A stretch of 64,000 bases of DNA from Candidatus Latescibacterota bacterium. Lineage in GTDB: Bacteria > JAAXHH01. The stretch spans positions 874,382 through 938,381 of the forward strand of contig JAJEAN010000007.1 of assembly GCA_022822725.1 (NCBI GenBank). Reading direction: 5' to 3'. A program made the position numbers and the translations under genes. The notes beneath the pieces were generated by a model. The model saw only the letters and a program-made list of their open reading frames with translations. It made no database searches and had not been told where the DNA came from. Shown in pieces: positions 1-64,000 of the stretch. Position 1 is the stretch's first letter. The number at the start of each line of letters is the position of its first letter.

Positions 1-602
1 GGTGTAACGGTCAGCGCGGTGATGTCGTGCGCGTGGAGGTCGCGCGACATGGCGTAGCCCAGACGGATCGTGGCGTTTTTCGCAAAATCATAGAAAAGGT
101 TGCCCCGGTAGCCCATCGTGTCGCCGTCGGTGACTTCCACGATCAGTCCGGAGTTCCGCCCGACCATCATGGGAACGCCGTAACGGCTTGTGATGATATG
201 GGTGTGCACCGCCCCTTCGAGCATTTTCAAGCCCTTGGCCGTATCGAGTTCCCAGAAAGAGGAACCCCACTGGATCATTTCATCGCCACCCCAGATGTCG
301 TTGACGAGGATGTCGAGCCGGCCCTGTTCATCCCTGACGCGCGCAAACAGCCGCTCCACTTCGGCCGCGACGGTGTGGTCGGTCCTTGCCGCAATGCCTC
401 GGCCGCCTTCGGCCGTGACCAGTTCGGCGGTTTCTTCGATCGTCTCGGGTCGGCCCGGCGTGGCGGGATGGCCTTTCACGCTGCGTCCGGAGCAGTAGAC
501 CGTGGCGCCCGCCGCACCAAGCATGCGGGCGATCCCCCGTCCGGTACCACGCGTCGCGCCCGCAACGACCGCTACGCGATCCTGTAGTGGTTTCCCTGTC
601 AT
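1..602 (-). CDS. SDR-family oxidoreductase, 3' end beyond window
   Basis: A short-chain dehydrogenase/reductase with 200 residues visible; the C-terminus runs off the left edge. The ATG is the complement of 600-602, with the protein starting MTGKPLQDR. The NAD(P)-binding glycine motif GATRGTGRG lies at about residues 15-23, and the catalytic pair YxxxK is Y171/K175 (YDFAK). The middle motif is NDIWGG rather than the usual NNAG. This recalls DHRS1-like SDRs, although substrate cannot be inferred. It is divergent from the dehydrogenase gene that starts at 827. The family call is secure; a specific role is not. Confidence 0.85.
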   Translation of the reverse strand, partial: MTGKPLQDRVAVVAGATRGTGRGIARMLGAAGATVYCSGRSVKGHPATPGRPETIEETAELVTAEGGRGIAARTDHTVAAEVERLFARVRDEQGRLDILVNDIWGGDEMIQWGSSFWELDTAKGLKMLEGAVHTHIITSRYGVPMMVGRNSGLIVEVTDGDTMGYRGNLFYDFAKNATIRLGYAMSRDLHAHDITALTVT

Positions 603-826
603 TTCGTATCCCGGAAGTTGGTCTGGCCGTGTTTCGGCGCAGGACGTAGAAAGCGGCGAGAGAAGGTTGCGTTGTAGAAGATCAAAAGGTACATGCAGCT
701 GCGATGCATGTCAAAGTGATCGGCAGCGTATTCGGATAGCGGTTGTCTTGCCGTTCGGGTCCCATTATGGTAAAGGTTGGTTGATCATTGCTCCTTTCTC
801 ACGTGAAATTGATCCCGGAGGCATGT

Positions 827-1813
827 ATGGCCATCACTCCCGTCGACTACACCAATCCACGCTACGACGCGAAGGCCCTGCACCGCTTTGCCGTTGAAGC
901 ATTTCGAAAAGCCGGCCTGTCGGAAACCCACGCGACGGAACTGGCCGATTACCTGACCGCGACGGACCTGCGCGGCGTCCTCAGCCACGGCACGCGCCAG
1001 CTTCCAGGCTACGTGAAGTCCTTCCAGTCGGGTAAATACAATCCGAAACCGAATATCAGGATCTACCGGGAAGCCGGCGCCGTGGCGCAGTGGGACGGAG
1101 ACGGAGGCATCGGACACCTGGTTTCTGCCCGGGGGATTCGATCGGCGGTGTCCAGGGCGCGGACGACGGGGATCTGCCTGGTCACGGCGACCCACTGCGG
1201 CCACACGGGTTCTGTCGGCAACTGGACACGCATCGCGACCGGGGCGGGCATGATCTGCCTGTACTACAGCACGCCCATGAGCCGCCTTCCCTTCGACCGT
1301 CCGCAACCCGTCGTGGAAGCGTTGAACAACCCGCCCGTGAGCTTCGGTTTCCCACCGGCGGAGGGCGAGCCGCCCGTGCTGATCGATATGGGCGTGCACC
1401 TGGAACTGCCCGACGTGCAGCGGGAAATCGCCGAGATCAGCGTGCTCCCCCTGATCAAGGGCCTGGCCTACCAGGTCGTCTCCGTCATGATGACCTGGCC
1501 CGTGGACGCGCTGTCTACCGTCGAGGTGCGCTTTCCGGGCGCCACCAGCAGCCTGACCGCCATCGTCCTGGATCCCGCCTTCATCGGAGATCCGTCCGAC
1601 TATACGCGGACAGTCGCAGACCTTCGGCGGAAAGTACACGCCATGATACCCCTGCCGGGGCTTGATCGTGCACTTCTACCGGGGGAAATCGAAGCCGAGC
1701 GGGAGGCCGATTTCGGCAAACACGGCATTCCCCTGGACGACGCCCATATCCAATCGCTGCGGGAACTGGGCGGTGACCTGGGCGTGCCATGTTACTGGGA
1801 AACGGACGGATGA
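827..1813 (+). CDS. LDH2/malate-lactate-type NAD(P)-dependent dehydrogenase
   Basis: Member of the Ldh_2 (malate/L-lactate/ureidoglycolate dehydrogenase) family, which oxidises 2-hydroxyacids with NAD(P) and is unrelated to classical Rossmann LDH. Family marks are the early SHGTRQLPGY segment and the central ATHCGHTGSVGNW segment. At 328 residues it is close to the usual 330-360. I chose the ATG at 827 because GGAGG sits 5 bases upstream; the in-frame start at 788 lacks a Shine-Dalgarno and adds 13 unrelated residues. Its stop overlaps the next start (ATGA at 1810-1813), so the two genes are probably translationally coupled. Substrate is unknown. Confidence 0.8.
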   Translation: MAITPVDYTNPRYDAKALHRFAVEAFRKAGLSETHATELADYLTATDLRGVLSHGTRQLPGYVKSFQSGKYNPKPNIRIYREAGAVAQWDGDGGIGHLVSARGIRSAVSRARTTGICLVTATHCGHTGSVGNWTRIATGAGMICLYYSTPMSRLPFDRPQPVVEALNNPPVSFGFPPAEGEPPVLIDMGVHLELPDVQREIAEISVLPLIKGLAYQVVSVMMTWPVDALSTVEVRFPGATSSLTAIVLDPAFIGDPSDYTRTVADLRRKVHAMIPLPGLDRALLPGEIEAEREADFGKHGIPLDDAHIQSLRELGGDLGVPCYWETDG

Positions 1814-2457
1814 GGCCACCAGACAACGGACCGTCAAGCGCACGCGGCAGTGAGGATTCCGGACGGCTGGACCGGGAGGCACTCCTGGACGTGCTTGATT
1901 GTTACCGGGCGCGTCATCCCGCGGAGGAGGACACGGTTGCCCGGATCCGAAACCTGGTCGCCGGACGCCCCGACTGCTTCGAAAGGTCCTGCATGCCGGG
2001 CCACATCACCGGTTCGGCCTGGATCGTTTCGCCCGACCGTTCGAAATTTCTGTTGACCCGGCACCGGATCTTCGACCGCTGGCTGCAGCTGGGCGGTCAT
2101 GCGGACGGTTGTCCCCGGCCTCACTGCGTCGCCCTCCGGGAAGCCGAAGAGGAATCCGGGCTCGAGGGATTCGGACTGTTCCGGGACCCAGACGGCTTCG
2201 TTCCCCTGGATGTGGACATTCACAAAATCGCCGCGCGGGCCGGCGTCCCGGCCCATGCGCACTACGACCTGCGTTACCTGCTGGCCGCCGCCGCGGAGCA
2301 ACCGCTCGAAATCAGCGACGAATCCCACGATCTGAAGTGGTTTGCAGGGGAAGAACTGCTCGAGACCGTCCGCGAAGAAAGCGTGCTTCGCATGCTCCGC
2401 AAAGGCGACGCCGTCCTGAAGCGGGCCGGCGGGGAATTCGTCTACGGATGCTGCTGA
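1810..2457 (+). CDS. Nudix hydrolase
   Basis: 215-residue Nudix-family pyrophosphohydrolase. The Nudix helix appears as GGHADG (95-100) followed by REAEEESG (110-117), which supplies the metal-binding glutamates. The first Glu of the classical GX5E box is absent, as in the GGHADG subgroup. Nudix enzymes cleave nucleoside diphosphates linked to another moiety; the substrate here is not evident. The start at 1810 overlaps the preceding stop by four bases. A longer in-frame start at 1789 would lie wholly within the upstream gene. Confidence 0.8.
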   Translation: MRPPDNGPSSARGSEDSGRLDREALLDVLDCYRARHPAEEDTVARIRNLVAGRPDCFERSCMPGHITGSAWIVSPDRSKFLLTRHRIFDRWLQLGGHADGCPRPHCVALREAEEESGLEGFGLFRDPDGFVPLDVDIHKIAARAGVPAHAHYDLRYLLAAAAEQPLEISDESHDLKWFAGEELLETVREESVLRMLRKGDAVLKRAGGEFVYGCC

Positions 2458-2594
2458 CGATTCGCTTGCACGCCGTCCTCGGGGGGCGTATATTCCCCCG
2501 CGTTCGCAAACGACCTTTCCCGGACATGCCGCCACGTCCCGCTTCGTCCCGAGACGCTCGGGGACGGCTTCAGAACCGAAAGAGGTGCCGCACC

Positions 2595-3350
2595 ATGCCC
2601 CCACCCGTAGCCCTGCAGCTGTACACCCTCAGAACATTGGCCGACGAGAACTTCGAACGTGTGGTGAACCTGACCGCCGAAATCGGGTACGCGGGCGTCG
2701 AACCCGCCGGTTTTCCGGGCACCACGCCTGAAGCGGCGGGCAGGCTCTTCAAGTCGCTCGATCTCGAGGTGCCCAGCGCGCACCTGCCCCTGCCCGTGGG
2801 CGAGAACAAGTCCTACGTCGTCGAGACCGCAGACGCGATCGGAACGAAGCGCGTCGTGGCCGGACTGGGACCCGACGACCACAGTACCGTGGACCGTATC
2901 AGGTGGTCGGCCGACCGCTTCAACGAGGCCGCGGAGGCCGTGGCCCCACACGGCATGACCTTCGGGATTCACAATCACTGGTGGGAATACCATGAGGTGG
3001 ATGGACGGATCGCGACGGACATCCTCCTCGAGCATCTCGCGCCCGAGGTCTTCTTCCAGGTGGACGTGTACTGGGTGCAGGTCGGCGGCCCGGACCCGGC
3101 CGGCGTGCTCGAAAGACTCGGTGCCCGCGCGCCGCTGCTCCACCTGAAGGACGGGCCCTGCCTTCGAAATACGGACATGACCGCCCTGGGTGAAGGGAAG
3201 GTGGACCTCCCCGGCGTAATCGCGGCCGGAGGCGACCACACCGAGTGGCACATCGTCGAACTGGACAGTTGCGCGACGGACATGGTCGAAGCGGTGGAGA
3301 AGAGCTACAAGTACCTGGTGGACAAGAGCCTTTCCCGGGGCAAGAAGTAG
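2595..3350 (+). CDS. sugar phosphate isomerase/epimerase (TIM barrel)
   Basis: 251-residue AP-endonuclease-2-like TIM-barrel protein of the sugar phosphate isomerase/epimerase family. It opens with the typical LQLYTLR strand. Putative metal and active-site residues are E36 (GVEPAG), H126/H128/E131 (GIHNHWWEY), and a later HLKDG segment. The ATG at 2595 follows AAGAGGTG at a suitable distance; the open frame continues upstream to 1899 but overlaps the Nudix gene and is out of character. These proteins isomerise or epimerise keto-sugars in catabolic clusters, so a role in sugar or polyol use is likely. The exact reaction is unknown. Confidence 0.8.
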   Translation: MPPPVALQLYTLRTLADENFERVVNLTAEIGYAGVEPAGFPGTTPEAAGRLFKSLDLEVPSAHLPLPVGENKSYVVETADAIGTKRVVAGLGPDDHSTVDRIRWSADRFNEAAEAVAPHGMTFGIHNHWWEYHEVDGRIATDILLEHLAPEVFFQVDVYWVQVGGPDPAGVLERLGARAPLLHLKDGPCLRNTDMTALGEGKVDLPGVIAAGGDHTEWHIVELDSCATDMVEAVEKSYKYLVDKSLSRGKK

Positions 3351-3511
3351 ATGGACCGGGCAGGCTGAGTGACAGTGCGTGAGGGTGCGCGCCAGGTTGC
3401 ACGCCACGGTGCGCGCCACGAATACTTGCGTGCGGTGCGTGTGCCGGAGTAACGGGGAGTCTTAGCTTGACGAGCGGGAGCGGAGCGAGCGGGAGCGGGA
3501 AGAGCGGTTTC

Positions 3512-3610
3512 ATGACCAGGGAAGAAGGCACGATAAAACGAGGACAACTGGTCCGGGACGGGTACTGCCATATCGAAGACGGGCGAATCCCCGGAAAGTA
3601 CCTGGTGTAG
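3512..3610 (+). pseudogene. short ORF resembling the start of a PhyH-like protein (possible remnant)
   Basis: A 32-codon frame from ATG 3512 to TAG 3608-3610. The middle reads QLVRDGYCHIEDG, which resembles the N-terminal strand of phytanoyl-CoA dioxygenase-like proteins. The complete PhyH gene begins five bases later at 3615 with its own such strand (LDVYGFTVVEGVL). It may be the 5' fragment of a decayed paralogue or a leader peptide. The surrounding GC-rich simple sequence at 3360-3500 shows no other gene. Low confidence. Confidence 0.25.
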
Positions 3611-3614
3611 CGCC

Positions 3615-4358
3615 ATGACCGAGTTTGAAAACGCCATTTACGAATTGGACGTGTACGGATTCACGGTGGTGGAAGGCGTCTTGTCCGCCGGCCAGGTCGA
3701 ATCGATGCGCAGGGTGCTGATACGCCTGAACGAAGAGGTCGGCGAGGAGCGGGAAGGCGCGGGGTCCTGCCGGCACGTCAGCAACCTGCCTGTCCGGGAC
3801 CCGATCTTCTTTCCGGTCATCGACCATCCCCGCATCCTGCCCATCCTGGAGCACTACCTCGAGACATCGCTGATTTTGGGAAGCCTGAACAGCCGCATCG
3901 TGCGTCCCGGAGACGGCGACCAGGGCTTTCACAGCGACATCCCCGGCGAAATGCTCAACATGGCCTCTCCGGTCATGATGAACACCGTGTGGATGCTGGA
4001 CGGCTTTTCACCGGCGAACGGTGGGACCCGGGTCGTGCCCGGCACCCACCGAAGCGGGCTTCCCCATCCCGCCGGCGATGTCGACGTGAAGTACTACGTG
4101 CAGCCTACTGCACCGGCGGGCAGCGTGCTGGTCTTCAACGGCCAGTGCTGGCACGCGGGTGGGGCCAATCGCGGCAGCACGAACCGGCACGCCCTTTTCG
4201 CCCATTATCGGAAACGCATGCTCATGTTCCAGTACGATCCCCACGAAGGGTTTCCCGCAGAATGGTTCGGCCTGCTCTCGGACCGCCAGAAGGAGATCAT
4301 GCGCATGAAGAACGGCGTGGATGCGCCGCGGGCGGCCGACGTCCAGGTCTTCAGGTAG
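3615..4358 (+). CDS. phytanoyl-CoA dioxygenase (PhyH) family protein
   Basis: 247-residue Fe(II)/2-oxoglutarate-dependent dioxygenase. The 2-His-1-carboxylate iron site is visible as H106-x-D108 (GFHSDIPG) and H180 (CWHAGGANRG). A downstream arginine (R186 or R191) can bind 2-oxoglutarate. The double-stranded beta-helix core contains NGGTRVVPGTH. PhyH enzymes hydroxylate varied small molecules, and expansions are common in environmental lineages that use algal or plant metabolites. It sits between a sugar isomerase and a hydroxyacid dehydrogenase, which fits a catabolic or tailoring role. The substrate is unknown. Confidence 0.85.
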   Translation: MTEFENAIYELDVYGFTVVEGVLSAGQVESMRRVLIRLNEEVGEEREGAGSCRHVSNLPVRDPIFFPVIDHPRILPILEHYLETSLILGSLNSRIVRPGDGDQGFHSDIPGEMLNMASPVMMNTVWMLDGFSPANGGTRVVPGTHRSGLPHPAGDVDVKYYVQPTAPAGSVLVFNGQCWHAGGANRGSTNRHALFAHYRKRMLMFQYDPHEGFPAEWFGLLSDRQKEIMRMKNGVDAPRAADVQVFR

Positions 4359-4387
4359 TCCGCGATACGGGCGTCAGCAGGTCCGTC

Positions 4388-5353
4388 TCAGCCGGACAGG
4401 ACTTCCGGATTGACGATGTAGTCCGGCCGGCGGCCGTTCCATACCTGGAGGGCCATGGTCAGCGCCATGTGCCACATGCGTTCCCGGCTCGCGACCGTTA
4501 CGCCGGCGATATGCGGTGTGACGACGACGTCGGCGCGGTGGAGCAGCGGGTTCTCCGGGGCCGGCGGTTCGGGATCGAAGACGTCCAGAGCGGCCCCGGC
4601 GAGATGACCCCGGTCGAGCGCGGCGCAGAGCGCTTCTTCGTCCACCAGTCCGCCCCTCGAAACGTTGACGAAGTACGCGCCCGGCTTCATCTGCGCGAAG
4701 CGTTTTCCGTCCATCAGCCGGCGGGTTTCCTCCGTGAGCGGCGCGTGCAGGGAAACGACGTCGGACCTGGACAGCACGTCCTCGATGCGTTCCGCCTTTT
4801 CGATACCCATCGCCGATGCGCGATCCGCCTCGATATAGGGATCGTAGGCGATTACCCGCATGCCCAGGGCGGCGGCCAGTTCCGCGACACGGCCGCCGAT
4901 GCGTCCCAGCCCGATCAGACCGAGCGTCCGCCCGAAGACCTCCATGCCACGGTAGCCCGACAGGTAGTCCTTCCCTGGACGTTCCGCGAATTCACCGGAA
5001 ACCTGTTTGATGTGCTTGGCCACGGACAGGATCAGGGCAATCGCCGTTTCCGCGGTGGAAACGGTGGGACCCTCCGGCGTGTTGCAGACCGCCACGCCCC
5101 TTTCCGTGGCATCCTGCACGACGATATTGTCGATGCCGATGCCCGTCCTGCAGATGACCTTCACGTCCGGATACCGGTCCAGAAAACCGCCGTCGTAGTT
5201 CCGCCGGGCGCCGGCGACGATCGCGTGGGCGCCCGGCAGTTCCCGGAGCGGATCTTCAGGCGACGCTTCCGCCGAGCCGTGAACGAGCAACCGCTGTTCG
5301 AACTCCGCACGAACCGCGGGGGGAATGGTTCGATCCGACCAGAGCCTCAGCAT
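4388..5353 (-). CDS. D-2-hydroxyacid dehydrogenase (phosphoglycerate dehydrogenase-like)
   Basis: 321-residue NAD-dependent D-isomer-specific 2-hydroxyacid dehydrogenase. The dinucleotide motif is GLGRIG (148-153). The catalytic triad is R233 (VSRGGLVDE), E262 (FDPEPP) and H281 (TPHIAGVT). Length fits the single-catalytic-domain class without a C-terminal ACT domain, so it need not be the serine-pathway SerA. I chose the ATG at 5353 because GGGAGGT lies four to five bases upstream; a GTG at 5368 would add five residues and lacks such a site. It converges with the PhyH gene. Confidence 0.85.
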   Translation of the reverse strand: MLRLWSDRTIPPAVRAEFEQRLLVHGSAEASPEDPLRELPGAHAIVAGARRNYDGGFLDRYPDVKVICRTGIGIDNIVVQDATERGVAVCNTPEGPTVSTAETAIALILSVAKHIKQVSGEFAERPGKDYLSGYRGMEVFGRTLGLIGLGRIGGRVAELAAALGMRVIAYDPYIEADRASAMGIEKAERIEDVLSRSDVVSLHAPLTEETRRLMDGKRFAQMKPGAYFVNVSRGGLVDEEALCAALDRGHLAGAALDVFDPEPPAPENPLLHRADVVVTPHIAGVTVASRERMWHMALTMALQVWNGRRPDYIVNPEVLSG

Positions 5354-5598
5354 GGGGACCTCCCGCACAATACGGACCGAACGAACCGTGCTGCAAAGAC
5401 AAATGGGTTGCCCGGAACCAAATAAGACCGTACATTATGACTATCATTCAGCACACAGCCGCACATGGCCGTGGATATCATAGACCGTTATTCCATGATT
5501 TGCAAGTCAATCGATATCCCGAATCGGCTTGAAACGCGGCGGCCGGCCTCCCGCGATGAACGGGAATCCGGAACGACACCGAACCGGAGAACCCCGAA

Positions 5599-7215
5599 GT
5601 GATTGGATACTACAGCCGAATTGCCTGTCTGATCTGCCTGCTCATAGCATGGACCGCGCACGCGCAGGAACAGGATCCCGCCGCGCAAGGTGCGGATTCC
5701 ATTGTTGCGCCTGATGCGGATTCCGAAGCCGCGGCCGAAGCGGACTCCACCGGCGCTGGAGGCGACCCCCTCCTCGTGCCGGCGAACAGCACCGGTGAAA
5801 TCGATTTTTCCATGGACGTGAGCGGATTCAGGGGGCAGGAAGGTCAGACCTACCTGGAGTTTTATTTCCTGTGCCGTCCGAGCGGTTTCACGCTTGAAGA
5901 AAGAGACGACGGCGTCTACGTCGCCACCTTTTCGATCGACCTGGCCATCATCGACGAGCAGGACAACGTAGTCTTCCAGTCGGTTCAGAAAAGGGAGTAC
6001 CACACGGACCGGCCCGTCGTCATCACCCGAAGGGGCGAGGAAAGAGTAATACTGGAACAGATCGCCGCGGGCGTCGCGCCGGGTACGTACCGTGCGAAGG
6101 CCGTCTTGACCGACCACAATTCCAGGCGTTCCGGCGAAGCGGAGAAACCATTTGTCGCCCGGCCGCTCGATCCATCCGGGCTTTCAGTGAGCGACCTGCA
6201 GTTCTCCACGCTCATTCAACAGGCCGAGGAGCAGAACCGGTTCACCAAGAACGGCCTGCTGGTGCTGCCCAACCCCTTGCGCATATTCGAGAAATGGATC
6301 GAAGTGCCTGAAGACGGCAGCTATAAGCCTCGTAACCTGTTCCTCTATTTCGAGATATACAACCTGACTCCGGATTCGGCGGCGGATGAAGCGGCCTACG
6401 ACATCTATCCGTCGGTGACCAGTCACGCCAACGACATGACGTTTCCGCTTCCTCCCAGAAAGAACCGGAAGGTATCGGGATCCGACGGCCTGGACGTAGT
6501 CGCCCTGGACTACATGACCTTCCCGGTAGGCATCTTTACCCTTGAGATCAAGGTCCGGGACGCGCAGACCGGGGCGGAAGCGGTAAGTTCGTCCGTCTTC
6601 GAGATCGTCCAGCCCCCCCCACCGCCGCCGCCCGCCACGGTCCTCACCGAGGAACAGGCAGAACGGGGACGCAGGCAGCTGGCCATCATTGCTTCCAAGC
6701 GGGAACGCGACCTCTACGACAATCTCGACCTCGAAGGCAAGACCGAATTCCTGATCGCTTTCTGGCGCATGCGCGACCCGACGCCCGAGACCCCGGAGAA
6801 CGAATCCATGATGGTGTTCAATGAGCGATTTTCCTATGCCGATTATCAACTGGGCGGGGCGGAAAGCGACCGGGGCACGGTTTTCATCCGGTACGGACAG
6901 CCGGAAGAAATCGAGCGGCACGATTCCGACAACATCATGAAATCCTACCAGATATGGTACTTCACGGAAGGCGTCCAGGGCGATCCTTCAAGGACCTCGG
7001 AAGGAGGACGTCATTTCTTCGTTTTCGGTGATCGTCGGGGCATCGGCAGGTACGAACTGATGCACTCCTCCGCGCGGGGAGAACTGTATAACCCGAACTG
7101 GCGGCAAGACCTGCTCCTGATCGACATGAGCCAGACCATCGATCACAGGGGATTCGAAGGATCGTCGATGCAGGTACCCTTGAGCGCTCCCGAGACCGAC
7201 CCGGGCAAGCCCTGA
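5599..7215 (+). CDS. GWxTD domain-containing secreted protein
   Basis: 538-residue protein starting at GTG, with GGAG about 9 bases upstream. An N-terminal signal peptide covers roughly residues 1-23 and ends in AHA. It is followed by an Ala/Asp-rich linker, beta-rich repeats with charged conserved strands, a proline run near residue 340 and a C-terminal GWxTD-type domain. That domain is marked by FWRMRDPTPETPENE and by the later GTVFIRYGQPEEIE. The domain occurs in secreted proteins of Gemmatimonadota, Latescibacterota and relatives, and its function is undetermined. It supports the lineage guess for this window. Confidence 0.75.
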   Translation: MIGYYSRIACLICLLIAWTAHAQEQDPAAQGADSIVAPDADSEAAAEADSTGAGGDPLLVPANSTGEIDFSMDVSGFRGQEGQTYLEFYFLCRPSGFTLEERDDGVYVATFSIDLAIIDEQDNVVFQSVQKREYHTDRPVVITRRGEERVILEQIAAGVAPGTYRAKAVLTDHNSRRSGEAEKPFVARPLDPSGLSVSDLQFSTLIQQAEEQNRFTKNGLLVLPNPLRIFEKWIEVPEDGSYKPRNLFLYFEIYNLTPDSAADEAAYDIYPSVTSHANDMTFPLPPRKNRKVSGSDGLDVVALDYMTFPVGIFTLEIKVRDAQTGAEAVSSSVFEIVQPPPPPPPATVLTEEQAERGRRQLAIIASKRERDLYDNLDLEGKTEFLIAFWRMRDPTPETPENESMMVFNERFSYADYQLGGAESDRGTVFIRYGQPEEIERHDSDNIMKSYQIWYFTEGVQGDPSRTSEGGRHFFVFGDRRGIGRYELMHSSARGELYNPNWRQDLLLIDMSQTIDHRGFEGSSMQVPLSAPETDPGKP

Positions 7216-7233
7216 ACGCCTGCTCACTCCCAC

Positions 7234-8541
7234 TTATCCGCAGACAAAAGCGTCCAGCGTCTTGCCGAGACGACCGGCAACGGACGGCATCATGCGGACC
7301 GTGAGCCGAACGCCCTCCGGTTCGTCCTCCCGGCGCAGGACATCCCCCGACTCATAGGCCACTGAAACGGCATGTCCGTTCTCGTAGGGAATCAGCAGTT
7401 CCACTTCCACGCGTTGGCGGTCGACCCGGATTGAGATCTCCTGGCGCAGACGCTCCACGTCGCCGGGATCCAGTGCGGATATCGCGATGGCGTCGGGATA
7501 GGAGAGCTTCAGGAATTCCAGGGCGTCCGGACTCTCCAGCTGGTCCGCCTTGTTGTAGACGAGCAGCAGCGGCAGATGAGAAGCCCCCAGTTCCGCAAGT
7601 ACCTGGTTCACCGTCACGATATGATCCGCGTGGTTGGGATGGCTGCCATCCACCACGTGTACCAGCAGGTCCGCGTCGTAGACCTCGGTCAGCGTGCTTT
7701 TGAAGGATGCGATCAGGTGGTGGGGCAGTTTGCGAATGAAACCCACCGTATCCGATAGCAGAACGGGTTGGCCCGGGGTCACGTTGACCGCGCGCGTGGT
7801 CGCGTCGAGGGTGGCGAACAGCCGGTCTTCAATCAGCGTGTCCGCCTCGGTGAATCCATTGAAAATCGTGGACTTGCCGGCATTGGTATACCCGATCAGC
7901 GCAATACAGAACATGGCGCTTCTGCGTTGTCGCTGCCGATTATAGGAAGCGGTCACCTGCTCGAGATTCCTGCGCAGGTGGGTAATGCGTCCGCGGGTCA
8001 ACCGGCGGTCGATCTCCAGCTGCGTCTCGCCAGGTCCCCGCACGCCGATGGCGCCGCCCGAACCGGCCGCCACGCCGCCTTCCTGCCGGGAAAGGTGGTC
8101 CCACTGCCTCGTCAGCCGAGGCATCATATACTGCAACTGGGCGAGTTCAACCTGCAGCTTGGCCTGCCGCGACTTCGCCCGCGAGGCGAATATATCGAGT
8201 ATCAGTCCGCTGCGGTCCAGAATGCGCCGTTCGATGACGCGGTCCAGGTTCCGGACCTGCGCGGGGGTGAGATCGTCGTCGAAAATCACAAGTTCGATTT
8301 GTTCCGCCTCGCACAACTCGGCGATCGAACGGGCCTTTCCGGTTCCGATATAGTACGCCGGATGCATGGCGCTGCGGACCTGGATGATCCGATCGACGAT
8401 CTCCGCGCCCGCGGTATCGGCCAGCAGAGCAAGTTCGTCGAGCGACTCCTCCATCTCGCCGACTCGTTCTTTTGAAGGCACCATGCCGACCAATAGAGCC
8501 CGTTCACGGTTGTTCCTGGGTATTTCATGCATTTCGTGCAT
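7234..8541 (-). CDS. hflX: GTPase HflX
   Basis: 435-residue ribosome-associated GTPase of the HflX family, which splits or rescues stalled ribosomes under stress. The N-terminal HflX domain ends in the diagnostic GVRGPGETQLE (166-175). It is followed by a coiled linker and the G domain: G1 GYTNAGKS (217-224), G3 DTVG (264-267) and G4 NKAD (330-333). A C-terminal extension is present. Length is typical. It lies seven bases downstream of the BatA-like gene on the same strand and may be co-transcribed with it. Several nearby in-frame ATGs make the exact start uncertain by a few residues. Confidence 0.95.
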   Translation of the reverse strand: MHEMHEIPRNNRERALLVGMVPSKERVGEMEESLDELALLADTAGAEIVDRIIQVRSAMHPAYYIGTGKARSIAELCEAEQIELVIFDDDLTPAQVRNLDRVIERRILDRSGLILDIFASRAKSRQAKLQVELAQLQYMMPRLTRQWDHLSRQEGGVAAGSGGAIGVRGPGETQLEIDRRLTRGRITHLRRNLEQVTASYNRQRQRRSAMFCIALIGYTNAGKSTIFNGFTEADTLIEDRLFATLDATTRAVNVTPGQPVLLSDTVGFIRKLPHHLIASFKSTLTEVYDADLLVHVVDGSHPNHADHIVTVNQVLAELGASHLPLLLVYNKADQLESPDALEFLKLSYPDAIAISALDPGDVERLRQEISIRVDRQRVEVELLIPYENGHAVSVAYESGDVLRREDEPEGVRLTVRMMPSVAGRLGKTLDAFVCG

Positions 8542-8548
8542 AGGGTGG

Positions 8549-10717
8549 CTACGCTTTTCTCCGGTCCATGTTCCTGCCGGTTCGTGATCCCGACAGCCAG
8601 TATTCCGCCATCATGAGCGCCATCGCGAAGACGATCAAAGACTTCCAGACCTCATACCCGCCCGCGGTACCGAAAATCCCGCCGCGGGGGACGTCCGGGG
8701 CGCCCGCCGGGTCCATGAGCACGATCTCCGCCCCGACTCCGAACAACCCGGCCGCCTCTGTCGGCGAAACCCGAGCCAGGTCCGATTCCCGCGTGTCCGG
8801 GTTTACGGCGAAGGCCTGAACGACGGCGTCACCGTCCCACAGCGCATACACGCCGGGCTGTTTCGTGTCCGGTACTTCCACCGTAATTCCGTTCCGGCCG
8901 GCACGGGCATTGACCGTCTCGGTACGTCCCGATGGGTACTCGAGACTGAGGTCGGCGTTGGCCCGCATTTCGGTCATCGTCCGGACGATGGACCTTCCCG
9001 CCAGATGGCCTCCTTCGGCAACCGTCACTGACGGATGCAGGTACCGCACGCTTCGATGCATGAAGGGAACGAACGCGCTGCGTAACGCCAGGTCGCTCCA
9101 GCCGGTGTTCAGGTCAGAAGCGACCAACAGCGCACGGCCGCTGCCGGACCGTCCTTCGAGGACCGCCGGCGTACCGTCCATGAACCGCGCGATGACCCTT
9201 GCGCCGAGTTCCGCTTCAATGGCGTAGGACGCGTAGAACCTGGCCTCGCCGGCCGACAGGGATTCGGCGTCGCGGCCGCCGAATCGAAACACGGGATGCT
9301 CGAAGTCGACCTGGTCCATACGGTGAAAGGAGTTTTTCCTGCCGGGCGTTCCCCTCCGTTCCGAGATCGAGCAGCCGAAGACGCCGGTGAAGAAACCGTG
9401 CCCGTAGACGACCGGATCCAGTCCCGCTCCGAGGAAGACCAGAACGCCGCCCCCGGAGTAAACGTAACGCTCCACGCTGGATAGCCGCGCCGGCGTCATT
9501 TCCACGCCTCCGTCCACGATCAGCACGCCCGCGTCGAACAGATCGCTGTTCAACACGTCGGCGGATGCAGTCTGCACGTCCACGGGAGTGACCAGGCCGC
9601 CCGCCGGCTTCAATACCTGCTCGATGAAGTACCTGGATTCGCTCTGGCCAACGGCGGTAACGCCAAAGGCCTCCGGAACGTCGAGGGTGAAGTACCGCCG
9701 GTTGTCGGCCGCGACATCATCCTCGTCCAGTTCCACGTAACCGGTATACCTGCCGGGCGCGTCGATGACGACATTGAACTGTACGGAACGCGTTGCGCCC
9801 GTTTCGGCCGTCACCTGGCGGCTGTCCCGGCTCAGGCCGTTTATGACCAGCCGGACTTCCCTGGTCCGGTCAGTGTCCGTCGCAACACCGCTTCGGTCCG
9901 TGATGGTCGCCACAAACCGTTCCGGCTGATTACGGATCAGCAGGCCCTCGCTGACGGAGACCTCGTCGATGCTGACGTTGTCCACGCTCCCCGCTTCGAA
10001 TGGATAAAGGTAGATCGGCGCCCTAGACTGCGAAGCCGCCTCAGATTCGGATTCGGAAACCGATTCGGTTTGGGAAATCGATTCGGCCAGGTTCTCCCAG
10101 TCGTTACGCTGCAGGTCCGACAGGAGGTATATGCCCTTGTTCGCCGAAACGATGCCGGACAGTATCCGGCGCGCGAGCCGCACGGCACCGGCGATATCAC
10201 CCGAACTTCCTGATACTTCCGCTTCCGCCAGGTGAGCCGCGAGCACCGCGGTCCTGTCCGTGGGAACGGGCGGGACGGCCTCTGGAGGCGCGGCCGTCAG
10301 AATGATCAGGCCCTCGTCGCCCTGCTGCATCGCGTCCACGATTCGACCGGCCTCGGTCCTCGCGGCGGCAAAGGGCGTATCCCCGAAACGTCCGGCGCCC
10401 ATGCTGTACGAATTGTCCAGTACGATGGCGAAGACCGACCGCTGTTCGACGCTGCTGCCCAGCAAGGCGCCAGCCAGGCCTTCGATGACCGGCCTGGCGA
10501 AGGCCAGCACCAGAAGCAGGACGATGAGCGTCCGCAGCAGAAGCAACAGGAGTTCCCGAAGCCGCAGGGCCCGGGACCGTTGCAGATGGTGATCCCTGAT
10601 GAAAATGACAGAGCTGAAGTCGACGGTGGAGACTCGCTGGCGGTGAAACAGGTGTATGATGACCGGTACGGCCACCGCAACGAGCCCAAACAGCATCAAC
10701 GCGTTCAGAAAGGTCAT
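8549..10717 (-). CDS. BatA/VWA-domain membrane protein
   Basis: 722-residue membrane protein. The N-terminus is the aerotolerance-regulator (BatA) type: a first helix at about residues 4-23 ending in IHLFHRQ, then a second helix at about 55-76. A von Willebrand A domain follows with the MIDAS motif DNSYS (D101, S103, S105). A long beta-rich periplasmic part and a glutamine-amidotransferase-like segment (VLIVDGG) precede a C-terminal helix near 695-715. The ATG at 10717 follows GGAGGAAG; the open frame extends further upstream but is Arg/Pro-rich and unlikely. A Ser/Glu-rich low-complexity stretch (SESESE) occurs near residue 215. Confidence 0.8.
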   Translation of the reverse strand: MTFLNALMLFGLVAVAVPVIIHLFHRQRVSTVDFSSVIFIRDHHLQRSRALRLRELLLLLLRTLIVLLLVLAFARPVIEGLAGALLGSSVEQRSVFAIVLDNSYSMGAGRFGDTPFAAARTEAGRIVDAMQQGDEGLIILTAAPPEAVPPVPTDRTAVLAAHLAEAEVSGSSGDIAGAVRLARRILSGIVSANKGIYLLSDLQRNDWENLAESISQTESVSESESEAASQSRAPIYLYPFEAGSVDNVSIDEVSVSEGLLIRNQPERFVATITDRSGVATDTDRTREVRLVINGLSRDSRQVTAETGATRSVQFNVVIDAPGRYTGYVELDEDDVAADNRRYFTLDVPEAFGVTAVGQSESRYFIEQVLKPAGGLVTPVDVQTASADVLNSDLFDAGVLIVDGGVEMTPARLSSVERYVYSGGGVLVFLGAGLDPVVYGHGFFTGVFGCSISERRGTPGRKNSFHRMDQVDFEHPVFRFGGRDAESLSAGEARFYASYAIEAELGARVIARFMDGTPAVLEGRSGSGRALLVASDLNTGWSDLALRSAFVPFMHRSVRYLHPSVTVAEGGHLAGRSIVRTMTEMRANADLSLEYPSGRTETVNARAGRNGITVEVPDTKQPGVYALWDGDAVVQAFAVNPDTRESDLARVSPTEAAGLFGVGAEIVLMDPAGAPDVPRGGIFGTAGGYEVWKSLIVFAMALMMAEYWLSGSRTGRNMDRRKA

Positions 10718-10941
10718 TCTGCTTCCTCCACGGCGGTCAGGTAATATACCTAAAGGCGCCCGCGTCCGTAAAGCAATATCGGTGGCAGATCGGCGGCGGA
10801 TCGGCGTCCTCACGCCTGGGACGCGACGGCCCGGGACGGGAGGTCGCCCAGGGCCGAATTTCCTTGACATGACGGTCGGTTACGGGTATCGTAATCCCAA
10901 TATCCGGTCAATCCCGCTGGTAACCCCCTGAAGGAGCGTTT
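10718..10941. other. divergent intergenic region between BatA-like gene and carA
   Basis: Non-coding stretch between two divergent genes. It holds the carA promoter candidate described separately. No structured RNA or attenuator-like hairpin is obvious to the eye. Confidence 0.6.
10864..10892 (+). promoter_or_regulatory. sigma-70-type promoter for carA
   Basis: A perfect -35 TTGACA (10864-10869), a 17-base spacer and a -10 TATCGT (10887-10892, 4 of 6 to consensus). This lies about 50 bases before the carA ATG, which has its own GGAG Shine-Dalgarno at 10933-10936. Confidence 0.55.
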
Positions 10942-12078
10942 ATGGAGGCATGGCTGGCCCTGGAAGACGGCACAGTCTACGAAGGCGAGTCCTTTGGCGC
11001 TACCGGGGAAAAGGTGGGAGAAGTCGTTTTCAACACCAGCATGATCGGATACCAGGAGGTATTGACCGACCCGTCGTACAAAGGTCAGATCGTCACCATG
11101 ACCTACCCGTTGATCGGGAATTACGGCGTGAATCCCGGCGACCTGGAATCGCTCCACCCCCACGTGGAAGGATTCGTGGTCCGGGAGTATCAGCGGAATC
11201 CGAGCAATTGGCGCTCGACCGGCAGTCTCGACCGCTTCCTGGACGACCATGGCGTCGTAGGCATTTCCGGAATCGATACGCGGGCATTGACCCGCAGGCT
11301 TCGCGTCGACGGGGTCATGCGCGGCGTGATCAGTTCCGGCGCGGCGGACCCTGAAGCCCTCGTGGCACAGGCGAAGGCCGTGCGCGGAATGTACGGCACG
11401 GACCTGGTCCGCGAAGTGACCACGGACCGCCCGTACCGCTGGGAGGGAGAACGTCGTATCTACGTGGACCCTCCCGACGGCGATCCGGAACGCGTCTGGA
11501 ACAGCTTCGACGAACCCGGCAATTTCCGGGTCGTCGTCATGGATTACGGCGTAAAGCACAATATCCTGAGGAACCTGGTCCGCCGGGGCTGCCAGGTACT
11601 CGTCCTGCCGGCGGACTACAAGGCCGGGCAGGTGCTGCGGCTGAACCCCGACGGCATCATGTTGTCCAACGGACCGGGCGATCCCGGCGCCGTTGAGTAC
11701 GCCATTGAAGAGTTGAAAGTCCTGATCGGGCAGAAACCCATATTCGGCATCTGCATCGGTCACCAGTTACTGGGCATGGCGCTTGGCGCAGAACGGTTCA
11801 AGTTGAAGTTCGGACACCGCGGCGCCAACCAGCCCGTAAGACAGTGCGAATCGGGGCGGGTGGAAATCACCGCCCAGAATCACGGATTCGCCATCGACGC
11901 CTCCACCCTCGACGAATCGGAGGTGGAGTTGACGCACATCAATCTGAACGACCAGACGCTTGAAGGGCTCAGACACCGCCGGTATCCGGTATTCTCGGTA
12001 CAGTATCACCCCGAAGCGTCACCGGGGCCGCACGACGCCGATTACCTGTTCGACCGGTTTATCGAATCCATGCAGTAG
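10942..12078 (+). CDS. carA: carbamoyl-phosphate synthase small (glutaminase) subunit
   Basis: 378-residue CarA, which hydrolyses glutamine and channels ammonia to CarB for carbamoyl phosphate in arginine and pyrimidine synthesis. The N-terminal CPSase small domain begins AWLALEDGTVYEGESFG. The C-terminal class I glutamine amidotransferase domain has nucleophile C271 in FGICIGHQ, then H356 and E358 in YHPEASPGP. Length and motifs are canonical. The carB partner is not adjacent: the next gene is a radical SAM protein. The promoter is likely the TTGACA-17-TATCGT element upstream. Confidence 0.95.
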   Translation: MEAWLALEDGTVYEGESFGATGEKVGEVVFNTSMIGYQEVLTDPSYKGQIVTMTYPLIGNYGVNPGDLESLHPHVEGFVVREYQRNPSNWRSTGSLDRFLDDHGVVGISGIDTRALTRRLRVDGVMRGVISSGAADPEALVAQAKAVRGMYGTDLVREVTTDRPYRWEGERRIYVDPPDGDPERVWNSFDEPGNFRVVVMDYGVKHNILRNLVRRGCQVLVLPADYKAGQVLRLNPDGIMLSNGPGDPGAVEYAIEELKVLIGQKPIFGICIGHQLLGMALGAERFKLKFGHRGANQPVRQCESGRVEITAQNHGFAIDASTLDESEVELTHINLNDQTLEGLRHRRYPVFSVQYHPEASPGPHDADYLFDRFIESMQ

Positions 12079-12128
12079 ACCCGGCCAGCTTCATCACTGT
12101 TCCGGACGGTTTCCTACAGGAGCCAGCA

Positions 12129-13916
12129 ATGCGACAAAGTATCAAGCACATCCTCTTTCTCGAACCGAAGTCCTCCCATCTCCACGTGTATTCGGACGCC
12201 TATATTCCGCGCATCGGCTGCCTGGTGCTCGCGACGATCATGCGGGACCTGGGCTACGGCGTCCGGGTGATGCTGGAAGAGGTGGAGGATATCGATACGA
12301 ACGAGTTCGGGGAAGCCGACCTGATCTGCATCTCTTCCCTTACTTCCACGGCCCCCGGGTCGTACCAGTACGCCGATTTCATCCGGAACGTCTATCCCGA
12401 GAAGACGATCGTGATGGGCGGAACGCACCCGACCTTCGTGCCCGACGAGGCACTGCAACATTGCGATTTCGTGGTGCGCGGCGAAGGGGAAGACGCCCTG
12501 GTCGAACTGGTCCGCTGCCTGGAATCCGGCGCCGACTACCGCAGCATCGCCAACCTGTCCTGGATGGAAGACGGCCAGGCGGTACACAATCCGGAGCGGC
12601 CCAAGGCTGAAGACCTGGACGTGTTGCCCATTCCGGACTTCACCCTCGTTCCTTCCGGCAGACTGGACATCATGTCCATACAGACGCAGCGGGGATGCCC
12701 CTGGGACTGCAGTTTCTGCACGGTGACCAAGCTGAACGGGCACAAGCTGCGCGGCCATTCCGTCGAGCGCGTGCTCGATATGCTGGAAGCCTATACGAAG
12801 ATGCCGAATTTCAGCTATCTCTTCTTCGCCGACGACATCTTCAATGTGCCGGTGGACCGCACCATGGCCATCATGCAGGGGATGATCGACCGCAGGTTGA
12901 CGATTCCCTGGGCAGCCCAGATGCGCCACGAGATCTCGAAGCAGCCACAGTTGATGAAGAAGATGCGCGAGGCCGGATGCGACCGGGTAATGGTCGGATT
13001 CGAGTCCATCGACGAAACGGCCCTCGAGCTGTACGGCAAGAAAGAGACGGCCCGCGACGTGGAACGGGCTATCGACGCGATCCACGATCACGGGATCGAT
13101 CTCCACGCCATGTTCATCGCCGGCGCCGATTCGGACCATCCGGAGACCATCAAGACCCAGTTCGAATTCGCCAAGAAGAAAGACCTGGCAACCTCGCAGT
13201 GCATGATCCTGACATACCTGCCCGGTTCCGAAGACACCATCCGCTACGACCTGCAGGGCGGGGAGTACCTGAGCCGCGACTGGAGCCATTACGACGGCCA
13301 CCACGCCAACCATCCCGTACCGAACATGACCCGCTACGAACTGGTCAACACGGTGATGGAAGGCATGAAGGGCATGTACGCGCCGCACCGCATTCTGAAG
13401 AAGCTGGCCAGCGCGGCATGGAACGCGGCCAGGTTAAACAAGCGCGAGGCCGCGCGGCAGTTGCGCAACGGCCTGCTGCGCCTGAACGGCTACTCCATCC
13501 TTCAGCGGTGGTTCAAGGAGCACACCGAATACCTGGCCGATCTCCGCGCCGAGAACGTGTCCCTGTCGCCGGACCGCTACAAGCGAGTGCTGCTGGCCGT
13601 GTCCAACGTGGACGTGAGCCGGGTGCTCCGCACATTCCTGGACGAGATGAATATCCGCGTGGAGGAATTGAGCGAGGAAAAACTTTCCGCGCTCAAGGAC
13701 TCGGACCTGGTCGTCATGGCCGGCGAGATGGTGGACGACGTGAGGGCCCGGTTCCAGAACCTGCACATCTTCCCCGTGCATGACAAGAACACGCGCATGG
13801 ACCGGACTCTGACCCAGCTCGGCATCCTCTTCACCGAGAACGTGGACAAGGTGCGCGAGGCCATCGCCGCGGTGCACTTCCAGCCCGCGGAGGGCAAGCC
13901 GGCTACGGCAGGTTGA
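12129..13916 (+). CDS. B12-binding-domain radical SAM protein
   Basis: 595-residue enzyme with an N-terminal cobalamin-binding-like Rossmann domain (about 1-150). The radical SAM core has the 4Fe-4S motif C190-x3-C194-x2-C197 (CPWDCSFC). The class resembles BchE/HpnR-type enzymes that act on lipids, tetrapyrroles or other small molecules. After the core, a helical part (about 430-500) leads to a C-terminal alpha/beta segment from about 500 (YKRVLLAVSNVDVSRVLRTF) that looks like a receiver- or Rossmann-like fold; I do not recognise it as standard. CAGGAG lies just before the ATG. Substrate is unknown. Confidence 0.85.
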   Translation: MRQSIKHILFLEPKSSHLHVYSDAYIPRIGCLVLATIMRDLGYGVRVMLEEVEDIDTNEFGEADLICISSLTSTAPGSYQYADFIRNVYPEKTIVMGGTHPTFVPDEALQHCDFVVRGEGEDALVELVRCLESGADYRSIANLSWMEDGQAVHNPERPKAEDLDVLPIPDFTLVPSGRLDIMSIQTQRGCPWDCSFCTVTKLNGHKLRGHSVERVLDMLEAYTKMPNFSYLFFADDIFNVPVDRTMAIMQGMIDRRLTIPWAAQMRHEISKQPQLMKKMREAGCDRVMVGFESIDETALELYGKKETARDVERAIDAIHDHGIDLHAMFIAGADSDHPETIKTQFEFAKKKDLATSQCMILTYLPGSEDTIRYDLQGGEYLSRDWSHYDGHHANHPVPNMTRYELVNTVMEGMKGMYAPHRILKKLASAAWNAARLNKREAARQLRNGLLRLNGYSILQRWFKEHTEYLADLRAENVSLSPDRYKRVLLAVSNVDVSRVLRTFLDEMNIRVEELSEEKLSALKDSDLVVMAGEMVDDVRARFQNLHIFPVHDKNTRMDRTLTQLGILFTENVDKVREAIAAVHFQPAEGKPATAG

Positions 13917-14111
13917 GGCGGGTTTCAGCGTGGATGAGGCGTGGATGAGGCAAATGGAGGTTCGTCCACGCCGCGGGCGAACAGGTGAACCGGATCTAAC
14001 CGGTCTGTTTACCCGTTAATACCCTTATTACTACCCTTACTAAAGCGTTACTACCCTTATTCCTGCGAAAACCGCCTCGAGCCTCACCAAATAGGCCATC
14101 CCACGGTCTGC
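13917..14111. repeat. intergenic spacer with TACCCTTA repeats, left edge of the defence island
   Basis: Non-coding spacer between convergent genes. The 12-mer TTACTACCCTTA occurs at 14028-14039 and 14048-14059, and a related ATACCCTTATTA overlaps the first copy from 14019. No gene is seen. It may bind a regulator or be a recombination scar at the left border of the island. Confidence 0.4.
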
Positions 14112-15173
14112 TCAGGTGTCATTGCCTTTATCCCCGAGATAACGCCATCGGGCACCCGGCCCTCGCCCACGGCATGCCACGTCGCCGGATTTCTTCAGCT
14201 TCGCCAGGAGGGTGCGGATCCATTCCCGACCGACGCCCGGACAGGCGCGTTCCAGGTCGCTCAGACGGAACTCGTCCGGCTGGGAGCGAATGGCCGCGAA
14301 CACGCGCTCGGATTTGGCACCTCGCGGTGAGTCGGCCTGCGAGGCGCGTTCCTCCAACTCGACATAAGCACGCCGGATCATCGTGAAAACGAAGTTGAAC
14401 CAGGGCGTCAGTTCGTGCCGGCCCTCGTGCCAACGATCGGATCTCAGCCTGAGCGATTCGTAATAGCTCTCCCGGGATTCCTCTACGAGGCGCTCAAGGC
14501 TGACGTAGCGGCCGACTTCGTAACCGTGCTGGTACAGCGTCAACAGGGTGAGCAGGCGGGAGACGCGTCCGTTGCCGTCCCGAAAGGGGTGGATGCAAAG
14601 GAAGTCGAGGATAAGGGCGGCGACAGCGATGAGTGGCGGGACGTTTTCCTGGTCGAGTGCATGGCGGTAGTGCCGACAAAGCGCTTCCACGGCCGCTGGC
14701 GTGTCCCCGGCGCTCACGCAACGGAACCGGACCACCGGGGGCTTTCCCTGCGGGAATTCCATGATATCGTTATCGACCCGCTTGAATTGACCGGCGTCGC
14801 CGCTGGCGGATTGGCAAAGGGCATGCAGACGTTGCAGGGTGTCAGCGGTGACGGCAAGATCCGCGTGATTGGCATGGATTTCGTCAAGGGCGCGGCGATA
14901 GTCCTGGACCTCCTGCTCGGAGCGATCGCGTGGTTTCGATCGGCCGAGTACCAGCGGGTGAAGGCGATCCGGGGCGACCACTACCCCCTCGATACGGTTG
15001 GAGGATTCGGCACTCTGAATGACAGCTGTGTCGTGGAACGACCTCAGGGCCTGTGGCGACTGGCGGACGAACAGCGTCTGTTTGCCCCGCGACTCGGCAA
15101 TGTCGTTAAGCAGCCATACCGTGCTCAGCGGTATTTCGTGGTCGCGTAGACGATTGTTGCGAAATGAGTGCAT
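14112..15173 (-). CDS. Fic-domain protein with built-in inhibitory helix
   Basis: 353-residue Fic-family protein, an AMPylator or related nucleotidyl-transferase of protein targets. The complete Fic motif HPFRDGNGR is at 195-203, with catalytic H195. An N-terminal S/TxxxEG-type inhibitory motif (SSNRIEG, 57-63) identifies a class II Fic that restrains its own activity, so no separate antitoxin is needed. The C-terminal 80 residues look like a winged helix. It lies next to VapBC-type and HigA genes, consistent with a stress/defence island. Target is unknown. Confidence 0.85.
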   Translation of the reverse strand: MHSFRNNRLRDHEIPLSTVWLLNDIAESRGKQTLFVRQSPQALRSFHDTAVIQSAESSNRIEGVVVAPDRLHPLVLGRSKPRDRSEQEVQDYRRALDEIHANHADLAVTADTLQRLHALCQSASGDAGQFKRVDNDIMEFPQGKPPVVRFRCVSAGDTPAAVEALCRHYRHALDQENVPPLIAVAALILDFLCIHPFRDGNGRVSRLLTLLTLYQHGYEVGRYVSLERLVEESRESYYESLRLRSDRWHEGRHELTPWFNFVFTMIRRAYVELEERASQADSPRGAKSERVFAAIRSQPDEFRLSDLERACPGVGREWIRTLLAKLKKSGDVACRGRGPGARWRYLGDKGNDT

Positions 15174-15218
15174 GTTTCAGGCTGTTTGATCATGCAACAG
15201 GTCATCGACGGAGATCGA

Positions 15219-15234
15219 AAAACCAGCTGGTTTT
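15219..15234. terminator. palindrome between vapC-like and fic genes, possible terminator
   Basis: A perfect 16-base palindrome, AAAACCAGCTGGTTTT, lies between the PIN toxin stop and the Fic start. Read leftward it folds to a 6-bp stem with an AGCT loop and a T-run, so it may end vapBC transcription. An operator role for fic is the alternative. Confidence 0.35.
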
Positions 15235-15250
15235 ATTGGCAAACACTCCC

Positions 15251-15667
15251 TTATGCCTGCCTTCCGAACTGCCAGCGTTTGACGTCGTCGAACCGGTCAA
15301 AATCCTTGTCGAATGTCGCCACATAATCGCCGGATGCCGCCGCCAACGCGGCGAGATAACAATCCAGGAAATCGAACTTTGTGGATGCGAAACGACGCAG
15401 GGCGTCCAGCATCTCCTCTTGCCTTATGCACCGGACGCCAGCGCATATGATGAGCTTCTGCAATGCCTCGACGATTTCCACTCGATGGGTCTTGTAATGG
15501 GATTCGAGTACCCAGACAGCCTCGGCGACCGTCACTTCGGTCAACACCAGCACGCATTTCCCATCGCTGGCGTCCGAGAACAGTGCACGAGCCGCAGGAG
15601 ATAAACGAACGTGATCGTCCCGAAGAAACCGCAACAGCACGTTTGTATCGAGAAGATACCTGGTCAT
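15251..15667 (-). CDS. vapC: VapC-type PIN-domain toxin
   Basis: 138-residue PIN-domain ribonuclease. Conserved acidic residues expected to hold Mg/Mn are D7 (YLLDTNVLLR), E44 or E49, D99 or D102 (FDFLDCYLA) and D120/D122 (FDKDFD). The ATG at 15667 lies in an ATGA overlap with the antitoxin stop; the longer open frame to 15880 simply runs back through the antitoxin gene. VapC toxins cleave tRNA or rRNA when the antitoxin is lost. The pairing with an AbrB-type partner supports the call. Confidence 0.85.
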   Translation of the reverse strand: MTRYLLDTNVLLRFLRDDHVRLSPAARALFSDASDGKCVLVLTEVTVAEAVWVLESHYKTHRVEIVEALQKLIICAGVRCIRQEEMLDALRRFASTKFDFLDCYLAALAAASGDYVATFDKDFDRFDDVKRWQFGRQA

Positions 15668-15906
15668 TTGTACCGCGCCGCCCTGGCTTCTCGCGCAGCG
15701 TCTCGTTCCTCGGATTTGGATGCGGCCGTTCTGTCGTCTGCCAGAGATCCGTAAAGATCTTTGAGCGTCTCGGTCTGAGCTCTGACCATTACGCCGTCCC
15801 CAATCAACTCGTAGATCAATCGCTGCCTTGGTTTGAGGCGAAGCGCCTTTCGGATTTCGGACGGGATCGTGGTCTGCCACTTATCGGTTAAAGTCGATTT
15901 GATCAT
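15664..15906 (-). CDS. AbrB/SpoVT-type antitoxin
   Basis: 80-residue swapped-hairpin AbrB-type DNA-binding protein. The N-terminal IKSTLTDKWQTTIPSEIRKA is the classic DNA-binding arm, and the C-terminal 30 residues are charged and helical, suited to wrapping the toxin. The stop overlaps the toxin ATG by four bases. Upstream, AAGGAG precedes the tiny frame ATGAACCAATGA, whose stop overlaps this start codon. The flanking inverted repeat is a likely self-regulatory site. Confidence 0.85.
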   Translation of the reverse strand: MIKSTLTDKWQTTIPSEIRKALRLKPRQRLIYELIGDGVMVRAQTETLKDLYGSLADDRTAASKSEERDAAREARAARYK

Positions 15907-15922
15907 TGGTTCATGTCTCCTT

Positions 15923-15963
15923 CCATTGTTTAATTGATCTCATTGTGTTTAAAATAACAATGG
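15923..15963. promoter_or_regulatory. inverted repeat upstream of the AbrB-type antitoxin (likely operator)
   Basis: CCATTGTT at 15923-15930 is mirrored by AACAATGG at 15956-15963 in the AT-rich region just before the antitoxin start. Toxin-antitoxin operons usually repress themselves through such arms. The operator role is inferred. Confidence 0.45.
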
Positions 15964-16093
15964 TAAAGCAGATCTGCAAGCATCACTTGTCTTCAGGATC
16001 GACGGAGATATAACGACATTCGATGAAAACGCCCTTCAGCATTCGGAGCTTATCCTATCCTGCATTATGGAAATGATACGGCTTGTGGATGGA

Positions 16094-16393
16094 TCAGGGC
16101 TTCAGAACCAACGTGGCAGCGGGTTGGATCCCGTCGATGAGGCGAGGTCTGTCTCTAGCGAGCTTTCTGAAGTCGCATTCCACCTGAATGCCATGCCAGA
16201 ACTGATCCGACTGATTGAAGAAGGCGCCAAAGCGTATCGACATGGAAGGCGTTATCGACCGACGGCCATGTACAATCTTGTTGATTGCTCGTGGCGCAAC
16301 CCCGATTGCGCGCGCCATGGCATTTTGTGAAATGCCCATTGGCTTAAGGTACTCTTCAAGAAGGATTTCACCTGGGGTTATGGGTGCTTCCAT
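16094..16393 (-). CDS. higA: HigA-type XRE antitoxin, no HigB partner
   Basis: 99-residue HigA-family protein. It begins [13 protein letters not shown] and has the helix-turn-helix [19 protein letters not shown], then the typical GRRSIT. The usual toxin HigB gene should lie immediately upstream on the same strand. That stretch (16394-16441) is only 48 bases and is followed by the drmC-like stop, so the antitoxin is an orphan. It may regulate the neighbouring operon or be a relic. Confidence 0.8.
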
Positions 16394-16402
16394 GGTGTTA
16401 AC

Positions 16403-16445
16403 CTAGTAATGAGTTGCTGCTCGTATCATGGTAGAATCTTACTAG
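16403..16445. promoter_or_regulatory. CTAGTAA/TTACTAG inverted repeat upstream of higA
   Basis: CTAGTAA (16403-16409) and TTACTAG (16439-16445) form 7-base arms 29 bases apart, spanning the higA upstream region and the drmC-like stop codon. It is a possible HigA operator. The short arms make chance plausible. Confidence 0.25.
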
Positions 16446-16972
16446 TCGACACGCTCAAGAAAGCCAAGTCGCTCAAGCTCTTTCCAGTAATTTGACGCAG
16501 CTCGAGCTACATTCCCTTGTACTACCACACCCATCTCGAGATTGTTCATCAACCCGGGATCGGTCAGGTTTGCACTTCCAATGTAGCCATAGTTCTCGTC
16601 TGCAATGATCAGCTTTGCATGCGATCCCAATAATGAATCCGTCATCTCGGCTCGGGGACGAAAAACGCTTACCTCTGGGCTAGCTACCAAACCTGGCAAC
16701 GAAGCTTTAAGATGAGCAATAGACTCTGTCGTACTGATTATATCAATCCTTACAGATCTCTTCGCTGCTTGACTCAGGGCCAATGCAAAGGGACCCGATG
16801 CTGTTTCCTTACTAAGAAAAATAAAAGGTGCAGACATGAAGAGATTACTATTGGCTCGGGTAACGGTCTCCACTAGAACGCCGTAGGTTGTTCGCTCTCC
16901 CAATCTTCGTATCAGACTGGAACCAAATCGTCCGGGTGGTGTAACAACAAGTTGCGAAATGCCCGAAATCAA
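16442..16972 (-). CDS. drmC: DrmC-type phospholipase D-like protein
   Basis: 176-residue PLD-superfamily protein carrying one HKD motif: H118-x-K120-x4-D125 (SHAKLIIAD), followed by GSANLT. One HKD per chain implies dimerisation to build an active site. It is the last gene of the DISARM-like operon. The TTG start at 16970-16972 overlaps the DrmB stop by four bases (TTGA), showing tight coupling. As I recall, DrmC proteins are longer, so a short or trimmed N-terminus is possible. DrmC is reported to be dispensable for DISARM defence in some tests. Confidence 0.7.
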   Translation of the reverse strand: MISGISQLVVTPPGRFGSSLIRRLGERTTYGVLVETVTRANSNLFMSAPFIFLSKETASGPFALALSQAAKRSVRIDIISTTESIAHLKASLPGLVASPEVSVFRPRAEMTDSLLGSHAKLIIADENYGYIGSANLTDPGLMNNLEMGVVVQGNVARAASNYWKELERLGFLERVD

Positions 16973-18852
16973 AGTGTCGCCGCTCCCGAACTGTAGTGTT
17001 TAGCATAGTCAAAATAGCCAACAGAGACGTTACCGAGGACTTGATCGTTGCCTCCAAAAATAAAGGAACGACTCAAGTTCAGATTGAAAAACCTACAACT
17101 AGTCTCAGCCAAATGAGCACATGCATGACACGCACTACCTTGATCTCTGCACACAGGATCATAGACACAATCACGGTTTTCCATAATTGCCATGAGCCAC
17201 TGACTAAGTGATTGGTCAAAAAGTGCTGTCAATGCACCGATTGTTCTGCTTTCGCGATGATTTCCATAGAGAAAAAACTCTAACGAACTAGGAAGTATAT
17301 ACTCAGACAAACTCGTTCTCTCAAGTCCGCACAATAGCGCTGCTTGTCTAATGCATAAGTGAGAGAGAGTGTGCAGTAGCCCGAAAACCGTCCTCAATTC
17401 TGGTGCATCTACGCCTATCGGTTCGAGAAGATCTACATCATTGGCAAGTTGCACAAAATACCCCAATCTCGAAAGGTTACTGTTGGTACCTGTCGGCGGA
17501 TTGATGTGAAGACCACAAGCAGCCATCCATTCAAGCACTGTCTGAGGGTCGAGCTTAATGCGAATCGCATCTGCACGCACTTTGTCGGCAAAGATTGGAT
17601 GTTTCCCCCCACTACTCTGAGTCGCAGGGAAAGGATTGAGATGTGCATTGTTTGGACCATACTCCGATCGGCTGTATCCGTAAGTTGCGGTGACTATTGG
17701 GAAATCACTCACCAACTCTATGTCCGATATACCCATTTCGCCTGCAATCAACCTTTCTGGCGAATCCTCCCGACGAGAAGCTATCCCTTTCGTAGACGCG
17801 GTCTCACTCGGAAGTAGAGACTCCATGAGCGTGTAGCCGGAGGATACCCAGACATCAGAGCTAACGCCTGTACGCTCTACAATAGAGGTTAGGGTCGCAC
17901 TAGGATCGATCCTCCGGCTACGACGGTCAGCTTGTGACCTCAGACGCTCTATCTCCAGCACCATCTGTTCTGCATCTATCTCGCCTGACTGGAATCTCTC
18001 GGTCACAGTCGCTAGGTCATCAGCTGGAATACTCGATCCTCCAACTGAGTCCTCGGTCAAAATGGTGCTTGCTATTTCAAGAAGGCTTAGATCTGATAAA
18101 TCCGGCAGGCCCAAGAATTTAGCGGCCACTAGAGGTGCCCATATAGATGCATCTCTTTCCAACAGTGCCTCAAGCTTCCTATCGGGGATATTTAACAATG
18201 TAGTTGTGTATGGATAATACGTCTTACCCGCACGGTGAACTTGTATCTCCATTTCACGATTTTCACCGGTGCAATATGGACATACACCAGCATAGACTCT
18301 TTGGGTTGATCTGCAATTTCGACATACCCATCTGAATGAACCTATGTGTTCGCTGCTTCTTGTATCGAGTGCCATCTTTCCTGTACCAGAACTACAATTT
18401 CGACAGGACGGTGGCGTGAGAGGTTCCAAATTACCACAACGATGGATTTTCACAAAGCGAAGTTGAACAAGGCGGCCAGTGTTACAATCCGGGCAAGTGG
18501 CTGTTGGAAGGCGATTTGAACGGGTGAAATCCAGAACACGAGCACAAGATCTATTCTGACACCAGAAAACTTTAGGGAATAACTCGCATTGTCCCTCCTG
18601 AGGTTCGATTAAATCGAATTTGGTGTTGTTCGATAGGACTATGTCTCGCATTCTAGGACGGTTTACCTCATTCCAAGCTCGAACCTCAGCTGCCACCCGC
18701 CGAAGTACGGCACTATAGCTGATTTCTGGTGGCCTCATGCCTCGGATTTCTGTGATTCGGGCAATTGCCATTCCCTTAGTGAAGTCGATAGTCTTTTCCG
18801 GTAAGTAGCCAAATAAAACCTGGTTTTTACCTCTTGTCATCACCTCGGGCAT
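16969..18852 (-). CDS. drmB: DrmB-type DUF1998 zinc-ribbon protein
   Basis: 627-residue DUF1998 protein matching DISARM DrmB in position and layout. The N-terminal part carries many paired cysteines (C98/C103, C120/C123, C150/C153, C177/C180, C191/C194) that should form zinc ribbons. The C-terminal DUF1998 region, about residues 560-590, has the conserved cluster VCRDQGSACHACAH followed by SCRFFN. In DISARM, DrmA and DrmB form the core complex that loads on phage DNA. The gene starts 14 bases after the helicase stop. GC content is clearly below that of the chromosome around it. Confidence 0.8.
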   Translation of the reverse strand: MPEVMTRGKNQVLFGYLPEKTIDFTKGMAIARITEIRGMRPPEISYSAVLRRVAAEVRAWNEVNRPRMRDIVLSNNTKFDLIEPQEGQCELFPKVFWCQNRSCARVLDFTRSNRLPTATCPDCNTGRLVQLRFVKIHRCGNLEPLTPPSCRNCSSGTGKMALDTRSSEHIGSFRWVCRNCRSTQRVYAGVCPYCTGENREMEIQVHRAGKTYYPYTTTLLNIPDRKLEALLERDASIWAPLVAAKFLGLPDLSDLSLLEIASTILTEDSVGGSSIPADDLATVTERFQSGEIDAEQMVLEIERLRSQADRRSRRIDPSATLTSIVERTGVSSDVWVSSGYTLMESLLPSETASTKGIASRREDSPERLIAGEMGISDIELVSDFPIVTATYGYSRSEYGPNNAHLNPFPATQSSGGKHPIFADKVRADAIRIKLDPQTVLEWMAACGLHINPPTGTNSNLSRLGYFVQLANDVDLLEPIGVDAPELRTVFGLLHTLSHLCIRQAALLCGLERTSLSEYILPSSLEFFLYGNHRESRTIGALTALFDQSLSQWLMAIMENRDCVYDPVCRDQGSACHACAHLAETSCRFFNLNLSRSFIFGGNDQVLGNVSVGYFDYAKHYSSGAATL

Positions 18853-18866
18853 CAGTTCTGCTCCTT

Positions 18867-21800
18867 TCAGTTCTGAGATCTTCTAGCCCATTCACTACCA
18901 GTAAAGTCCAAAGTGATGGGTACAGGTTCATCAACGTCGCGAAGACTCCGTAATGGTGGTGGATCCAAAACATCAAATATGGATTTCCCAGCGGAACCTG
19001 GAGCCGACATCTCATCGAACAGGAATACTTGCACCAATCTTTCTATTTCGTCTGAAAACACACGTGCGCCCGGTTCTGCAGAATCTAGTACATTGTAAGC
19101 TTCTTTGAGGAACGGTACAAAGTCGGCATTACTGAGATCGCCTGACGCTATCTTTTGGATTACAAACTGTAGATTGTAAAAATCACTGGGTTTCCCATGC
19201 GTTTGTCGGTTCGCTAAGACTTGCAAAAGGACAGCAAGAAACAGGCCAGGAGCCGTGCGTTCAATGCTAAATCTCGACCATCTGTTAATCGCAGCCGGTT
19301 CTACAAGTTGACCCAAGAACTGGTGAAATTTACTAAAATAGGCATAGTGACTCTGATCCCGCTCCCGGATCGGATTGAAAAAATCAAAGACAATACCTAT
19401 GTGCTTACGCCCAACGCGGCTCGATGCCTGTATGTACTCACCATTCAAACGCGGCATCCCAAAAAACAACATCATATTCAATCTGTCTACATCTACACCA
19501 TGACTGACCATGCTTGTTGCTAGAACGCAATCCGGCAAATTAGAAGATATCGAAGGCTGTTCAAGGTGTGCGAGGGTCCGAGCGACTTCCTCGGTAGTTG
19601 AATTACCCGTGAGTTCACGGACATTCAAGGCAGAAAAACCATCTCTGATCAAGTTGCCATTTACATCTCCATCGATATCTGTATGGATTTGGTCTAATTG
19701 GCGATTTGCGAGGAAGTAAGACAAAGATGTCTTGTAGTTATCCAGAAGTCGTAGATATGCTTCTGATCCCGGGATCAACTGGCCGCCATAGGGATTGCTT
19801 CCTGTCGAAACCCGTTCAAGAAACATAAGTTCTCTATGGTAGTACTCTATCAGTTCGAGCACTGCATTAAGGATCGTTTTGTTATGTGGTACTATGCCTA
19901 CAAAAAGGCGCTGAGGATAATCTTGAGTCTCGGCATAAAACGAAGCTTGGTTGGTCGGACCAAGCCCAGGAAATCTACGCGCATATTGACGCTGTCTGCC
20001 ATAAAGGTGTTCGACTTGGCGTTCAAAGGCTTCGATAGTTGCAGAAGACGCGATTACTTTCAATGGTTCCTGATGACCATATTCCTTTCGTAGCCTTTGA
20101 GAAAACGTCTCGTAGTGAGAGTCAAATGTACCGAGACCCTCTTTCAATAGATGCAATTCATCTTGGATAAAAAGTGTCACGCCTGTTACACGTTCTGGTG
20201 GTGTATGATCCCAATCCTTACGATGACTACAACCGGTTTGACAACAAACACCCATAAAATATCCGTGCTTAGGACATCTACCGTCTACCGCCCCAAATAC
20301 CATCGAAAGTTTACGCTGGTTACCAAGTACCGCGAGTTTGTCAATGGTTCCAAGTATTAGGCTTGGCAAGTACCGATAGATCTCATTATCAACAATGTAC
20401 ACCGGCAAGCGACCGTTTGGAAACCGACAGTCTCGGTTTGTACACCTATGAAGCAACCTTATTTCATCGGGATCAAATTCCACGGTGATAGACTGCGTCT
20501 CACATGCAGGACAACGGACGACTCGTTTCCAGATTTGGCGTTCATCTGGAGTGTTCACTTGGCTCCATACAAGTCTCTCGCTTGCCGTTGCATAGTCAGG
20601 ATGAGGTCGCACTATCTTGTTGGGAGAGCCTCCTTCACCAACGAAATATCCGATACTGAATCCATCTATATCTTGTCCTGTTAACCGTTCGTCATTTTGT
20701 TCTAAACGAACCAACTCCGCTAATCCGACAACGTCAGCAGCACGCTGAGTTTGCTGTAGAGTTAGCAATCGTAAGGGAAACCGCGTCCATGCTGTAACTC
20801 CACCACGCTTACCTCTAAGGCGGTCAAAAAACATATGAAAAACAGCGACACCTAGGTATGCTTCGGTTTTTCCTCCTCCTGTCGGGAAGTAAATGATGTC
20901 TACAAAATTTCGTTCGTTCACCAATTCTGAGTCTGGTTGGCGTAATGCTGCCATTGATGGAATCTGGCTAACAATGAAAACAAGTTGAAATAACCTCCAA
21001 CTCGTTTTGTCTCCCCTACTAAACGTCTCGTTGGTCAATCGAAAGGCCTTCATTATGTCTGGGTCTTCTTCGATCAGTCGAAAACCTTCCGAGAATCGTC
21101 TGATTTCAGACTCGAACAATTGTAGATCAGCATCATATTCCTGCCCATGTAAATCTTCCCATGTAGGATCGTTTTGTACATACCGATGTCGGGTTTCGTG
21201 CCATACCTCCAGATATTCGTCCATGGCTATGAGAACAGATTGTAGTATGGGTATGGGATCACTCGCCAGTCGTTCAAACGGTGCCGGAGGAGTCATGCGA
21301 GTAGAGTAGCGATGTTGGTCATACACAGGTACATGGTTTGTTACAAATTTGACCGACTGACCCTCTTCCGGCTCCACGGCGCAGTTAAATCCACGTGCAA
21401 AGATCGTACGGTCAAATCGAAAACCATGAGGGATAGCACCCAACTCGAATGGTACAACAGACGTGCCTATGATTTTGAAGGCGGCATGTGTATCAAAAAA
21501 GTAACCTTCTTGGTTTCTTGCGTCTGCGTCAATGGCAGAACTATTCGTAAACCGCAGAACGACAATCCACCGATTTTTATCGTAACCAGGTCTTAGGTTG
21601 ATCTCAAATCCCCAACCCCACTTCGGGGCAATTGGAGTTCCAAGTCCTTCGAGGAAACTAGCATATGTTTCATCATCGCGAAGTGCGTCCTCTGGTACTC
21701 CTATTCTTTCATTAAGATCTGTCCCAGTTTTGACGGCGTCCTGAGCACTTAACACAACCTCCTTAGCTCTCAAACACTCCGCCTCCACTTCAGCAATGAA

Positions 21801-22421
21801 GGATGAATCATCGAACTGCCACAGCCCACTATCAGAATGACTAGCACTAACTATTCCTGTTGTCCTACATTCAATCTTCCTGAATTTCGGGCACAGATCC
21901 TCAGTTGGACGTCGTCCTCTTCTTCGAGAATGGGCTCCATCTGATTGGGCGTTCATTGCCTCTACGTCTACGTCCTGGTTCTCCGATCGAGCTTGATATG
22001 GAACGGATTCAGGTCGCGTTAAATCACATACCCACATTTGATAATCAATCTGTTCTTTTCGGTTCGGGAAAACCCGGTAATAGCAGTTCCATGTGAGGGA
22101 CACCTCAATCTTTACTTCTGTGGTAATGTTTGCTAATTGGAAATCCGCACCAAATGCAACTGGTGCGAGTTTCATGCGCAGTTCTCTTAAAAACTTGGAT
22201 GCTACGTGTACATTTCCATCTTCTTCGCTGTCAGATTCTCCTTCAACAGGTAGGCCATCGTTCGGTACAACTGGACGAAGGCTACCAATGAAATACTTAT
22301 CACGTGGGAAATTACGGTGGCACTCTTCTTCTGTGCGCCCCTTGGCTGTATCACAGACCTTGCGAATTAGATATGAGGTCAGAGGTTTCTGCTCACGCCA
22401 CTGTTCATCTTGGGCCGTCAT
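18867..22421 (-). CDS. drmA: DrmA-type superfamily 2 helicase
   Basis: 1184-residue helicase. Walker A FPTGGGKTE is near residue 512. The DExH box is QDELHLL near 753 and motif III SSATIE near 793. The C-terminal lobe has GVDVDRLNMMLFFGMPRLN followed by QASSRVGR (motif VI) near 990, which is characteristic of DrmA. The first 500 residues form a long, mostly beta, non-helicase region, also typical. The CxxC pairs near 650-675 suggest a zinc insertion. The start overlaps the preceding gene by 17 bases. In DISARM, DrmA with DrmB recognises and blocks incoming DNA. Confidence 0.85.
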   Translation of the reverse strand: MTAQDEQWREQKPLTSYLIRKVCDTAKGRTEEECHRNFPRDKYFIGSLRPVVPNDGLPVEGESDSEEDGNVHVASKFLRELRMKLAPVAFGADFQLANITTEVKIEVSLTWNCYYRVFPNRKEQIDYQMWVCDLTRPESVPYQARSENQDVDVEAMNAQSDGAHSRRRGRRPTEDLCPKFRKIECRTTGIVSASHSDSGLWQFDDSSFIAEVEAECLRAKEVVLSAQDAVKTGTDLNERIGVPEDALRDDETYASFLEGLGTPIAPKWGWGFEINLRPGYDKNRWIVVLRFTNSSAIDADARNQEGYFFDTHAAFKIIGTSVVPFELGAIPHGFRFDRTIFARGFNCAVEPEEGQSVKFVTNHVPVYDQHRYSTRMTPPAPFERLASDPIPILQSVLIAMDEYLEVWHETRHRYVQNDPTWEDLHGQEYDADLQLFESEIRRFSEGFRLIEEDPDIMKAFRLTNETFSRGDKTSWRLFQLVFIVSQIPSMAALRQPDSELVNERNFVDIIYFPTGGGKTEAYLGVAVFHMFFDRLRGKRGGVTAWTRFPLRLLTLQQTQRAADVVGLAELVRLEQNDERLTGQDIDGFSIGYFVGEGGSPNKIVRPHPDYATASERLVWSQVNTPDERQIWKRVVRCPACETQSITVEFDPDEIRLLHRCTNRDCRFPNGRLPVYIVDNEIYRYLPSLILGTIDKLAVLGNQRKLSMVFGAVDGRCPKHGYFMGVCCQTGCSHRKDWDHTPPERVTGVTLFIQDELHLLKEGLGTFDSHYETFSQRLRKEYGHQEPLKVIASSATIEAFERQVEHLYGRQRQYARRFPGLGPTNQASFYAETQDYPQRLFVGIVPHNKTILNAVLELIEYYHRELMFLERVSTGSNPYGGQLIPGSEAYLRLLDNYKTSLSYFLANRQLDQIHTDIDGDVNGNLIRDGFSALNVRELTGNSTTEEVARTLAHLEQPSISSNLPDCVLATSMVSHGVDVDRLNMMLFFGMPRLNGEYIQASSRVGRKHIGIVFDFFNPIRERDQSHYAYFSKFHQFLGQLVEPAAINRWSRFSIERTAPGLFLAVLLQVLANRQTHGKPSDFYNLQFVIQKIASGDLSNADFVPFLKEAYNVLDSAEPGARVFSDEIERLVQVFLFDEMSAPGSAGKSIFDVLDPPPLRSLRDVDEPVPITLDFTGSEWARRSQN

Positions 22422-24987
22422 GTGTGTCGCTCCTTCTTAAGGCGCCGAGGGTGCTTGTTATAAACAGGCCGTTCATCTCTCGGACATCCAGGACTTCAAG
22501 TAAAAGCAACGCATCCTGGACATCTCCAAACGTTAACTGGAGTTCGTTGTCGATGATCTCGTCTCGCATATGACCTCCCGAAGCACCTTTCATGATCCAA
22601 GCCTTAAGTCTTCTAGAAAGTTGAATATGGAGGCCGTGCAGCCTATCTCCAGCGTTATGAATGAGATTATAACACTTTGATGTAAAGGGCATTTCAAGCA
22701 CGTCTGATAGTCGTCTCAGGTCTTCTACGTCGCGAGGGCGCATGACCAATCCTCGGGCCCAGAAGTAGATTGCGACAGGAGTCTGAAGCATTGACCCGCG
22801 TTGAACCAACTCGGCATGTAATTCATCAAGGCTATGCCCTGACCGAAGATAGGTCTGTATCCCCTCGCGCGCTTCCTGTTGCCATACGCGAATGTATTCC
22901 ACATGCGTACGAATACTGTGGTGGTTATGGACACGCGAAATCAATAACTCGTATAGGCTTTGCTGGCTCTCGCCATGTATGTAAAGAACTCTGTCTTTTG
23001 GACGGGCTGATCGAATAAAGCGGCGCTCTATTTCGTGGTTTGAACGGACGAAGTTGAGTCTTTCGTCAGTAGCAAATAAGCCAAACCAGCCACCGGAGAA
23101 CGTGACTCCAATTGCATTTTCAACGAAATCCGGTCCCTGATCACCTTCCTCCAATGTTCCCGTTTCATTGGAACTAACAGCGAAATTCTGTAACTCATTG
23201 GTTTCATCAAATTCCGATAAGAGACGATTCAGTTCTTCCGAAGGAGTTCCAATGTCAAGAGGACCTGTTGAATCTATCTCGCGCTTGGTGGGTCGTGGAC
23301 GGCCTTGAACCGACCGGCTCGGGTGGACTATTACTATTTGCTGAGCACGGTTGGGCCGTACCGCTCGTGCTTCCCTATTCCTCAAAACATCCACTGTTCT
23401 TAGCGCACTCTGTATATCTGGCGCTAATGCAGTGTTTAACCAATCTGCCAACCACTTCAGTTGCCAACTCTGATGCGGATAGTAGAGTATGTCGGCTTTC
23501 GCCTGTCGGATTATGGGTAAAATTCTCTTAATGTTATGTCCTGACGGTATGCCAATCAGAAATGGCACTGAAGTATGGTTCGGAACCAACTGGTTAGCCA
23601 CCGGAGCAATCCCTGTCTTCCCCACCGTATTCTCAGATAAAGCGCGTCCAAGACCTGTTATAGATGATACTGAAATCCCCATATCCACAAGATCTGACTC
23701 ACTAACACCTTCATGGGCTAGCAAACTATGAGCAAACATTTCCTTATGAGCTTCGCTCGAAAACACCAATACCCTTTGCTCATCCTCATCTCGATCCTCA
23801 ATGCACAAGTCAACAAGTGCTGACCACATCGGAGGGTCGTGGTCCTCTAACCAGTCCCTACTTTTCTGAAGATGCCGTGTTGCCTGTAGAATCGGTTCAG
23901 CGATCTCTTGTGATTTCAATGCGTTTGCGAATCGACCGAGTCCAGTACAGAGCATGTCAATTGAAGGCTGACGCCAATACTGCGTGCGTTCAAACTCATA
24001 GGTGGACAACGACACAGGTAATCGTTCCAGAATTCTCAGTAATCGATAGCCTATCAATACCGCGTCTCGCGACAACTGCCCATCCACCCCAGACTGGGCA
24101 CGAGATAGTGCATACTGGGCTTGAATTAAACCACTTGTATAATCATCAACGTCCTCTCCCGTTAGCTCGCAAGGACATAGATTGATATCTTGAGCGGTCA
24201 GCAAGAAGAGTTCCACAGGACGTTCTTGAGTTAGCTTTTCTCGCTGGTCTCGACGGTGAAGAAAAGAAGCGGGCCACGTAAAGCGTGGGGAGTCCAAATT
24301 GTGAAAATTTGCATGAACCTCCGATAAGTGATTGCTGGACCATGCAATAGTCGGGATGCGATTTTTTTGTGCGTAATCAATCACTGCAGAAAGCCATGGC
24401 ACTTCCGCTTGGTCATTGCATTCCACTGCGATTAGAAACGGATTTACCTGACGTAGTGAACTAATTGGATCTACGGGCGAGTAGATGCATACCAGCCTTG
24501 GAAGGTCATTCAATTGAAAAGCTTCCGAAGCCATATCTCTTCGCGAAAAGGTAACAGAAAAATACTCTTGAAGAGAATCACGGTTCAAAGTAACACGAGA
24601 TAGATCTTCACGAATCCCTAGACGCGTACCTAAGTAGACCACATCTTTGGCGACCCCCGCTCGGTCCCGAGAATCCAAAAATGCCTTAATAAGGGCTGTT
24701 GCTAACAGTGCACTCGATCGGTGAGGTAACTTCCCTGGCATGCCGATCAGTACTTGATTCTTGTTTTCTATTGCTGACCATAGTAGCGTGGCATTGACCT
24801 TATCAATCCCATCCATATTTACTTTACTCTCGAGTCGTGTCGAAAGTCGATTTTTGCACCACAATTTGATAAACGCGTCATCACGCCAGCAAGGGAATGC
24901 GTTAATGCCGTCGTTAAGGCATTCAACAAGTTTATCTAGATCATTGCTCGTGACTTTATGAGAGTTGTCGGTGCAGGATTCAACCAT
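22405..24987 (-). CDS. DrmE-like protein of unknown fold
   Basis: 860-residue protein immediately before drmA. In class 2 DISARM loci a large protein of unknown function, DrmE, occurs with drmABC, and position and size fit it. Visible features are a loop near residues 82-93 (IGMPGKLPHRSSALLA) that resembles a degenerate P-loop, followed by Rossmann-like strands (VVYLGTRLG, RLVCIYSPVDPI, NRIPTIAWSSN). A C-terminal helical region is also present. I see no nuclease or methylase motif. I prefer the ATG at 24987, eight bases past the preceding stop; an in-frame start at 25119 would overlap that gene by over 120 bases. Confidence 0.55.
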   Translation of the reverse strand: MVESCTDNSHKVTSNDLDKLVECLNDGINAFPCWRDDAFIKLWCKNRLSTRLESKVNMDGIDKVNATLLWSAIENKNQVLIGMPGKLPHRSSALLATALIKAFLDSRDRAGVAKDVVYLGTRLGIREDLSRVTLNRDSLQEYFSVTFSRRDMASEAFQLNDLPRLVCIYSPVDPISSLRQVNPFLIAVECNDQAEVPWLSAVIDYAQKNRIPTIAWSSNHLSEVHANFHNLDSPRFTWPASFLHRRDQREKLTQERPVELFLLTAQDINLCPCELTGEDVDDYTSGLIQAQYALSRAQSGVDGQLSRDAVLIGYRLLRILERLPVSLSTYEFERTQYWRQPSIDMLCTGLGRFANALKSQEIAEPILQATRHLQKSRDWLEDHDPPMWSALVDLCIEDRDEDEQRVLVFSSEAHKEMFAHSLLAHEGVSESDLVDMGISVSSITGLGRALSENTVGKTGIAPVANQLVPNHTSVPFLIGIPSGHNIKRILPIIRQAKADILYYPHQSWQLKWLADWLNTALAPDIQSALRTVDVLRNREARAVRPNRAQQIVIVHPSRSVQGRPRPTKREIDSTGPLDIGTPSEELNRLLSEFDETNELQNFAVSSNETGTLEEGDQGPDFVENAIGVTFSGGWFGLFATDERLNFVRSNHEIERRFIRSARPKDRVLYIHGESQQSLYELLISRVHNHHSIRTHVEYIRVWQQEAREGIQTYLRSGHSLDELHAELVQRGSMLQTPVAIYFWARGLVMRPRDVEDLRRLSDVLEMPFTSKCYNLIHNAGDRLHGLHIQLSRRLKAWIMKGASGGHMRDEIIDNELQLTFGDVQDALLLLEVLDVREMNGLFITSTLGALRRSDTHDGPR

Positions 24988-24995
24988 TATGGTCT

Positions 24996-26825
24996 CTAAT
25001 CTCTCAGATACAGGGAACGCTTCATCGCGATTCGAAAATCCTCCCAAGAGAATACGCGGGAGTCCCATGGTGAACGTAGGTGGATGATTGTATCTGGGCG
25101 GAGTTCGTGGATAAAACATCCCCAGTTGGCTGCTGCAAGAAGGACTGTAACACCGAATTCCTTAGCGCATCGGTGAAGATTGCGCGATACTATGTTTGCG
25201 GTTATCGGGTCTAGTGTGGCACAGTATTCATCTGCAATCCAAACATTGGCGTTTGAGGCTATCAACTTAGCGACCATAGCACGATACCGTTGGCCATTAC
25301 TCAGTTCACGGAATCGTTTAACATAGAGATGGGCCTCGGCTAAGCCAGACACATTCAATGAAAACAGAGCTCTGTCAAATGAGCACCTGCCAAGTGAGTT
25401 AATGAGAGGTTTGGAATTCGTAAGGGGGCTTAAGGTACTTACCTCTGCTCCATCTGGAACCGTTAGCGAGCCGGTGGTACAACGGAGGTTAGATTCAGAG
25501 TCGTCAAGTTGGTGTTTCAATAGAGATAGTAATGAGGTTTTACCTGCACCTGAAGGTCCACAAATCAAGACGATATTGCCGGGTTGTATAGTGAGATCAA
25601 GGTTGGAAAATAGTCTGGTGGATAACATATCACGTTCAACCCCGAAAGCCTCTTGTATCCTCCTTGTTGCTTGCGAGCGGATGAGCAAAGAGGAAAGTTC
25701 AAGTGTACAGCCTCGCATTTCAATACAGGATTTTAAAGGTTTTTCTCTCTGACTAGGACGCTTTGCCGGATAACGGTCCGGGATAGCCAGTGCTTTGATT
25801 CGTTTCCGTACAAACTGCATTGATGAATTTGTAAGACCGGCTAAAAACGTCGGCTTCGGGACACGAAGAATGCGATGGAGCATAGCCCAATCGTCGTCTG
25901 ACAATCTTTCTGGGGATCGAAGCAACAATCGTAGGAGTTTTTCACGTGAAAGACCTTGTTGGGTCTCGATTTCCTTGAGTCGTGTGGCGTAGAATACTTG
26001 AAGATCCACTATACCAGAACTATCCTCCTTCAATATCTCTCCACCTTTAACCCGAGAGTAGTTTTTGAGGATGTAACTCATATCTTTGCTCACCCGGTTA
26101 AGGTTCCCTTCTGTATCCCCGATATAGTGCATGCCGGCAGACTCAACAAACGGGACGTAACGTAACATATCGGCTGTGATTTCTATGAAAAGTGGCTTGA
26201 GCCTTCCGACATGCCAATGGTTCCTTGCGAAATGTGACGCATGCTTGACAAGCTTACTCGCCAGTCCAAGCCCGCGGAACTCGGGTGAAACTACAGTTCG
26301 CGCAATACGGACTACGAGGTTTGTGTATGCCCTAACCGTGTCTTTCTCCCATTTTTTCCAAGTAATCTTACCATCGTCGTCTTCGAACAAATCATCGAAA
26401 AGTGTTTTTCTTGGCTTGTTCATCATGAACGCCGTGGCGAGCTCTATGTATCCGAGAACTGTTGGAAGAAGCGGATCATTGGAACATACTATGAGTGGGA
26501 CGCGACGTCCGTGTAACACTTTTCCACGATAGTGATATTCCTCCAGCTGATGGTAAGCTTCCAGTTCGTCCTCAGTTTGGATTTCCTTGATGGTGATTCT
26601 GACCTTCTTCTGTCCGATATGCAATTTGTCTCTAGCCTCGTATGCTGGCAGGACTTGTGCTAGGCCGTTCTCGCACCGCACGTAGGCAAGGTCGTTTCGT
26701 TTTACTACGACATTATCCTTACGTCCAATGCAGCAAAAACGGTGAGCCCTGAGAGTCGGTCGCCTCTTTCCAGATAACTTGTAAATTTTGGCACAAGGCT
26801 CATATTTGATTGACAACACTTTCAT
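24996..26825 (-). CDS. GNAT acyltransferase-ABC ATPase fusion protein
   Basis: 609-residue two-domain protein, the architecture grouped as COG2401 (ABC-type ATPase fused to an acetyltransferase). The GNAT domain spans about 74-260, with the acyl-CoA loop RGLGLAS (184-190) and an earlier YHYRGK. The ABC domain has Walker A GPSGAGKT (423-430), a signature LSNGQ (508-512) and Walker B VWIADE ending at D532-E533. At the H-loop position the sequence is LLAAANW, with no histidine. No membrane segments are present, so it is not a transporter. It is the first gene of the DISARM-like operon. ATG 26825 is preferred; an in-frame TTG at 26846 is possible. Confidence 0.8.
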   Translation of the reverse strand: MKVLSIKYEPCAKIYKLSGKRRPTLRAHRFCCIGRKDNVVVKRNDLAYVRCENGLAQVLPAYEARDKLHIGQKKVRITIKEIQTEDELEAYHQLEEYHYRGKVLHGRRVPLIVCSNDPLLPTVLGYIELATAFMMNKPRKTLFDDLFEDDDGKITWKKWEKDTVRAYTNLVVRIARTVVSPEFRGLGLASKLVKHASHFARNHWHVGRLKPLFIEITADMLRYVPFVESAGMHYIGDTEGNLNRVSKDMSYILKNYSRVKGGEILKEDSSGIVDLQVFYATRLKEIETQQGLSREKLLRLLLRSPERLSDDDWAMLHRILRVPKPTFLAGLTNSSMQFVRKRIKALAIPDRYPAKRPSQREKPLKSCIEMRGCTLELSSLLIRSQATRRIQEAFGVERDMLSTRLFSNLDLTIQPGNIVLICGPSGAGKTSLLSLLKHQLDDSESNLRCTTGSLTVPDGAEVSTLSPLTNSKPLINSLGRCSFDRALFSLNVSGLAEAHLYVKRFRELSNGQRYRAMVAKLIASNANVWIADEYCATLDPITANIVSRNLHRCAKEFGVTVLLAAANWGCFIHELRPDTIIHLRSPWDSRVFSWEDFRIAMKRSLYLRD

Positions 26826-26952
26826 GTTGAGATTATCCCATTCCAAAAGGTAATACTATAACTTGACAAACTGCTGATTGTCCCGACTAGGTTGTGCTTG
26901 ATATACTGCACGACATTCAAGTACAAAATCCTAAGGCAGAACTACTATTTCT
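26826..26952. other. spacer upstream of the DISARM-like operon
   Basis: AT-rich spacer between the sulfatase stop and the operon's first gene. The operon promoter should lie here, read leftward, but I see no strong -35/-10 pair. It also marks the right edge of the low-GC block. Confidence 0.35.
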
Positions 26953-28362
26953 TTAACCCGGCTCCCCGCAATACGCCTCATCCCCCACCTCCTCCTGCAA
27001 CCTTTTCAACTCCGCCTTCAACTCTTCGACCACGTCCGCATACTCGGGATCCGCATACACGCTGTTAAGTTCGCAGGGGTCCTTCTCCAGGTCGAAGAGC
27101 TCCCATTCCGGCTGCGTCTTCGGGCCGATCGCGCCTTCCTGGCCAAGCGGGTCGCCGTAATAGTAGATCAGCTTGTACCTCAGGGTCCGGACGCCGTAGT
27201 GGGCGCAGACGTTGTGGTGCGCGCCGTGCATCCAGTACCGGTAGTACATGGACGTCTGCCAGTCGGCCGGGGTCTCGCCGCCCAGCAGGGGCCGAAACGA
27301 ACGTCCCTGGAACGAAGAAGGAATGTCCACGCTCGCGCAGTCAAGGAAGGTGGCCGGGAAGTCGACGTTCAGGATCATGTCGCCGTTCACGGTACCCGGC
27401 GCCACTTCCCTCGGGTAACGGATAAGGAAGGGCATGCGCAGGGACTCTTCGTACATGAAGCGCTTGTCGTACCACCCGTGATCGCCAAGGAAGAACCCCT
27501 GGTCGGACGTGTAGATCACGATCGTGTCCTCCGCGATGCCATCCTCTTCTATGTAATCCAGCAAACGGCCCACGTTGTCATCGATCGAGGCGATGCACCG
27601 CAGGTAGTCCTTGATGTACCGCTGGTACTTCCAGCTCTTTTCCTCGGCCGGCGTCAGGCCTTCCGGCACGGTCACCTTCAGATCCTCGGCGTTGAGATCG
27701 CGCTCGACCCGCATCCGGGCGGCCGCGGCGGCCTGGGCGCGGTTCGAATAGTCGTCGTTGAAGGTCTCCGGCTCCGGGATGTCCTCGTCTTCGTACATGT
27801 CGGCGTGCTTGTCGTCTGGCTCCCAGGACCGGTGCGGCGCCTTGTGATGCACCATGAGGCAGAACGGGCGGTTCCGGTCGCGGCCTCTGAGCCAGTCCAG
27901 GGAATAGTCCGTGATGAGATCGGTGACGTACCCATTTCGCGTCGTCCGCTCTCCCATCCTGATCATCTCGGGATCGTGGTACAGGCCCTGGCCGGGCAGC
28001 ACGTCCCAGAAGTCGAATCCCGTGGGGTCGTGGATGCCTCCGTGGCCGAGATGCCACTTGCCAATCACCGCCGTCTGGTACCCATGTTCCTGCAGTACCT
28101 TGGGATAGTTCAGCAACCGGCCGTCCAGGTGGGTGGACAGGGTGGTGACGCCGTTTACGTGGTTGTACGTGCCCGTCAGGATGGCCGCCCGGCTGGGCGT
28201 GCAGATGGAATTGGTGCAGAAGCAGTTGTCGAACCGCATGCCTTCTGACGCGATACGATCGATGTGAGGAGTCTGGTTTATCCGACTGCCATAGGCGCCG
28301 ATGGCGTGGGCCGCGTGGTCGTCGGACATGATGAACAGGATGTTCGGACGTGATTGGGACAT
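26953..28362 (-). CDS. type I sulfatase
   Basis: 469-residue arylsulfatase-family enzyme. The sulfatase signature is C54-T-P-S-R58, in which the cysteine becomes formylglycine. Metal-binding acidic residues are visible at the start (MSDDHA, D14/D15). No signal peptide is seen, so it acts in the cytoplasm or is exported by another route. Such sulfatases desulfate glycans or small organosulfates, and their abundance suits a marine heterotroph. The activating enzyme FGE is not encoded in this window. It is followed downstream by the DISARM-like operon on the same strand, but base composition changes sharply between them. Confidence 0.9.
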
Positions 28363-28418
28363 GGTACCTTTCCGTTTATTGAGAGACTGTCATGTTAGCC
28401 AGCACGTTTTTATTGGAC

Positions 28419-29378
28419 TCAACCGGCCAGCACGCCCGTGAGCGTCGAAGCGGCGATGTTCGCGCCGCAAATGACGATGGCCACGGTACGTCCCCGGAAT
28501 TCACTTTTCTGTTTAAGCAGGCTGGCCACGGCAACGCCCGCGGCGCCTTCGACGATCTTGTGATGCGCCTGGACCATGATCCGAATGGCCTCGCCGATTT
28601 CCTCCTCCGAGACCAGGATGTAATCGTCGACCAGGTCGCGGCAGATCGGAAAGGTGATCGATCCCGGCTCCACGTCGCCCGCCGAACCGTCGGATAGCGT
28701 TTCGCCATGTTCGGTGCTTACGATCCGCCCTGCACGCACGCAGTGGTACATGGCCGCCGACTGTTCGGGCTGGCAGCCGATGATCCGCGTGCCGGGCATG
28801 TGCGCTTTCAGGTAAACGGCAATCCCGCCGATCAGGCCCCCGCCACCGACAGTAACGAATACATCATCGATAGAAGGCATCTGGCGCGACAGTTCGATGC
28901 CAATGGTGCCCTGGCCGCCGATGATCTGAGGATCGTTGTAAGGCGAAATCCATATCCTGTCCAGGTGGGCGGCCTGCTGCCTGGCGTGCAATTCCGTTTC
29001 GAGCGGGTTGCCGTCGTGGAATACCAGGTCCACGGGATACTGTTTGATCGCTTCAATCTTGGAGGGATCGACGGCGTTGGGCAGATAGATCGTCCCCGGA
29101 CAGCCGGTAATCATGCAGGCCCGGGCGACGCCCTGGGCATGATTGCCCGTCGAGGAGGTCACAACGCCCCGGGACAACTCCTCGCCGGTCAGCGACAGCA
29201 CCTTGTTCATGGCTCCCCGCACCTTGAAGGAATTGGTGTGCTGCTCGCTTTCCATCTTCAGGTAGACATCCGCCCCGGTTTCGGCCGAAAGCGCCATGGA
29301 GTGGATCAGGGGCGTTTCCAGGACATGGGACCTGATGCGTTCTTCCGCGCTAAGTATTTCGGGGAGTAGGGGATGCAT
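28419..29378 (-). CDS. PLP-dependent threonine/serine dehydratase
   Basis: 319-residue fold-type II PLP enzyme. The PLP lysine is K52 in the family motif NSFKVRGA, and a glycine loop (VGGGGLIGG) near 180 holds the cofactor phosphate. It deaminates threonine or serine to the 2-oxoacid. There is no C-terminal ACT domain, so it resembles the short catabolic TdcB or ectoine-utilisation EutB type rather than feedback-controlled IlvA. It lies between a SnoaL-like protein and a sulfatase, all leftward, so co-transcription is possible. Confidence 0.85.
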   Translation of the reverse strand: MHPLLPEILSAEERIRSHVLETPLIHSMALSAETGADVYLKMESEQHTNSFKVRGAMNKVLSLTGEELSRGVVTSSTGNHAQGVARACMITGCPGTIYLPNAVDPSKIEAIKQYPVDLVFHDGNPLETELHARQQAAHLDRIWISPYNDPQIIGGQGTIGIELSRQMPSIDDVFVTVGGGGLIGGIAVYLKAHMPGTRIIGCQPEQSAAMYHCVRAGRIVSTEHGETLSDGSAGDVEPGSITFPICRDLVDDYILVSEEEIGEAIRIMVQAHHKIVEGAAGVAVASLLKQKSEFRGRTVAIVICGANIAASTLTGVLAG

Positions 29379-29399
29379 GGATGGGCGGTTGCCGGTTCA

Positions 29400-29768
29400 T
29401 CAACCCGGCTGCGCGACTTCGACCTCGACGTGGCGGATCAGTCCTTCCTCCGTGAAGGTGATCGTTTCGAGCCCCCGGCGCTCCACGGGCTGCCCCGTTT
29501 CGGCGTTGATGGCCCGCATCGTGAATTCGAAGGAGGCCGTGTCGTCGGAATCCGCACGATAGACGTCCACTGTCCAGTGCACGTCGGGGAATGTCGAAAA
29601 GAAGCCGGTCATCATGTCCCGGATCTGGTCCAGGCCCTCGAACAGGCCGAACTGCGACGACCGGTAGGTGGCTTCGGAGTCGAACATGGGAAACACATCG
29701 TCCAGCACGTGACGATTCGACCGCTCGACATACTGCCTTGCAAGATCCGCCGCATTCCGTCGATCCAT
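29400..29768 (-). CDS. SnoaL/NTF2-like domain protein
   Basis: 122-residue single-domain protein of the SnoaL-like (NTF2 fold) superfamily. It opens with an N-terminal helix pair (LARQYVERSN), then the beta-sheet segment FPDVHWTVDVYRAD and the final EEGLIRHVEVEV. Members are small cyclases, isomerases or ligand-binding proteins, and no catalytic residue can be assigned. It starts 21 bases upstream of the dehydratase start region on the same strand. Confidence 0.7.
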   Translation of the reverse strand: MDRRNAADLARQYVERSNRHVLDDVFPMFDSEATYRSSQFGLFEGLDQIRDMMTGFFSTFPDVHWTVDVYRADSDDTASFEFTMRAINAETGQPVERRGLETITFTEEGLIRHVEVEVAQPG

Positions 29769-29879
29769 GCCATGCTCCCCAAGGTGAAGCGTTCACCGAT
29801 TTCCGTTGGTTACGCGAAAAATGTGTCATTCGCTTGCATGCCGTGTCAAGTCGGAAAACCGCACGAGCGGCGGCCGTGG

Positions 29880-30013
29880 AGGATGACCGGGCGGACACGT
29901 GCCGCGGGGTTGAGGATGACCGGGCGGACACGTGCCGCGGCTCTGGAGGATGGCCGGGCGGACACGTGCCGCGGGGTTGATGATGGCTGGGCGGACACGT
30001 GCCGCGGGGTTGA
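29880..30013. repeat. four-copy 33/34-bp tandem repeat
   Basis: The core GCGGACACGTGCCGCGG recurs at 29891, 29924, 29958 and 29991, so the unit is 33-34 bases. Copies are contiguous, with GGTTGA or CTCTGG between cores. The core holds the palindrome CACGTG. The lack of unique spacers rules out CRISPR. Confidence 0.85.
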
Positions 30014-30109
30014 CGCGGTAAGTATATTCCCGGAACATCCACCGCAGCGCTTAGGCTGCCGGTGACTCGGTGGGTGCGGTGGCGTCAAGCACGCAGAACG
30101 TCTCCGATT

Positions 30110-30205
30110 TCCAGCAGTCCGACGCCAACTTCCATCAGACCAACGCTAACAGACCTCAGTCCGACGCCGTTTATCATCAGACCGACGCCAACTTTCATCA
30201 AACGA
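30110..30205 (+). repeat. imperfect repeats of a CAGTCCGACGCC-type unit
   Basis: Variants of (CAG)(T/A)CCGACGCCAACTT(T)CATCAG recur four times just upstream of the PLP enzyme. If translated in its frame they would give a Gln/Asp/Asn/His-rich leader (QSDANFHQT). Confidence 0.7.
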
Positions 30206-30216
30206 CGGGTCCAATC

Positions 30217-31353
30217 ATGCGCACCGACGACTTGCTCAACGAGGTGGAAACACCCGCTGTATTACTCGATGAGACCAAATTGATGGGCAATCTGGGCGCC
30301 ATGCAGGACCTGGCGGACCGCCGCGGCGTCGCGCTGCGTCCTCACATCAAGACCCACAAGTCCCTGGAGATCGGCCGAAGACAGGTCGATATGGGCGCAT
30401 CGGGCGTCACCGTCGCCACGGTGGACGAGGCCCAGGTATTCATCAAGGGCGGGTTCGAATCGATCACCGTCGCCCGGCCGGTGATATCTCCGTCGAAGTG
30501 GAGCCGCCTGCTGAACGCGGCGATGGCTCGAGGCGCCGACGTGCGCGTGGTAGTCGACTCGAAGGAAGGCATCCAGGTGGCTGGCGAGCGGGCTGCGGCC
30601 CATGGACTGACCGTGGGACTGTTTCTCAAAATCGACGTGGGGCTGCACCGGTGCGGCCTGCTGCCTGACGACCCACGCATCGGGGAACTGGCCGGCATGA
30701 TCCACGGTCACGCCAACCTGGCATTCAGGGGCATCCTGTCCCACGCCGGTCACGTGTACGGTTCGAAATGCAGGGCAGAGGCCGCCGAAGTCGCTGACGG
30801 TGAGCGGCGCACCATGATCGCGGTGCGAGACGCCTTGCAGTCGGACGGCCTTCCGGTCCGAGAGGTCTCCGTGGGCGCCACGCCGGCCGTCCTCGCCGCG
30901 GAGCGATTCGACGGAATAACGGAAATCAGGCCTGGGAACTACGTGTTTCTCGACCTGCTCCCGGTCCGCGTGGGTGTAGCCCGGGTGGCCGATGTCGCCC
31001 TGACCGTGCTGGCCACGGTGATCAGCAGGAACGAACGCTATTACGTGACCGACGCCGGGTCGAAGACGCTGACTTCGGATACAGGCGTCCACGGCATGAC
31101 GGGGGACCAGGGTTTCGGCCTGGCCTACCCGGCATCGGGATTCCTGGAAAACGACGGCGAGATGATCGTGGAAAAGGTCTCGGAGGAGCACGGCATGGTC
31201 GGCCGAAACGGGCTCGACCTGGCCATCGGGTCGAAGATCCGCGTGGTGCCGGTACACAGCTGTCCCGTGGCGAACCTGGCGCGGTCGTACGTCGTCCTGA
31301 CGCCGGACGGACTCGAGACCTGGCCGGTGGATGCGGCAGGCGGATCAAGGTAG
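30217..31353 (+). CDS. D-threonine aldolase-family PLP enzyme
   Basis: 378-residue fold-type III (alanine-racemase-like) PLP enzyme of the D-threonine aldolase/D-serine dehydratase family. The PLP lysine is K45 in the diagnostic LRPHIKTHKS. The C-terminal domain carries metal-ligand candidates in the HSCPVAN segment. It would cleave D-3-hydroxy-amino acids to glycine plus aldehyde, or dehydrate D-serine. I prefer ATG 30217. The same frame is open back to 30070 through the QSDANFHQT repeats, so a repeat-coded N-terminal extension cannot be excluded. No strong Shine-Dalgarno decides between them. Confidence 0.8.
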   Translation: MRTDDLLNEVETPAVLLDETKLMGNLGAMQDLADRRGVALRPHIKTHKSLEIGRRQVDMGASGVTVATVDEAQVFIKGGFESITVARPVISPSKWSRLLNAAMARGADVRVVVDSKEGIQVAGERAAAHGLTVGLFLKIDVGLHRCGLLPDDPRIGELAGMIHGHANLAFRGILSHAGHVYGSKCRAEAAEVADGERRTMIAVRDALQSDGLPVREVSVGATPAVLAAERFDGITEIRPGNYVFLDLLPVRVGVARVADVALTVLATVISRNERYYVTDAGSKTLTSDTGVHGMTGDQGFGLAYPASGFLENDGEMIVEKVSEEHGMVGRNGLDLAIGSKIRVVPVHSCPVANLARSYVVLTPDGLETWPVDAAGGSR

Positions 31354-34300
31354 CAGATGCCGCACAAAGTTTGAAATGGACTGCGGCGACAGCCTGCAGA
31401 GGAGGCGTTGCATTCGGTTGCCTTTGCCGGCGGGTTTCATCTCGTCCAGGAACCGGGAGGGATGCTTTCTCTGCGTCGTGATACACAGTCTTTCCTCGGC
31501 CCGCGTCAGGGCGACGTAGAATACGCGCCGTTCCTCCTCGACATCCGCATCTGATCCGGTCATCCGACGATGGGGCAGGATGTCCTCCACCACGTGGAAG
31601 AGGATGACGCCTTTGTATTCGTCCCCCTTGCTCCGGTGAATCGTGGTTACGGTAATGCGATCACCGTCGGGCGGTGCTTCTTCCCGCATTCCTGCCGATT
31701 GCGCATCACTTTCCGATCGCACATCACTCCCCGATTGCGCATCACTTCCCGGTTGCACATCACTTCCCGAATGCGCCCGGGACGCACCGGGATGAACGCG
31801 GTCCAACTGGTCCGCGGCGGTTTCGGAGGCTATGGCCCCCAGGTACGTGTCCACGAATGCGCGCTTGCAGACATGCTGGGCCGCTGTCTGGCGGATCGAA
31901 TCAATCGATTCCATATCCGATGCGGCCATGCGTTGCCGGCTGTTCTCCTCCTGCCTCTTGTAGTATGCACCCAGTCCCGTTCGGTCCAGTATTTCATTCA
32001 GGAATTCAACAGGAGATCCGTCCGGAGACGTATAGTCACCGCGCAGGATTTCGATACCTCTCCGATATGTTTCCATGAGCGCGACCACCTCATTCTTCAG
32101 CCCGGACGTTCGCTCGAAAAACCGGTGGCCGAGTGCCGCCGCTTCGCGCAATTGGTCATTGGAGAGTTGCCGGGAAGGAAAGGAAAGGCTGAGGGCGTAG
32201 GAAAGGGGATCGGCCCGCTCACCACGGACGATGACGTCCAAATACGCGCCCAGGGTCCGTCCCGCGTGGGACTGGAACAGTGCGCCTGCGTCCAACGGGT
32301 CGAAGGGCAGGTCCGCTTCCTTGAGTGCGGACTGCAGCGGCGCCGCGATCGACTGGACCCGGACCAGGACAGCCATGTCCCCGTATTTGTACCCCAGCTT
32401 TCTCCACCGGTGTATCGTGCGTACCACGGCATCCGTTTCCGCTTCCAGGGAAGGGCAAGCGATGACTCCGATGGTGTCCCTGCCCGATCCGACCTCGGTC
32501 TGAACGGGTCGGATGGGTTTTTCGAATCGGTTAGCGTTGTGGGAAATGACGCTGGCGGAACAGGTTACGATGTCAGGCCTGCACCGGTAATTCGCGCCCA
32601 GGGTGTGGATCGCCGCGCCCGGATACCACCGCTGAAACGATCGGATGTTCTCGGGGTCCGCCCCGGTGAAGGTGTTGATCATCTGGTCGTCATCGCCCAC
32701 CGCGAAGAGGTTGTTCAGGGGCAGGGAGAGCAGTCTGAGCATCAGGAACTGCACGGGGGTAAGGTCCTGGACCTCGTCCACGAGGACCGAATCGAAGCGG
32801 TGCTGGTAGACCGAACGCGCAGTGGGATGCTCCAGGAGGATTTCCACGGCGCGGAACAACTGCTCGTCGAAGGTCATCAGGGCTTTCGCGTTCAACCGGC
32901 GATCCACTTCCTCGTGGATTCTGCGCGCTTGTTGCCCATCGAAGCCTTCGATCTCGACGTCAGGGGCGTCTCCGCCGATGGGCATCAATGTTCGCCTGTA
33001 CCTTGAAGCCGCTTCCTCGTATGCGACGACGAGATGCTCGGGGAAGGGATAGGGCAAGGCGGCGGCTTGCTGCTCGAAATCCGCCTTCAGCACCTTCCGG
33101 AACAGATCGGTCATCCCTCCCGGCAGCGTCCGATCGGTAACGACGCCGTAGCCCGCGTAGGGGCTGCCCGGCGCCTGCCTGCAGATCTCGTATCCCAGGC
33201 TGTGCAACGTGCGGATATGGACGCCTGGCAGTCCGGCGTCGCCGTGTATACGCTCGGACATCACTTCGCTCGCCGCCTTGTTGAAAACCACGCACAGAAT
33301 CCGGCCGGGTTCGATCCCTCCCCGAACGGCTTCCACCACCCGGCGCGTCAACACCCGTGTCTTGCCCGAACCCGCCGGGGCGAGAGTGAGTACCACGCCG
33401 GCCCGGGGGTTCAGGCACCTGGCCTGCTCGCCGGCCAGGCTCGGATTTGGTTCCGGCATTCGGATTGACGGCTCGTTTTCGAGGCCGGTCCCATTTCCAC
33501 GGCCATACCCTCGTTTGAAGTCAGTCAGTGTCGAACGGACCTTTTCGACACAGGCCTCGCGATCGTACACGACTTCACACCCGCTGAACCGGACGACTTT
33601 TCGAATGCCGTGTTTTTCACTCAGAACCCTATCCAACCGGATCCGGTCGTCACGGACAAACTCCCTGTCGTCGATCTCCACCGCGACAGCGCTGTCATGC
33701 CGGTCGCCATCACGCTGGTCGTCATCATACTGATCGTCATCATACTGGTCGTCATCATGCCGGTCGCCATCATTCGGTTCGCCGACCAACGCGTCGACGC
33801 AGGCCGGTCCCAGTGGCACTTGAAGCCGATGAGGCAGGCCTGCCCGGATAAGCCCTTCTCGCATCATGACTTCCACGGGGGTCAGCCAGGGCTTCCTCGA
33901 CGCATACAGCGCCTCGGTACTGGGAAACACGACGCATGTGAAACCCAGGAGAGACCGCAGTTGTTCTTTCATGAGAGGTAACATCGCCGCTTCGATCTCT
34001 TCTTTGTCCGGTATCGGGACCGGACCGGAGTCCAGGTCTTTCTCGTTCCATGAGGTGAACAGGTACAGGGGGATGTACCGCCTGTACGCCGGAAGCACGA
34101 TGCGATTCACCAGGCTGTTCAGGTGTGGCGTGCACCGTGACGTCAACTTCAGCACAAGGCGATCGGGTTCGCCCGGGATGTCCCGTCCAGCATCCGGATC
34201 GACCAGAATGGATGTACCCGGCCGGGACTCGATCTCTGGTATTGAGAACGTGTCGGAACACCGGAAAACGGCCAGTCCACGGCCCTTGCGTTCCCACCTG

Positions 34301-34476
34301 GTCACTTCGTCCGGTGAGAATGGGGCCGGACTAGCTGCGAAGAGCCGTTCCGACGAATGAAAGGCGTCCGCTGGTTGCATGGCGTCCGGGGGTTGCATGG
34401 CGTCCGGGGGTTGCGTGGCGTCCGGGGATTGTAAGGCGTCCGGGGGTTGTAAGGCATCCGCTGAATGTTTGGCCAT
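31345..34476 (-). CDS. DUF559-type nuclease fused to UvrD/Rep helicase
   Basis: 1043-residue superfamily 1 helicase with an extra N-terminal module. About residues 200-310 match a DUF559/Vsr-like PD-(D/E)XK nuclease: D228 (ACVDALV), E267-x-D269 (AVEIDDREF), then RxxRDRVL and VVRFSGCEVV. The helicase has Walker A APAGSGKT (366-373), Walker B VDEVQD, GDDDQMINTFTGAD and the C-terminal HRSKGDEYKGV and VALTRAEERL. Three repeat-coded low-complexity inserts occur: PPDAMQ-type at 10-38, Asp-rich at about 236-261 inside the nuclease, and SGSDAQ-type near 900. It overlaps the convergent PLP gene by nine bases. Likely DNA repair or defence. Confidence 0.8.
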   Translation of the reverse strand: MAKHSADALQPPDALQSPDATQPPDAMQPPDAMQPADAFHSSERLFAASPAPFSPDEVTRWERKGRGLAVFRCSDTFSIPEIESRPGTSILVDPDAGRDIPGEPDRLVLKLTSRCTPHLNSLVNRIVLPAYRRYIPLYLFTSWNEKDLDSGPVPIPDKEEIEAAMLPLMKEQLRSLLGFTCVVFPSTEALYASRKPWLTPVEVMMREGLIRAGLPHRLQVPLGPACVDALVGEPNDGDRHDDDQYDDDQYDDDQRDGDRHDSAVAVEIDDREFVRDDRIRLDRVLSEKHGIRKVVRFSGCEVVYDREACVEKVRSTLTDFKRGYGRGNGTGLENEPSIRMPEPNPSLAGEQARCLNPRAGVVLTLAPAGSGKTRVLTRRVVEAVRGGIEPGRILCVVFNKAASEVMSERIHGDAGLPGVHIRTLHSLGYEICRQAPGSPYAGYGVVTDRTLPGGMTDLFRKVLKADFEQQAAALPYPFPEHLVVAYEEAASRYRRTLMPIGGDAPDVEIEGFDGQQARRIHEEVDRRLNAKALMTFDEQLFRAVEILLEHPTARSVYQHRFDSVLVDEVQDLTPVQFLMLRLLSLPLNNLFAVGDDDQMINTFTGADPENIRSFQRWYPGAAIHTLGANYRCRPDIVTCSASVISHNANRFEKPIRPVQTEVGSGRDTIGVIACPSLEAETDAVVRTIHRWRKLGYKYGDMAVLVRVQSIAAPLQSALKEADLPFDPLDAGALFQSHAGRTLGAYLDVIVRGERADPLSYALSLSFPSRQLSNDQLREAAALGHRFFERTSGLKNEVVALMETYRRGIEILRGDYTSPDGSPVEFLNEILDRTGLGAYYKRQEENSRQRMAASDMESIDSIRQTAAQHVCKRAFVDTYLGAIASETAADQLDRVHPGASRAHSGSDVQPGSDAQSGSDVRSESDAQSAGMREEAPPDGDRITVTTIHRSKGDEYKGVILFHVVEDILPHRRMTGSDADVEEERRVFYVALTRAEERLCITTQRKHPSRFLDEMKPAGKGNRMQRLLCRLSPQSISNFVRHLLP
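31700..31775 (-). repeat. in-frame 18-bp repeats in the helicase gene (SGSDAQ units)
   Basis: Four to five imperfect copies of a unit like TGCGCATCACTTCCCGAT. They encode Ser/Asp/Gln-rich repeats near the helicase C-terminus, just before a conserved motif. Confidence 0.75.
33694..33780 (-). repeat. in-frame 15-bp repeats in the nuclease domain (Asp-rich insert)
   Basis: Units such as GTCATCATACTGATC and GTCATCATACTGGTC at 33721-33735, 33736-33750 and 33751-33765, with degenerate copies on both sides. They encode a DDDQY-type insert between the two acidic motifs of the DUF559 domain. Confidence 0.85.
34364..34465 (-). repeat. in-frame 18-bp repeats at the helicase N-terminus (PPDAMQ units)
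   Basis: About five copies of GCGTCCGGGGGTTGCATG and variants. They encode a Pro/Asp/Ala/Met/Gln repeat directly after the start codon. Confidence 0.85.
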
Positions 34477-34620
34477 GTGATGGGTTTCTCCCGCCGAAGG
34501 CGCATCATCGTATTCCGTTCCGCAGGCGCCTGGATATCCTTCCTGGTATCCTGAAACAGATCAGTCGGCGCTGATGAACCAGCTCTCGAATCCATGAATC
34601 GCTTCCGTCCCGACATTTCA

Positions 34621-34649
34621 TTGATCGAGTCAGTCCTGTCGTGTATTAT
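34621..34649 (+). promoter_or_regulatory. possible promoter for galM
   Basis: TTGATC (34621-34626), a 17-base spacer and TATTAT (34644-34649). The spacing is ideal, but the implied transcript would have a leader of only about 15 bases with the Shine-Dalgarno at its very 5' end. Treat as tentative. Confidence 0.4.
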
Positions 34650-34670
34650 CGGAATGAGGAGGCCAGTGCG

Positions 34671-35807
34671 ATGGGTGCGGTAGAAGAGACTACCTGGGGA
34701 ACATACCGGTCCCGGCCCGTTTTTCTATATACGTTGAACGGGGCGAGTGGCGCGGCCGCGCATGTGACGAATTACGGCGCGATTCTGCAGTCCCTGGAGA
34801 TCCCGGACGCGGCAGGGCGTCTCGTGGACGTGGTACTTGGGTTCGATACGCTTGACGAATACCTGGGCGGTCATCCGTTCTTCGGCGCCACGGTCGGCCG
34901 TTGCGCCAACCGTATCGCCGGTGGAAGGTTCACGCTGGAAGGAAGGGACTACCCGCTGGCGATCAACGACGGAGCCGGTCCCAACCACATCCACGGGGGG
35001 CCGGACGGATTCGACAAACAGGTCTGGGAAACGGTGGACTTCGGTCAGCGAGAAGAAGGCCCCTTCGTCGCAATGACCTACACGAGCGTGGACGGGGAGG
35101 AAGGATATCCCGGCACGGTGGAAACGACAGTTACCTATAACCTGACCGGGGACGACGAACTACGGATTTCGATGGAGGCGCGGACTGACCGGTCCACTTT
35201 GGTGAACCTGACCAATCATTCCTACTGGAACCTGAACGGGCACCAGTCCGGTCCGGTGCTGGACCACGAGGTTACGCTGCTTGCCGACGCCTACACGCCC
35301 GTCGACCGCCATCTCATTCCCACGGGCGAAATCCGGCCGGTCGCCGGGACGCCCTTCGACTTCTCGGAACCGAAAACCATCGGCGAGGAGATGGACGCGA
35401 TTGCTTCGCAGGAGCCGCAGGAGCCGCTGGAGCCGCTGGAGCCGCTGGAGCCGGAAGGTGGCGGAGGCCCCGGGGGTTACGACCACAACTTCGTCCTGCG
35501 CGGCGCGGTGGGGCGGGTAAGGCCGGCCGCCCGGGTGGCTTCCCGCCGCTCCGGTCTCGTGATGGCCGTCCGGACCGATCAACCGGGCGTACAGTTCTAC
35601 ACGGGCAACAACCTGACCGATGCCCTCACCGGCAAGCACGGCGCCGTGTACGGCAGGCACCACGGTTTCTGCCTGGAGACGCAGTCTTTTCCGGATGCGG
35701 TGAACCGACAGGGATCGCCGGGATGGCCTTCGGTCATCCTTCAACCGGATGACGAATACCGCCACGAGGTGTGCTACGCATTTACGTCCGTGGCACCGGA
35801 CCGTTGA
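34671..35807 (+). CDS. galM: aldose 1-epimerase (mutarotase)
   Basis: 378-residue galactose-mutarotase family enzyme that interconverts alpha and beta anomers of aldoses. Visible motifs are GRCANRIAGGRF, NHSYWNLNG (catalytic His), GYDHNFVL and FCLETQSFPDAVN (catalytic Glu). The ATG at 34671 has GAGGAGG nine bases upstream; an earlier start at 34641 lacks one. Just before GYDHNFVL, residues about 246-267 are a low-complexity insert (QEPLEPLEPLEPEGGGG) coded by a 9-bp repeat, in what is normally a surface loop. The enzyme should still fold. Confidence 0.9.
   Translation: MGAVEETTWGTYRSRPVFLYTLNGASGAAAHVTNYGAILQSLEIPDAAGRLVDVVLGFDTLDEYLGGHPFFGATVGRCANRIAGGRFTLEGRDYPLAINDGAGPNHIHGGPDGFDKQVWETVDFGQREEGPFVAMTYTSVDGEEGYPGTVETTVTYNLTGDDELRISMEARTDRSTLVNLTNHSYWNLNGHQSGPVLDHEVTLLADAYTPVDRHLIPTGEIRPVAGTPFDFSEPKTIGEEMDAIASQEPQEPLEPLEPLEPEGGGGPGGYDHNFVLRGAVGRVRPAARVASRRSGLVMAVRTDQPGVQFYTGNNLTDALTGKHGAVYGRHHGFCLETQSFPDAVNRQGSPGWPSVILQPDDEYRHEVCYAFTSVAPDR
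35412..35453 (+). repeat. in-frame 9-bp repeat in galM
   Basis: GAGCCGCTG units at 35412, 35421, 35430, 35439 and a partial at 35448 encode a Glu-Pro-Leu run. The length is a multiple of three, so copy-number change keeps the frame. Confidence 0.9.
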
Positions 35808-35895
35808 CCGGGCTACCGACCTGGTGGCGCATTGCCGCGCCCGGTCCGGCAGCTCGATGGGCCCTGACCCCATCGGTCGGCCTGCCGCACCGCGC

Positions 35896-36642
35896 TCACC
35901 TGGTGAAAACGGTCTGGCGGAGATGGTCGGCCTGATCGGATACGAGGAAGGCGAGGATCCTGCCCACGCCCTCGGGGTCGCCCAGGTATGCTTCCGCCTG
36001 CTTGAGCGCTTCTTCCGCCGATCCGCCCCGGGATTCGGCGCCCTGTGCGATATTCCTGAGCTTCATGGGCGTCGCGATCCCTCCCGGGCAGACCGCGTGG
36101 ACGCGTATGCCGAAGGGTGAAAGCTGGCTCTCGAGAACGACCGCCTGCCCGTGCACGGCCCCCTTGCTGGTCCCATAGGCGACCGATGAACTGCCTCCAC
36201 GGACGCCGGCGCCGGAGGACAACAGGACGATGACGCCCTTTTGCTGTTCTTTCATCACGGCCGCAGCGTATTTGCAGGTAAGAAAGGACCCCTTCAGGTT
36301 GACGTCCATTACGCGCTGCCACACCGCCTCGTCCAGCTCGTCCACGGGCACGTAAGCGCCCTCGAGGATGCCCGCGCAATTGACAAGCGCGTCAATCCGT
36401 CCAAAGTCTTCTACCGCTCCCGCCATCAGCGCCTCGACCTGCCGGGCGTCCGAAACGTCCACCACCTGGTATGAAGCTTCACCGCCCGCGGCGTGGATAT
36501 CGCCGAAGGTCTCTTTCAGCCCGGCTTCCTCGATATCGGCCAGGACCGTCCGCCCCCCGGCCTCCGCACAGCACAGGGCCGCGGCCCTTCCGATGCCCAT
36601 CGCCGCACCGGTTACGACGACCGTCTTGTTCTCGAGCGACAT
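35896..36642 (-). CDS. SDR-family oxidoreductase
   Basis: 248-residue classical SDR. The cofactor motif is TGAAMGIG (11-18), NCAG lies in the middle, and the active-site pair is in VAYGTSKGA (YxxxK). Typical full length. It converges with galM. Substrate cannot be assigned; the sugar-enzyme context suggests a polyol or sugar-acid dehydrogenase. Confidence 0.85.
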   Translation of the reverse strand: MSLENKTVVVTGAAMGIGRAAALCCAEAGGRTVLADIEEAGLKETFGDIHAAGGEASYQVVDVSDARQVEALMAGAVEDFGRIDALVNCAGILEGAYVPVDELDEAVWQRVMDVNLKGSFLTCKYAAAVMKEQQKGVIVLLSSGAGVRGGSSSVAYGTSKGAVHGQAVVLESQLSPFGIRVHAVCPGGIATPMKLRNIAQGAESRGGSAEEALKQAEAYLGDPEGVGRILAFLVSDQADHLRQTVFTR

Positions 36643-36954
36643 GTTGCTGCCCTTCCTCGTATGGTTTCGTGAGATACTATTTCATGCCCATTTCATGCCA
36701 GTCCTGTCTGGTATTCTAATCCCTTGCAGTCCATTAATCAAACCCCGATGCGCCCTGGTGCTTCCCGCGCCGTTACATTCGCGCCATACGCCCCCAAATG
36801 CCTTGACAGGCGTACTACACGTGTGTAAGCTTATGGCAGGCGTGGAGATAGGTCCCGCGCCGAACCTGGTATCCGTATCAGTAGTCATGCTGCGAACCCA
36901 TCCAGCCCGGACCCATTCGGCTCGGACCCCTCCCAATCCGGACAGGACCCGATC
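36643..36954. other. divergent intergenic region
   Basis: A 312-base spacer between the SDR and the molybdopterin-enzyme genes. It contains a promoter candidate (listed separately), including the palindrome ACACGTGT within its spacer. Near the downstream gene are CCGGACC/TCGGACC direct repeats. No gene seen. Confidence 0.5.
36803..36831 (+). promoter_or_regulatory. possible promoter for the molybdopterin-enzyme gene
   Basis: Perfect TTGACA at 36803-36808, a 17-base spacer containing ACACGTGT, then a weak -10 TAAGCT (36826-36831). About 120 bases of leader precede the ATG. Confidence 0.35.
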
Positions 36955-37596
36955 ATGGACCGCCGACATTTTCTGGAGACTCTCGCAGCCGGACTCGTTG
37001 CCGGCGGGGCCATGCTTCCCGCTTTTCAGTCGGCGGCCGGCCCCCTGTTTGTTCCCGTTGAAACGGATGAAGAGGGCCTGACTCCACTGCGCAGGTTCTT
37101 CGCCGTAGCCATCGTCTCTTTTCCACCGAAAATCGACGTAGAAAAGGAACGGCTCGAGATTGAAGGCGCCGTTTCGACTCCGTATGCACTGAGGTACGAC
37201 GAACTGCACGAGTGGCCGCAAGTCACGCAGGAGAGCATCCTGCGCTGCGTCGGCGGCGCCCAGGGAAGAGCCCGGTGGGTCGGCGTGCGGCTGCGCGGCC
37301 TGCTTGAAAAGGCAGGTATGGAACAGGACGCCCGTGACGTCATTTTCTACGGGGCGGACGGCTATGAGAGCAGCGTACCCGCGGGCGAGGCGATGAAGAA
37401 AAGCAGCATGCTGGCCCTCGAGATGAACGACGAGCCGCTGTGGGCCAAGCATGGCTCGCCCGTACGCCTGGTCATGCCCGGAATGTATGGATACAAGCAA
37501 GTCAAGTGGATTACCCGGATCGAAGTCACCCGCAAGAACCACAAGGGATACTGGGAGAAACGCGGCTATTCTGACGATGGGCGGATCAAATCCTGA
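36955..37596 (+). CDS. sulfite-oxidase-fold molybdopterin oxidoreductase (MsrP/YedY-like)
   Basis: 213-residue protein of the oxidoreductase molybdopterin-binding family. A Tat-like N-terminus reads DRRHFLETLAAGLVAGG, so export with cofactor is likely. C98 (ILRCVGGAQG) matches the cysteine that ligates molybdenum. Later motifs are GADGYESSVP, HGSPVRLVMPGMYGYKQVKW and the final Lys-rich segment. MsrP enzymes reduce periplasmic methionine sulfoxide using a membrane heme partner (MsrQ), which is not seen nearby. It may instead act on another substrate. It is followed after 15 bases by rmlB. Confidence 0.85.
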   Translation: MDRRHFLETLAAGLVAGGAMLPAFQSAAGPLFVPVETDEEGLTPLRRFFAVAIVSFPPKIDVEKERLEIEGAVSTPYALRYDELHEWPQVTQESILRCVGGAQGRARWVGVRLRGLLEKAGMEQDARDVIFYGADGYESSVPAGEAMKKSSMLALEMNDEPLWAKHGSPVRLVMPGMYGYKQVKWITRIEVTRKNHKGYWEKRGYSDDGRIKS

Positions 37597-37611
37597 GGAG
37601 CCAGGCTTTCT

Positions 37612-38625
37612 ATGGATGTCATGCTGGTTACCGGTGGAGCCGGGTTCATCGGCAGTAACTTCGTTCGATACGCGTTGAAACACCGTCCCGATACGCAGGT
37701 CGTGGTGCTCGATGCGCTGACCTACGCCGGCAACCTGGCCAATATCGACGATTGCGCGGGTACGGACCGGTTCCGGTTCATTCACGGGGATATCCGGGAC
37801 AGGGACACGGTGGAAGACGCGATGCGCGGGGTCGACACGGTCGTCAACTTCGCGGCCGAATCCCATGTCGACCGGTCCATTCTCGACCCGTCCTCCTTCA
37901 TCGAAACCAATTACAACGGGGTCTACGTCCTGCTCGAAGCGGCGCGGCGCCTGGAAGTGAAGCGGTTCCTGCAGGTTTCCACCGACGAAGTGTACGGCCA
38001 CGTTCCGGAAGGTTACTCGGTGGAGAGCGACGCCTTCGCACCCCGCAGTCCCTATGCCGCCAGCAAGGCCGCCGCGGACCTGCTGGTCCAATCCTACTAC
38101 ACCACCTACGGCATGCCCGTGCTGATCACGCGGGGCGGGAACACCGTCGGCCCCTACCAGTACCCGGAGAAGGTCCTGCCCCTGTTCATCACGAACGCGC
38201 TGGAATACAAGCCGCTGCCGATATATGGCAACGGTAGCGCGGTGCGCAGCTACCTGTACGTGGAAGACCACTGTTCCGCCATCGACCGGGTACTCAGGTC
38301 CGGCGAGCCCGGGAGGGCGTACAACGTGGGCACGAACCGCGAAGTCAGCAGCCGGAGCCTGGCCGACCGCATCCTCGAAATCCTCGACAGGCCGGCCGAC
38401 CTGCGCGAGTTCGTCCCGGACCGGAGCGGGCATGATCTGCGTTACGCCCTGGACTGCGGCCGCATCGGGGTCCTGGGATGGCGCCCGTCGCTCGACTTCG
38501 ATACGCTGCTGGACCGGACGGTGCAGTGGTACGTGGACCACCCGCAGTGGTGGCGGGAGATCCGGAACGAAAGCGGTTTCAGGTCCTATTACAAAAAGCA
38601 GTACGATGAACGGTATCGGAATTGA
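37612..38625 (+). CDS. rfbB: dTDP-glucose 4,6-dehydratase
   Basis: 337-residue extended-SDR enzyme RmlB/RfbB, which converts dTDP-glucose to dTDP-4-keto-6-deoxyglucose for deoxysugar synthesis. NAD motif GGAGFIG (8-14). The catalytic T124-D125-E126 is in STDEVYG, and the Y148/K152 pair is in SPYAASK. The GGNTVGPYQYPEK segment is typical. Other rhamnose-pathway genes (rmlA, C, D) are not adjacent. The following glycosyltransferase gene suggests surface-glycan synthesis. Confidence 0.9.
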   Translation: MDVMLVTGGAGFIGSNFVRYALKHRPDTQVVVLDALTYAGNLANIDDCAGTDRFRFIHGDIRDRDTVEDAMRGVDTVVNFAAESHVDRSILDPSSFIETNYNGVYVLLEAARRLEVKRFLQVSTDEVYGHVPEGYSVESDAFAPRSPYAASKAAADLLVQSYYTTYGMPVLITRGGNTVGPYQYPEKVLPLFITNALEYKPLPIYGNGSAVRSYLYVEDHCSAIDRVLRSGEPGRAYNVGTNREVSSRSLADRILEILDRPADLREFVPDRSGHDLRYALDCGRIGVLGWRPSLDFDTLLDRTVQWYVDHPQWWREIRNESGFRSYYKKQYDERYRN

Positions 38626-38692
38626 AAACATTATCAGACTTGAAAACGGTATCAAACCTGAAGAAGTCCCGCGCGCATATGGAGTGTAAGAA

Positions 38693-39970
38693 TTGACGTA
38701 CCTGGCGCTGCTCGAGTCGGTCGTCCTGGCCGGATCGGTCGTTCTCGTGGTCTATGGTTTTCTGTTGAGCTTCATCGGCCGGATCCGCGGAAGCGGCACA
38801 GTACCGCTGATCTTTCCCCGGCATGTCTTCGCCCTGGTGGTCCCCGTGGGGAACGACGAAGGCACGATCGGCAGGACCGTGGAACATCTGCGCCGGAACA
38901 AGTATCCGCGGAGCATGTTCGACGTGATCGTCGCTCCGGTGAACTGCACGGATCAGACGCCGACCATCGCGCGGCGCAAGGGGGCGGTCGTCTACGGCCC
39001 CGGGAAGCAGCAATGGTCCGACGCGGACGAAGCGGTCCTCGGCGTGTTGGATCGGCTTACAACGAAAGACCGCTATGACGCCTACGTCGTCCTTGACGTC
39101 CGGTCCAGGATATCCGCCAACTTCCTGGCCGTGATGAGCGACAAGCTGTCCCGGGGCGCCCAGGCCGTCCAGTCCGGCTACAGCGTAACGGGAAGAAAGT
39201 GGACCTGGAATACGGCGAGAAGGGCCCTGCTGAGCACCTTGAAGCCCAGCTGGCTCACGAGCTGGCCGTTGAATCTCCGCCTGGCCGGGGGAATCCATAG
39301 AACCGGACTGTGCGTTTCCCGGCGGCTGGTAGAGAAACACGGCGTGAAAAAGCCCCGGCTGGACAACGTGCTGGGATTTCAAACCAGGCTGCTGCGCCAC
39401 GACGTGGTCATTCAGTACACCGACCAGGCATGGGTATACGACCGTACCCGGAACGTAAAACCCGTTTGCTCCACGCTGGACCGCCTGAGATCCCGGTGGA
39501 GGCTAGCCCGCACCGACGGACTGCCCCTGATTGTGGATGGACTGAAATGGCGCAGCGCGGCCCAGGTAATCGGTGGTTTCAACCTCTTCATGCCCTCGTA
39601 CGGCACGACGCTGCTCACGGCGCTGCTGTTCTTCGGCCTCGCCGCGTACCTGCACGGCGTCGCTTCGGCCATCACCCTGGGCTGGATCGCGCTGATCGCC
39701 AGCCTTGCGATCTTTGTAGTTTTCAGACTGTGGCTCATGCGCGCCCCGGTCCTGGCCTACGCGGCGCTGCCATCTCTGCCCCTGATACTGTGCTGGCAGG
39801 CCGTGAGATCCTGTTTTGCCTTCAGTCCGAAGCGTCCTCCGGCCAAGGCCGAGACCAAAGCCGAGGCCAAGACCGAGAGCGAGGCGCGGACCGAAAAGGG
39901 AAGCGGGCGCACACAGGGCCGAAGGCCACGCCGGCGGTATTCGAGAAGACCCAGGCGCCAGCCTTCCTGA
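38693..39970 (+). CDS. membrane glycosyltransferase, GT2-like
   Basis: 425-residue protein. One N-terminal helix (about 5-27) is followed by a GT-A-type domain (VPVGNDEGTIGRTVEHLR, then YVVLDVRSRISANF as the acidic metal-site strand). Three or so helices lie near 300-375, and a basic Lys/Glu/Arg-rich tail ends in RRPRRQPS. TTG start at 38693, with GGAG eight bases upstream. It resembles GT2 enzymes that extend polysaccharides or decorate lipids. Its place after rfbB suggests deoxysugar-containing glycan assembly. The tail (KAETKAEAKTESE) is low-complexity. Substrate unknown. Confidence 0.75.
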   Translation: MTYLALLESVVLAGSVVLVVYGFLLSFIGRIRGSGTVPLIFPRHVFALVVPVGNDEGTIGRTVEHLRRNKYPRSMFDVIVAPVNCTDQTPTIARRKGAVVYGPGKQQWSDADEAVLGVLDRLTTKDRYDAYVVLDVRSRISANFLAVMSDKLSRGAQAVQSGYSVTGRKWTWNTARRALLSTLKPSWLTSWPLNLRLAGGIHRTGLCVSRRLVEKHGVKKPRLDNVLGFQTRLLRHDVVIQYTDQAWVYDRTRNVKPVCSTLDRLRSRWRLARTDGLPLIVDGLKWRSAAQVIGGFNLFMPSYGTTLLTALLFFGLAAYLHGVASAITLGWIALIASLAIFVVFRLWLMRAPVLAYAALPSLPLILCWQAVRSCFAFSPKRPPAKAETKAEAKTESEARTEKGSGRTQGRRPRRRYSRRPRRQPS

Positions 39971-40113
39971 GCAGGGATGACCCAGGTCTCGGTCTTCCTG
40001 GGTTGGGATGGCCCAAGTGCCCAGGTAGCGGTCATCCTGACCAGGGATGGCCCCGTGACGGCCTTCATGAACCGGGCAGCCCCGGAGCGTGACCCATTCC
40101 TCTACACCACGCG

Positions 40114-41088
40114 TTGATACTTGGATTCCTGCAGGGTGTCACGGAATTCCTGCCGATCAGCAGTTCCGGCCATCTCGTGGTGTACCAGTGGCTGTTCAGC
40201 CCGGGCGGAACGGGTGGACCGGGCGGCACGGGCGGCACGGGCGGAACCGGCGAAACCCAGTTGTTCTTCGACGTAATGGTACACCTCGGGACGTTGATCG
40301 CCGTCCTGATCGTTTTCCGATCGGATATCGCCCTGCTGGTCTCGGGTGCCTGGCGCGCGGCAACGGGCCATGCCGGGGAGGACCGAGGGGCGCTTCGCCT
40401 TCTGCTCCTGCTCGCCGTTGGTACGGTCCCGGCCGCGGTCTTCGGCCTGGGATGGAAGGACGAGCTGGAGCACCTGTTCTCCGCACCGGCCTATGTAGGC
40501 TGCGCGTTCCTGGTCACCGGTACCATGCTGTGGTTGTCCCGCTTCTCCGGCCACACGGACCACACCGACCACACGGACCACACCGACCACACCGACCACA
40601 CGGACCACACCGACTACTCGGACCACACGGGCCAGCAGGGGCGGGACCTGCACAAGACGACCTGGTTCGATGCGCTGCTGATCGGCCTGGGCCAGGCGCT
40701 TGCGCTGATTCCCGGTATTTCGCGCTCCGGAACGACCATTTCCATCGCCTTGCTGTTGGGACTTGACCGGCGGCTGGCGGCGCGTTACTCTTTTTTATTG
40801 GCGGTTCCCGCCATACTGGGTGCGGTTGCCGTCCAGGCAGGAGATTCGAGCGGCATCCCCCCGGATCAATGGATCGCGGTAGCGGTGGGAACCCTCACGG
40901 CGGCCGTGAGCGGTTACATCGCGCTCAAGCTGCTCCTTCGCATCGTAGTTGCCGGCAATCTGTCCAGGTTTTCGTACTATTGCTGGGGTATCGGACTGCT
41001 GACGCTGGGCGGCGCGTTGTACGGGTTGTCCGGGCCGGCCGGGTTGTCCGGACTGACGGGGCTGGGCCAACTGGTCGGCGCATTCTGA
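40114..41088 (+). CDS. uppP: undecaprenyl-diphosphatase with two repeat-coded inserts
   Basis: 324-residue UppP/BacA membrane phosphatase that recycles undecaprenyl pyrophosphate for cell-wall synthesis and gives bacitracin resistance. It starts LGFLQGVTEFLPISSSGHL, the first catalytic motif; the second is PGISRSGTTIS near residue 206. It uses TTG at 40114, because an in-frame stop lies at 40090-40092. Two inserts coded by 9-bp repeats interrupt normal loops: a Gly-Gly-Thr run at 31-45 and a His-Thr-Asp run at about 147-173. Core motifs are intact, so it should be active. Confidence 0.9.
   Translation: MILGFLQGVTEFLPISSSGHLVVYQWLFSPGGTGGPGGTGGTGGTGETQLFFDVMVHLGTLIAVLIVFRSDIALLVSGAWRAATGHAGEDRGALRLLLLLAVGTVPAAVFGLGWKDELEHLFSAPAYVGCAFLVTGTMLWLSRFSGHTDHTDHTDHTDHTDHTDHTDYSDHTGQQGRDLHKTTWFDALLIGLGQALALIPGISRSGTTISIALLLGLDRRLAARYSFLLAVPAILGAVAVQAGDSSGIPPDQWIAVAVGTLTAAVSGYIALKLLLRIVVAGNLSRFSYYCWGIGLLTLGGALYGLSGPAGLSGLTGLGQLVGAF
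40204..40248 (+). repeat. in-frame 9-bp repeat in uppP (Gly-Gly-Thr)
   Basis: Five contiguous copies of GGCGGAACG/GGCGGCACG-like units, each encoding Gly-Gly-Thr or Gly-Gly-Pro. Confidence 0.9.
40552..40632 (+). repeat. in-frame 9-bp repeat in uppP (His-Thr-Asp)
   Basis: Seven contiguous units CACAC(G/C)GAC followed by degenerate TACTCGGAC and CACACGGGC. They encode His-Thr-Asp repeats in a loop between transmembrane helices. Confidence 0.9.
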
Positions 41089-41145
41089 TTCGGTCTGTAT
41101 CCACCTCCCTCGGCACCACACATTTTACAGACGGGAGCCAGGCAC

Positions 41146-41904
41146 ATGAATCCAGACATCAGCAGTTTACTCGATGAATGGGACTACACGGGGCCCGACA
41201 AGCTCATCGTGCGCAAGATCAAGGGAGAAGACGGCCGGACGAGGATCCAGATGCGCGTGGACCTCGGCATCCTGCAGATGGAGTGGTCAGGACGGCCGGA
41301 TGGCAAGAGACCCCACGGGAAGGGCTCCCTGCTGGATCACTTTCTGAAGAAACTGGAGCAGATGAAGGCGGACAAGGGACCGGACGCGCAGCTCAGCCTC
41401 TCCCACGAGGACTGTGTAAACCTGCAAACGGAATCGCTTCAGTATTACTACCGGCGCATCTGTATGTTCGAACTGGAATCCTACCATGAAGCCTGCCGGG
41501 ACGCCGAACACAACCTTCAGATCATGGAAATCGTACGGACCCATGCCGAGAACGACGACGACCGGCTGTCCCTCGAGCAGTACCGGCCCTTCGTCATCAT
41601 GCATCGTACCAGGGCGCGAAGCCTGATCGCCACGGATTCGGGCGATATCGACAAGGCCCTGGGACATATCGATGAAGGCATAGAGGAAATAGAGACTTTC
41701 TTTCGTTCCTACGACCGGGACGACCTGGTCAAGGAAAGCCAGGAATTGAAAGTCCTGAGGGAAATGGCCGAGGAGATCCGAAAACAACAGCCCCGTTCCG
41801 AGGAAGACCAGTTGAGGGCGGAATTGACGGAGGCCGTCGAGAACGAAGAGTTCGAAAGGGCCGCCGAAATACGGGACGAACTGAAGAAGTTCGATCTGCC
41901 CTAG
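41146..41904 (+). CDS. UVR-motif protein of unknown function
   Basis: 252-residue soluble protein. The C-terminal helix pair is a UvrB/UvrC (UVR) motif: ELTEAVENEEFERAAEIRDEL (about 226-246). The rest is largely helical, with no known catalytic motif. UVR motifs mediate protein contacts in UvrB/C and in ClpC adaptors such as McsA. A second UVR-motif protein lies at 44928, three kb away, suggesting related regulatory or adaptor roles. It sits 13 bases before the MFS gene, likely one operon. Confidence 0.65.
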   Translation: MNPDISSLLDEWDYTGPDKLIVRKIKGEDGRTRIQMRVDLGILQMEWSGRPDGKRPHGKGSLLDHFLKKLEQMKADKGPDAQLSLSHEDCVNLQTESLQYYYRRICMFELESYHEACRDAEHNLQIMEIVRTHAENDDDRLSLEQYRPFVIMHRTRARSLIATDSGDIDKALGHIDEGIEEIETFFRSYDRDDLVKESQELKVLREMAEEIRKQQPRSEEDQLRAELTEAVENEEFERAAEIRDELKKFDLP

Positions 41905-41917
41905 ACCGGAGCCCCAC

Positions 41918-43129
41918 TTGCTTTCCTGGATCAGATCCGCCGACCGTCAACTCATACTCTTCGTGCTGGGCGCGGTCAGCATGGGTCTTTCGATGGGGCT
42001 GGGTGAAATCAGCTTCAACAACTTCCTCAGCGACACCTACCGAATGGACGCGATGAGCCGCGGCGAGCTCGAGTTTCCCCGCGAGCTGCCGGGCTTCCTC
42101 GTGGCCGCCTTCGCCGGCATCCTCTTCTTCTGGTCGGAACTGAAGATGGCGGCCCTCTCCATGGCGCTGATGGCCGTGGGATTCATGGGGCTTGGATTCT
42201 ACGGCGATCAATACGGGCTGATGCTCACTTCGATGATCATCTGGAGCATCGGCATGCACCTGCAGATGCCCGTGACCCGGACGATCGCCCTCCGGCTGGC
42301 CCGCGAAGGGCGGGGCGCCACCATGCTGGGGCGCCTGAGCGGCATCCAGACCGGCGCCGCCATTCTGGGCAGCATCCTGCTCTGGATGGGACTGGGCGGC
42401 ACATCACTCGGTTATCTGCCCGTATTCGCCCTTGCCGCGCTGGTAGCCCTGGGAGGCGTCTACTGCTACCTGGCGATGCGTCCCATCGAGGGGCACACGG
42501 GCAACCGCCCCTCCTTCATCATGCGGAAGCGGTACACCCTGTTCTACCTGCTGAATATCCTCTTCGGCGCGAGAAAGCAGATCTTCATCACCTTCGGCCC
42601 CTGGGTGCTGATCAGCATCTTCGACAAGCCGGTATCCACCATCGCCTCGCTCCACCTGGTCGCATCCGTCATCGGCGTATTCTTCGCGCCGCAGCTGGGC
42701 AAGCTGATCGACCGGTTCGGGGAGCGCGTGGTGCTGATGATCGACGCCGTGCTGCTCATCGGCGTCTGCGTGGGCTACGGTTTCGCCGCGGAAATGGGAC
42801 TGGGCGCGTGGGCGGTGGATCTCATCTATGCCAGTTTCGTGCTCGACCTGGTCCTGTTCAACGTCAGTATCGCGCGGACTACCTACGCCAGCAAAATCGT
42901 CGTCAAAAGGGACGACCTCACCGCGACCCTGTCCCTGGGCGTCACCATCGACCACGCGGTGTCCATGTCCATTCCCACCCTGGGCGGACTGGTCTGGATC
43001 ATCTACGGCTACCAGTACGTCTTCATCGGTGCGGCGGTCGTCGCCCTCCTGACCCTGGTGGCTACCGGTTTCATCACGGTGCCCCGCCCGGGTACGGGCC
43101 GGGTGAGCCAGGCGGAGGCCGCCGGGTAA
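41918..43129 (+). CDS. MFS transporter
   Basis: 403-residue polytopic membrane protein with about twelve hydrophobic segments, of the major facilitator superfamily. The N-terminal half contains SMGLSMGLGEISFNNFLSD. The inter-domain loop is basic (MRKRYTL), and the C-terminal half has LGKLIDRFGERVV, the typical cytoplasmic loop motif. TTG start with GGAG a few bases upstream. Substrate unknown. Confidence 0.8.
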   Translation: MLSWIRSADRQLILFVLGAVSMGLSMGLGEISFNNFLSDTYRMDAMSRGELEFPRELPGFLVAAFAGILFFWSELKMAALSMALMAVGFMGLGFYGDQYGLMLTSMIIWSIGMHLQMPVTRTIALRLAREGRGATMLGRLSGIQTGAAILGSILLWMGLGGTSLGYLPVFALAALVALGGVYCYLAMRPIEGHTGNRPSFIMRKRYTLFYLLNILFGARKQIFITFGPWVLISIFDKPVSTIASLHLVASVIGVFFAPQLGKLIDRFGERVVLMIDAVLLIGVCVGYGFAAEMGLGAWAVDLIYASFVLDLVLFNVSIARTTYASKIVVKRDDLTATLSLGVTIDHAVSMSIPTLGGLVWIIYGYQYVFIGAAVVALLTLVATGFITVPRPGTGRVSQAEAAG

Positions 43130-43193
43130 CGGGAGCGGTCCGCGGACGGTCCGTCACTCGTTCAACGCGTGCGCCCGCGCGGTCATCCGCCGG

Positions 43194-43958
43194 CTAGCCG
43201 CCGGCCATCCAGCCGCCGTCCACCACGATCAGTTGTCCCGTGAGGAAATCGGAAGCCGGAGCGGCGAGGAACACGGCGGTGCCGGCGATGTCCTCCGGTT
43301 CGCCCCAGCGGCCGGCCGGCACGCGGTTCAGGATGTAGGTCCCCCGCTCGCTTTCTTCGACGGGACGGGTCAGCGGCGTCCGGATGTATCCCGGGCAGAT
43401 GGAGTTCACGTTAATGTGGTACGGCGCCCAGTCGATCGCGAGCTGATAGGTCATGGAAGCGATACCGCCCTTGGCGGCGGTGTAGGCGGGGATATGGGGA
43501 ATGCCCGTGATGGCGGCCAGTGAAGCGATCTGGATGATCTTGCCGTACTTTCGCCCGATCATGTGACGGGCCGCGAGCTGGGTGAGAAAGAAGGTGCCCT
43601 TCAGGTTGGTGTCCACGATCCGGTCCCAGTCCTCCTCGCGGTAGTCCTCCGGCGGCATGCGCACGTTCACCCCCGCGTTGTTGACCAGGATATCGATCTG
43701 CTTCCAGGTTTCCAGGGTAGTGGCGACCAGGGCTTCACGGCCGTCCCGGTCCGAGACGTCCGACTCCACGACCAGCGCTTCGCCGCCGAACCCTCTAATG
43801 GTCTCCCCGGTCTCTTCGAGCCTGGATCGGGTCCGGCCCGTGAGGACGACCCGGGCGCCCGATTCGGCCATGGCCGTCGCGATCCCCTGGCCGATGCCCG
43901 TTCCCGCGCCGGTTACGATGGCTACCCTGTCCTTGAGTGAAAACCGTTCGAGATTCAT
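43194..43958 (-). CDS. SDR-family oxidoreductase (gluconate 5-dehydrogenase-like)
   Basis: 254-residue classical SDR. Motifs are TGAGTGIGQG, NNAGVN and YTAAKGG (YxxxK), ending with the usual VDGGWMAGG. I chose the ATG at 43958 because CAGGAG lies just upstream; the open frame extends to 44003 without such a site. It resembles sugar or gluconate dehydrogenases. Exact substrate not known. It converges with the MFS gene. Confidence 0.85.
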   Translation of the reverse strand: MNLERFSLKDRVAIVTGAGTGIGQGIATAMAESGARVVLTGRTRSRLEETGETIRGFGGEALVVESDVSDRDGREALVATTLETWKQIDILVNNAGVNVRMPPEDYREEDWDRIVDTNLKGTFFLTQLAARHMIGRKYGKIIQIASLAAITGIPHIPAYTAAKGGIASMTYQLAIDWAPYHINVNSICPGYIRTPLTRPVEESERGTYILNRVPAGRWGEPEDIAGTAVFLAAPASDFLTGQLIVVDGGWMAGG

Positions 43959-44036
43959 TCGTGCTCCTGTTCTACTGCCGGTCTGCCTGATTGGCGTTGA
44001 CAACGTCCACCCTTAACCGGTATCTGTTTCCTGACG

Positions 44037-44094
44037 GGCGATGGGCGATGGGCTATGGGCTATGGGCTATGGGCTATGGGCTATGGGCTATGGG
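44037..44094. repeat. 7-bp tandem repeat (GGCTATG)
   Basis: Two copies of GGCGATG followed by five copies of GGCTATG. The unit is not a multiple of three. It sits between divergent genes, about 70 bases upstream of the preferred DUF4416 start, where copy-number change could alter expression or, if the upstream ATG is used, frame. Confidence 0.9.
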
Positions 44095-44160
44095 CGAAAT
44101 ATACAGGCCGGCACTCTTCGTGGCAATGAGACAAACACGTTTTCGGAAGGCGACTCGACC

Positions 44161-44706
44161 TTGGGTACATCCGCAAAACCCGAACCCGTGAAACTGGTTT
44201 GCGCGGTCATGGGACAGGACGAATCGATGCTGGCGGAGGGCCGTGATCTCCTGGCCGGAAGGTTCGGTGCGTTGGATCTGGCCGGTCCGGTATTCGACTT
44301 TTCCTTCTCATCCTACTACGAACGGGAAATGGGGGCCGGACTGGTCAAACAGTTTCTCGGATTCGGGCCGCTCCTGAACCCGGAGGACCTTGCGGAAACC
44401 AAGCGCACGTGCAATGATCTCGAAGCCGGCCTGGTCCGGTCCGATGGCATGCCCGGACGGGCGCTGAACATCGATCCGGGCTACGTCAACGGCGGCCAGC
44501 TCGTCCTGGCTACCACCAAGAACTACAGCCACCGCATCTATATCGGGAAGGGAATATTCGCCGAGGTGACGCTGCTTTACACCCGGGGCGCATTCACCCC
44601 GATGCCGTGGACCTATCTGGACTACCGGACGGAAGCGGCACTCGCCTTCTTCACCCGGGTACGCAGCACTTTTCTCGCCCAGCGGGAAAGTTCGAAGACC
44701 GGATGA
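44161..44706 (+). CDS. DUF4416 family protein
   Basis: 181-residue protein of the DUF4416 family, function unknown. Conserved features are the FDFSFSSYYEREMG segment, LNIDPGYVNGGQLVLATTKN and the HRIYIGKGIFAEVTLLY and PWTYLDYR strands. I prefer the TTG start at 44161, which has GGAAGG about ten bases upstream and begins just before the conserved PVKLVCAVMGQ. An earlier ATG at 44041 would add 40 residues, including repeats of Gly-Leu-Trp-Ala-Met-Gly-Tyr. It is divergent from the SDR. Confidence 0.75.
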   Translation: MGTSAKPEPVKLVCAVMGQDESMLAEGRDLLAGRFGALDLAGPVFDFSFSSYYEREMGAGLVKQFLGFGPLLNPEDLAETKRTCNDLEAGLVRSDGMPGRALNIDPGYVNGGQLVLATTKNYSHRIYIGKGIFAEVTLLYTRGAFTPMPWTYLDYRTEAALAFFTRVRSTFLAQRESSKTG

Positions 44707-44754
44707 CCGGAAACGCCCGGCATCCGAAAATCACAACCGCCGGTTCATTTTGTC

Positions 44755-44784
44755 TTGACCTGTTTTCAGCGCCCGGTTTATTAT
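44755..44784 (+). promoter_or_regulatory. promoter upstream of the DUF151-UVR gene
   Basis: TTGACC (44755-44760), an 18-base spacer and TATTAT (44779-44784). The leader of about 140 bases contains a small hairpin, GACTGA...TCAGTC, near 44835-44852. Confidence 0.5.
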
Positions 44785-44927
44785 ACCCGTATACCGAACT
44801 TCCACTACGATGACGATTGTAATTCAAGGCGGACTGACCCCTATCAGTCTGCGTAATCCCGTCATCTCGCTTGTGGTCGCCCGCGACAAAACCAGGCTGA
44901 TCCCGGTCCGATAGAAAGACTGCATAC

Positions 44928-45596
44928 ATGATTCGTCTTAAAGTATATGATGTGGGGCCTCCCTATCCCCTGCACGCCACCCCCGTTCTCTGGCTGGCCG
45001 ACGAGCAGGAAGAGCAGGTGCTGATACTGTTGATCGGCATCGCGGAAGCCTTCGCCATCAAGAGCCAGATCGACGCCGGCGAGGAAGCGCCGCCGCGGCC
45101 CATGACGCACGATCTGTTGAATTCGGTCTTCGAGCACTTCGATGCCGAGATCGAGTTCGTGCTCATCTCCGAACTGCGCGAGCAACAGTTCTACATCGCG
45201 GAAATACACGTGAAGGCTAACGGACAGTCCATGACTATCGACTCGAGACCCACGGACGCCATCGCCCTCGCCCTACGTGCCGACGCTCCGATCTACGTGG
45301 AGGAGGAAGTCATGCGTGCGGCCGGCAAGCGCATGCCAAAGAGCAAGGACGAAAACGGCGAGGACGCGCTCGCCGCGTCCATCGAGGAGCTGGAAGCCGA
45401 AGCGGGAGAGGAAGGCAAGGTGCCCGCGGCGCAGGTGGCCGCCGAGGAGTTGATGGAATCAGTGGAGTTCAAGCGACAGCCACGCACCCCCCTGGAAACG
45501 GCGCGGCAGAAACTCCAGGCAGCCATCGACGAGGAGCGGTACGAGGATGCCGCCCGTCTGCGCGACGAGATCAACCGCCTGGAACAAAGCGCCTGA
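44928..45596 (+). CDS. bifunctional-nuclease-family (DUF151) protein with UVR motif
   Basis: 222-residue protein. The N-terminal 135 residues match the BFN/DUF151 domain (WLADEQEEQVLILLIGIAEA, then the signature DSRPTDAIALALR). Plant and Thermotoga members were described as nucleases or stress factors. A linker leads to a C-terminal UVR motif (KLQAAIDEERYEDAARLRDEI, about 193-213). It is followed nine bases later by the ECF-type membrane gene. Together with the UVR protein at 41146 it suggests shared use of this adaptor helix pair. Confidence 0.85.
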   Translation: MIRLKVYDVGPPYPLHATPVLWLADEQEEQVLILLIGIAEAFAIKSQIDAGEEAPPRPMTHDLLNSVFEHFDAEIEFVLISELREQQFYIAEIHVKANGQSMTIDSRPTDAIALALRADAPIYVEEEVMRAAGKRMPKSKDENGEDALAASIEELEAEAGEEGKVPAAQVAAEELMESVEFKRQPRTPLETARQKLQAAIDEERYEDAARLRDEINRLEQSA

Positions 45597-45605
45597 AGGG
45601 GTAGC

Positions 45606-46424
45606 GTGCGAGAAGCCATCTCGATGTGGAAGTATACCAGGATGGTCGTCCTGGTAGCCCTGACGGCAGCCATGTATGCCGCCGTCCTGATCCCCTTCAA
45701 ACTCCTTCCCATAATACCTGGCATTACGGAACTCAGGCCGGCCAACGTATTACCGGTGATCTGTTCCCTCATGTTCGGGCCCGCCGGCGCGTGGGGCGCC
45801 GCCTTCGGCAACCTGATCGGCGACCTGATGGGCGGCACCTATGGACTGGGCAGCTATTTCGGAATGATCGGCAACTTCCTGTTCGGCTACATTCCCTACC
45901 GCATATGGCGCATGATTTCCAGCAAAGAGCCTGGTGCGTGGTCCCCGGCCATGCTGGCCCGGTACCTCTACGTAACGCTGCTGGCCAGCATCGCCTGCGG
46001 CGTGACGGTCGGCTGGGGGCTGGACATCCTGGGGCTCGTGCCCTTCCACGTGCTGGCGCCCCTGATTTCCATCAATAATTTCGTCACCGCGGCCATCCTC
46101 GGTCCGCTGCTGCTTCCCGTACTCTACAAACGGGTGAAACAGTGGGGCCTGCTCTATCACGACGTCATGAACCCCGCCGATCTCTCCAGGGGCCGGATGC
46201 CCCATGTCGCCCATGTGGTCCTGGTGGTGGCCCTCTTCGGCAGCCTGTACGCCGGGGTGTCCATCTCACTGGGCCTGAACGAAGAAGCGGCCCGGACGAT
46301 CCCCCTGCTGTTCGGCCTGGAAATCACCGCGCCTGAGAGCCTGCTCATGCCGGCGGGCGCCAGTGTCGGAATGGGACTGCTGCCCCTGATGGTCCTGCTA
46401 CTGATCGCCTGTTTGCTGATCTGA
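45606..46424 (+). CDS. ECF transporter S component/QueT-like membrane protein
   Basis: 272-residue membrane protein. The first 180 residues resemble QueT-like or other ECF substrate-binding components: RPANVLPVICSLMFGPAGAWGAAFGNLIGDLMGG is the typical small-residue-rich helix pair. A C-terminal extension adds two or three more helices. GTG start at 45606, with AAGGGG close upstream. No riboswitch was seen before it. ECF energising subunits are not in this window. Substrate could be a vitamin or queuosine precursor; unproven. Confidence 0.65.
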   Translation: MREAISMWKYTRMVVLVALTAAMYAAVLIPFKLLPIIPGITELRPANVLPVICSLMFGPAGAWGAAFGNLIGDLMGGTYGLGSYFGMIGNFLFGYIPYRIWRMISSKEPGAWSPAMLARYLYVTLLASIACGVTVGWGLDILGLVPFHVLAPLISINNFVTAAILGPLLLPVLYKRVKQWGLLYHDVMNPADLSRGRMPHVAHVVLVVALFGSLYAGVSISLGLNEEAARTIPLLFGLEITAPESLLMPAGASVGMGLLPLMVLLLIACLLI

Positions 46425-46487
46425 TACTATCCGGAAGGGCTGCGAGGCAACGCACCGATACCGCAAGGACGGGAGGGATACCTTGTC

Positions 46488-47792
46488 ATGAAGGTCGTCG
46501 ACGTAGAACGCATCGTGGTGGATGTGCCGTTCACTGAACGGCAGGCCCGCATAACCGAGCGCGAGGTCTACAACTGGTCGATCCTGGAACTTTGCCGGGT
46601 GACGACGGATACCGGACTGGACGGCTGGGGGGAAACGGTCATTCACTACACCTGGGAACGGGTTACCGACGACGCCGTGAACCGGGTCATCGGGAAGAGC
46701 CCGGCCGACGTGATGAACGACGACACGCTCGGCGCCGGACTGCAGATGGCCCTCTTCGACGTGGTGGGTAAATCGCTGGGCGTGCCCTGCTACAAGCTGC
46801 TGGGGAACAAGGTGCGGGATTGGTCGCCCATTTCCTGGTGGTCCATCGACGCCTCGCCCGCGGACTGGCTGGCCGAAGCCCGCGACGCGGTGGCCCAGGG
46901 TTATACCAGCTTCAAGATCAAGCAAAGGCCCTGGTGGGACATCTTCGCCCAGGTGGACGCCATCGCCACGGGCATCCCCGGTTCCTTCAAGCTGGACCTC
47001 GACGCCAATGCAACGATGCAGAACGCGGCCGCGGCCATGCCCGTCATGCAGAAGCTAGCCCGGCACGGGAACGTGGCCATGTTCGAATCCCCCATCCCGC
47101 AGACCGACATCCTGGGCAACCGCCAGCTGCGGCAGGTCATCCCCCGGCCCATCGCCATGCACTTCGGCTCGCCGCCCTACTTGACGGCCGTCCGCGAGGA
47201 GGTCTGCGACGGCTTCGTCATCTGCGCCGGGAAGTCCGAAGTGATGCGCCAGGGCCAGTTGAGCGCCGAGGTCAACATGCCCTTCTGGCTGCAGCTCGTG
47301 GGCAACGGGCTCACCACGACCTGGGCGGCCCATCTCGGTGCGGTGTTGACCCACGCCACCTGGCCGGCCATCACGTGCATCAACCTCTACAGCCACCACC
47401 TGCTGACCCAACCCGTCGAAGTCGTGGGCGGCTTCCACCGGGTGCCCGAGGAACCGGGCCTGGGTGTAACCGTGGACGAGGAAGCCGTGGAAAGGTGGAA
47501 AGTTTCGGAAGATACCGTGCAGGAGTTGAAGGAAAAGGGCGAACTCTACGCCAAGCCCGAACCGCGCCTGGTCAATTCGGTGGTCTACCCCGACGGCACC
47601 CGCATTCACATCGCGCCCATGAGCCGTGCATACGGCTTTTTCATCCAGGGCAACGGACCGGCCCACACGGACGGGGTCTGCCTCGAGATCCTGCGCGACG
47701 ACGGTTCAAAGGAATGGCAGGATCTCTACGAACGGGCCCTCGAGCATCCGGTGCGCTGCCGGGGCGAAACTACAGGAGACGGCATTTCATGA
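46488..47792 (+). CDS. enolase-superfamily (mandelate racemase/muconate lactonizing-like) enzyme
   Basis: 434-residue enolase-superfamily protein. The KxK base motif is K143-x-K145 (FKIKQRP). Metal ligands D172 (DLDAN) and E200 (FESPIP) are present. The position of the third acidic ligand, usually Glu or Asp, appears as H225 (IAMHFGSPP), and the second catalytic segment reads FVICAGKSEV. This points to an uncharacterised subgroup. The stop overlaps the uxuA start by four bases, so the two act together, probably on a sugar acid. Confidence 0.8.
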   Translation: MKVVDVERIVVDVPFTERQARITEREVYNWSILELCRVTTDTGLDGWGETVIHYTWERVTDDAVNRVIGKSPADVMNDDTLGAGLQMALFDVVGKSLGVPCYKLLGNKVRDWSPISWWSIDASPADWLAEARDAVAQGYTSFKIKQRPWWDIFAQVDAIATGIPGSFKLDLDANATMQNAAAAMPVMQKLARHGNVAMFESPIPQTDILGNRQLRQVIPRPIAMHFGSPPYLTAVREEVCDGFVICAGKSEVMRQGQLSAEVNMPFWLQLVGNGLTTTWAAHLGAVLTHATWPAITCINLYSHHLLTQPVEVVGGFHRVPEEPGLGVTVDEEAVERWKVSEDTVQELKEKGELYAKPEPRLVNSVVYPDGTRIHIAPMSRAYGFFIQGNGPAHTDGVCLEILRDDGSKEWQDLYERALEHPVRCRGETTGDGIS

Positions 47793-48760
47793 TTAAGATC
47801 GCTGAGATTCTCAGTACCGGCCGCAACACCCTCTGGGACCAGGTAAAGCAGATCGGCGTCGATCACGTGGTCACCAGCATGCCGCCGGCCGTGGGCAATG
47901 AAATGGGCTGGGAGTACATGCCCATGCTGCGGATGAAGAACGGCTTCAACGACGCCGGTTTCGACGTGGCCGTCATCGAAAGCGCACCGCCCATGCACCG
48001 CATCAAGCTGGGCGCAGAAGGCCGCGAGGAGGAGCTGGACAACGTCTGCACCTTCATCGAGAGCATGGGCCGCGTCGGCATCAAGACCTGGTGCTACAAC
48101 TGGATGGCTATCCTGAACTGGACCCGTACATCTTCTACGGTCCCGTCCCGGGGCGGCGCCTTCGTCACCGGCTACGACCACGCCATGATGAAGCACGCGC
48201 CGTTGACCGAAGCGGGCGAAGTATCCGAAGACCAGTTATGGGAGACCCTGCACGCATTCCTCGAGCGAGTCACGCCCGTCGCGGAACAGTACGGCGTGGA
48301 AATGGCCATGCATCCCGACGATCCGCCGCTTTCGCCGCTGCGGGGCATCGGACGGATCATGCGGTCGGTGGACAACTTCCAGAAGCTCCTGGACCTGGTG
48401 CCAAGTCCCATGAACGGGATCACCTTCTGCCAGGGAAACTTCGCCCTCATGACCGGCGACCAGCCAGCGGCCATCCGCCATTTCGGCGCGCAGCGCAAGA
48501 TCTTCTTCGTCCATTTCAGGGATGTGCGCGGGGACGTGGAGAACTACGTGGAGACCTTCCACGACGACGGTCCGACCGACATGATGGAATGCCTGCGCGC
48601 GTACCGCGATATAGGGTTCGAAGGCGTGCTGCGCCCGGACCACGTGCCGACCCTCGCCGGCGAGGACAACGACCATCCGGGGTACTCGGCCCTTTGCCGG
48701 CTGTACGCGGTCGGTTATATCAGGGGGTTGAGAGAGGCAGTCTACCGGGAAGATGGGTAG
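47789..48760 (+). CDS. uxuA: mannonate dehydratase-like protein
   Basis: 323-residue UxuA-type TIM-barrel dehydratase. The family converts D-mannonate to 2-keto-3-deoxygluconate in hexuronate catabolism. Characteristic motifs are MAMHPDDPP, FCQGNFALM, VHFRDVRG and VLRPDHVP, with the conserved Cys and metal-binding His/Asp. The start at 47789 shares ATGA with the upstream stop. The pairing with an enolase-superfamily enzyme suggests they handle the same or related aldonates. It is somewhat shorter than E. coli UxuA (about 394), in line with the short subgroup. Confidence 0.8.
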   Translation: MIKIAEILSTGRNTLWDQVKQIGVDHVVTSMPPAVGNEMGWEYMPMLRMKNGFNDAGFDVAVIESAPPMHRIKLGAEGREEELDNVCTFIESMGRVGIKTWCYNWMAILNWTRTSSTVPSRGGAFVTGYDHAMMKHAPLTEAGEVSEDQLWETLHAFLERVTPVAEQYGVEMAMHPDDPPLSPLRGIGRIMRSVDNFQKLLDLVPSPMNGITFCQGNFALMTGDQPAAIRHFGAQRKIFFVHFRDVRGDVENYVETFHDDGPTDMMECLRAYRDIGFEGVLRPDHVPTLAGEDNDHPGYSALCRLYAVGYIRGLREAVYREDG

Positions 48761-48838
48761 CGAGCGGCGGGAGCGTTGTTGGCGGCGGCCAGAATGAAAG
48801 CGGCGCCGGACTGCGCGTTGTGGCGGCAGCGGTGCCCG

Positions 48839-49309
48839 TCAGCCGTCAGGTTCAGGGTGGATCGAGTCGACCCAGTACACGTTCTCCGGCTTCTCCACCG
48901 GTTCGATGTCCAGATTGACCACGACCGGCTCCATGCCGCTTCTGCAAAGCACGCATTCCAGGGGTTCGTCGGTCCGGGCGTTGATCTCCTGGTGGGGCAC
49001 GAAGGGCGGCACGTAGATGAAGTCGCCCGGGCCCGCTTCCGCCACGAATTCCAGGCGCTCGCCCCAGCGCATCCTCGCCTTGCCCTTCACCACGTAGATC
49101 ACGCTTTCCAGCTCGCCGTGATGGTGCGCGCCGGTCTTCGCGTTCGGATGGATGGTCACCGTGCCCGCCCAGATCTTGCTCGCGCCGGTCCTTGCGTGAT
49201 TTATCGCCGCGGCCCGTGACATCCCCGGCGTTTGCGGGGTATTCGTGTCGAGCTGGTTCCCGGGGATGACCTTCACCCCGTCATCGCGCCATTTCGGGTC
49301 GTCATTCAT
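48839..49309 (-). CDS. cupin-domain protein
   Basis: 156-residue single-cupin protein. Motif 1 is HPNAKTGAHHHGELESVIYVVKG (His and Glu ligands), and motif 2 is PGDFIYVPPFVPHQ (His). The start overlaps the upstream lipoprotein stop by four bases; the longer open frame upstream runs through that gene. It could be a small isomerase, dioxygenase or ligand sensor. It is the last gene of the smpB operon. Confidence 0.8.
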   Translation of the reverse strand: MNDDPKWRDDGVKVIPGNQLDTNTPQTPGMSRAAAINHARTGASKIWAGTVTIHPNAKTGAHHHGELESVIYVVKGKARMRWGERLEFVAEAGPGDFIYVPPFVPHQEINARTDEPLECVLCRSGMEPVVVNLDIEPVEKPENVYWVDSIHPEPDG

Positions 49310-50253
49310 TCGTCCAGCCCCAGCTCCGCGCGCAATCCCACGTCCATCACGCTGTTCTTCGTCCAGTAGTCCAGCATCAGCCGTTTGTTGCGCACCGCCG
49401 TCGTGACGAGTTCCTTCGTCGTACCGTCCGCCGCGATCTCGACCTCCTCCCAGGATTCGATCTCGTGGGGGAAGTCCCGCCTGAACCGTATGGTCAGGGT
49501 CCGGTTGAGATCCGGGTAATAGACCAGGTTGTAGACCATGATTTCGGGCTCCCGGACATCCGGCATCAGGATGGCGGTGGCTTTGACGGTACGCCAAGCC
49601 GTATGGTCGAACCGTTGGTACACCGTACCCGGAATCATGGACACCTCGCCGGTCGGCAGGGCGTCCGGATTCAGACGGATGGTCGTCCAGATCTCATCCT
49701 CGGGGATGGCGTTTTCGAGTTCCGCGACCCGGTCGCCTTCGCTTTCGAAATAGGAGTACTGGTGCACGCGGTACCGGTCATCCTGAAGGTTCATCTGGAC
49801 GAAAGCGTGGCCGCACCATTCCTGCACGGACGTCGTGACCTTGAGCGTCCGTGGATGGCGGTCCCGGTCAACCGGCGAAAAGGCCGATGTCATGACCGTG
49901 TAGGGATATACGCCCGTGTTGAACTCACGCATGGCGTTGAGCTTGAGCACCTTGACGGCGTCGTCCCCGGCATCCTCGGGACGGTCCAGCTTGACCTGTT
50001 TCCGGGCCGAGAAATCCTCCGTCACGAATATGAGCACCGCGTCTCCGTCGTGGAGTTCGCCGTACCGGGCCTGCTTGAGATTATAGCTCGTAATCTCCGC
50101 CTTGCCCTGGTACCAGTAGTCACCGAACGTGACCGGCCTGTCCCGGGCGGCGTCCGTGCCATTCCCGCCCGGTCCGCACCCGCCGGTCAAACCGGCCAGC
50201 ACGCACAGCGCGGCCATGAGGCCAACCAGCAGTCTCAAGAAGTTCCGTTTCAT
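49306..50253 (-). CDS. conserved lipoprotein of unknown function
   Basis: 315-residue protein with an N-terminal signal helix ending in GLTGGC (C26), a lipobox-like site. The mature part is beta-rich: DYWYQGKAEITSYNLKQARYGE, VLKLNAMREFNTGVYPYTVMTS and EWCGHAFVQMNL. This looks like a conserved family seen in Bacteroidota-type genomes, where similar proteins have at times been mislabelled Maf. Function unknown. It overlaps its neighbours by four bases on both sides, a tightly packed operon. Confidence 0.65.
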   Translation of the reverse strand: MKRNFLRLLVGLMAALCVLAGLTGGCGPGGNGTDAARDRPVTFGDYWYQGKAEITSYNLKQARYGELHDGDAVLIFVTEDFSARKQVKLDRPEDAGDDAVKVLKLNAMREFNTGVYPYTVMTSAFSPVDRDRHPRTLKVTTSVQEWCGHAFVQMNLQDDRYRVHQYSYFESEGDRVAELENAIPEDEIWTTIRLNPDALPTGEVSMIPGTVYQRFDHTAWRTVKATAILMPDVREPEIMVYNLVYYPDLNRTLTIRFRRDFPHEIESWEEVEIAADGTTKELVTTAVRNKRLMLDYWTKNSVMDVGLRAELGLDE

Positions 50254-50807
50254 TGAATCACCTCGCTTTCCCCTGGGATTTCGGGAGAGTAGGCGAAGGG
50301 TCGCGATCCCAGCATCCGGATGCCGTAGACTGCCAGGGAGATCAGTCCCCAGGTGAGCCCGACGACCACGCCCGCGTCGACAATGCCGCGCCAGGGCTGG
50401 GGCAGGTACCGGATCAGGAAGATCAGGATCACGATCCCGATGGTCAGCGCCAGGATGTTTCTCCGGCGGCCCGGGTTGATGTGTATGTATCCGGCGAGGA
50501 ACAGCGGAGCCAGCGCGATCAGCACGGGACGCGGGTGATGATAGAGGTACCAGGCCCGGGCGACGACACGAGGAGAAAAATTGCGCTGAAAACCCTGGTA
50601 TCCCTCCGAATGTGCCATGAACGCCACCACGGCGGCCAGCGCCACCCAGTGGTACCAGTAAAATGGAAAGTTGTTGTATGCGTCGATCGTGACGGAGGAC
50701 AGCCTGACGATGGCGAACACCAGGACCGCACAGATAAAGGACAGGCCCCAGGTCAGGCCGATGATGGAGACCGTCGTGTTGTTTGGTCCGGCCTGACGCT
50801 CCGTCAT
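50250..50807 (-). CDS. small polytopic membrane protein
   Basis: 185-residue protein with five to six hydrophobic segments (about 14-34, 48-63, 92-106, 118-131 and 142-163). No family recognised. It overlaps smpB's stop and the lipoprotein start by four bases each, so it is co-translated with both. A role in envelope function is possible. Confidence 0.6.
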
Positions 50808-51301
50808 GGACGCCCCTTCAACGTACGTTCCATGTCCCGCCGGGCGTCCCGTTCCATGATGGTCCGTCTGCGATCGTAATCCCGCTTGCCCCTGGCCAGG
50901 GCAATCTCCACCTTGGCGCGTCCCCGTTTGAAATAGACCCTTGTGGGGATGAGCGTGAGTCCCTTCTCCACGACCCGGCCGATGAGCTTGCGGATTTCCG
51001 CACGATGCAGCAGCAGCTTGCGCCGGCGGACTGGCTCGTGGTTGAAATGGCTCCCCTGTTCGTAACGGGAGACGTGTACGTTGTACAGGAATAGCTCGCC
51101 GTTATCGACCGCGGCGTAGCTGTCGGTCAGGTTGATCTTTCCCGCCCGCAGCGACTTCACTTCCGTGCCGGTCAGGACGATCCCCGCCTCCCAGAACTCC
51201 ATGAAATGGTAGTCGTGGCGTGCCTTCCGGTTCGTCACGATGACCTTGATGCCATCGGAACCGTTGGGTTCGGTGATTTGGCGTTCTGATGTCCTGGCCA
51301 T
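50804..51301 (-). CDS. smpB: SsrA-binding protein SmpB
   Basis: 165-residue SmpB, the tmRNA partner that rescues stalled ribosomes by trans-translation. Typical segments are [54 protein letters not shown] and the C-terminal basic tail [21 protein letters not shown] at 51301 with GAGGCAG upstream; the open frame beyond it is non-conserved. No tmRNA gene (ssrA) is seen here. It heads a four-gene operon. Confidence 0.95.
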
Positions 51302-51348
51302 GGCTGCCTCGAATCGGCACAACAATCCGGTTTCGCTGTCCGCCCTGC

Positions 51349-51377
51349 TTGACAATCGGCGGCTATCGGAATATATT
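51349..51377 (+). promoter_or_regulatory. strong sigma-70-type promoter for tRNA-Leu
   Basis: Perfect TTGACA at 51349-51354, a 17-base spacer, and TATATT at 51372-51377 (5 of 6). The tRNA 5' end is 33 bases downstream of the -10, which is typical for stable RNA genes. Confidence 0.75.
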
Positions 51378-51410
51378 ATCGTGGCTGTTTTATGACAAAT
51401 GGTATATGAT

Positions 51411-51494
51411 GCCGAAGTGGTGGAACTGGTAGACACGCTGTGTTCAGGGCGCAGTGGGCTTTTGCCCGTGAGAGTTCGAATCTCTCCTTCGGCA
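51411..51494 (+). tRNA. tRNA-Leu (CAG anticodon)
   Basis: 84-base class II tRNA. The acceptor GCCGAAG pairs with CTTCGGC, with A as the discriminator. The anticodon stem CTGTG/CGCAG encloses TTCAGGG, giving anticodon CAG for CUG codons. The long variable arm GGGC-TTTT-GCCC marks Leu/Ser/Tyr types. The T-arm GAGAG-TTCGAAT-CTCTC is intact. CCA is not encoded. Confidence 0.95.
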
Positions 51495-51508
51495 TTCCGG
51501 ACGGTGGA

Positions 51509-51535
51509 CCCGCATGTGTTTCATGTGGGTTTTTT
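51509..51535 (+). terminator. Rho-independent terminator of tRNA-Leu
   Basis: 8-bp stem (CCCGCATG with CATGTGGG, one G-T pair), loop TGTTT and six Ts. It starts 15 bases after the tRNA and ends the short transcript. Confidence 0.8.
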
Positions 51536-51547
51536 GTTGGGAACTGG

Positions 51548-51988
51548 CTATGGAGATGCGGGGCCCGTCTGTCTCCTGTCGCGAATCCAGTGGGCGTAGC
51601 GTTTCGGATCGATCCGTATAACATCGACCGGCTCGACCGGTTCACTGGAAGCCCACTGCCACGGATCGACCTGTTCGAAGGTAACAGGCGGCAGGACATA
51701 TACGTAACCTGGCCGGTCCAGGTCGAGCGTACCGACTTCGAGATCGATGCGAGGCTCAATGTCTTCGTGCAGGTCCTCGGGGCGCTCTATGCCGAGATCC
51801 ACACCGAAACTGAAGCCGCCACCTCCGATCGGCCTGATGGGCAGCGAAAAGGCGATGGCGATGTTCTTCAGGTGGGTGGCATAGACCGCGAGCAGTTGAT
51901 CTTCGTCCGGTCCCACGCCCCCCGCGGGCCTGGGTTCCAGTCGAGTGGTTTTTTCAGCGCTGCCGTGGTATAATACAGGTGGTTTCAT
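51548..51988 (-). CDS. conserved hypothetical protein with ART-like YHGS motif
   Basis: 146-residue protein. It begins PVLYHGSAEKTTRLEP, continues to LAVYATHLKNIAIAFS, and has a second half rich in Asp/Pro (GYVYVLPPVTFEQVDPW). The YHGS...VYAT...AF pattern recalls small ADP-ribosyltransferase-fold or related proteins that sit in toxin-antitoxin pairs, but no antitoxin is adjacent. It lies just downstream of a tRNA gene, a common insertion site for mobile DNA. Function unknown. Confidence 0.5.
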   Translation of the reverse strand: MKPPVLYHGSAEKTTRLEPRPAGGVGPDEDQLLAVYATHLKNIAIAFSLPIRPIGGGGFSFGVDLGIERPEDLHEDIEPRIDLEVGTLDLDRPGYVYVLPPVTFEQVDPWQWASSEPVEPVDVIRIDPKRYAHWIRDRRQTGPASP

Positions 51989-52058
51989 TTCGGTTCACAT
52001 CCCTCAAAATGAACACCGGTTGGTGTTACAGCTACAATATACAGGTACCTGAGTCTTC

Positions 52059-53096
52059 ATGGAACAATGGATTGAACATCTTCTGATCGGTTTGCCGAGT
52101 TCAGGGCTGTTGGTGATCATTGCCGTTGTACTATTCACTCTCGGCAAAGGCGCGGACCGGCTCGTTCATGAAGCGGTCATCCTGTCGAGCCGATGGGGTC
52201 TCAGCAAAGCGGTTATCGGTGCAACGATCGTCAGCATCGGCACGACGACCCCCGAGGCAGCAGTCTCCGTACTCTCGGCGCAACAAGGCGAACCGGGACT
52301 TGCGCTCGGTAACGCCGTCGGATCGATAATCTGCGACACCGGGCTGATCCTGGGATTGGCAGCCCTGATTGCCCCGCTTCCATTCGACCGCATTCTGGCC
52401 TCGCGACTGTCAAATGTGCAGTTGGGGGCCGGTATCCTCCTGGTAGCCGTCTGTCTGCCGTGGTCCTCTCCAGCGAGCGCTTTCACCGGTGGCGGCGTCC
52501 TGCCTCAACTGGCCGGTGTCGTCTTCGTTATTCTTCTCGCGCTGTATATCTGGAAGTCCATCCGCTGGGCGGGTTCGACACCGTCAGAAACCGATGGCAC
52601 TGCAGAAGCGGAGGGAGCGGGAACAGGCAATTACGGCACGCTCCTTAAACTCATCGGAGCGATCGCGATCATCGTCATCTCCGCGCAGATTCTGATTCCA
52701 GCCGTGAGTATCATGGCAGAACGCATTGGTGTACCGAAACACATCATCTCGGCGACCCTTGTTGCGTTCGGCACTTCGGTCCCGGAACTGGTGACGGCCA
52801 TCGCGGCGGTGCGGCGCAGACACGGTGAACTGGTCGTCGGAAATGTCATCGGTGCGGATATCCTGAATGTGCTTTTCGTCGCGGGTGTCTCCGCTTCCGT
52901 AACGCCGGGCGGCCTGCAGGCCGATGGACAGTTCTTCCAATTCCTGTTCCCCGCGATGCTGTTCGTACTCATCGTTTTCAGATTCGGAATCCACCTGTCT
53001 GTCGATCGATTGAAACGTCCCCTGGGGGTCGTGCTGGTATCCGCGTGGCTCTTCGTTACGATCCTGAGTTACGTGCTTTCCATTGAAATGCACTAG
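52059..53096 (+). CDS. Na+/Ca2+-exchanger (CaCA) family transporter
   Basis: 345-residue membrane protein of the cation/Ca exchanger superfamily. The two alpha-repeats are visible: GATIVSIGTTTPEAAVSV then GNAVGSIICDTGLILG, and SATLVAFGTSVPELVTAI then GNVIGADILNVLFVAG. Their acidic residues bind Ca or Na. About ten helices, and a charged loop near 170-190. It converges with the pyrophosphatase gene, sharing four bases. Confidence 0.85.
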   Translation: MEQWIEHLLIGLPSSGLLVIIAVVLFTLGKGADRLVHEAVILSSRWGLSKAVIGATIVSIGTTTPEAAVSVLSAQQGEPGLALGNAVGSIICDTGLILGLAALIAPLPFDRILASRLSNVQLGAGILLVAVCLPWSSPASAFTGGGVLPQLAGVVFVILLALYIWKSIRWAGSTPSETDGTAEAEGAGTGNYGTLLKLIGAIAIIVISAQILIPAVSIMAERIGVPKHIISATLVAFGTSVPELVTAIAAVRRRHGELVVGNVIGADILNVLFVAGVSASVTPGGLQADGQFFQFLFPAMLFVLIVFRFGIHLSVDRLKRPLGVVLVSAWLFVTILSYVLSIEMH

Positions 53097-53443
53097 GTGT
53101 GCCCTCCTCGCGATATGCAGGACTTGTGGTATCGTTCCTGAAACTCCGTGAGATCCCGAATCTGCTTGTCGGTAAAGTGTACGCCATCGGGAACCACCAC
53201 GAGCTTGTCGTCCGCATCATCCAATCTTCGGATCACCGCGATGCATCGGCCCCTGAATCGATCAACCGGCCTGTCCACGCCCAGTAGGTAGGCATCGAGT
53301 TCTTCGCCGTCCAACCCCGATACGCCCGGAACCAATCCGTAATTCACCGGGTAGATGAGATCATGTTCGGGATGTCGGGTACCCATTGGCCGATCGATAT
53401 CGATTTCGACGATTTTGCCGATGAACTCCCTGGAATCCATCAC
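53093..53443 (-). CDS. short inorganic pyrophosphatase-family protein
   Basis: 116-residue protein resembling the core of family I inorganic pyrophosphatase: VEIDIDRPMGTRHPEH, IYPVNYGLVPG, DGEELDAYLLGVD, RLDDADDKLVVVPDG. Typical enzymes have about 175 residues and a DGDPxD motif, so this belongs to a short diverged subgroup. It hydrolyses PPi or a related substrate, if active. No N-terminal strand beyond MMDSREF. Confidence 0.75.
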   Translation of the reverse strand: MMDSREFIGKIVEIDIDRPMGTRHPEHDLIYPVNYGLVPGVSGLDGEELDAYLLGVDRPVDRFRGRCIAVIRRLDDADDKLVVVPDGVHFTDKQIRDLTEFQERYHKSCISRGGHT

Positions 53444-53473
53444 AACCCCCTCTACGAAACGGGCCAGTGACCG

Positions 53474-54670
53474 ATGAGACCGAGTGCTTTTGCCGACTGG
53501 AGCATCCTGCTGGCGCTCTGGTTCATGATGTTCGCCGCAAGCAGCCAGACGATCATCATGACGCCGATACTGCCTATCGTGGAGGAGCAGTTCGATGTGC
53601 CCCGGGTATACCTCGGCGCCCTGGTCTCGGCCTATTCGATCATGCTCGGGTTGTGCGCGCTGGTCACCGGGCCACTCTCGGACGCGATGGGCCGGAGACG
53701 TACTCTCATGATCGGCACCGGGGCCATGTGCGTGACCCTATTCATGCACAGCTTCGTTACGGACTTTGCTTCACTTGTGCTCATCCGTTGTTTGTCCGGC
53801 ATGGCCGCCGGCATCCTCAGCGGCGTCGCGCCGGCCTATATCGGGGATCATTTCCCGCCGGAGCGGCGGGGCTGGGCCAATGGCGTGGTCATGACCGCCG
53901 TTGCCGTGGGACAGATCGTGGGCATCCCGGGCGGTACGCTGCTGGCTGACCGGTTCGGTTTTGCCGCGCCTTTCGTCTGTTTCGCGGCGCCCATGATACT
54001 CTCCTTCGTCCTGGTCTGGAGGCTGGCCCTGCAGCCGGCCGTGGCCCGGGCGCGCCTGACTTCGATCGGATCGGTCGTCGGGCGCTACGCGGCCATGTTC
54101 ACGACGCCAGCGACCGCGGCGGCCGTCGGCGCCTACTGCATGATGTTCTCGGGGATCGCCTTCTACGTGATCTACCTGGTCGTTTGGATCAAGGAGACCT
54201 ACGGGGTGACGGGCGACGAGGTGGCGTCCCTATTCATGGTCTCCGGCATCGCCAGCGTCATCGTGGGTCCCTGGGCCGGACGGCTTTCGGACCGGATCGG
54301 CCGGAAGGTCCTGGTCGTGGGCGGCTGCCTGGGACTTTTCGTCCTCATGACCCTGACGACGGCCATCATGACGGATTTCTGGATCGCCTACCCGCTCTTT
54401 TTCGCCATCATGGTGCTCGTTTCGGCCCGCATGGGACCCTTCCAGGCGCTGCTGTCCGAGATCGTGCCGGCGGAACGGCGCGGTTCGCTGATGAGCCTGA
54501 GTATCGCCACCGGCCAACTGGCCATGGGATTATGCAGTGCGGTCGCCGGCGTCGTCTATACCGAGGTCGGTTACGTATCCAGCTCTGTAATCGGTGGTAC
54601 GGGTATGCTCGTCATGGGCTTTCTCATATGGCGGTACATCCCCGAAACGCGGAAGGCAGCGAGGGGTTGA
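53474..54670 (+). CDS. MFS transporter (drug-efflux-like)
   Basis: 398-residue major-facilitator protein with about twelve helices. After helix 2 comes the DAMGRRRTL loop (MFS motif A), and the C-terminal half has GRLSDRIGRKVLV. The pattern PILPIVEEQFDVP at the first extracytoplasmic loop is typical of drug-H+ antiporters of the EmrD/Bcr type. Substrate unknown. It follows the divergent pyrophosphatase gene. Confidence 0.85.
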   Translation: MRPSAFADWSILLALWFMMFAASSQTIIMTPILPIVEEQFDVPRVYLGALVSAYSIMLGLCALVTGPLSDAMGRRRTLMIGTGAMCVTLFMHSFVTDFASLVLIRCLSGMAAGILSGVAPAYIGDHFPPERRGWANGVVMTAVAVGQIVGIPGGTLLADRFGFAAPFVCFAAPMILSFVLVWRLALQPAVARARLTSIGSVVGRYAAMFTTPATAAAVGAYCMMFSGIAFYVIYLVVWIKETYGVTGDEVASLFMVSGIASVIVGPWAGRLSDRIGRKVLVVGGCLGLFVLMTLTTAIMTDFWIAYPLFFAIMVLVSARMGPFQALLSEIVPAERRGSLMSLSIATGQLAMGLCSAVAGVVYTEVGYVSSSVIGGTGMLVMGFLIWRYIPETRKAARG

Positions 54671-54736
54671 CGGGCGGCAGGCTATGGCAGCCGGTTGGTC
54701 AAGCCGACTGCACCTATCATGGCCGACACGGTCCGC

Positions 54737-55546
54737 TCAGGTCGATGGGGCGTGCAGCGTGTCCACGAATTCGGCGACGACGGCGTTAAACCGGTCGGGT
54801 TCTTCGTAGAACAGTGCGTGGCCGCTGCCCTCGAAGACTTCCATGCGCGCACCGGGGATGTTTTCGTACATGTACCTGCAGCCGGGAAAGGCGCCGCTGC
54901 GGCCGCCTGTCGCAATCAGGACAGGGAGATCGATGGAAGGCAGCATGGGACGCCAGTCCTGCGCCTGGTAATCGGGGCCGAGGGTGACGCCTTGGGCGGG
55001 CGTGTTTTCCCTGCTCTCCTCCAGCAGCACATCCAGTGCGGCGTCAGAGACGTCCAGTGAGACGAACATTTTCTTTAGTTCCCGGCGCCTGTGCTCCGAC
55101 TCGTCTCCCGGTGGCGGTTCGGTCTCGGGTTCAGGCGGGTCGTCCGGCGGATCGTGGACTTCGATGCTGGGTACTTCGTCCACCAGCACGGCCCCTTTGA
55201 GTCGGTAACTCCGGAAAAGTTCGATGTAGGAGAGGACGGTCCGGGCGCCGATGGACCAGCCGACCAGCGTGACTTCATCGAGCTCCAACGTTTCGATGAT
55301 CTCCCGCACGTCCATGGCGTACCGGGCCGTGCGATGGCCCCACGGTGTCTTGTCCGACCGGCCGTTGCCCCGGGTATCGGCGGCGATGACCCGGAAGCGT
55401 CGGGACAGGACCGGAATCTGTTTGCTCCACCAGCCCTTGCTCAGTCCACCGCCATGGATCAGGACGACAGGCTTGCCCCGACCCGTGTCTTTGTAGTACA
55501 GCCGGACGCCGTCGTTGGCTTCGACGAAACCGGTGCGTTTCTCCAA
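54737..55546 (-). CDS. alpha/beta-hydrolase fold protein
   Basis: 269-residue hydrolase. The oxyanion region is HGGGLSKGWW, the nucleophile elbow is GWSIG (S98) and the catalytic His is H243 (GSGHALFYEEP). The acid near IATGG lacks the usual Asp, so another acidic residue (for example in LVDEVPS near 123) may serve. A Pro/Asp/Glu-rich cap segment (PPDDPPEPETEPPP) lies near 133-147. Esterase, lipase or haloalkane-like activity is possible. Confidence 0.8.
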   Translation of the reverse strand: MEKRTGFVEANDGVRLYYKDTGRGKPVVLIHGGGLSKGWWSKQIPVLSRRFRVIAADTRGNGRSDKTPWGHRTARYAMDVREIIETLELDEVTLVGWSIGARTVLSYIELFRSYRLKGAVLVDEVPSIEVHDPPDDPPEPETEPPPGDESEHRRRELKKMFVSLDVSDAALDVLLEESRENTPAQGVTLGPDYQAQDWRPMLPSIDLPVLIATGGRSGAFPGCRYMYENIPGARMEVFEGSGHALFYEEPDRFNAVVAEFVDTLHAPST

Positions 55547-55621
55547 TGCCTGGATTCCTCAGCTTGATCTCAGGTTCCGCCCTCAGTGTCTGCGTGTTCA
55601 CTTTCTGCACACTCAGATTCT

Positions 55622-55687
55622 ATGCCTACAGTCTCCGCGCCTTCAGTCTCCGCACCCTTAAACTCCGCGCTCTCAGACTCCGCGCCG
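55622..55687. repeat. 15-bp tandem repeat between adaptor and hydrolase genes
   Basis: Units of the form GCCTTCAGTCTCCGC and ACCCTTAAACTCCGC repeat four to five times. The array lies just after the adaptor gene's stop codon. Confidence 0.75.
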
Positions 55688-56869
55688 TCAGTTCACCCGG
55701 GGTTCGACGCCGAGTCCGTCGGATATCCGCGCACCAGGATGAAGGACGACCTGGTCCCCTTCCGCGAGGCCCTCAAGTATTTCGGCTTCAATACCATTCC
55801 GCTGGCCCAGAGATACGATACGGGAGGCAGCCACCCCGTCTTCTATCACGAATACGCCCCAGTCTTCTCCGACCCGGAAGAGGGCGCTGGACGGAATCCT
55901 GAGCGCGTCCGCTTTCTCCCAGACGACGATCCGTCCCGTGACACGATACCCGTCGCCCAGTTCCGGCGGGGTTTCGTCGAGGTCCACGATCACGTTGACG
56001 CGCTGTTCGTCCACACCCAGGGCGGACACCCGCGTAAAGGCCGCCGGCTCGACGCGGCTCACGGTGCCGGCAAGCGGATCAGGCCCGCCCCATTCCTCGA
56101 TCCATACGGCCTGGCCGACATCTACCTTCACGGCATCGGTGGACAACACGTCGATCATGACTTCCATGTCCCCAGGATCGCCCACTTCCAGCAGGGGCGT
56201 ACCCGCGGCGACTACCCGTTCGCTTTCTTCGAACAGGCGCAGTACCCGGCCATCTACAGGTGAGGCGACGGAGAGAATCGCCTTCGCGTCGCCCCGCTCT
56301 TCCTGCAGGGCCAGCAAGGCCGCCTGGGCGACCTCGTGTTCGGAGACTGCGGCCCGGTGGCGAAAGAGGGAAGATTCCAGGGAACGTTCGGCGACAGTCG
56401 CCACGTGTACGGCGCGCTCCAGACGCTCTCTGGAGATGCTGCCGCTGGCCGCGAGTTGCTCGGCCCGTTCGCGTCCGCGGACCGCTTCTTCCTGCTCGAC
56501 CCGCGCGCGGGCGACGTTTGCCTCGGCCTCTCGGACCAGGGCCTCCGCCGTTTCTATCCGGGCCCGGGCCTCCGCGGACTCGCGGGACCCCAGGGGCGAG
56601 GGCGTGATGCGCGCCAGCACATCCCCTCTGTCGACCCGGTCGCCTTCATTCCACTGCGGCCTGGCGAGCCGCCCGGACGCCGGCGCCGTGATCAGGTAGC
56701 GCTGCTTGACCCGGGTTCGGCCTTCTTCGCTGATCGTCACGCGCATGGGGCCCACTTCCGCGGTCCCCGTGTCGACGAGCATAGGTGTAGGCATGAACGC
56801 GCGGACGAGGAGTACCAGGACGACCGCGAGGATGACAAAGAGCACAACGTGTTTGCGTCGAAGTTTCAT
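55688..56869 (-). CDS. periplasmic adaptor (HlyD/MacA-like) of an ABC efflux system
   Basis: 393-residue membrane-fusion protein. One N-terminal helix (residues 9-25) precedes a biotinyl-lipoyl-like hairpin (PASGRLARPQWNEGDRVDRGDVLARI), a long alpha-helical hairpin (about 80-190) and beta-barrel domains. This resembles adaptors of the MacAB type. It is 13 bases downstream of the permease gene. With the ATPase and permease it would move a substrate from periplasm or inner membrane outward. Confidence 0.85.
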   Translation of the reverse strand: MKLRRKHVVLFVILAVVLVLLVRAFMPTPMLVDTGTAEVGPMRVTISEEGRTRVKQRYLITAPASGRLARPQWNEGDRVDRGDVLARITPSPLGSRESAEARARIETAEALVREAEANVARARVEQEEAVRGRERAEQLAASGSISRERLERAVHVATVAERSLESSLFRHRAAVSEHEVAQAALLALQEERGDAKAILSVASPVDGRVLRLFEESERVVAAGTPLLEVGDPGDMEVMIDVLSTDAVKVDVGQAVWIEEWGGPDPLAGTVSRVEPAAFTRVSALGVDEQRVNVIVDLDETPPELGDGYRVTGRIVVWEKADALRIPSSALFRVGEDWGVFVIEDGVAASRIVSLGQRNGIEAEILEGLAEGDQVVLHPGARISDGLGVEPRVN

Positions 56870-56882
56870 TTCGGCCTCTCGC

Positions 56883-59249
56883 TTATTCCTGGATTTTCAA
56901 CACACCGATCATATCGAGGTGGCGCAGTTGTCTGTGGACCACGTACGCGGACACCACGGCCGCCGCGCCAACGACCAGGAAGGCGAACGCGTAGGTCTTT
57001 CCGGTAATGACCAGGGGCATCCGGTAGAGTTCCTGGGCGGTAGCGTCCACGGCAAGATAACACAAACCCCATCCGATTAGAAACCCAATCGGTATCGCCA
57101 TGAGGGTCACGATGGCCTGCTCGCCCAGGAGGACCACCGAAATCTCCCGTTCCGTGAAACCGAGCACGCGCAGGCTCGCCATTTCGCGGTTTCGTTCTTC
57201 CAGGGCGATGCGGGCGCCGTTGTACACCATGCCGCAGGCGATAATGCACGCGAAAACGGTCAGCGTGAACGTGGTGGCACTCGTGCTTTCGGCAATGGAG
57301 TCTTCAAATCCCTTGATCACCGCCTCGCGGACGGCGACGCCCGCCACGGCAGGCGTCTCTTTCAGCGTGGCATACAACGCGTCCGCCCTGAGCGGATCAA
57401 CGGAGAGATACGCGCCGGAGATCGTACTGCCCTCGCCCAGGAAACGGTTCAGCGCGCGGTTGTCCATGTAGGCGGAAATGCCGATCAATTCATCGACGAG
57501 CAGGGATACCGGCAACCGGCCCTGCATCCTTGATCCTTCCAGGACTTCGACGGCCACCATGTCGCCCTCCCGGACCGCCAGGAGATCGGCCAGCGTCCGG
57601 GTCAATACGACGCCTTCCGGAGGCAGGGACTGAGTCTGTCCGTCGCGGTCGATCAGCTGTCTCAATTCACCGGCCGGATCGAGCCCGTTGATGGACGTCT
57701 GCTTCATTCGATGCCCCGACCGGAGCCTGACGGGGACGGCGCGGTAGGGTTCGGAACGGACGACCCCGGGAAGATGGGACAGTTCGAACCGGGCCCTTGC
57801 GGGACGCGGCCCGGCGAAGACGACCGCGGCGTCGTCACGCTGTACGGTGCGGAACTGGTAGTCGATCAGGTATTCGATCGAGTCGAAGGTAAACCGCCCC
57901 ATGACCAGGATCGCCACCGCCATGGCGATACCGAAAGCGGAAAGCAGGGTCTTGACCGGCTTCCGTTCCATGTTGCGGAAGATCATTCGCCATACGGGGG
58001 TGAGCAATTGGTGCACGCCCAGGCGTTCCATGGCCAGCGGCCTGAAGTGGGCGGGAGAATCCGGCCGCATCGCTTCGGCGGGAGGCAGGGACATGGCCGA
58101 CCGCAGCGCGTGCAGCGTGCCGAGGAACGCGGCGGACACGCTGATTATCGCAGCGAGGGCTATGACATCGTAATTCAACTCGTAGACCAGGTCGGGGAAC
58201 CGGTAATAATCCTGGTACAATGCGGTGAGCGGCCTGCCGAGCAGGAAGCCGCCCACGATGCCGAGGAGGGTGCCGCCGGATATTGCCAGGAAGGCGAATT
58301 TGAGGTAATGCCACCCGATCGAGAGATTGTTGTACCCGAAGGCCTTCATGATGGCGATCTGATCCCGCTGGGCCCGTACCATGCGGGAAAACACGATGTG
58401 CAGCAGGAGCGCCGCGATCCCGAGAAAAACGGCCGGCGTGAAGTTGCTGGATACGCTCAGGCCGATGATTTCATCCATCAGAAACCGGTGGGAGATCTGG
58501 CTATCCCTGCCGTAAGCGCCCGTACTGCCATAGGGCTCTAGTATGAGATCCATCCGGTCGATCACGTCCATTTCGCGTGCCTCCGACGACAGGGCGACGG
58601 ACAGGTCGTTGAACCCGCCCTCCATGTCGAAAGCCGCGCCCAGGGCGTCCCTGGCCATCCAGATCACGCCGAAGCGCAGGTTGTCCGGGAAGATGGATCC
58701 GGTGCCCTGTACCTCGTAGACGTATTCGGGCGAAAGGCCGATGCCGACGACGCGAAGCGCTTTCTGCCGGCCGTTAATCACCGCGCCGATCCAATCGTCG
58801 GGCGCCAGACCGTTGGCTTTCGCGAAGGCTTCGCTGATGATGACTTCCTCCGGCCTCCCGACCGCCGGGTAGCGGCCTTCCTGGATCGCCACGTCGTTGA
58901 GCACCGGCCTGCGTCGTTCAGGCATGGAGACCAGCCGGCCTGTGGCGGGTTCGTCCAGGCCGGGCACGTCCAGGTTCACATCCATCACGATCCGGGTGCG
59001 GACCCTTGAAATACCGGGGATCCCGGCGATTTCCTCCGCGGTGGACGCCGGCGCCCGTTTTATGCCGGCGAATACATCGGCGAACCGGTAACTCGCGTAG
59101 TAGGATTCCTGGGACTTGAGCAGGGAGATATAGGTGTGGCGCGAGGAGACGTAAAGCATGATGCCGCAGGCCATAACCAGGGTGATGGCGATGACCTGGC
59201 CGCGCATGCGGCCCAGTTCGCGGAACACCTTGCGGTTCAGGATGGTCAT
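56883..59249 (-). CDS. ABC transporter permease (FtsX/MacB type)
   Basis: 788-residue permease with two FtsX units: an N-terminal helix, a large periplasmic domain, and two clusters of three helices (about 270-385 and 680-780). ILNRKVFRELGRMRGQVIAI is the typical start. Each FtsX unit belongs to type VII ABC transporters that work by mechanotransmission. Length suggests both halves fused in one chain. The neighbouring ATPase and adaptor complete the system. Substrate unknown. Confidence 0.85.
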   Translation of the reverse strand: MTILNRKVFRELGRMRGQVIAITLVMACGIMLYVSSRHTYISLLKSQESYYASYRFADVFAGIKRAPASTAEEIAGIPGISRVRTRIVMDVNLDVPGLDEPATGRLVSMPERRRPVLNDVAIQEGRYPAVGRPEEVIISEAFAKANGLAPDDWIGAVINGRQKALRVVGIGLSPEYVYEVQGTGSIFPDNLRFGVIWMARDALGAAFDMEGGFNDLSVALSSEAREMDVIDRMDLILEPYGSTGAYGRDSQISHRFLMDEIIGLSVSSNFTPAVFLGIAALLLHIVFSRMVRAQRDQIAIMKAFGYNNLSIGWHYLKFAFLAISGGTLLGIVGGFLLGRPLTALYQDYYRFPDLVYELNYDVIALAAIISVSAAFLGTLHALRSAMSLPPAEAMRPDSPAHFRPLAMERLGVHQLLTPVWRMIFRNMERKPVKTLLSAFGIAMAVAILVMGRFTFDSIEYLIDYQFRTVQRDDAAVVFAGPRPARARFELSHLPGVVRSEPYRAVPVRLRSGHRMKQTSINGLDPAGELRQLIDRDGQTQSLPPEGVVLTRTLADLLAVREGDMVAVEVLEGSRMQGRLPVSLLVDELIGISAYMDNRALNRFLGEGSTISGAYLSVDPLRADALYATLKETPAVAGVAVREAVIKGFEDSIAESTSATTFTLTVFACIIACGMVYNGARIALEERNREMASLRVLGFTEREISVVLLGEQAIVTLMAIPIGFLIGWGLCYLAVDATAQELYRMPLVITGKTYAFAFLVVGAAAVVSAYVVHRQLRHLDMIGVLKIQE

Positions 59250-59275
59250 GGCAGTTACGCTCCGCGGAATGCAGC

Positions 59276-59998
59276 CTACCAGCTCAATTCGTCCGGCCGT
59301 TTCTTCGCCTTATTGGCGTACACCTCGACGATCTCGCCGCTGCGCAGGCGGATGACCCGGTCGGCCATGTCGGCGATCGCCGCGTTGTGGGTGATGACCG
59401 CGGTCGTGGTGCCCAGCGTGCTGTTGACCTTCTCGATGACTTCCAGGACCCGCTTGCCCGTCGTATAGTCCAGGGCGCCGGTGGGCTCATCGCACAGGAG
59501 CACTTCGGGGCGTTTGGCGATGGCCCGGGCAATAGCCACGCGTTGCTGCTCACCGCCCGACATCTGGGCCGGAAAGTGGTGCATCCGCGGCTGGAGACCC
59601 ACGAGGCCCAGGGCATCTTCCGCCGTCATCGGGTCCTCTGCGATCTCGGTGACCAGCTCCACGTTCTCCAACGCGGTGAGGCTCGGGATCAGGTTGTAGA
59701 ACTGGAATACGAATCCCACGGACCTTCTTCGGAAACCGGTCCTATCGGCCTCGTCCGCCCCGGTCATTTCCCTTTCCCGATAGTAGACCTGGCCGCCCGA
59801 CGGCACGTCGAGACCGCCCAGGATGTTGAGCAGCGTCGACTTTCCGCTTCCCGAAGCCCCCAGGAAGACGGCCAGCTCACCGGCGTACAGGTCCAGGTCG
59901 ACCCCGCGGAGGGCGGTAACGTCCACCTCGCCCATGCGGTAGACCTTGGAAATACTACGCGCGCGGAAAACCGGTTCGGTCTGAACAGTGCTCATCAA
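59276..59998 (-). CDS. ABC transporter ATPase (LolD/MacB-like)
   Basis: 240-residue ATPase. Walker [10 protein letters not shown] (47-55), signature [16 protein letters not shown], Walker [12 protein letters not shown], and H-loop TTAVITHN. This is the LolD/MacB class that pairs with FtsX-type permeases. It is the first gene of the three-gene operon, 26 bases before the permease. Confidence 0.95.
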
Positions 59999-60043
59999 GC
60001 GATCTTCCTGTGTATCTATCGTGGCGTACCTATCCTGCCGGCC

Positions 60044-61792
60044 CTACCTGCTCCACGGATACCGGGCCGTCGGCTGATTGACGTAGCGCTGGAGGCCCAG
60101 CGTCAACCGCGCGCCGCATCCCGGCGCCAGGCGCACCGTGAAATCGGTATCGTCCACGGAAACCCGGCGGCCGTCGTGCTCGATTTCGCTTACCCGGTGC
60201 TCCCCGTAAGCGCCGCCCTGGACGGTCACGGTACGCGCATCGACCGGATTGACGTTCACCAGGTGCACGTCGAGGCCATCGGCATCTATCCGGTCGACCA
60301 GTGTGGCCACGTCCTCCGGGACGCCGGGCCTGCCGCGGACCGGATCGAAGTACCAGAGCCGGCAGTGGAGTGGGCGGGCGTAGGCCGGCCTTGGGCCGCC
60401 GGTCATGAGGTTCACGAGGGTCTCGATCCGCGCCGGGTTGAAGGGATTGGGATTGTCCGAAAGCCGCGTATCCGGCGTCGACGTGTCATTGCGGATCTTC
60501 TCCACCTGGCCTCGCAGATCGTCGAAATCCTGTCTCAGGGCGTCCACGGGAAAGCCGGGATTCGACCCGTCCAGGTATTTCAGCCAGGGCTGATCTCCGG
60601 TCAACGTCCGGTCGGCGGGATTCATGGACCAGTCGTACACCTCGACGGCACCCCGGTCGTATGGTTCGGGCGCGTAATCATACCAGCCATCGTCGCCGTG
60701 CATGTGGGGATACATGGTGACGCCGTCCACGGTCTTCCTGTTGGCGTTGACCGACTCGAGGACGGTGCGCCAGACGTCCACGTACTTTTGGTCTCCGGTG
60801 AGCAGCAGGGCGTTTCCGAAGCCGTCCACCGCGTGGGCGACGGCGTTCAGGGTGAAATTGTCCAGCCGGCCGTGGCGATGGGCGAAGACTTTGTGGTTCC
60901 ATCCGTAGACGCCGCCCCACCACTTGCCGTCGCAGGCCCCGCCGATGACGCCGTCCAGCCCGATGTTCGAGGGGATCACGCCCCCGTTGGCATAGGTGCG
61001 CTCCACCCAGGCGTCGGCGTATTCGAGGATCCAGTCCCTGTACTTCGCCTCGCCGGTGAGGGCATAGGCGTTGAAGGCCAGACCCGTGCACGTGAGGTTC
61101 AGCGGATGGTCGCCGGCCACGTCGTTGTAGGTCTCGAACCGCTCGCACATCTCCGCGTAGTCACGCTGGCCGTGAAGCAGGTCGAACCGGCCGTCTTCCA
61201 GCGGGTCGCCAACCCAGTCCAGGGCCGTGGTCTTGCGCAGCATCGGCCCCCGGCTGCCGTTGAACATGCTTCGGATCAACCGGCGTTCCGGATCGTAGTT
61301 CTTCGCCCCGGGATCCTCGTCCATGTAGAAACCGGCGAACCTTCTCGTCCGCCGGATGTGGTTTTCGTCGTCCGGATCGCAGTTGCCCAGCAGGTTGAAC
61401 ACCACCAGGCCCTCGGCGTGGTGGGCCCAGTCACTGTGCACCGGGAATTCCTTGTAGTACATGCCGTCCCGGGCAAAGGGCACGTCGACGGTCTTCGCTT
61501 CGGTGTATTGGCGGATGTGGCCGTCCTGGGCCGTCTTGCACATGTCCAGGATGCGGTCTCCACCGCCGAGCAGGTAGACGACGGGCCAGTTCGCCAGGTT
61601 CTCGATGGCATCGTCCGGTCCGTCGAGGGCGCCCCATCGGGGCACGCATTCCAGGTATCCCTTCTCGTCGAAGTACTTGTCGTAAAACAACTCGAGGGCC
61701 TGGGACATGGAGCGGATGAGGGCGCGCTGGAGCAAAGCCCACTGCGGCGGTCCCTTGGGGGTGTCGATGTTGATCGTGATGCGACCTGGCAT
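60044..61792 (-). CDS. uncharacterised 582-residue protein, probable alpha/alpha-toroid
   Basis: Large protein without a signal peptide. The central 300 residues alternate helices and conserved aromatic/acidic loops (HSDWAHHAEGLVVFNLLGN, LTGEAKYRDWILEYADAW, GGVIPSNIGLDGVIGG). This suggests an (alpha/alpha)6 barrel as in glycoside hydrolases or lyases, followed by a beta-rich C-terminal domain. I do not recognise a catalytic motif. The neighbouring LamG and sulfatase genes make a role in glycan processing conceivable. Confidence 0.5.
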   Translation of the reverse strand: MPGRITINIDTPKGPPQWALLQRALIRSMSQALELFYDKYFDEKGYLECVPRWGALDGPDDAIENLANWPVVYLLGGGDRILDMCKTAQDGHIRQYTEAKTVDVPFARDGMYYKEFPVHSDWAHHAEGLVVFNLLGNCDPDDENHIRRTRRFAGFYMDEDPGAKNYDPERRLIRSMFNGSRGPMLRKTTALDWVGDPLEDGRFDLLHGQRDYAEMCERFETYNDVAGDHPLNLTCTGLAFNAYALTGEAKYRDWILEYADAWVERTYANGGVIPSNIGLDGVIGGACDGKWWGGVYGWNHKVFAHRHGRLDNFTLNAVAHAVDGFGNALLLTGDQKYVDVWRTVLESVNANRKTVDGVTMYPHMHGDDGWYDYAPEPYDRGAVEVYDWSMNPADRTLTGDQPWLKYLDGSNPGFPVDALRQDFDDLRGQVEKIRNDTSTPDTRLSDNPNPFNPARIETLVNLMTGGPRPAYARPLHCRLWYFDPVRGRPGVPEDVATLVDRIDADGLDVHLVNVNPVDARTVTVQGGAYGEHRVSEIEHDGRRVSVDDTDFTVRLAPGCGARLTLGLQRYVNQPTARYPWSR

Positions 61793-62187
61793 AAATATGG
61801 GTACCCGATGTCTTGCTTTAGAATGAATACGATGGGATTGACTATTGTAGAAGTAGTTGCGCAGTTCCGAACGATCAGGCTTTTCGGCACGGCAAGGAAT
61901 CCGGGACCGGGACCTGGCCGGCCGAACAGGACTGCAGCCTATTTTATTGAACTGACTGCATTTACGTTCTCGTTCTGTTCATAATATCTAGCAAAAAGAT
62001 ATGCTCGAATCCGCGCATCGTCAAGCGGATCATGGATCGCACAAAAGGGACTTCCCCGGCGGTTCGCGCACGGCGTTTTTCGGCACGGTGCATCCACGTC
62101 CGTGTATCCGTAGTGTGTCCTCATTGTCAGATTTCGCGGGCCGAATCGGCCTGGAAGCGGGCCAGCCGGCCTGGAAGGAAGTAACGG
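61793..62187. other. intergenic region with a small Cys-rich ORF
   Basis: About 395 bases between divergent genes. It contains the small ORF listed at 61939-62124. The rest shows only simple GC-rich sequence and no clear promoter. Confidence 0.5.
61939..62124 (-). CDS. putative small zinc-finger-like protein
   Basis: 61-residue frame from ATG 62124. The segment CRKTPCANRRGSPFCAIHD has a C-x4-C-x8-C-x2-H pattern typical of small zinc-binding motifs that occur in host and phage proteins. Preceding residues are TDVDAP. No strong Shine-Dalgarno is seen, and the ORF extends further upstream in frame without a better start. It could be real or chance. Confidence 0.4.
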   Translation of the reverse strand: MRTHYGYTDVDAPCRKTPCANRRGSPFCAIHDPLDDARIRAYLFARYYEQNENVNAVSSIK

Positions 62188-63603
62188 ATGATCAATCGCG
62201 CCGTTTTTGTGTTTACGGGGCTCTCCCTGCTCCTCATGCACCCGGGTGTAACCACGGCCCAGGCGCCGGCGGCTGACCGGTCTAACCTGGTACTCGAGCT
62301 ACTGTTCGACGGAGACGCCAGGGATACGAGCGGCGGCGGGCATCACGGCGAGGTATTCGGCGCAGTACCCACGGACGATCGGTTCGGGCGGCCGAACGCC
62401 GCCTATGCCTTCGACGGCAAGAACGATTATATCCTCGTCGCGCCTCCACCGGCGCTCATGGAAGACGCGTTTACCCTTTCGGTCTGGGCAAGGTATGATG
62501 ATGAGGCCTTCTCGAGATACTGGTCCAACGCAGTCATCACCCAGGACGACGGCGGCGGCGGCGGCAAACGACGCGTCTTTCAACTGAGCCAGTTAGGTCC
62601 GCTGCCCACCTGGCACATCATGGGCCGCGGCCGCGACCCACTTATAACTCGTCCCGTCGGAACCTCCGTCTGGCGACACCTGGCTGTCACCCATGACGGC
62701 AACGTGCACCGCCTGTACATGGATGGTGTACTGCACGATCAGGTCGAAGCCCCCTTCCCGCCTCATCCGCAAGAACCCGTTAACGTCGGTCGCAAGGGTT
62801 CGGGTGAACCGGATTTCTATTTTAAAGGCGCCATCGACGACGTGCGTATCTACACAGAAACACTTTCTCCGGAGGCCATCCTGGCCCTGGCCCGGGAGAA
62901 CGGATGGCAGCCTCCACCCCTGGCGGGACTTGAGGTGCCCGACCCACCTGAGTCGTCCCTCGAAAACGCCCTGGTCGCCCACTGGCCCATGGAGACCGCC
63001 GAAATGCGCGACGTGTCGGGAAGCGGATTGAAGTCTATCGTCATGGGACAGCCGGAGGCCATAGCCGGCCGAATGGGCGGGGCGCTCCGATTCGATGGTG
63101 ACGAGGACTGGGCGGTGGTAAAGAATTCATCGCTCGATCTGCTGCACTACCTGACAATAACCTGCTGGATCAGGGGATTCGACACCGAAAGCCAGTACAG
63201 CCAGGTGATCTGGTACGGCGACGGCGCATGGGGACAGGATCCCTATTCCATGTCGATACAGGAAGGCAAGATCGGATTTCGCGTGGACGACGTGGCGACG
63301 CAATGGGAACTGATGACTGAAACGAAGCTCGACCCTGAACGCTGGATCTTCGTTGCGGCGACTTTGAGCACGCGGGCGGATGGACTCATGGATCAGAAAA
63401 TATACCTCAACGGTGAACTTGCCGTGGAACAGGTTACCGAAAATCCCTACCGGTACATCGAACTGGGCCGCATGTGGCTGACCTTCGCGACCTTCGGGGG
63501 CGGATTCGACAAAGAGCCCATGGACCTCGACGACGTAAGGCTGTACAACCGGCCACTGAGCCCGCAGGAAATCGAATCCCTTTTCGAAGGGATAGAGGAG
63601 TAA
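62188..63603 (+). CDS. secreted LamG-domain protein
   Basis: 471-residue exported protein. The signal peptide spans about 1-25 (ends in TAQA). Two concanavalin-like LamG domains follow: about 30-230 (VLELLFDGDARDTSGGGHHG, ending DDVRIYTETLSPEAI) and about 255-470 (VAHWPMETAEMRDVSGSGL, ending DDVRLYNRPLSPQEI). Such domains bind carbohydrates or form adhesion modules. No enzymatic motif. It precedes a Tat-exported aminotransferase by four bases, possibly an operon. Confidence 0.85.
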   Translation: MINRAVFVFTGLSLLLMHPGVTTAQAPAADRSNLVLELLFDGDARDTSGGGHHGEVFGAVPTDDRFGRPNAAYAFDGKNDYILVAPPPALMEDAFTLSVWARYDDEAFSRYWSNAVITQDDGGGGGKRRVFQLSQLGPLPTWHIMGRGRDPLITRPVGTSVWRHLAVTHDGNVHRLYMDGVLHDQVEAPFPPHPQEPVNVGRKGSGEPDFYFKGAIDDVRIYTETLSPEAILALARENGWQPPPLAGLEVPDPPESSLENALVAHWPMETAEMRDVSGSGLKSIVMGQPEAIAGRMGGALRFDGDEDWAVVKNSSLDLLHYLTITCWIRGFDTESQYSQVIWYGDGAWGQDPYSMSIQEGKIGFRVDDVATQWELMTETKLDPERWIFVAATLSTRADGLMDQKIYLNGELAVEQVTENPYRYIELGRMWLTFATFGGGFDKEPMDLDDVRLYNRPLSPQEIESLFEGIEE

Positions 63604-63607
63604 CAGC

Positions 63608-64000
63608 ATGAATCGCCATACCGACCGCGCAAACGAAGCGCCGTTGGACCGGAAAGAATCGGACGACACAGCACGGGACGACACAGCACGGGACGAACCA
63701 GGAAGCCGGCGCCAGTTTCTCAAAGGGAGCCTCGCGGCGGCGGCCGGTGTCGCAACGGCGTCGATGTGGGACGCGACGGCGGCGATCGCGCAGGAAGACG
63801 AAGAGCCTCTCGCAGGCCCGCCCGACCGTATCGACGACGAAGCCTACTGGGAAAAGGTCCGCGCGCAGTTTCACCTGAAACCGGACACCATATATCTGAA
63901 CAACGGGACCCTCGGGCTGTGCCCTAAACCGGTCACGCAGGCCGTGTACGACGGGTACGTGTATCTCGCGGAGACCGGCAGCGAAGGAAGGTACCAACTC
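63608..64000 (+). CDS. Tat-exported class V aminotransferase, 3' end beyond window
   Basis: First 131 residues of a PLP-dependent class V aminotransferase. A twin-arginine signal SRRQFLKG (33-40) is followed by an Ala-rich helix, so it is exported folded. The segment YLNNGTLGLCPKPV is a typical substrate/cofactor loop for this class. The N-terminus has a small duplication (DDTAR twice) coded by a repeat at 63662-63690. The PLP lysine lies beyond the window. Confidence 0.8.
   Translation, partial: MNRHTDRANEAPLDRKESDDTARDDTARDEPGSRRQFLKGSLAAAAGVATASMWDATAAIAQEDEEPLAGPPDRIDDEAYWEKVRAQFHLKPDTIYLNNGTLGLCPKPVTQAVYDGYVYLAETGSEGRYQL

Follow-up and report, generated by a model that had tools for sequence, protein, structure and literature searches.

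DISARM systems of class 1 have the gene order drmD-drmMI-drmA-drmB-drmC, those of class 2 carry drmE and drmMII, and methylation is believed to protect self DNA from DISARM. The operon described here lies in a stretch of 64 kb of DNA from a Candidatus Latescibacterota bacterium (the window). It has the restriction genes of such a system and no DNA methylase, and it is headed by a gene encoding a fusion of a GNAT domain and an ABC ATPase (GNAT-ABC). How, then, would self DNA be told from foreign DNA? The first-pass annotation of the window had proposed that the leading gene may replace the methylase. The methylase-free GNAT-ABC branch of DISARM-like operons is conserved and mobile, and in it GNAT-ABC would functionally replace the methylase.

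The five genes run leftward on the minus strand from 26825 to 16442. They encode GNAT-ABC (24996-26825, 609 aa from ATG; an upstream TTG would shift the start to 26846), a DrmE-like protein (22405-24987, 860 aa), a DrmA-type SF2 helicase (18867-22421, 1184 aa), a DrmB-type DUF1998/MZB zinc protein (16969-18852, 627 aa) and a short DrmC-like PLD nuclease with one HKD motif (16442-16972, 176 aa). The junctions are, in the same order, an 8-base gap, a 17-base overlap, a 14-base gap and a 4-base overlap; the open reading frames and the tight spacing first described for this block, with overlaps of 4-17 and gaps of 8-14 bases, were confirmed. An alternative in-frame ATG of the DrmE-like gene at 25119 would overlap GNAT-ABC, and alignment with the relatives makes it an unlikely start. 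A second copy of the operon was not found in searches of the window's own lineage.

The gene identities, initially read from motifs, were borne out by profile searches, in which each protein matched its family. The DrmE-like protein scored 156 bits against Pfam DrmE_C (PF24957, cut-off 27) and 64 bits against NCBIfam DrmE_fam, under the cut-off of 80. DrmA and DrmB scored 570 and 183 bits with the PADLOC models, and 441 of a cut-off of 950 and 75 of a cut-off of 240, respectively, with the NCBIfam DISARM equivalogs. Since the matches to the NCBIfam models lie below the curated cut-offs, the operon proteins are divergent members of these families. The DrmC-like protein matched PADLOC DrmC with 65 bits, and also PLDc_2, and aligned only to positions 100-252 of the 256 of the DrmC model; with most DrmC models it has just the C-terminal portion in common. 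The catalytic motifs of DrmA (TGGGKT, DELHL, SAT and QASSRVGR), the six paired-Cys motifs of DrmB and the HxK(x4)D(x6)GSxN motif of the DrmC-like protein are all intact. In a profile comparison, DrmA also matched the DrmA of Serratia (7s9v) with 302 bits; this alignment stops before the methyl-sensing valine of the Serratia protein. No match to DrmD was obtained at the locus.

The operon is a horizontal insertion of low GC content. A block at 16410-26965, delimited by the GC profile and by blastn against congeners, holds exactly the five operon genes, and the GC content is 0.45-0.49 across the operon compared to 0.60-0.64 further out. When the window was compared by blastn with seven congener stretches, the operon was absent between higA and a sulfatase gene. 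In four congeners the sulfatase gene follows higA within about 100-260 bases with no operon between them, and in a fifth (G010) this site is taken by another low-GC insert, of 12 kb. That insert (L254, 3770-15004) encodes a C5 methylase, an AAA protein with a weak SspF match, proteins of 532 and 1728 aa without a PADLOC match, and a nicking-endonuclease-like protein; it is probably another defence cassette. The higA-sulfatase site is a defence hotspot, where methylase-headed and GNAT-ABC-headed cassettes occupy one place. In the window, genes of toxin-antitoxin type border the insertion site. They occupy 14112-16393, downstream of the operon and likewise on the minus strand, and encode a HigA-type antitoxin (16094-16393), a VapB-like antitoxin and a PIN-domain toxin (~15251-15906) and a Fic-domain protein (14112-15173).

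The statement of the first-pass annotation that no methylase stands in or beside the operon held when searched for directly: there was no family-model match (PADLOC, Pfam, NCBIfam) in the operon or among the adjacent genes tested, and tblastn with seven methylases found none anywhere in the 64 kb window. Far from the window, the source genome encodes three N6_N4_Mtase-type proteins and one N6_Mtase-type protein; a C5 methylase was not found in it. Of 392 Planctomycetota genomes, 29 encode DrmA homologues. A PglX-type or C5 methylase accompanied 16 of the 20 Planctomycetota DrmA loci without GNAT-ABC (two of the other four stretches end just upstream), compared to none of the four where GNAT-ABC is present, in the same search (Fisher p 0.0066), a contrast that does not amount to four independent events, as the four GNAT-ABC-linked DrmA proteins share their ancestry.

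Outside this group, the DrmA loci nearest to it are on plasmids of haloarchaea, Rubrobacter, Roseomonas and Allocoleopsis, and five of these six loci have a methylase at a distance of ~12 kb or less. At the Rubrobacter locus, the slot ahead of the genes leading into drmA, which GNAT-ABC occupies here, is filled by a protein with DNA-methylase motifs. A 645-aa neighbour in Rubrobacter was considered as a GNAT-ABC and rejected, its translation having methylase motifs. The drmA-B-PLD operons of the Halomicrobium and Haladaptatus plasmids have no methylase annotated inside the operon. These haloarchaeal operons (L007, 9243-18454; L008, 11926-20423) are without GNAT-ABC, and the one of Halomicrobium has drmE in front. 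A tblastn search of plasmids with the DrmE-like protein gave no match.

A scan of genome contigs with a GNAT-ABC alignment returned two full-length relatives well above the rest, one in Gemmatimonadetes (Gemmatimonadota, L100) and one in Phycisphaerales (Planctomycetota, L101), 66 and 60 % identical to the GNAT-ABC of the window, respectively. Searching with a two-sequence GNAT-ABC alignment gave nothing past the already known match. In both relatives, tblastn located drmE, drmA, drmB and a short drmC-like gene directly behind GNAT-ABC, which is the arrangement of the window. Mobility genes are close by: an integrase gene after the L100 operon, and DUF2924 and serine recombinase genes just before the L101 operon. 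A serine recombinase likewise precedes a GNAT-ABC with 40 % identity (L019), the contig of which stops a short way beyond it.

A survey of ~390 genomes each of Gemmatimonadota and Planctomycetota (~800 in total) added one further case per phylum. In a second Gemmatimonadota genome (G754), GNAT-ABC is divergent from the adjoining drmE-drmA-drmB. The GNAT-ABC of G754 is 37 % identical to that of the window while its DrmA is 52 % identical, from which it seems that modification and restriction genes are swapped independently of each other, in the manner of restriction-modification systems. The four GNAT-ABC-linked DrmA proteins (window, L100, L101 and G754) form one clade with a support of 100/100, and their hosts belong to different phyla. 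The Planctomycetota case (G251; L185, 292-6861) has the order integrase, GNAT-ABC (711 aa), HerA, an uncharacterised gene, PLD and AAA, and the GNAT-ABC of G754 is nearer to this HerA-linked protein. The HerA/DUF87 protein is Mad8-like and a 404-aa protein has no Pfam match; the operon is possibly an undescribed defence system. The results named beforehand as contrary to a GNAT-ABC branch without methylase did not appear: no methylase was found in the operons of L100, L101 and G754 (tblastn, with family scans of the main flanking ORFs in L100 and L101), no housekeeping function was matched by GNAT-ABC, and the DrmA and DrmB models matched, below the NCBIfam cut-offs.

GNAT-ABC passes the Pfam cut-offs for ABC_tran (57 bits) and Acetyltransf_1 (27 bits), and the pairing of GNAT and ABC domains is known as COG2401. 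Based on Pfam, alignment with the relatives and AlphaFold2 models (mean pLDDT 79 and 81), and with residues counted from the TTG at 26846, the protein consists of an N-terminal beta-rich domain (~8-80), the GNAT domain (~80-260), a helical middle domain (~270-370) and the ABC ATPase (~375-600). The phage homologues have an H-loop His in the ABC ATPase (ATTH). Each of the four fusion proteins aligned has another residue there (AAAN, AAAS, AAPD), and ATP hydrolysis may therefore be weak, slow or regulated. A structure search with the whole model was swamped by ABC transporters, and for this reason the GNAT half was modelled and searched separately. It gave generic GNAT matches, all of them weak, including the tRNA cytidine acetyltransferase TmcA/NAT10 and the AtaT toxin; the predicted resemblance to TmcA/NAT10 would be compatible with a nucleic-acid base as substrate and is no proof of one. 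The Mom family of phage Mu gave no model match to GNAT-ABC (Pfam, up to E 0.1). With the PADLOC models of MADS, a local 44-bit match to Mad3 was seen in the ABC region, and a 22-bit match to Mad8 in the same protein. A MADS identity was rejected, because the Mad3 match is confined to the ABC region and PADLOC found none of the other Mad genes of this eight-gene system in the operon.

At 33-37 % identity, the ABC half of GNAT-ABC resembles an ABC protein encoded by SSU5-type phage-plasmids and related phages, and the GNAT half aligns, with common motifs, to a GNAT protein encoded just downstream of the phage ABC gene, which places GNAT-ABC among GNAT proteins coupled to a P-loop ABC protein of the SSU5-phage type. 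The order in the phage and provirus modules is helicase, ParB, ParB/Srx, ABC, GNAT and terminase, and this block was observed in SSU5-type phage-plasmids and in Pseudomonas and Rhizobium phages (L013-L018, L024). Its ABC protein is annotated as an ABC transporter, and is more likely part of a DNA-modification or packaging module. A viral scan with the single protein gave no match. The archaeal and planctomycetal relatives are fused with ABC preceding GNAT, and several of them adjoin ParB or virion-type genes, the neighbours being judged by sequence and not by family models. In the DISARM-linked fusions GNAT precedes ABC, and their N-terminal and middle domains are absent from the other relatives. 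According to a jumbo-phage survey (PMC7824862), a GNAT protein coupled with an ABC ATPase has been predicted to modify a DNA base with an acyl group, in a reaction that is uncharacterised.

The best reading of the locus, to which we assign a probability of about 0.55, is an anti-phage defence of the restriction-modification type, in which a DISARM-like restriction module has GNAT-ABC as its modification arm, putting a non-methyl, probably acyl, self-mark on host DNA. DNA as the target, the acyl group and the sensing by DrmAB are all presumed in this proposal. GNAT-ABC, using acyl-CoA and its ABC ATPase, would modify bases of the host DNA. By homology, DrmAB would be kept off the modified DNA and load on unmodified phage DNA, after which DrmA would translocate or unwind, with cutting by the PLD protein or by a nuclease that is recruited. 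For the Serratia DrmAB, methylated DNA reduces the ATPase activity, and a DrmA residue has been proposed to read the base (PMC9142583). That GNAT-ABC replaces the methylase is argued for by the five-gene order kept in three genomes and the linkage of GNAT-ABC to drmE-A-B in a fourth, by the distribution of methylases (16/20 vs 0/4), by a second operon of restriction type, unrelated to this one (HerA, PLD, AAA), that a GNAT-ABC gene also heads, and by the published prediction of DNA-base modification for a GNAT coupled to an ABC ATPase. The replacement first suggested for the leading gene is thereby partly supported; the marking of self DNA is inferred. Counting against a self-mark, the substrates of GNAT domains also include proteins, tRNA and small molecules, and the operon is without the ParB-like genes of the phage cassette. 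Published biochemistry was not found for any GNAT-ABC. The fuller scheme, an acylated-base self-mark sensed by DrmAB with a GNAT-ABC captured from phages and portable between DrmEABC and HerA-PLD-AAA cassettes, is offered more tentatively, at a little under even odds.

GNAT-ABC could instead be an effector or sensor, which on infection acetylates tRNA, protein or a nucleotide, or which detects phage DNA or proteins through its ABC ATPase and licenses DrmAB. A sensor role is common for ABC ATPases in defence, the weak fold matches obtained with the GNAT half include the GNAT toxin AtaT, which acts on aminoacyl-tRNA, and toxin-antitoxin genes adjoin the operon. Such a role is nevertheless unlikely, at perhaps one chance in four, as GNAT-ABC fills the slot of a modification gene and occurs where methylases do not, and as its phage and provirus homologues adjoin terminase genes, not antitoxins.

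Less probable still is that no modification is needed, with DrmAB recognising foreign DNA by its structure (5' overhang or single strand) and GNAT-ABC as an unrelated accessory. The tight co-occurrence of GNAT-ABC with one DrmA clade, in operonic and divergent layouts, is hard to explain for an unrelated accessory, even if methylase-free haloarchaeal drmE-A-B-C operons would be of the same kind and 4 of the 20 Planctomycetota DrmA stretches, two of them ending just upstream, have no methylase. DrmAB does favour 5'-overhang DNA and is autoinhibited (PMC9142583), as recognition by structure would have it. We regard it as quite improbable that a methylase elsewhere in the genome protects self and that GNAT-ABC has another role. 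The four N6_N4_Mtase- and N6_Mtase-type proteins away from the window could serve in this way, but a newly inserted mobile operon would have to rely on whatever each host carries, and the relatives in other phyla likewise lack a linked methylase.

If the self-mark proposed here is correct, the DrmAB engine pairs with a different chemical mark, which would be new base chemistry in restriction-modification. As the five-gene arrangement was found in at least two further phyla, Gemmatimonadota and Planctomycetota, this may be a way in which bacteria mark their own DNA with non-methyl groups. The operon would also provide a compact route, directly testable in a laboratory strain, to the role of the GNAT-ABC proteins that have long been predicted in phages and archaea.

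Compared to DISARM, the operon has drmA, a separate drmB next to it and a drmC-like PLD gene after drmB, in the same order, together with the class marker drmE. It differs in having GNAT-ABC at its head and a short DrmC-like protein, and its DrmA falls in a separate clade, ~300 bits from the Serratia protein. As neither DrmMI nor DrmMII is encoded in the operon, and a methylase is one of the features by which DISARM is defined, "DISARM-like" is the right name and "DISARM" is not. The restriction half belongs among the many uncharacterised DISARM-like classes that exist (PMC12458937). ARMADA and Druantia share the YprA-family helicase, but theirs are of other clades with fused nucleases, and ARMADA has a PglX-like methylase. 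The predicted base-acylation system (PMC7824862 and a study cited there) has homologous halves with common GNAT and ABC signature motifs; it is split or in the order ABC-GNAT, without the extra domains, and stands in a packaging locus, whereas here the order is GNAT-ABC and the locus is a restriction operon. Literature searches found no paper describing GNAT-ABC with drmEABC, and earlier work on GNAT/ABC systems could list the operon. Dpd/BRIGADE (PMC12458937) likewise pairs a YprA/DrmA-family helicase and a PLD nuclease, also without the N-terminal helical bundle, with a presumed non-methyl DNA modification. There the modification is 7-deazaguanine, for which no synthesis or insertion genes were found among the scanned operon and flanking proteins; here DrmA and DrmB are separate proteins and the presumed modifier is GNAT-ABC. 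The DISARM-like restriction half and, in Dpd/BRIGADE, the precedent for non-methyl modification were thus already known, and the pairing of GNAT-ABC with drmEABC is probably new.
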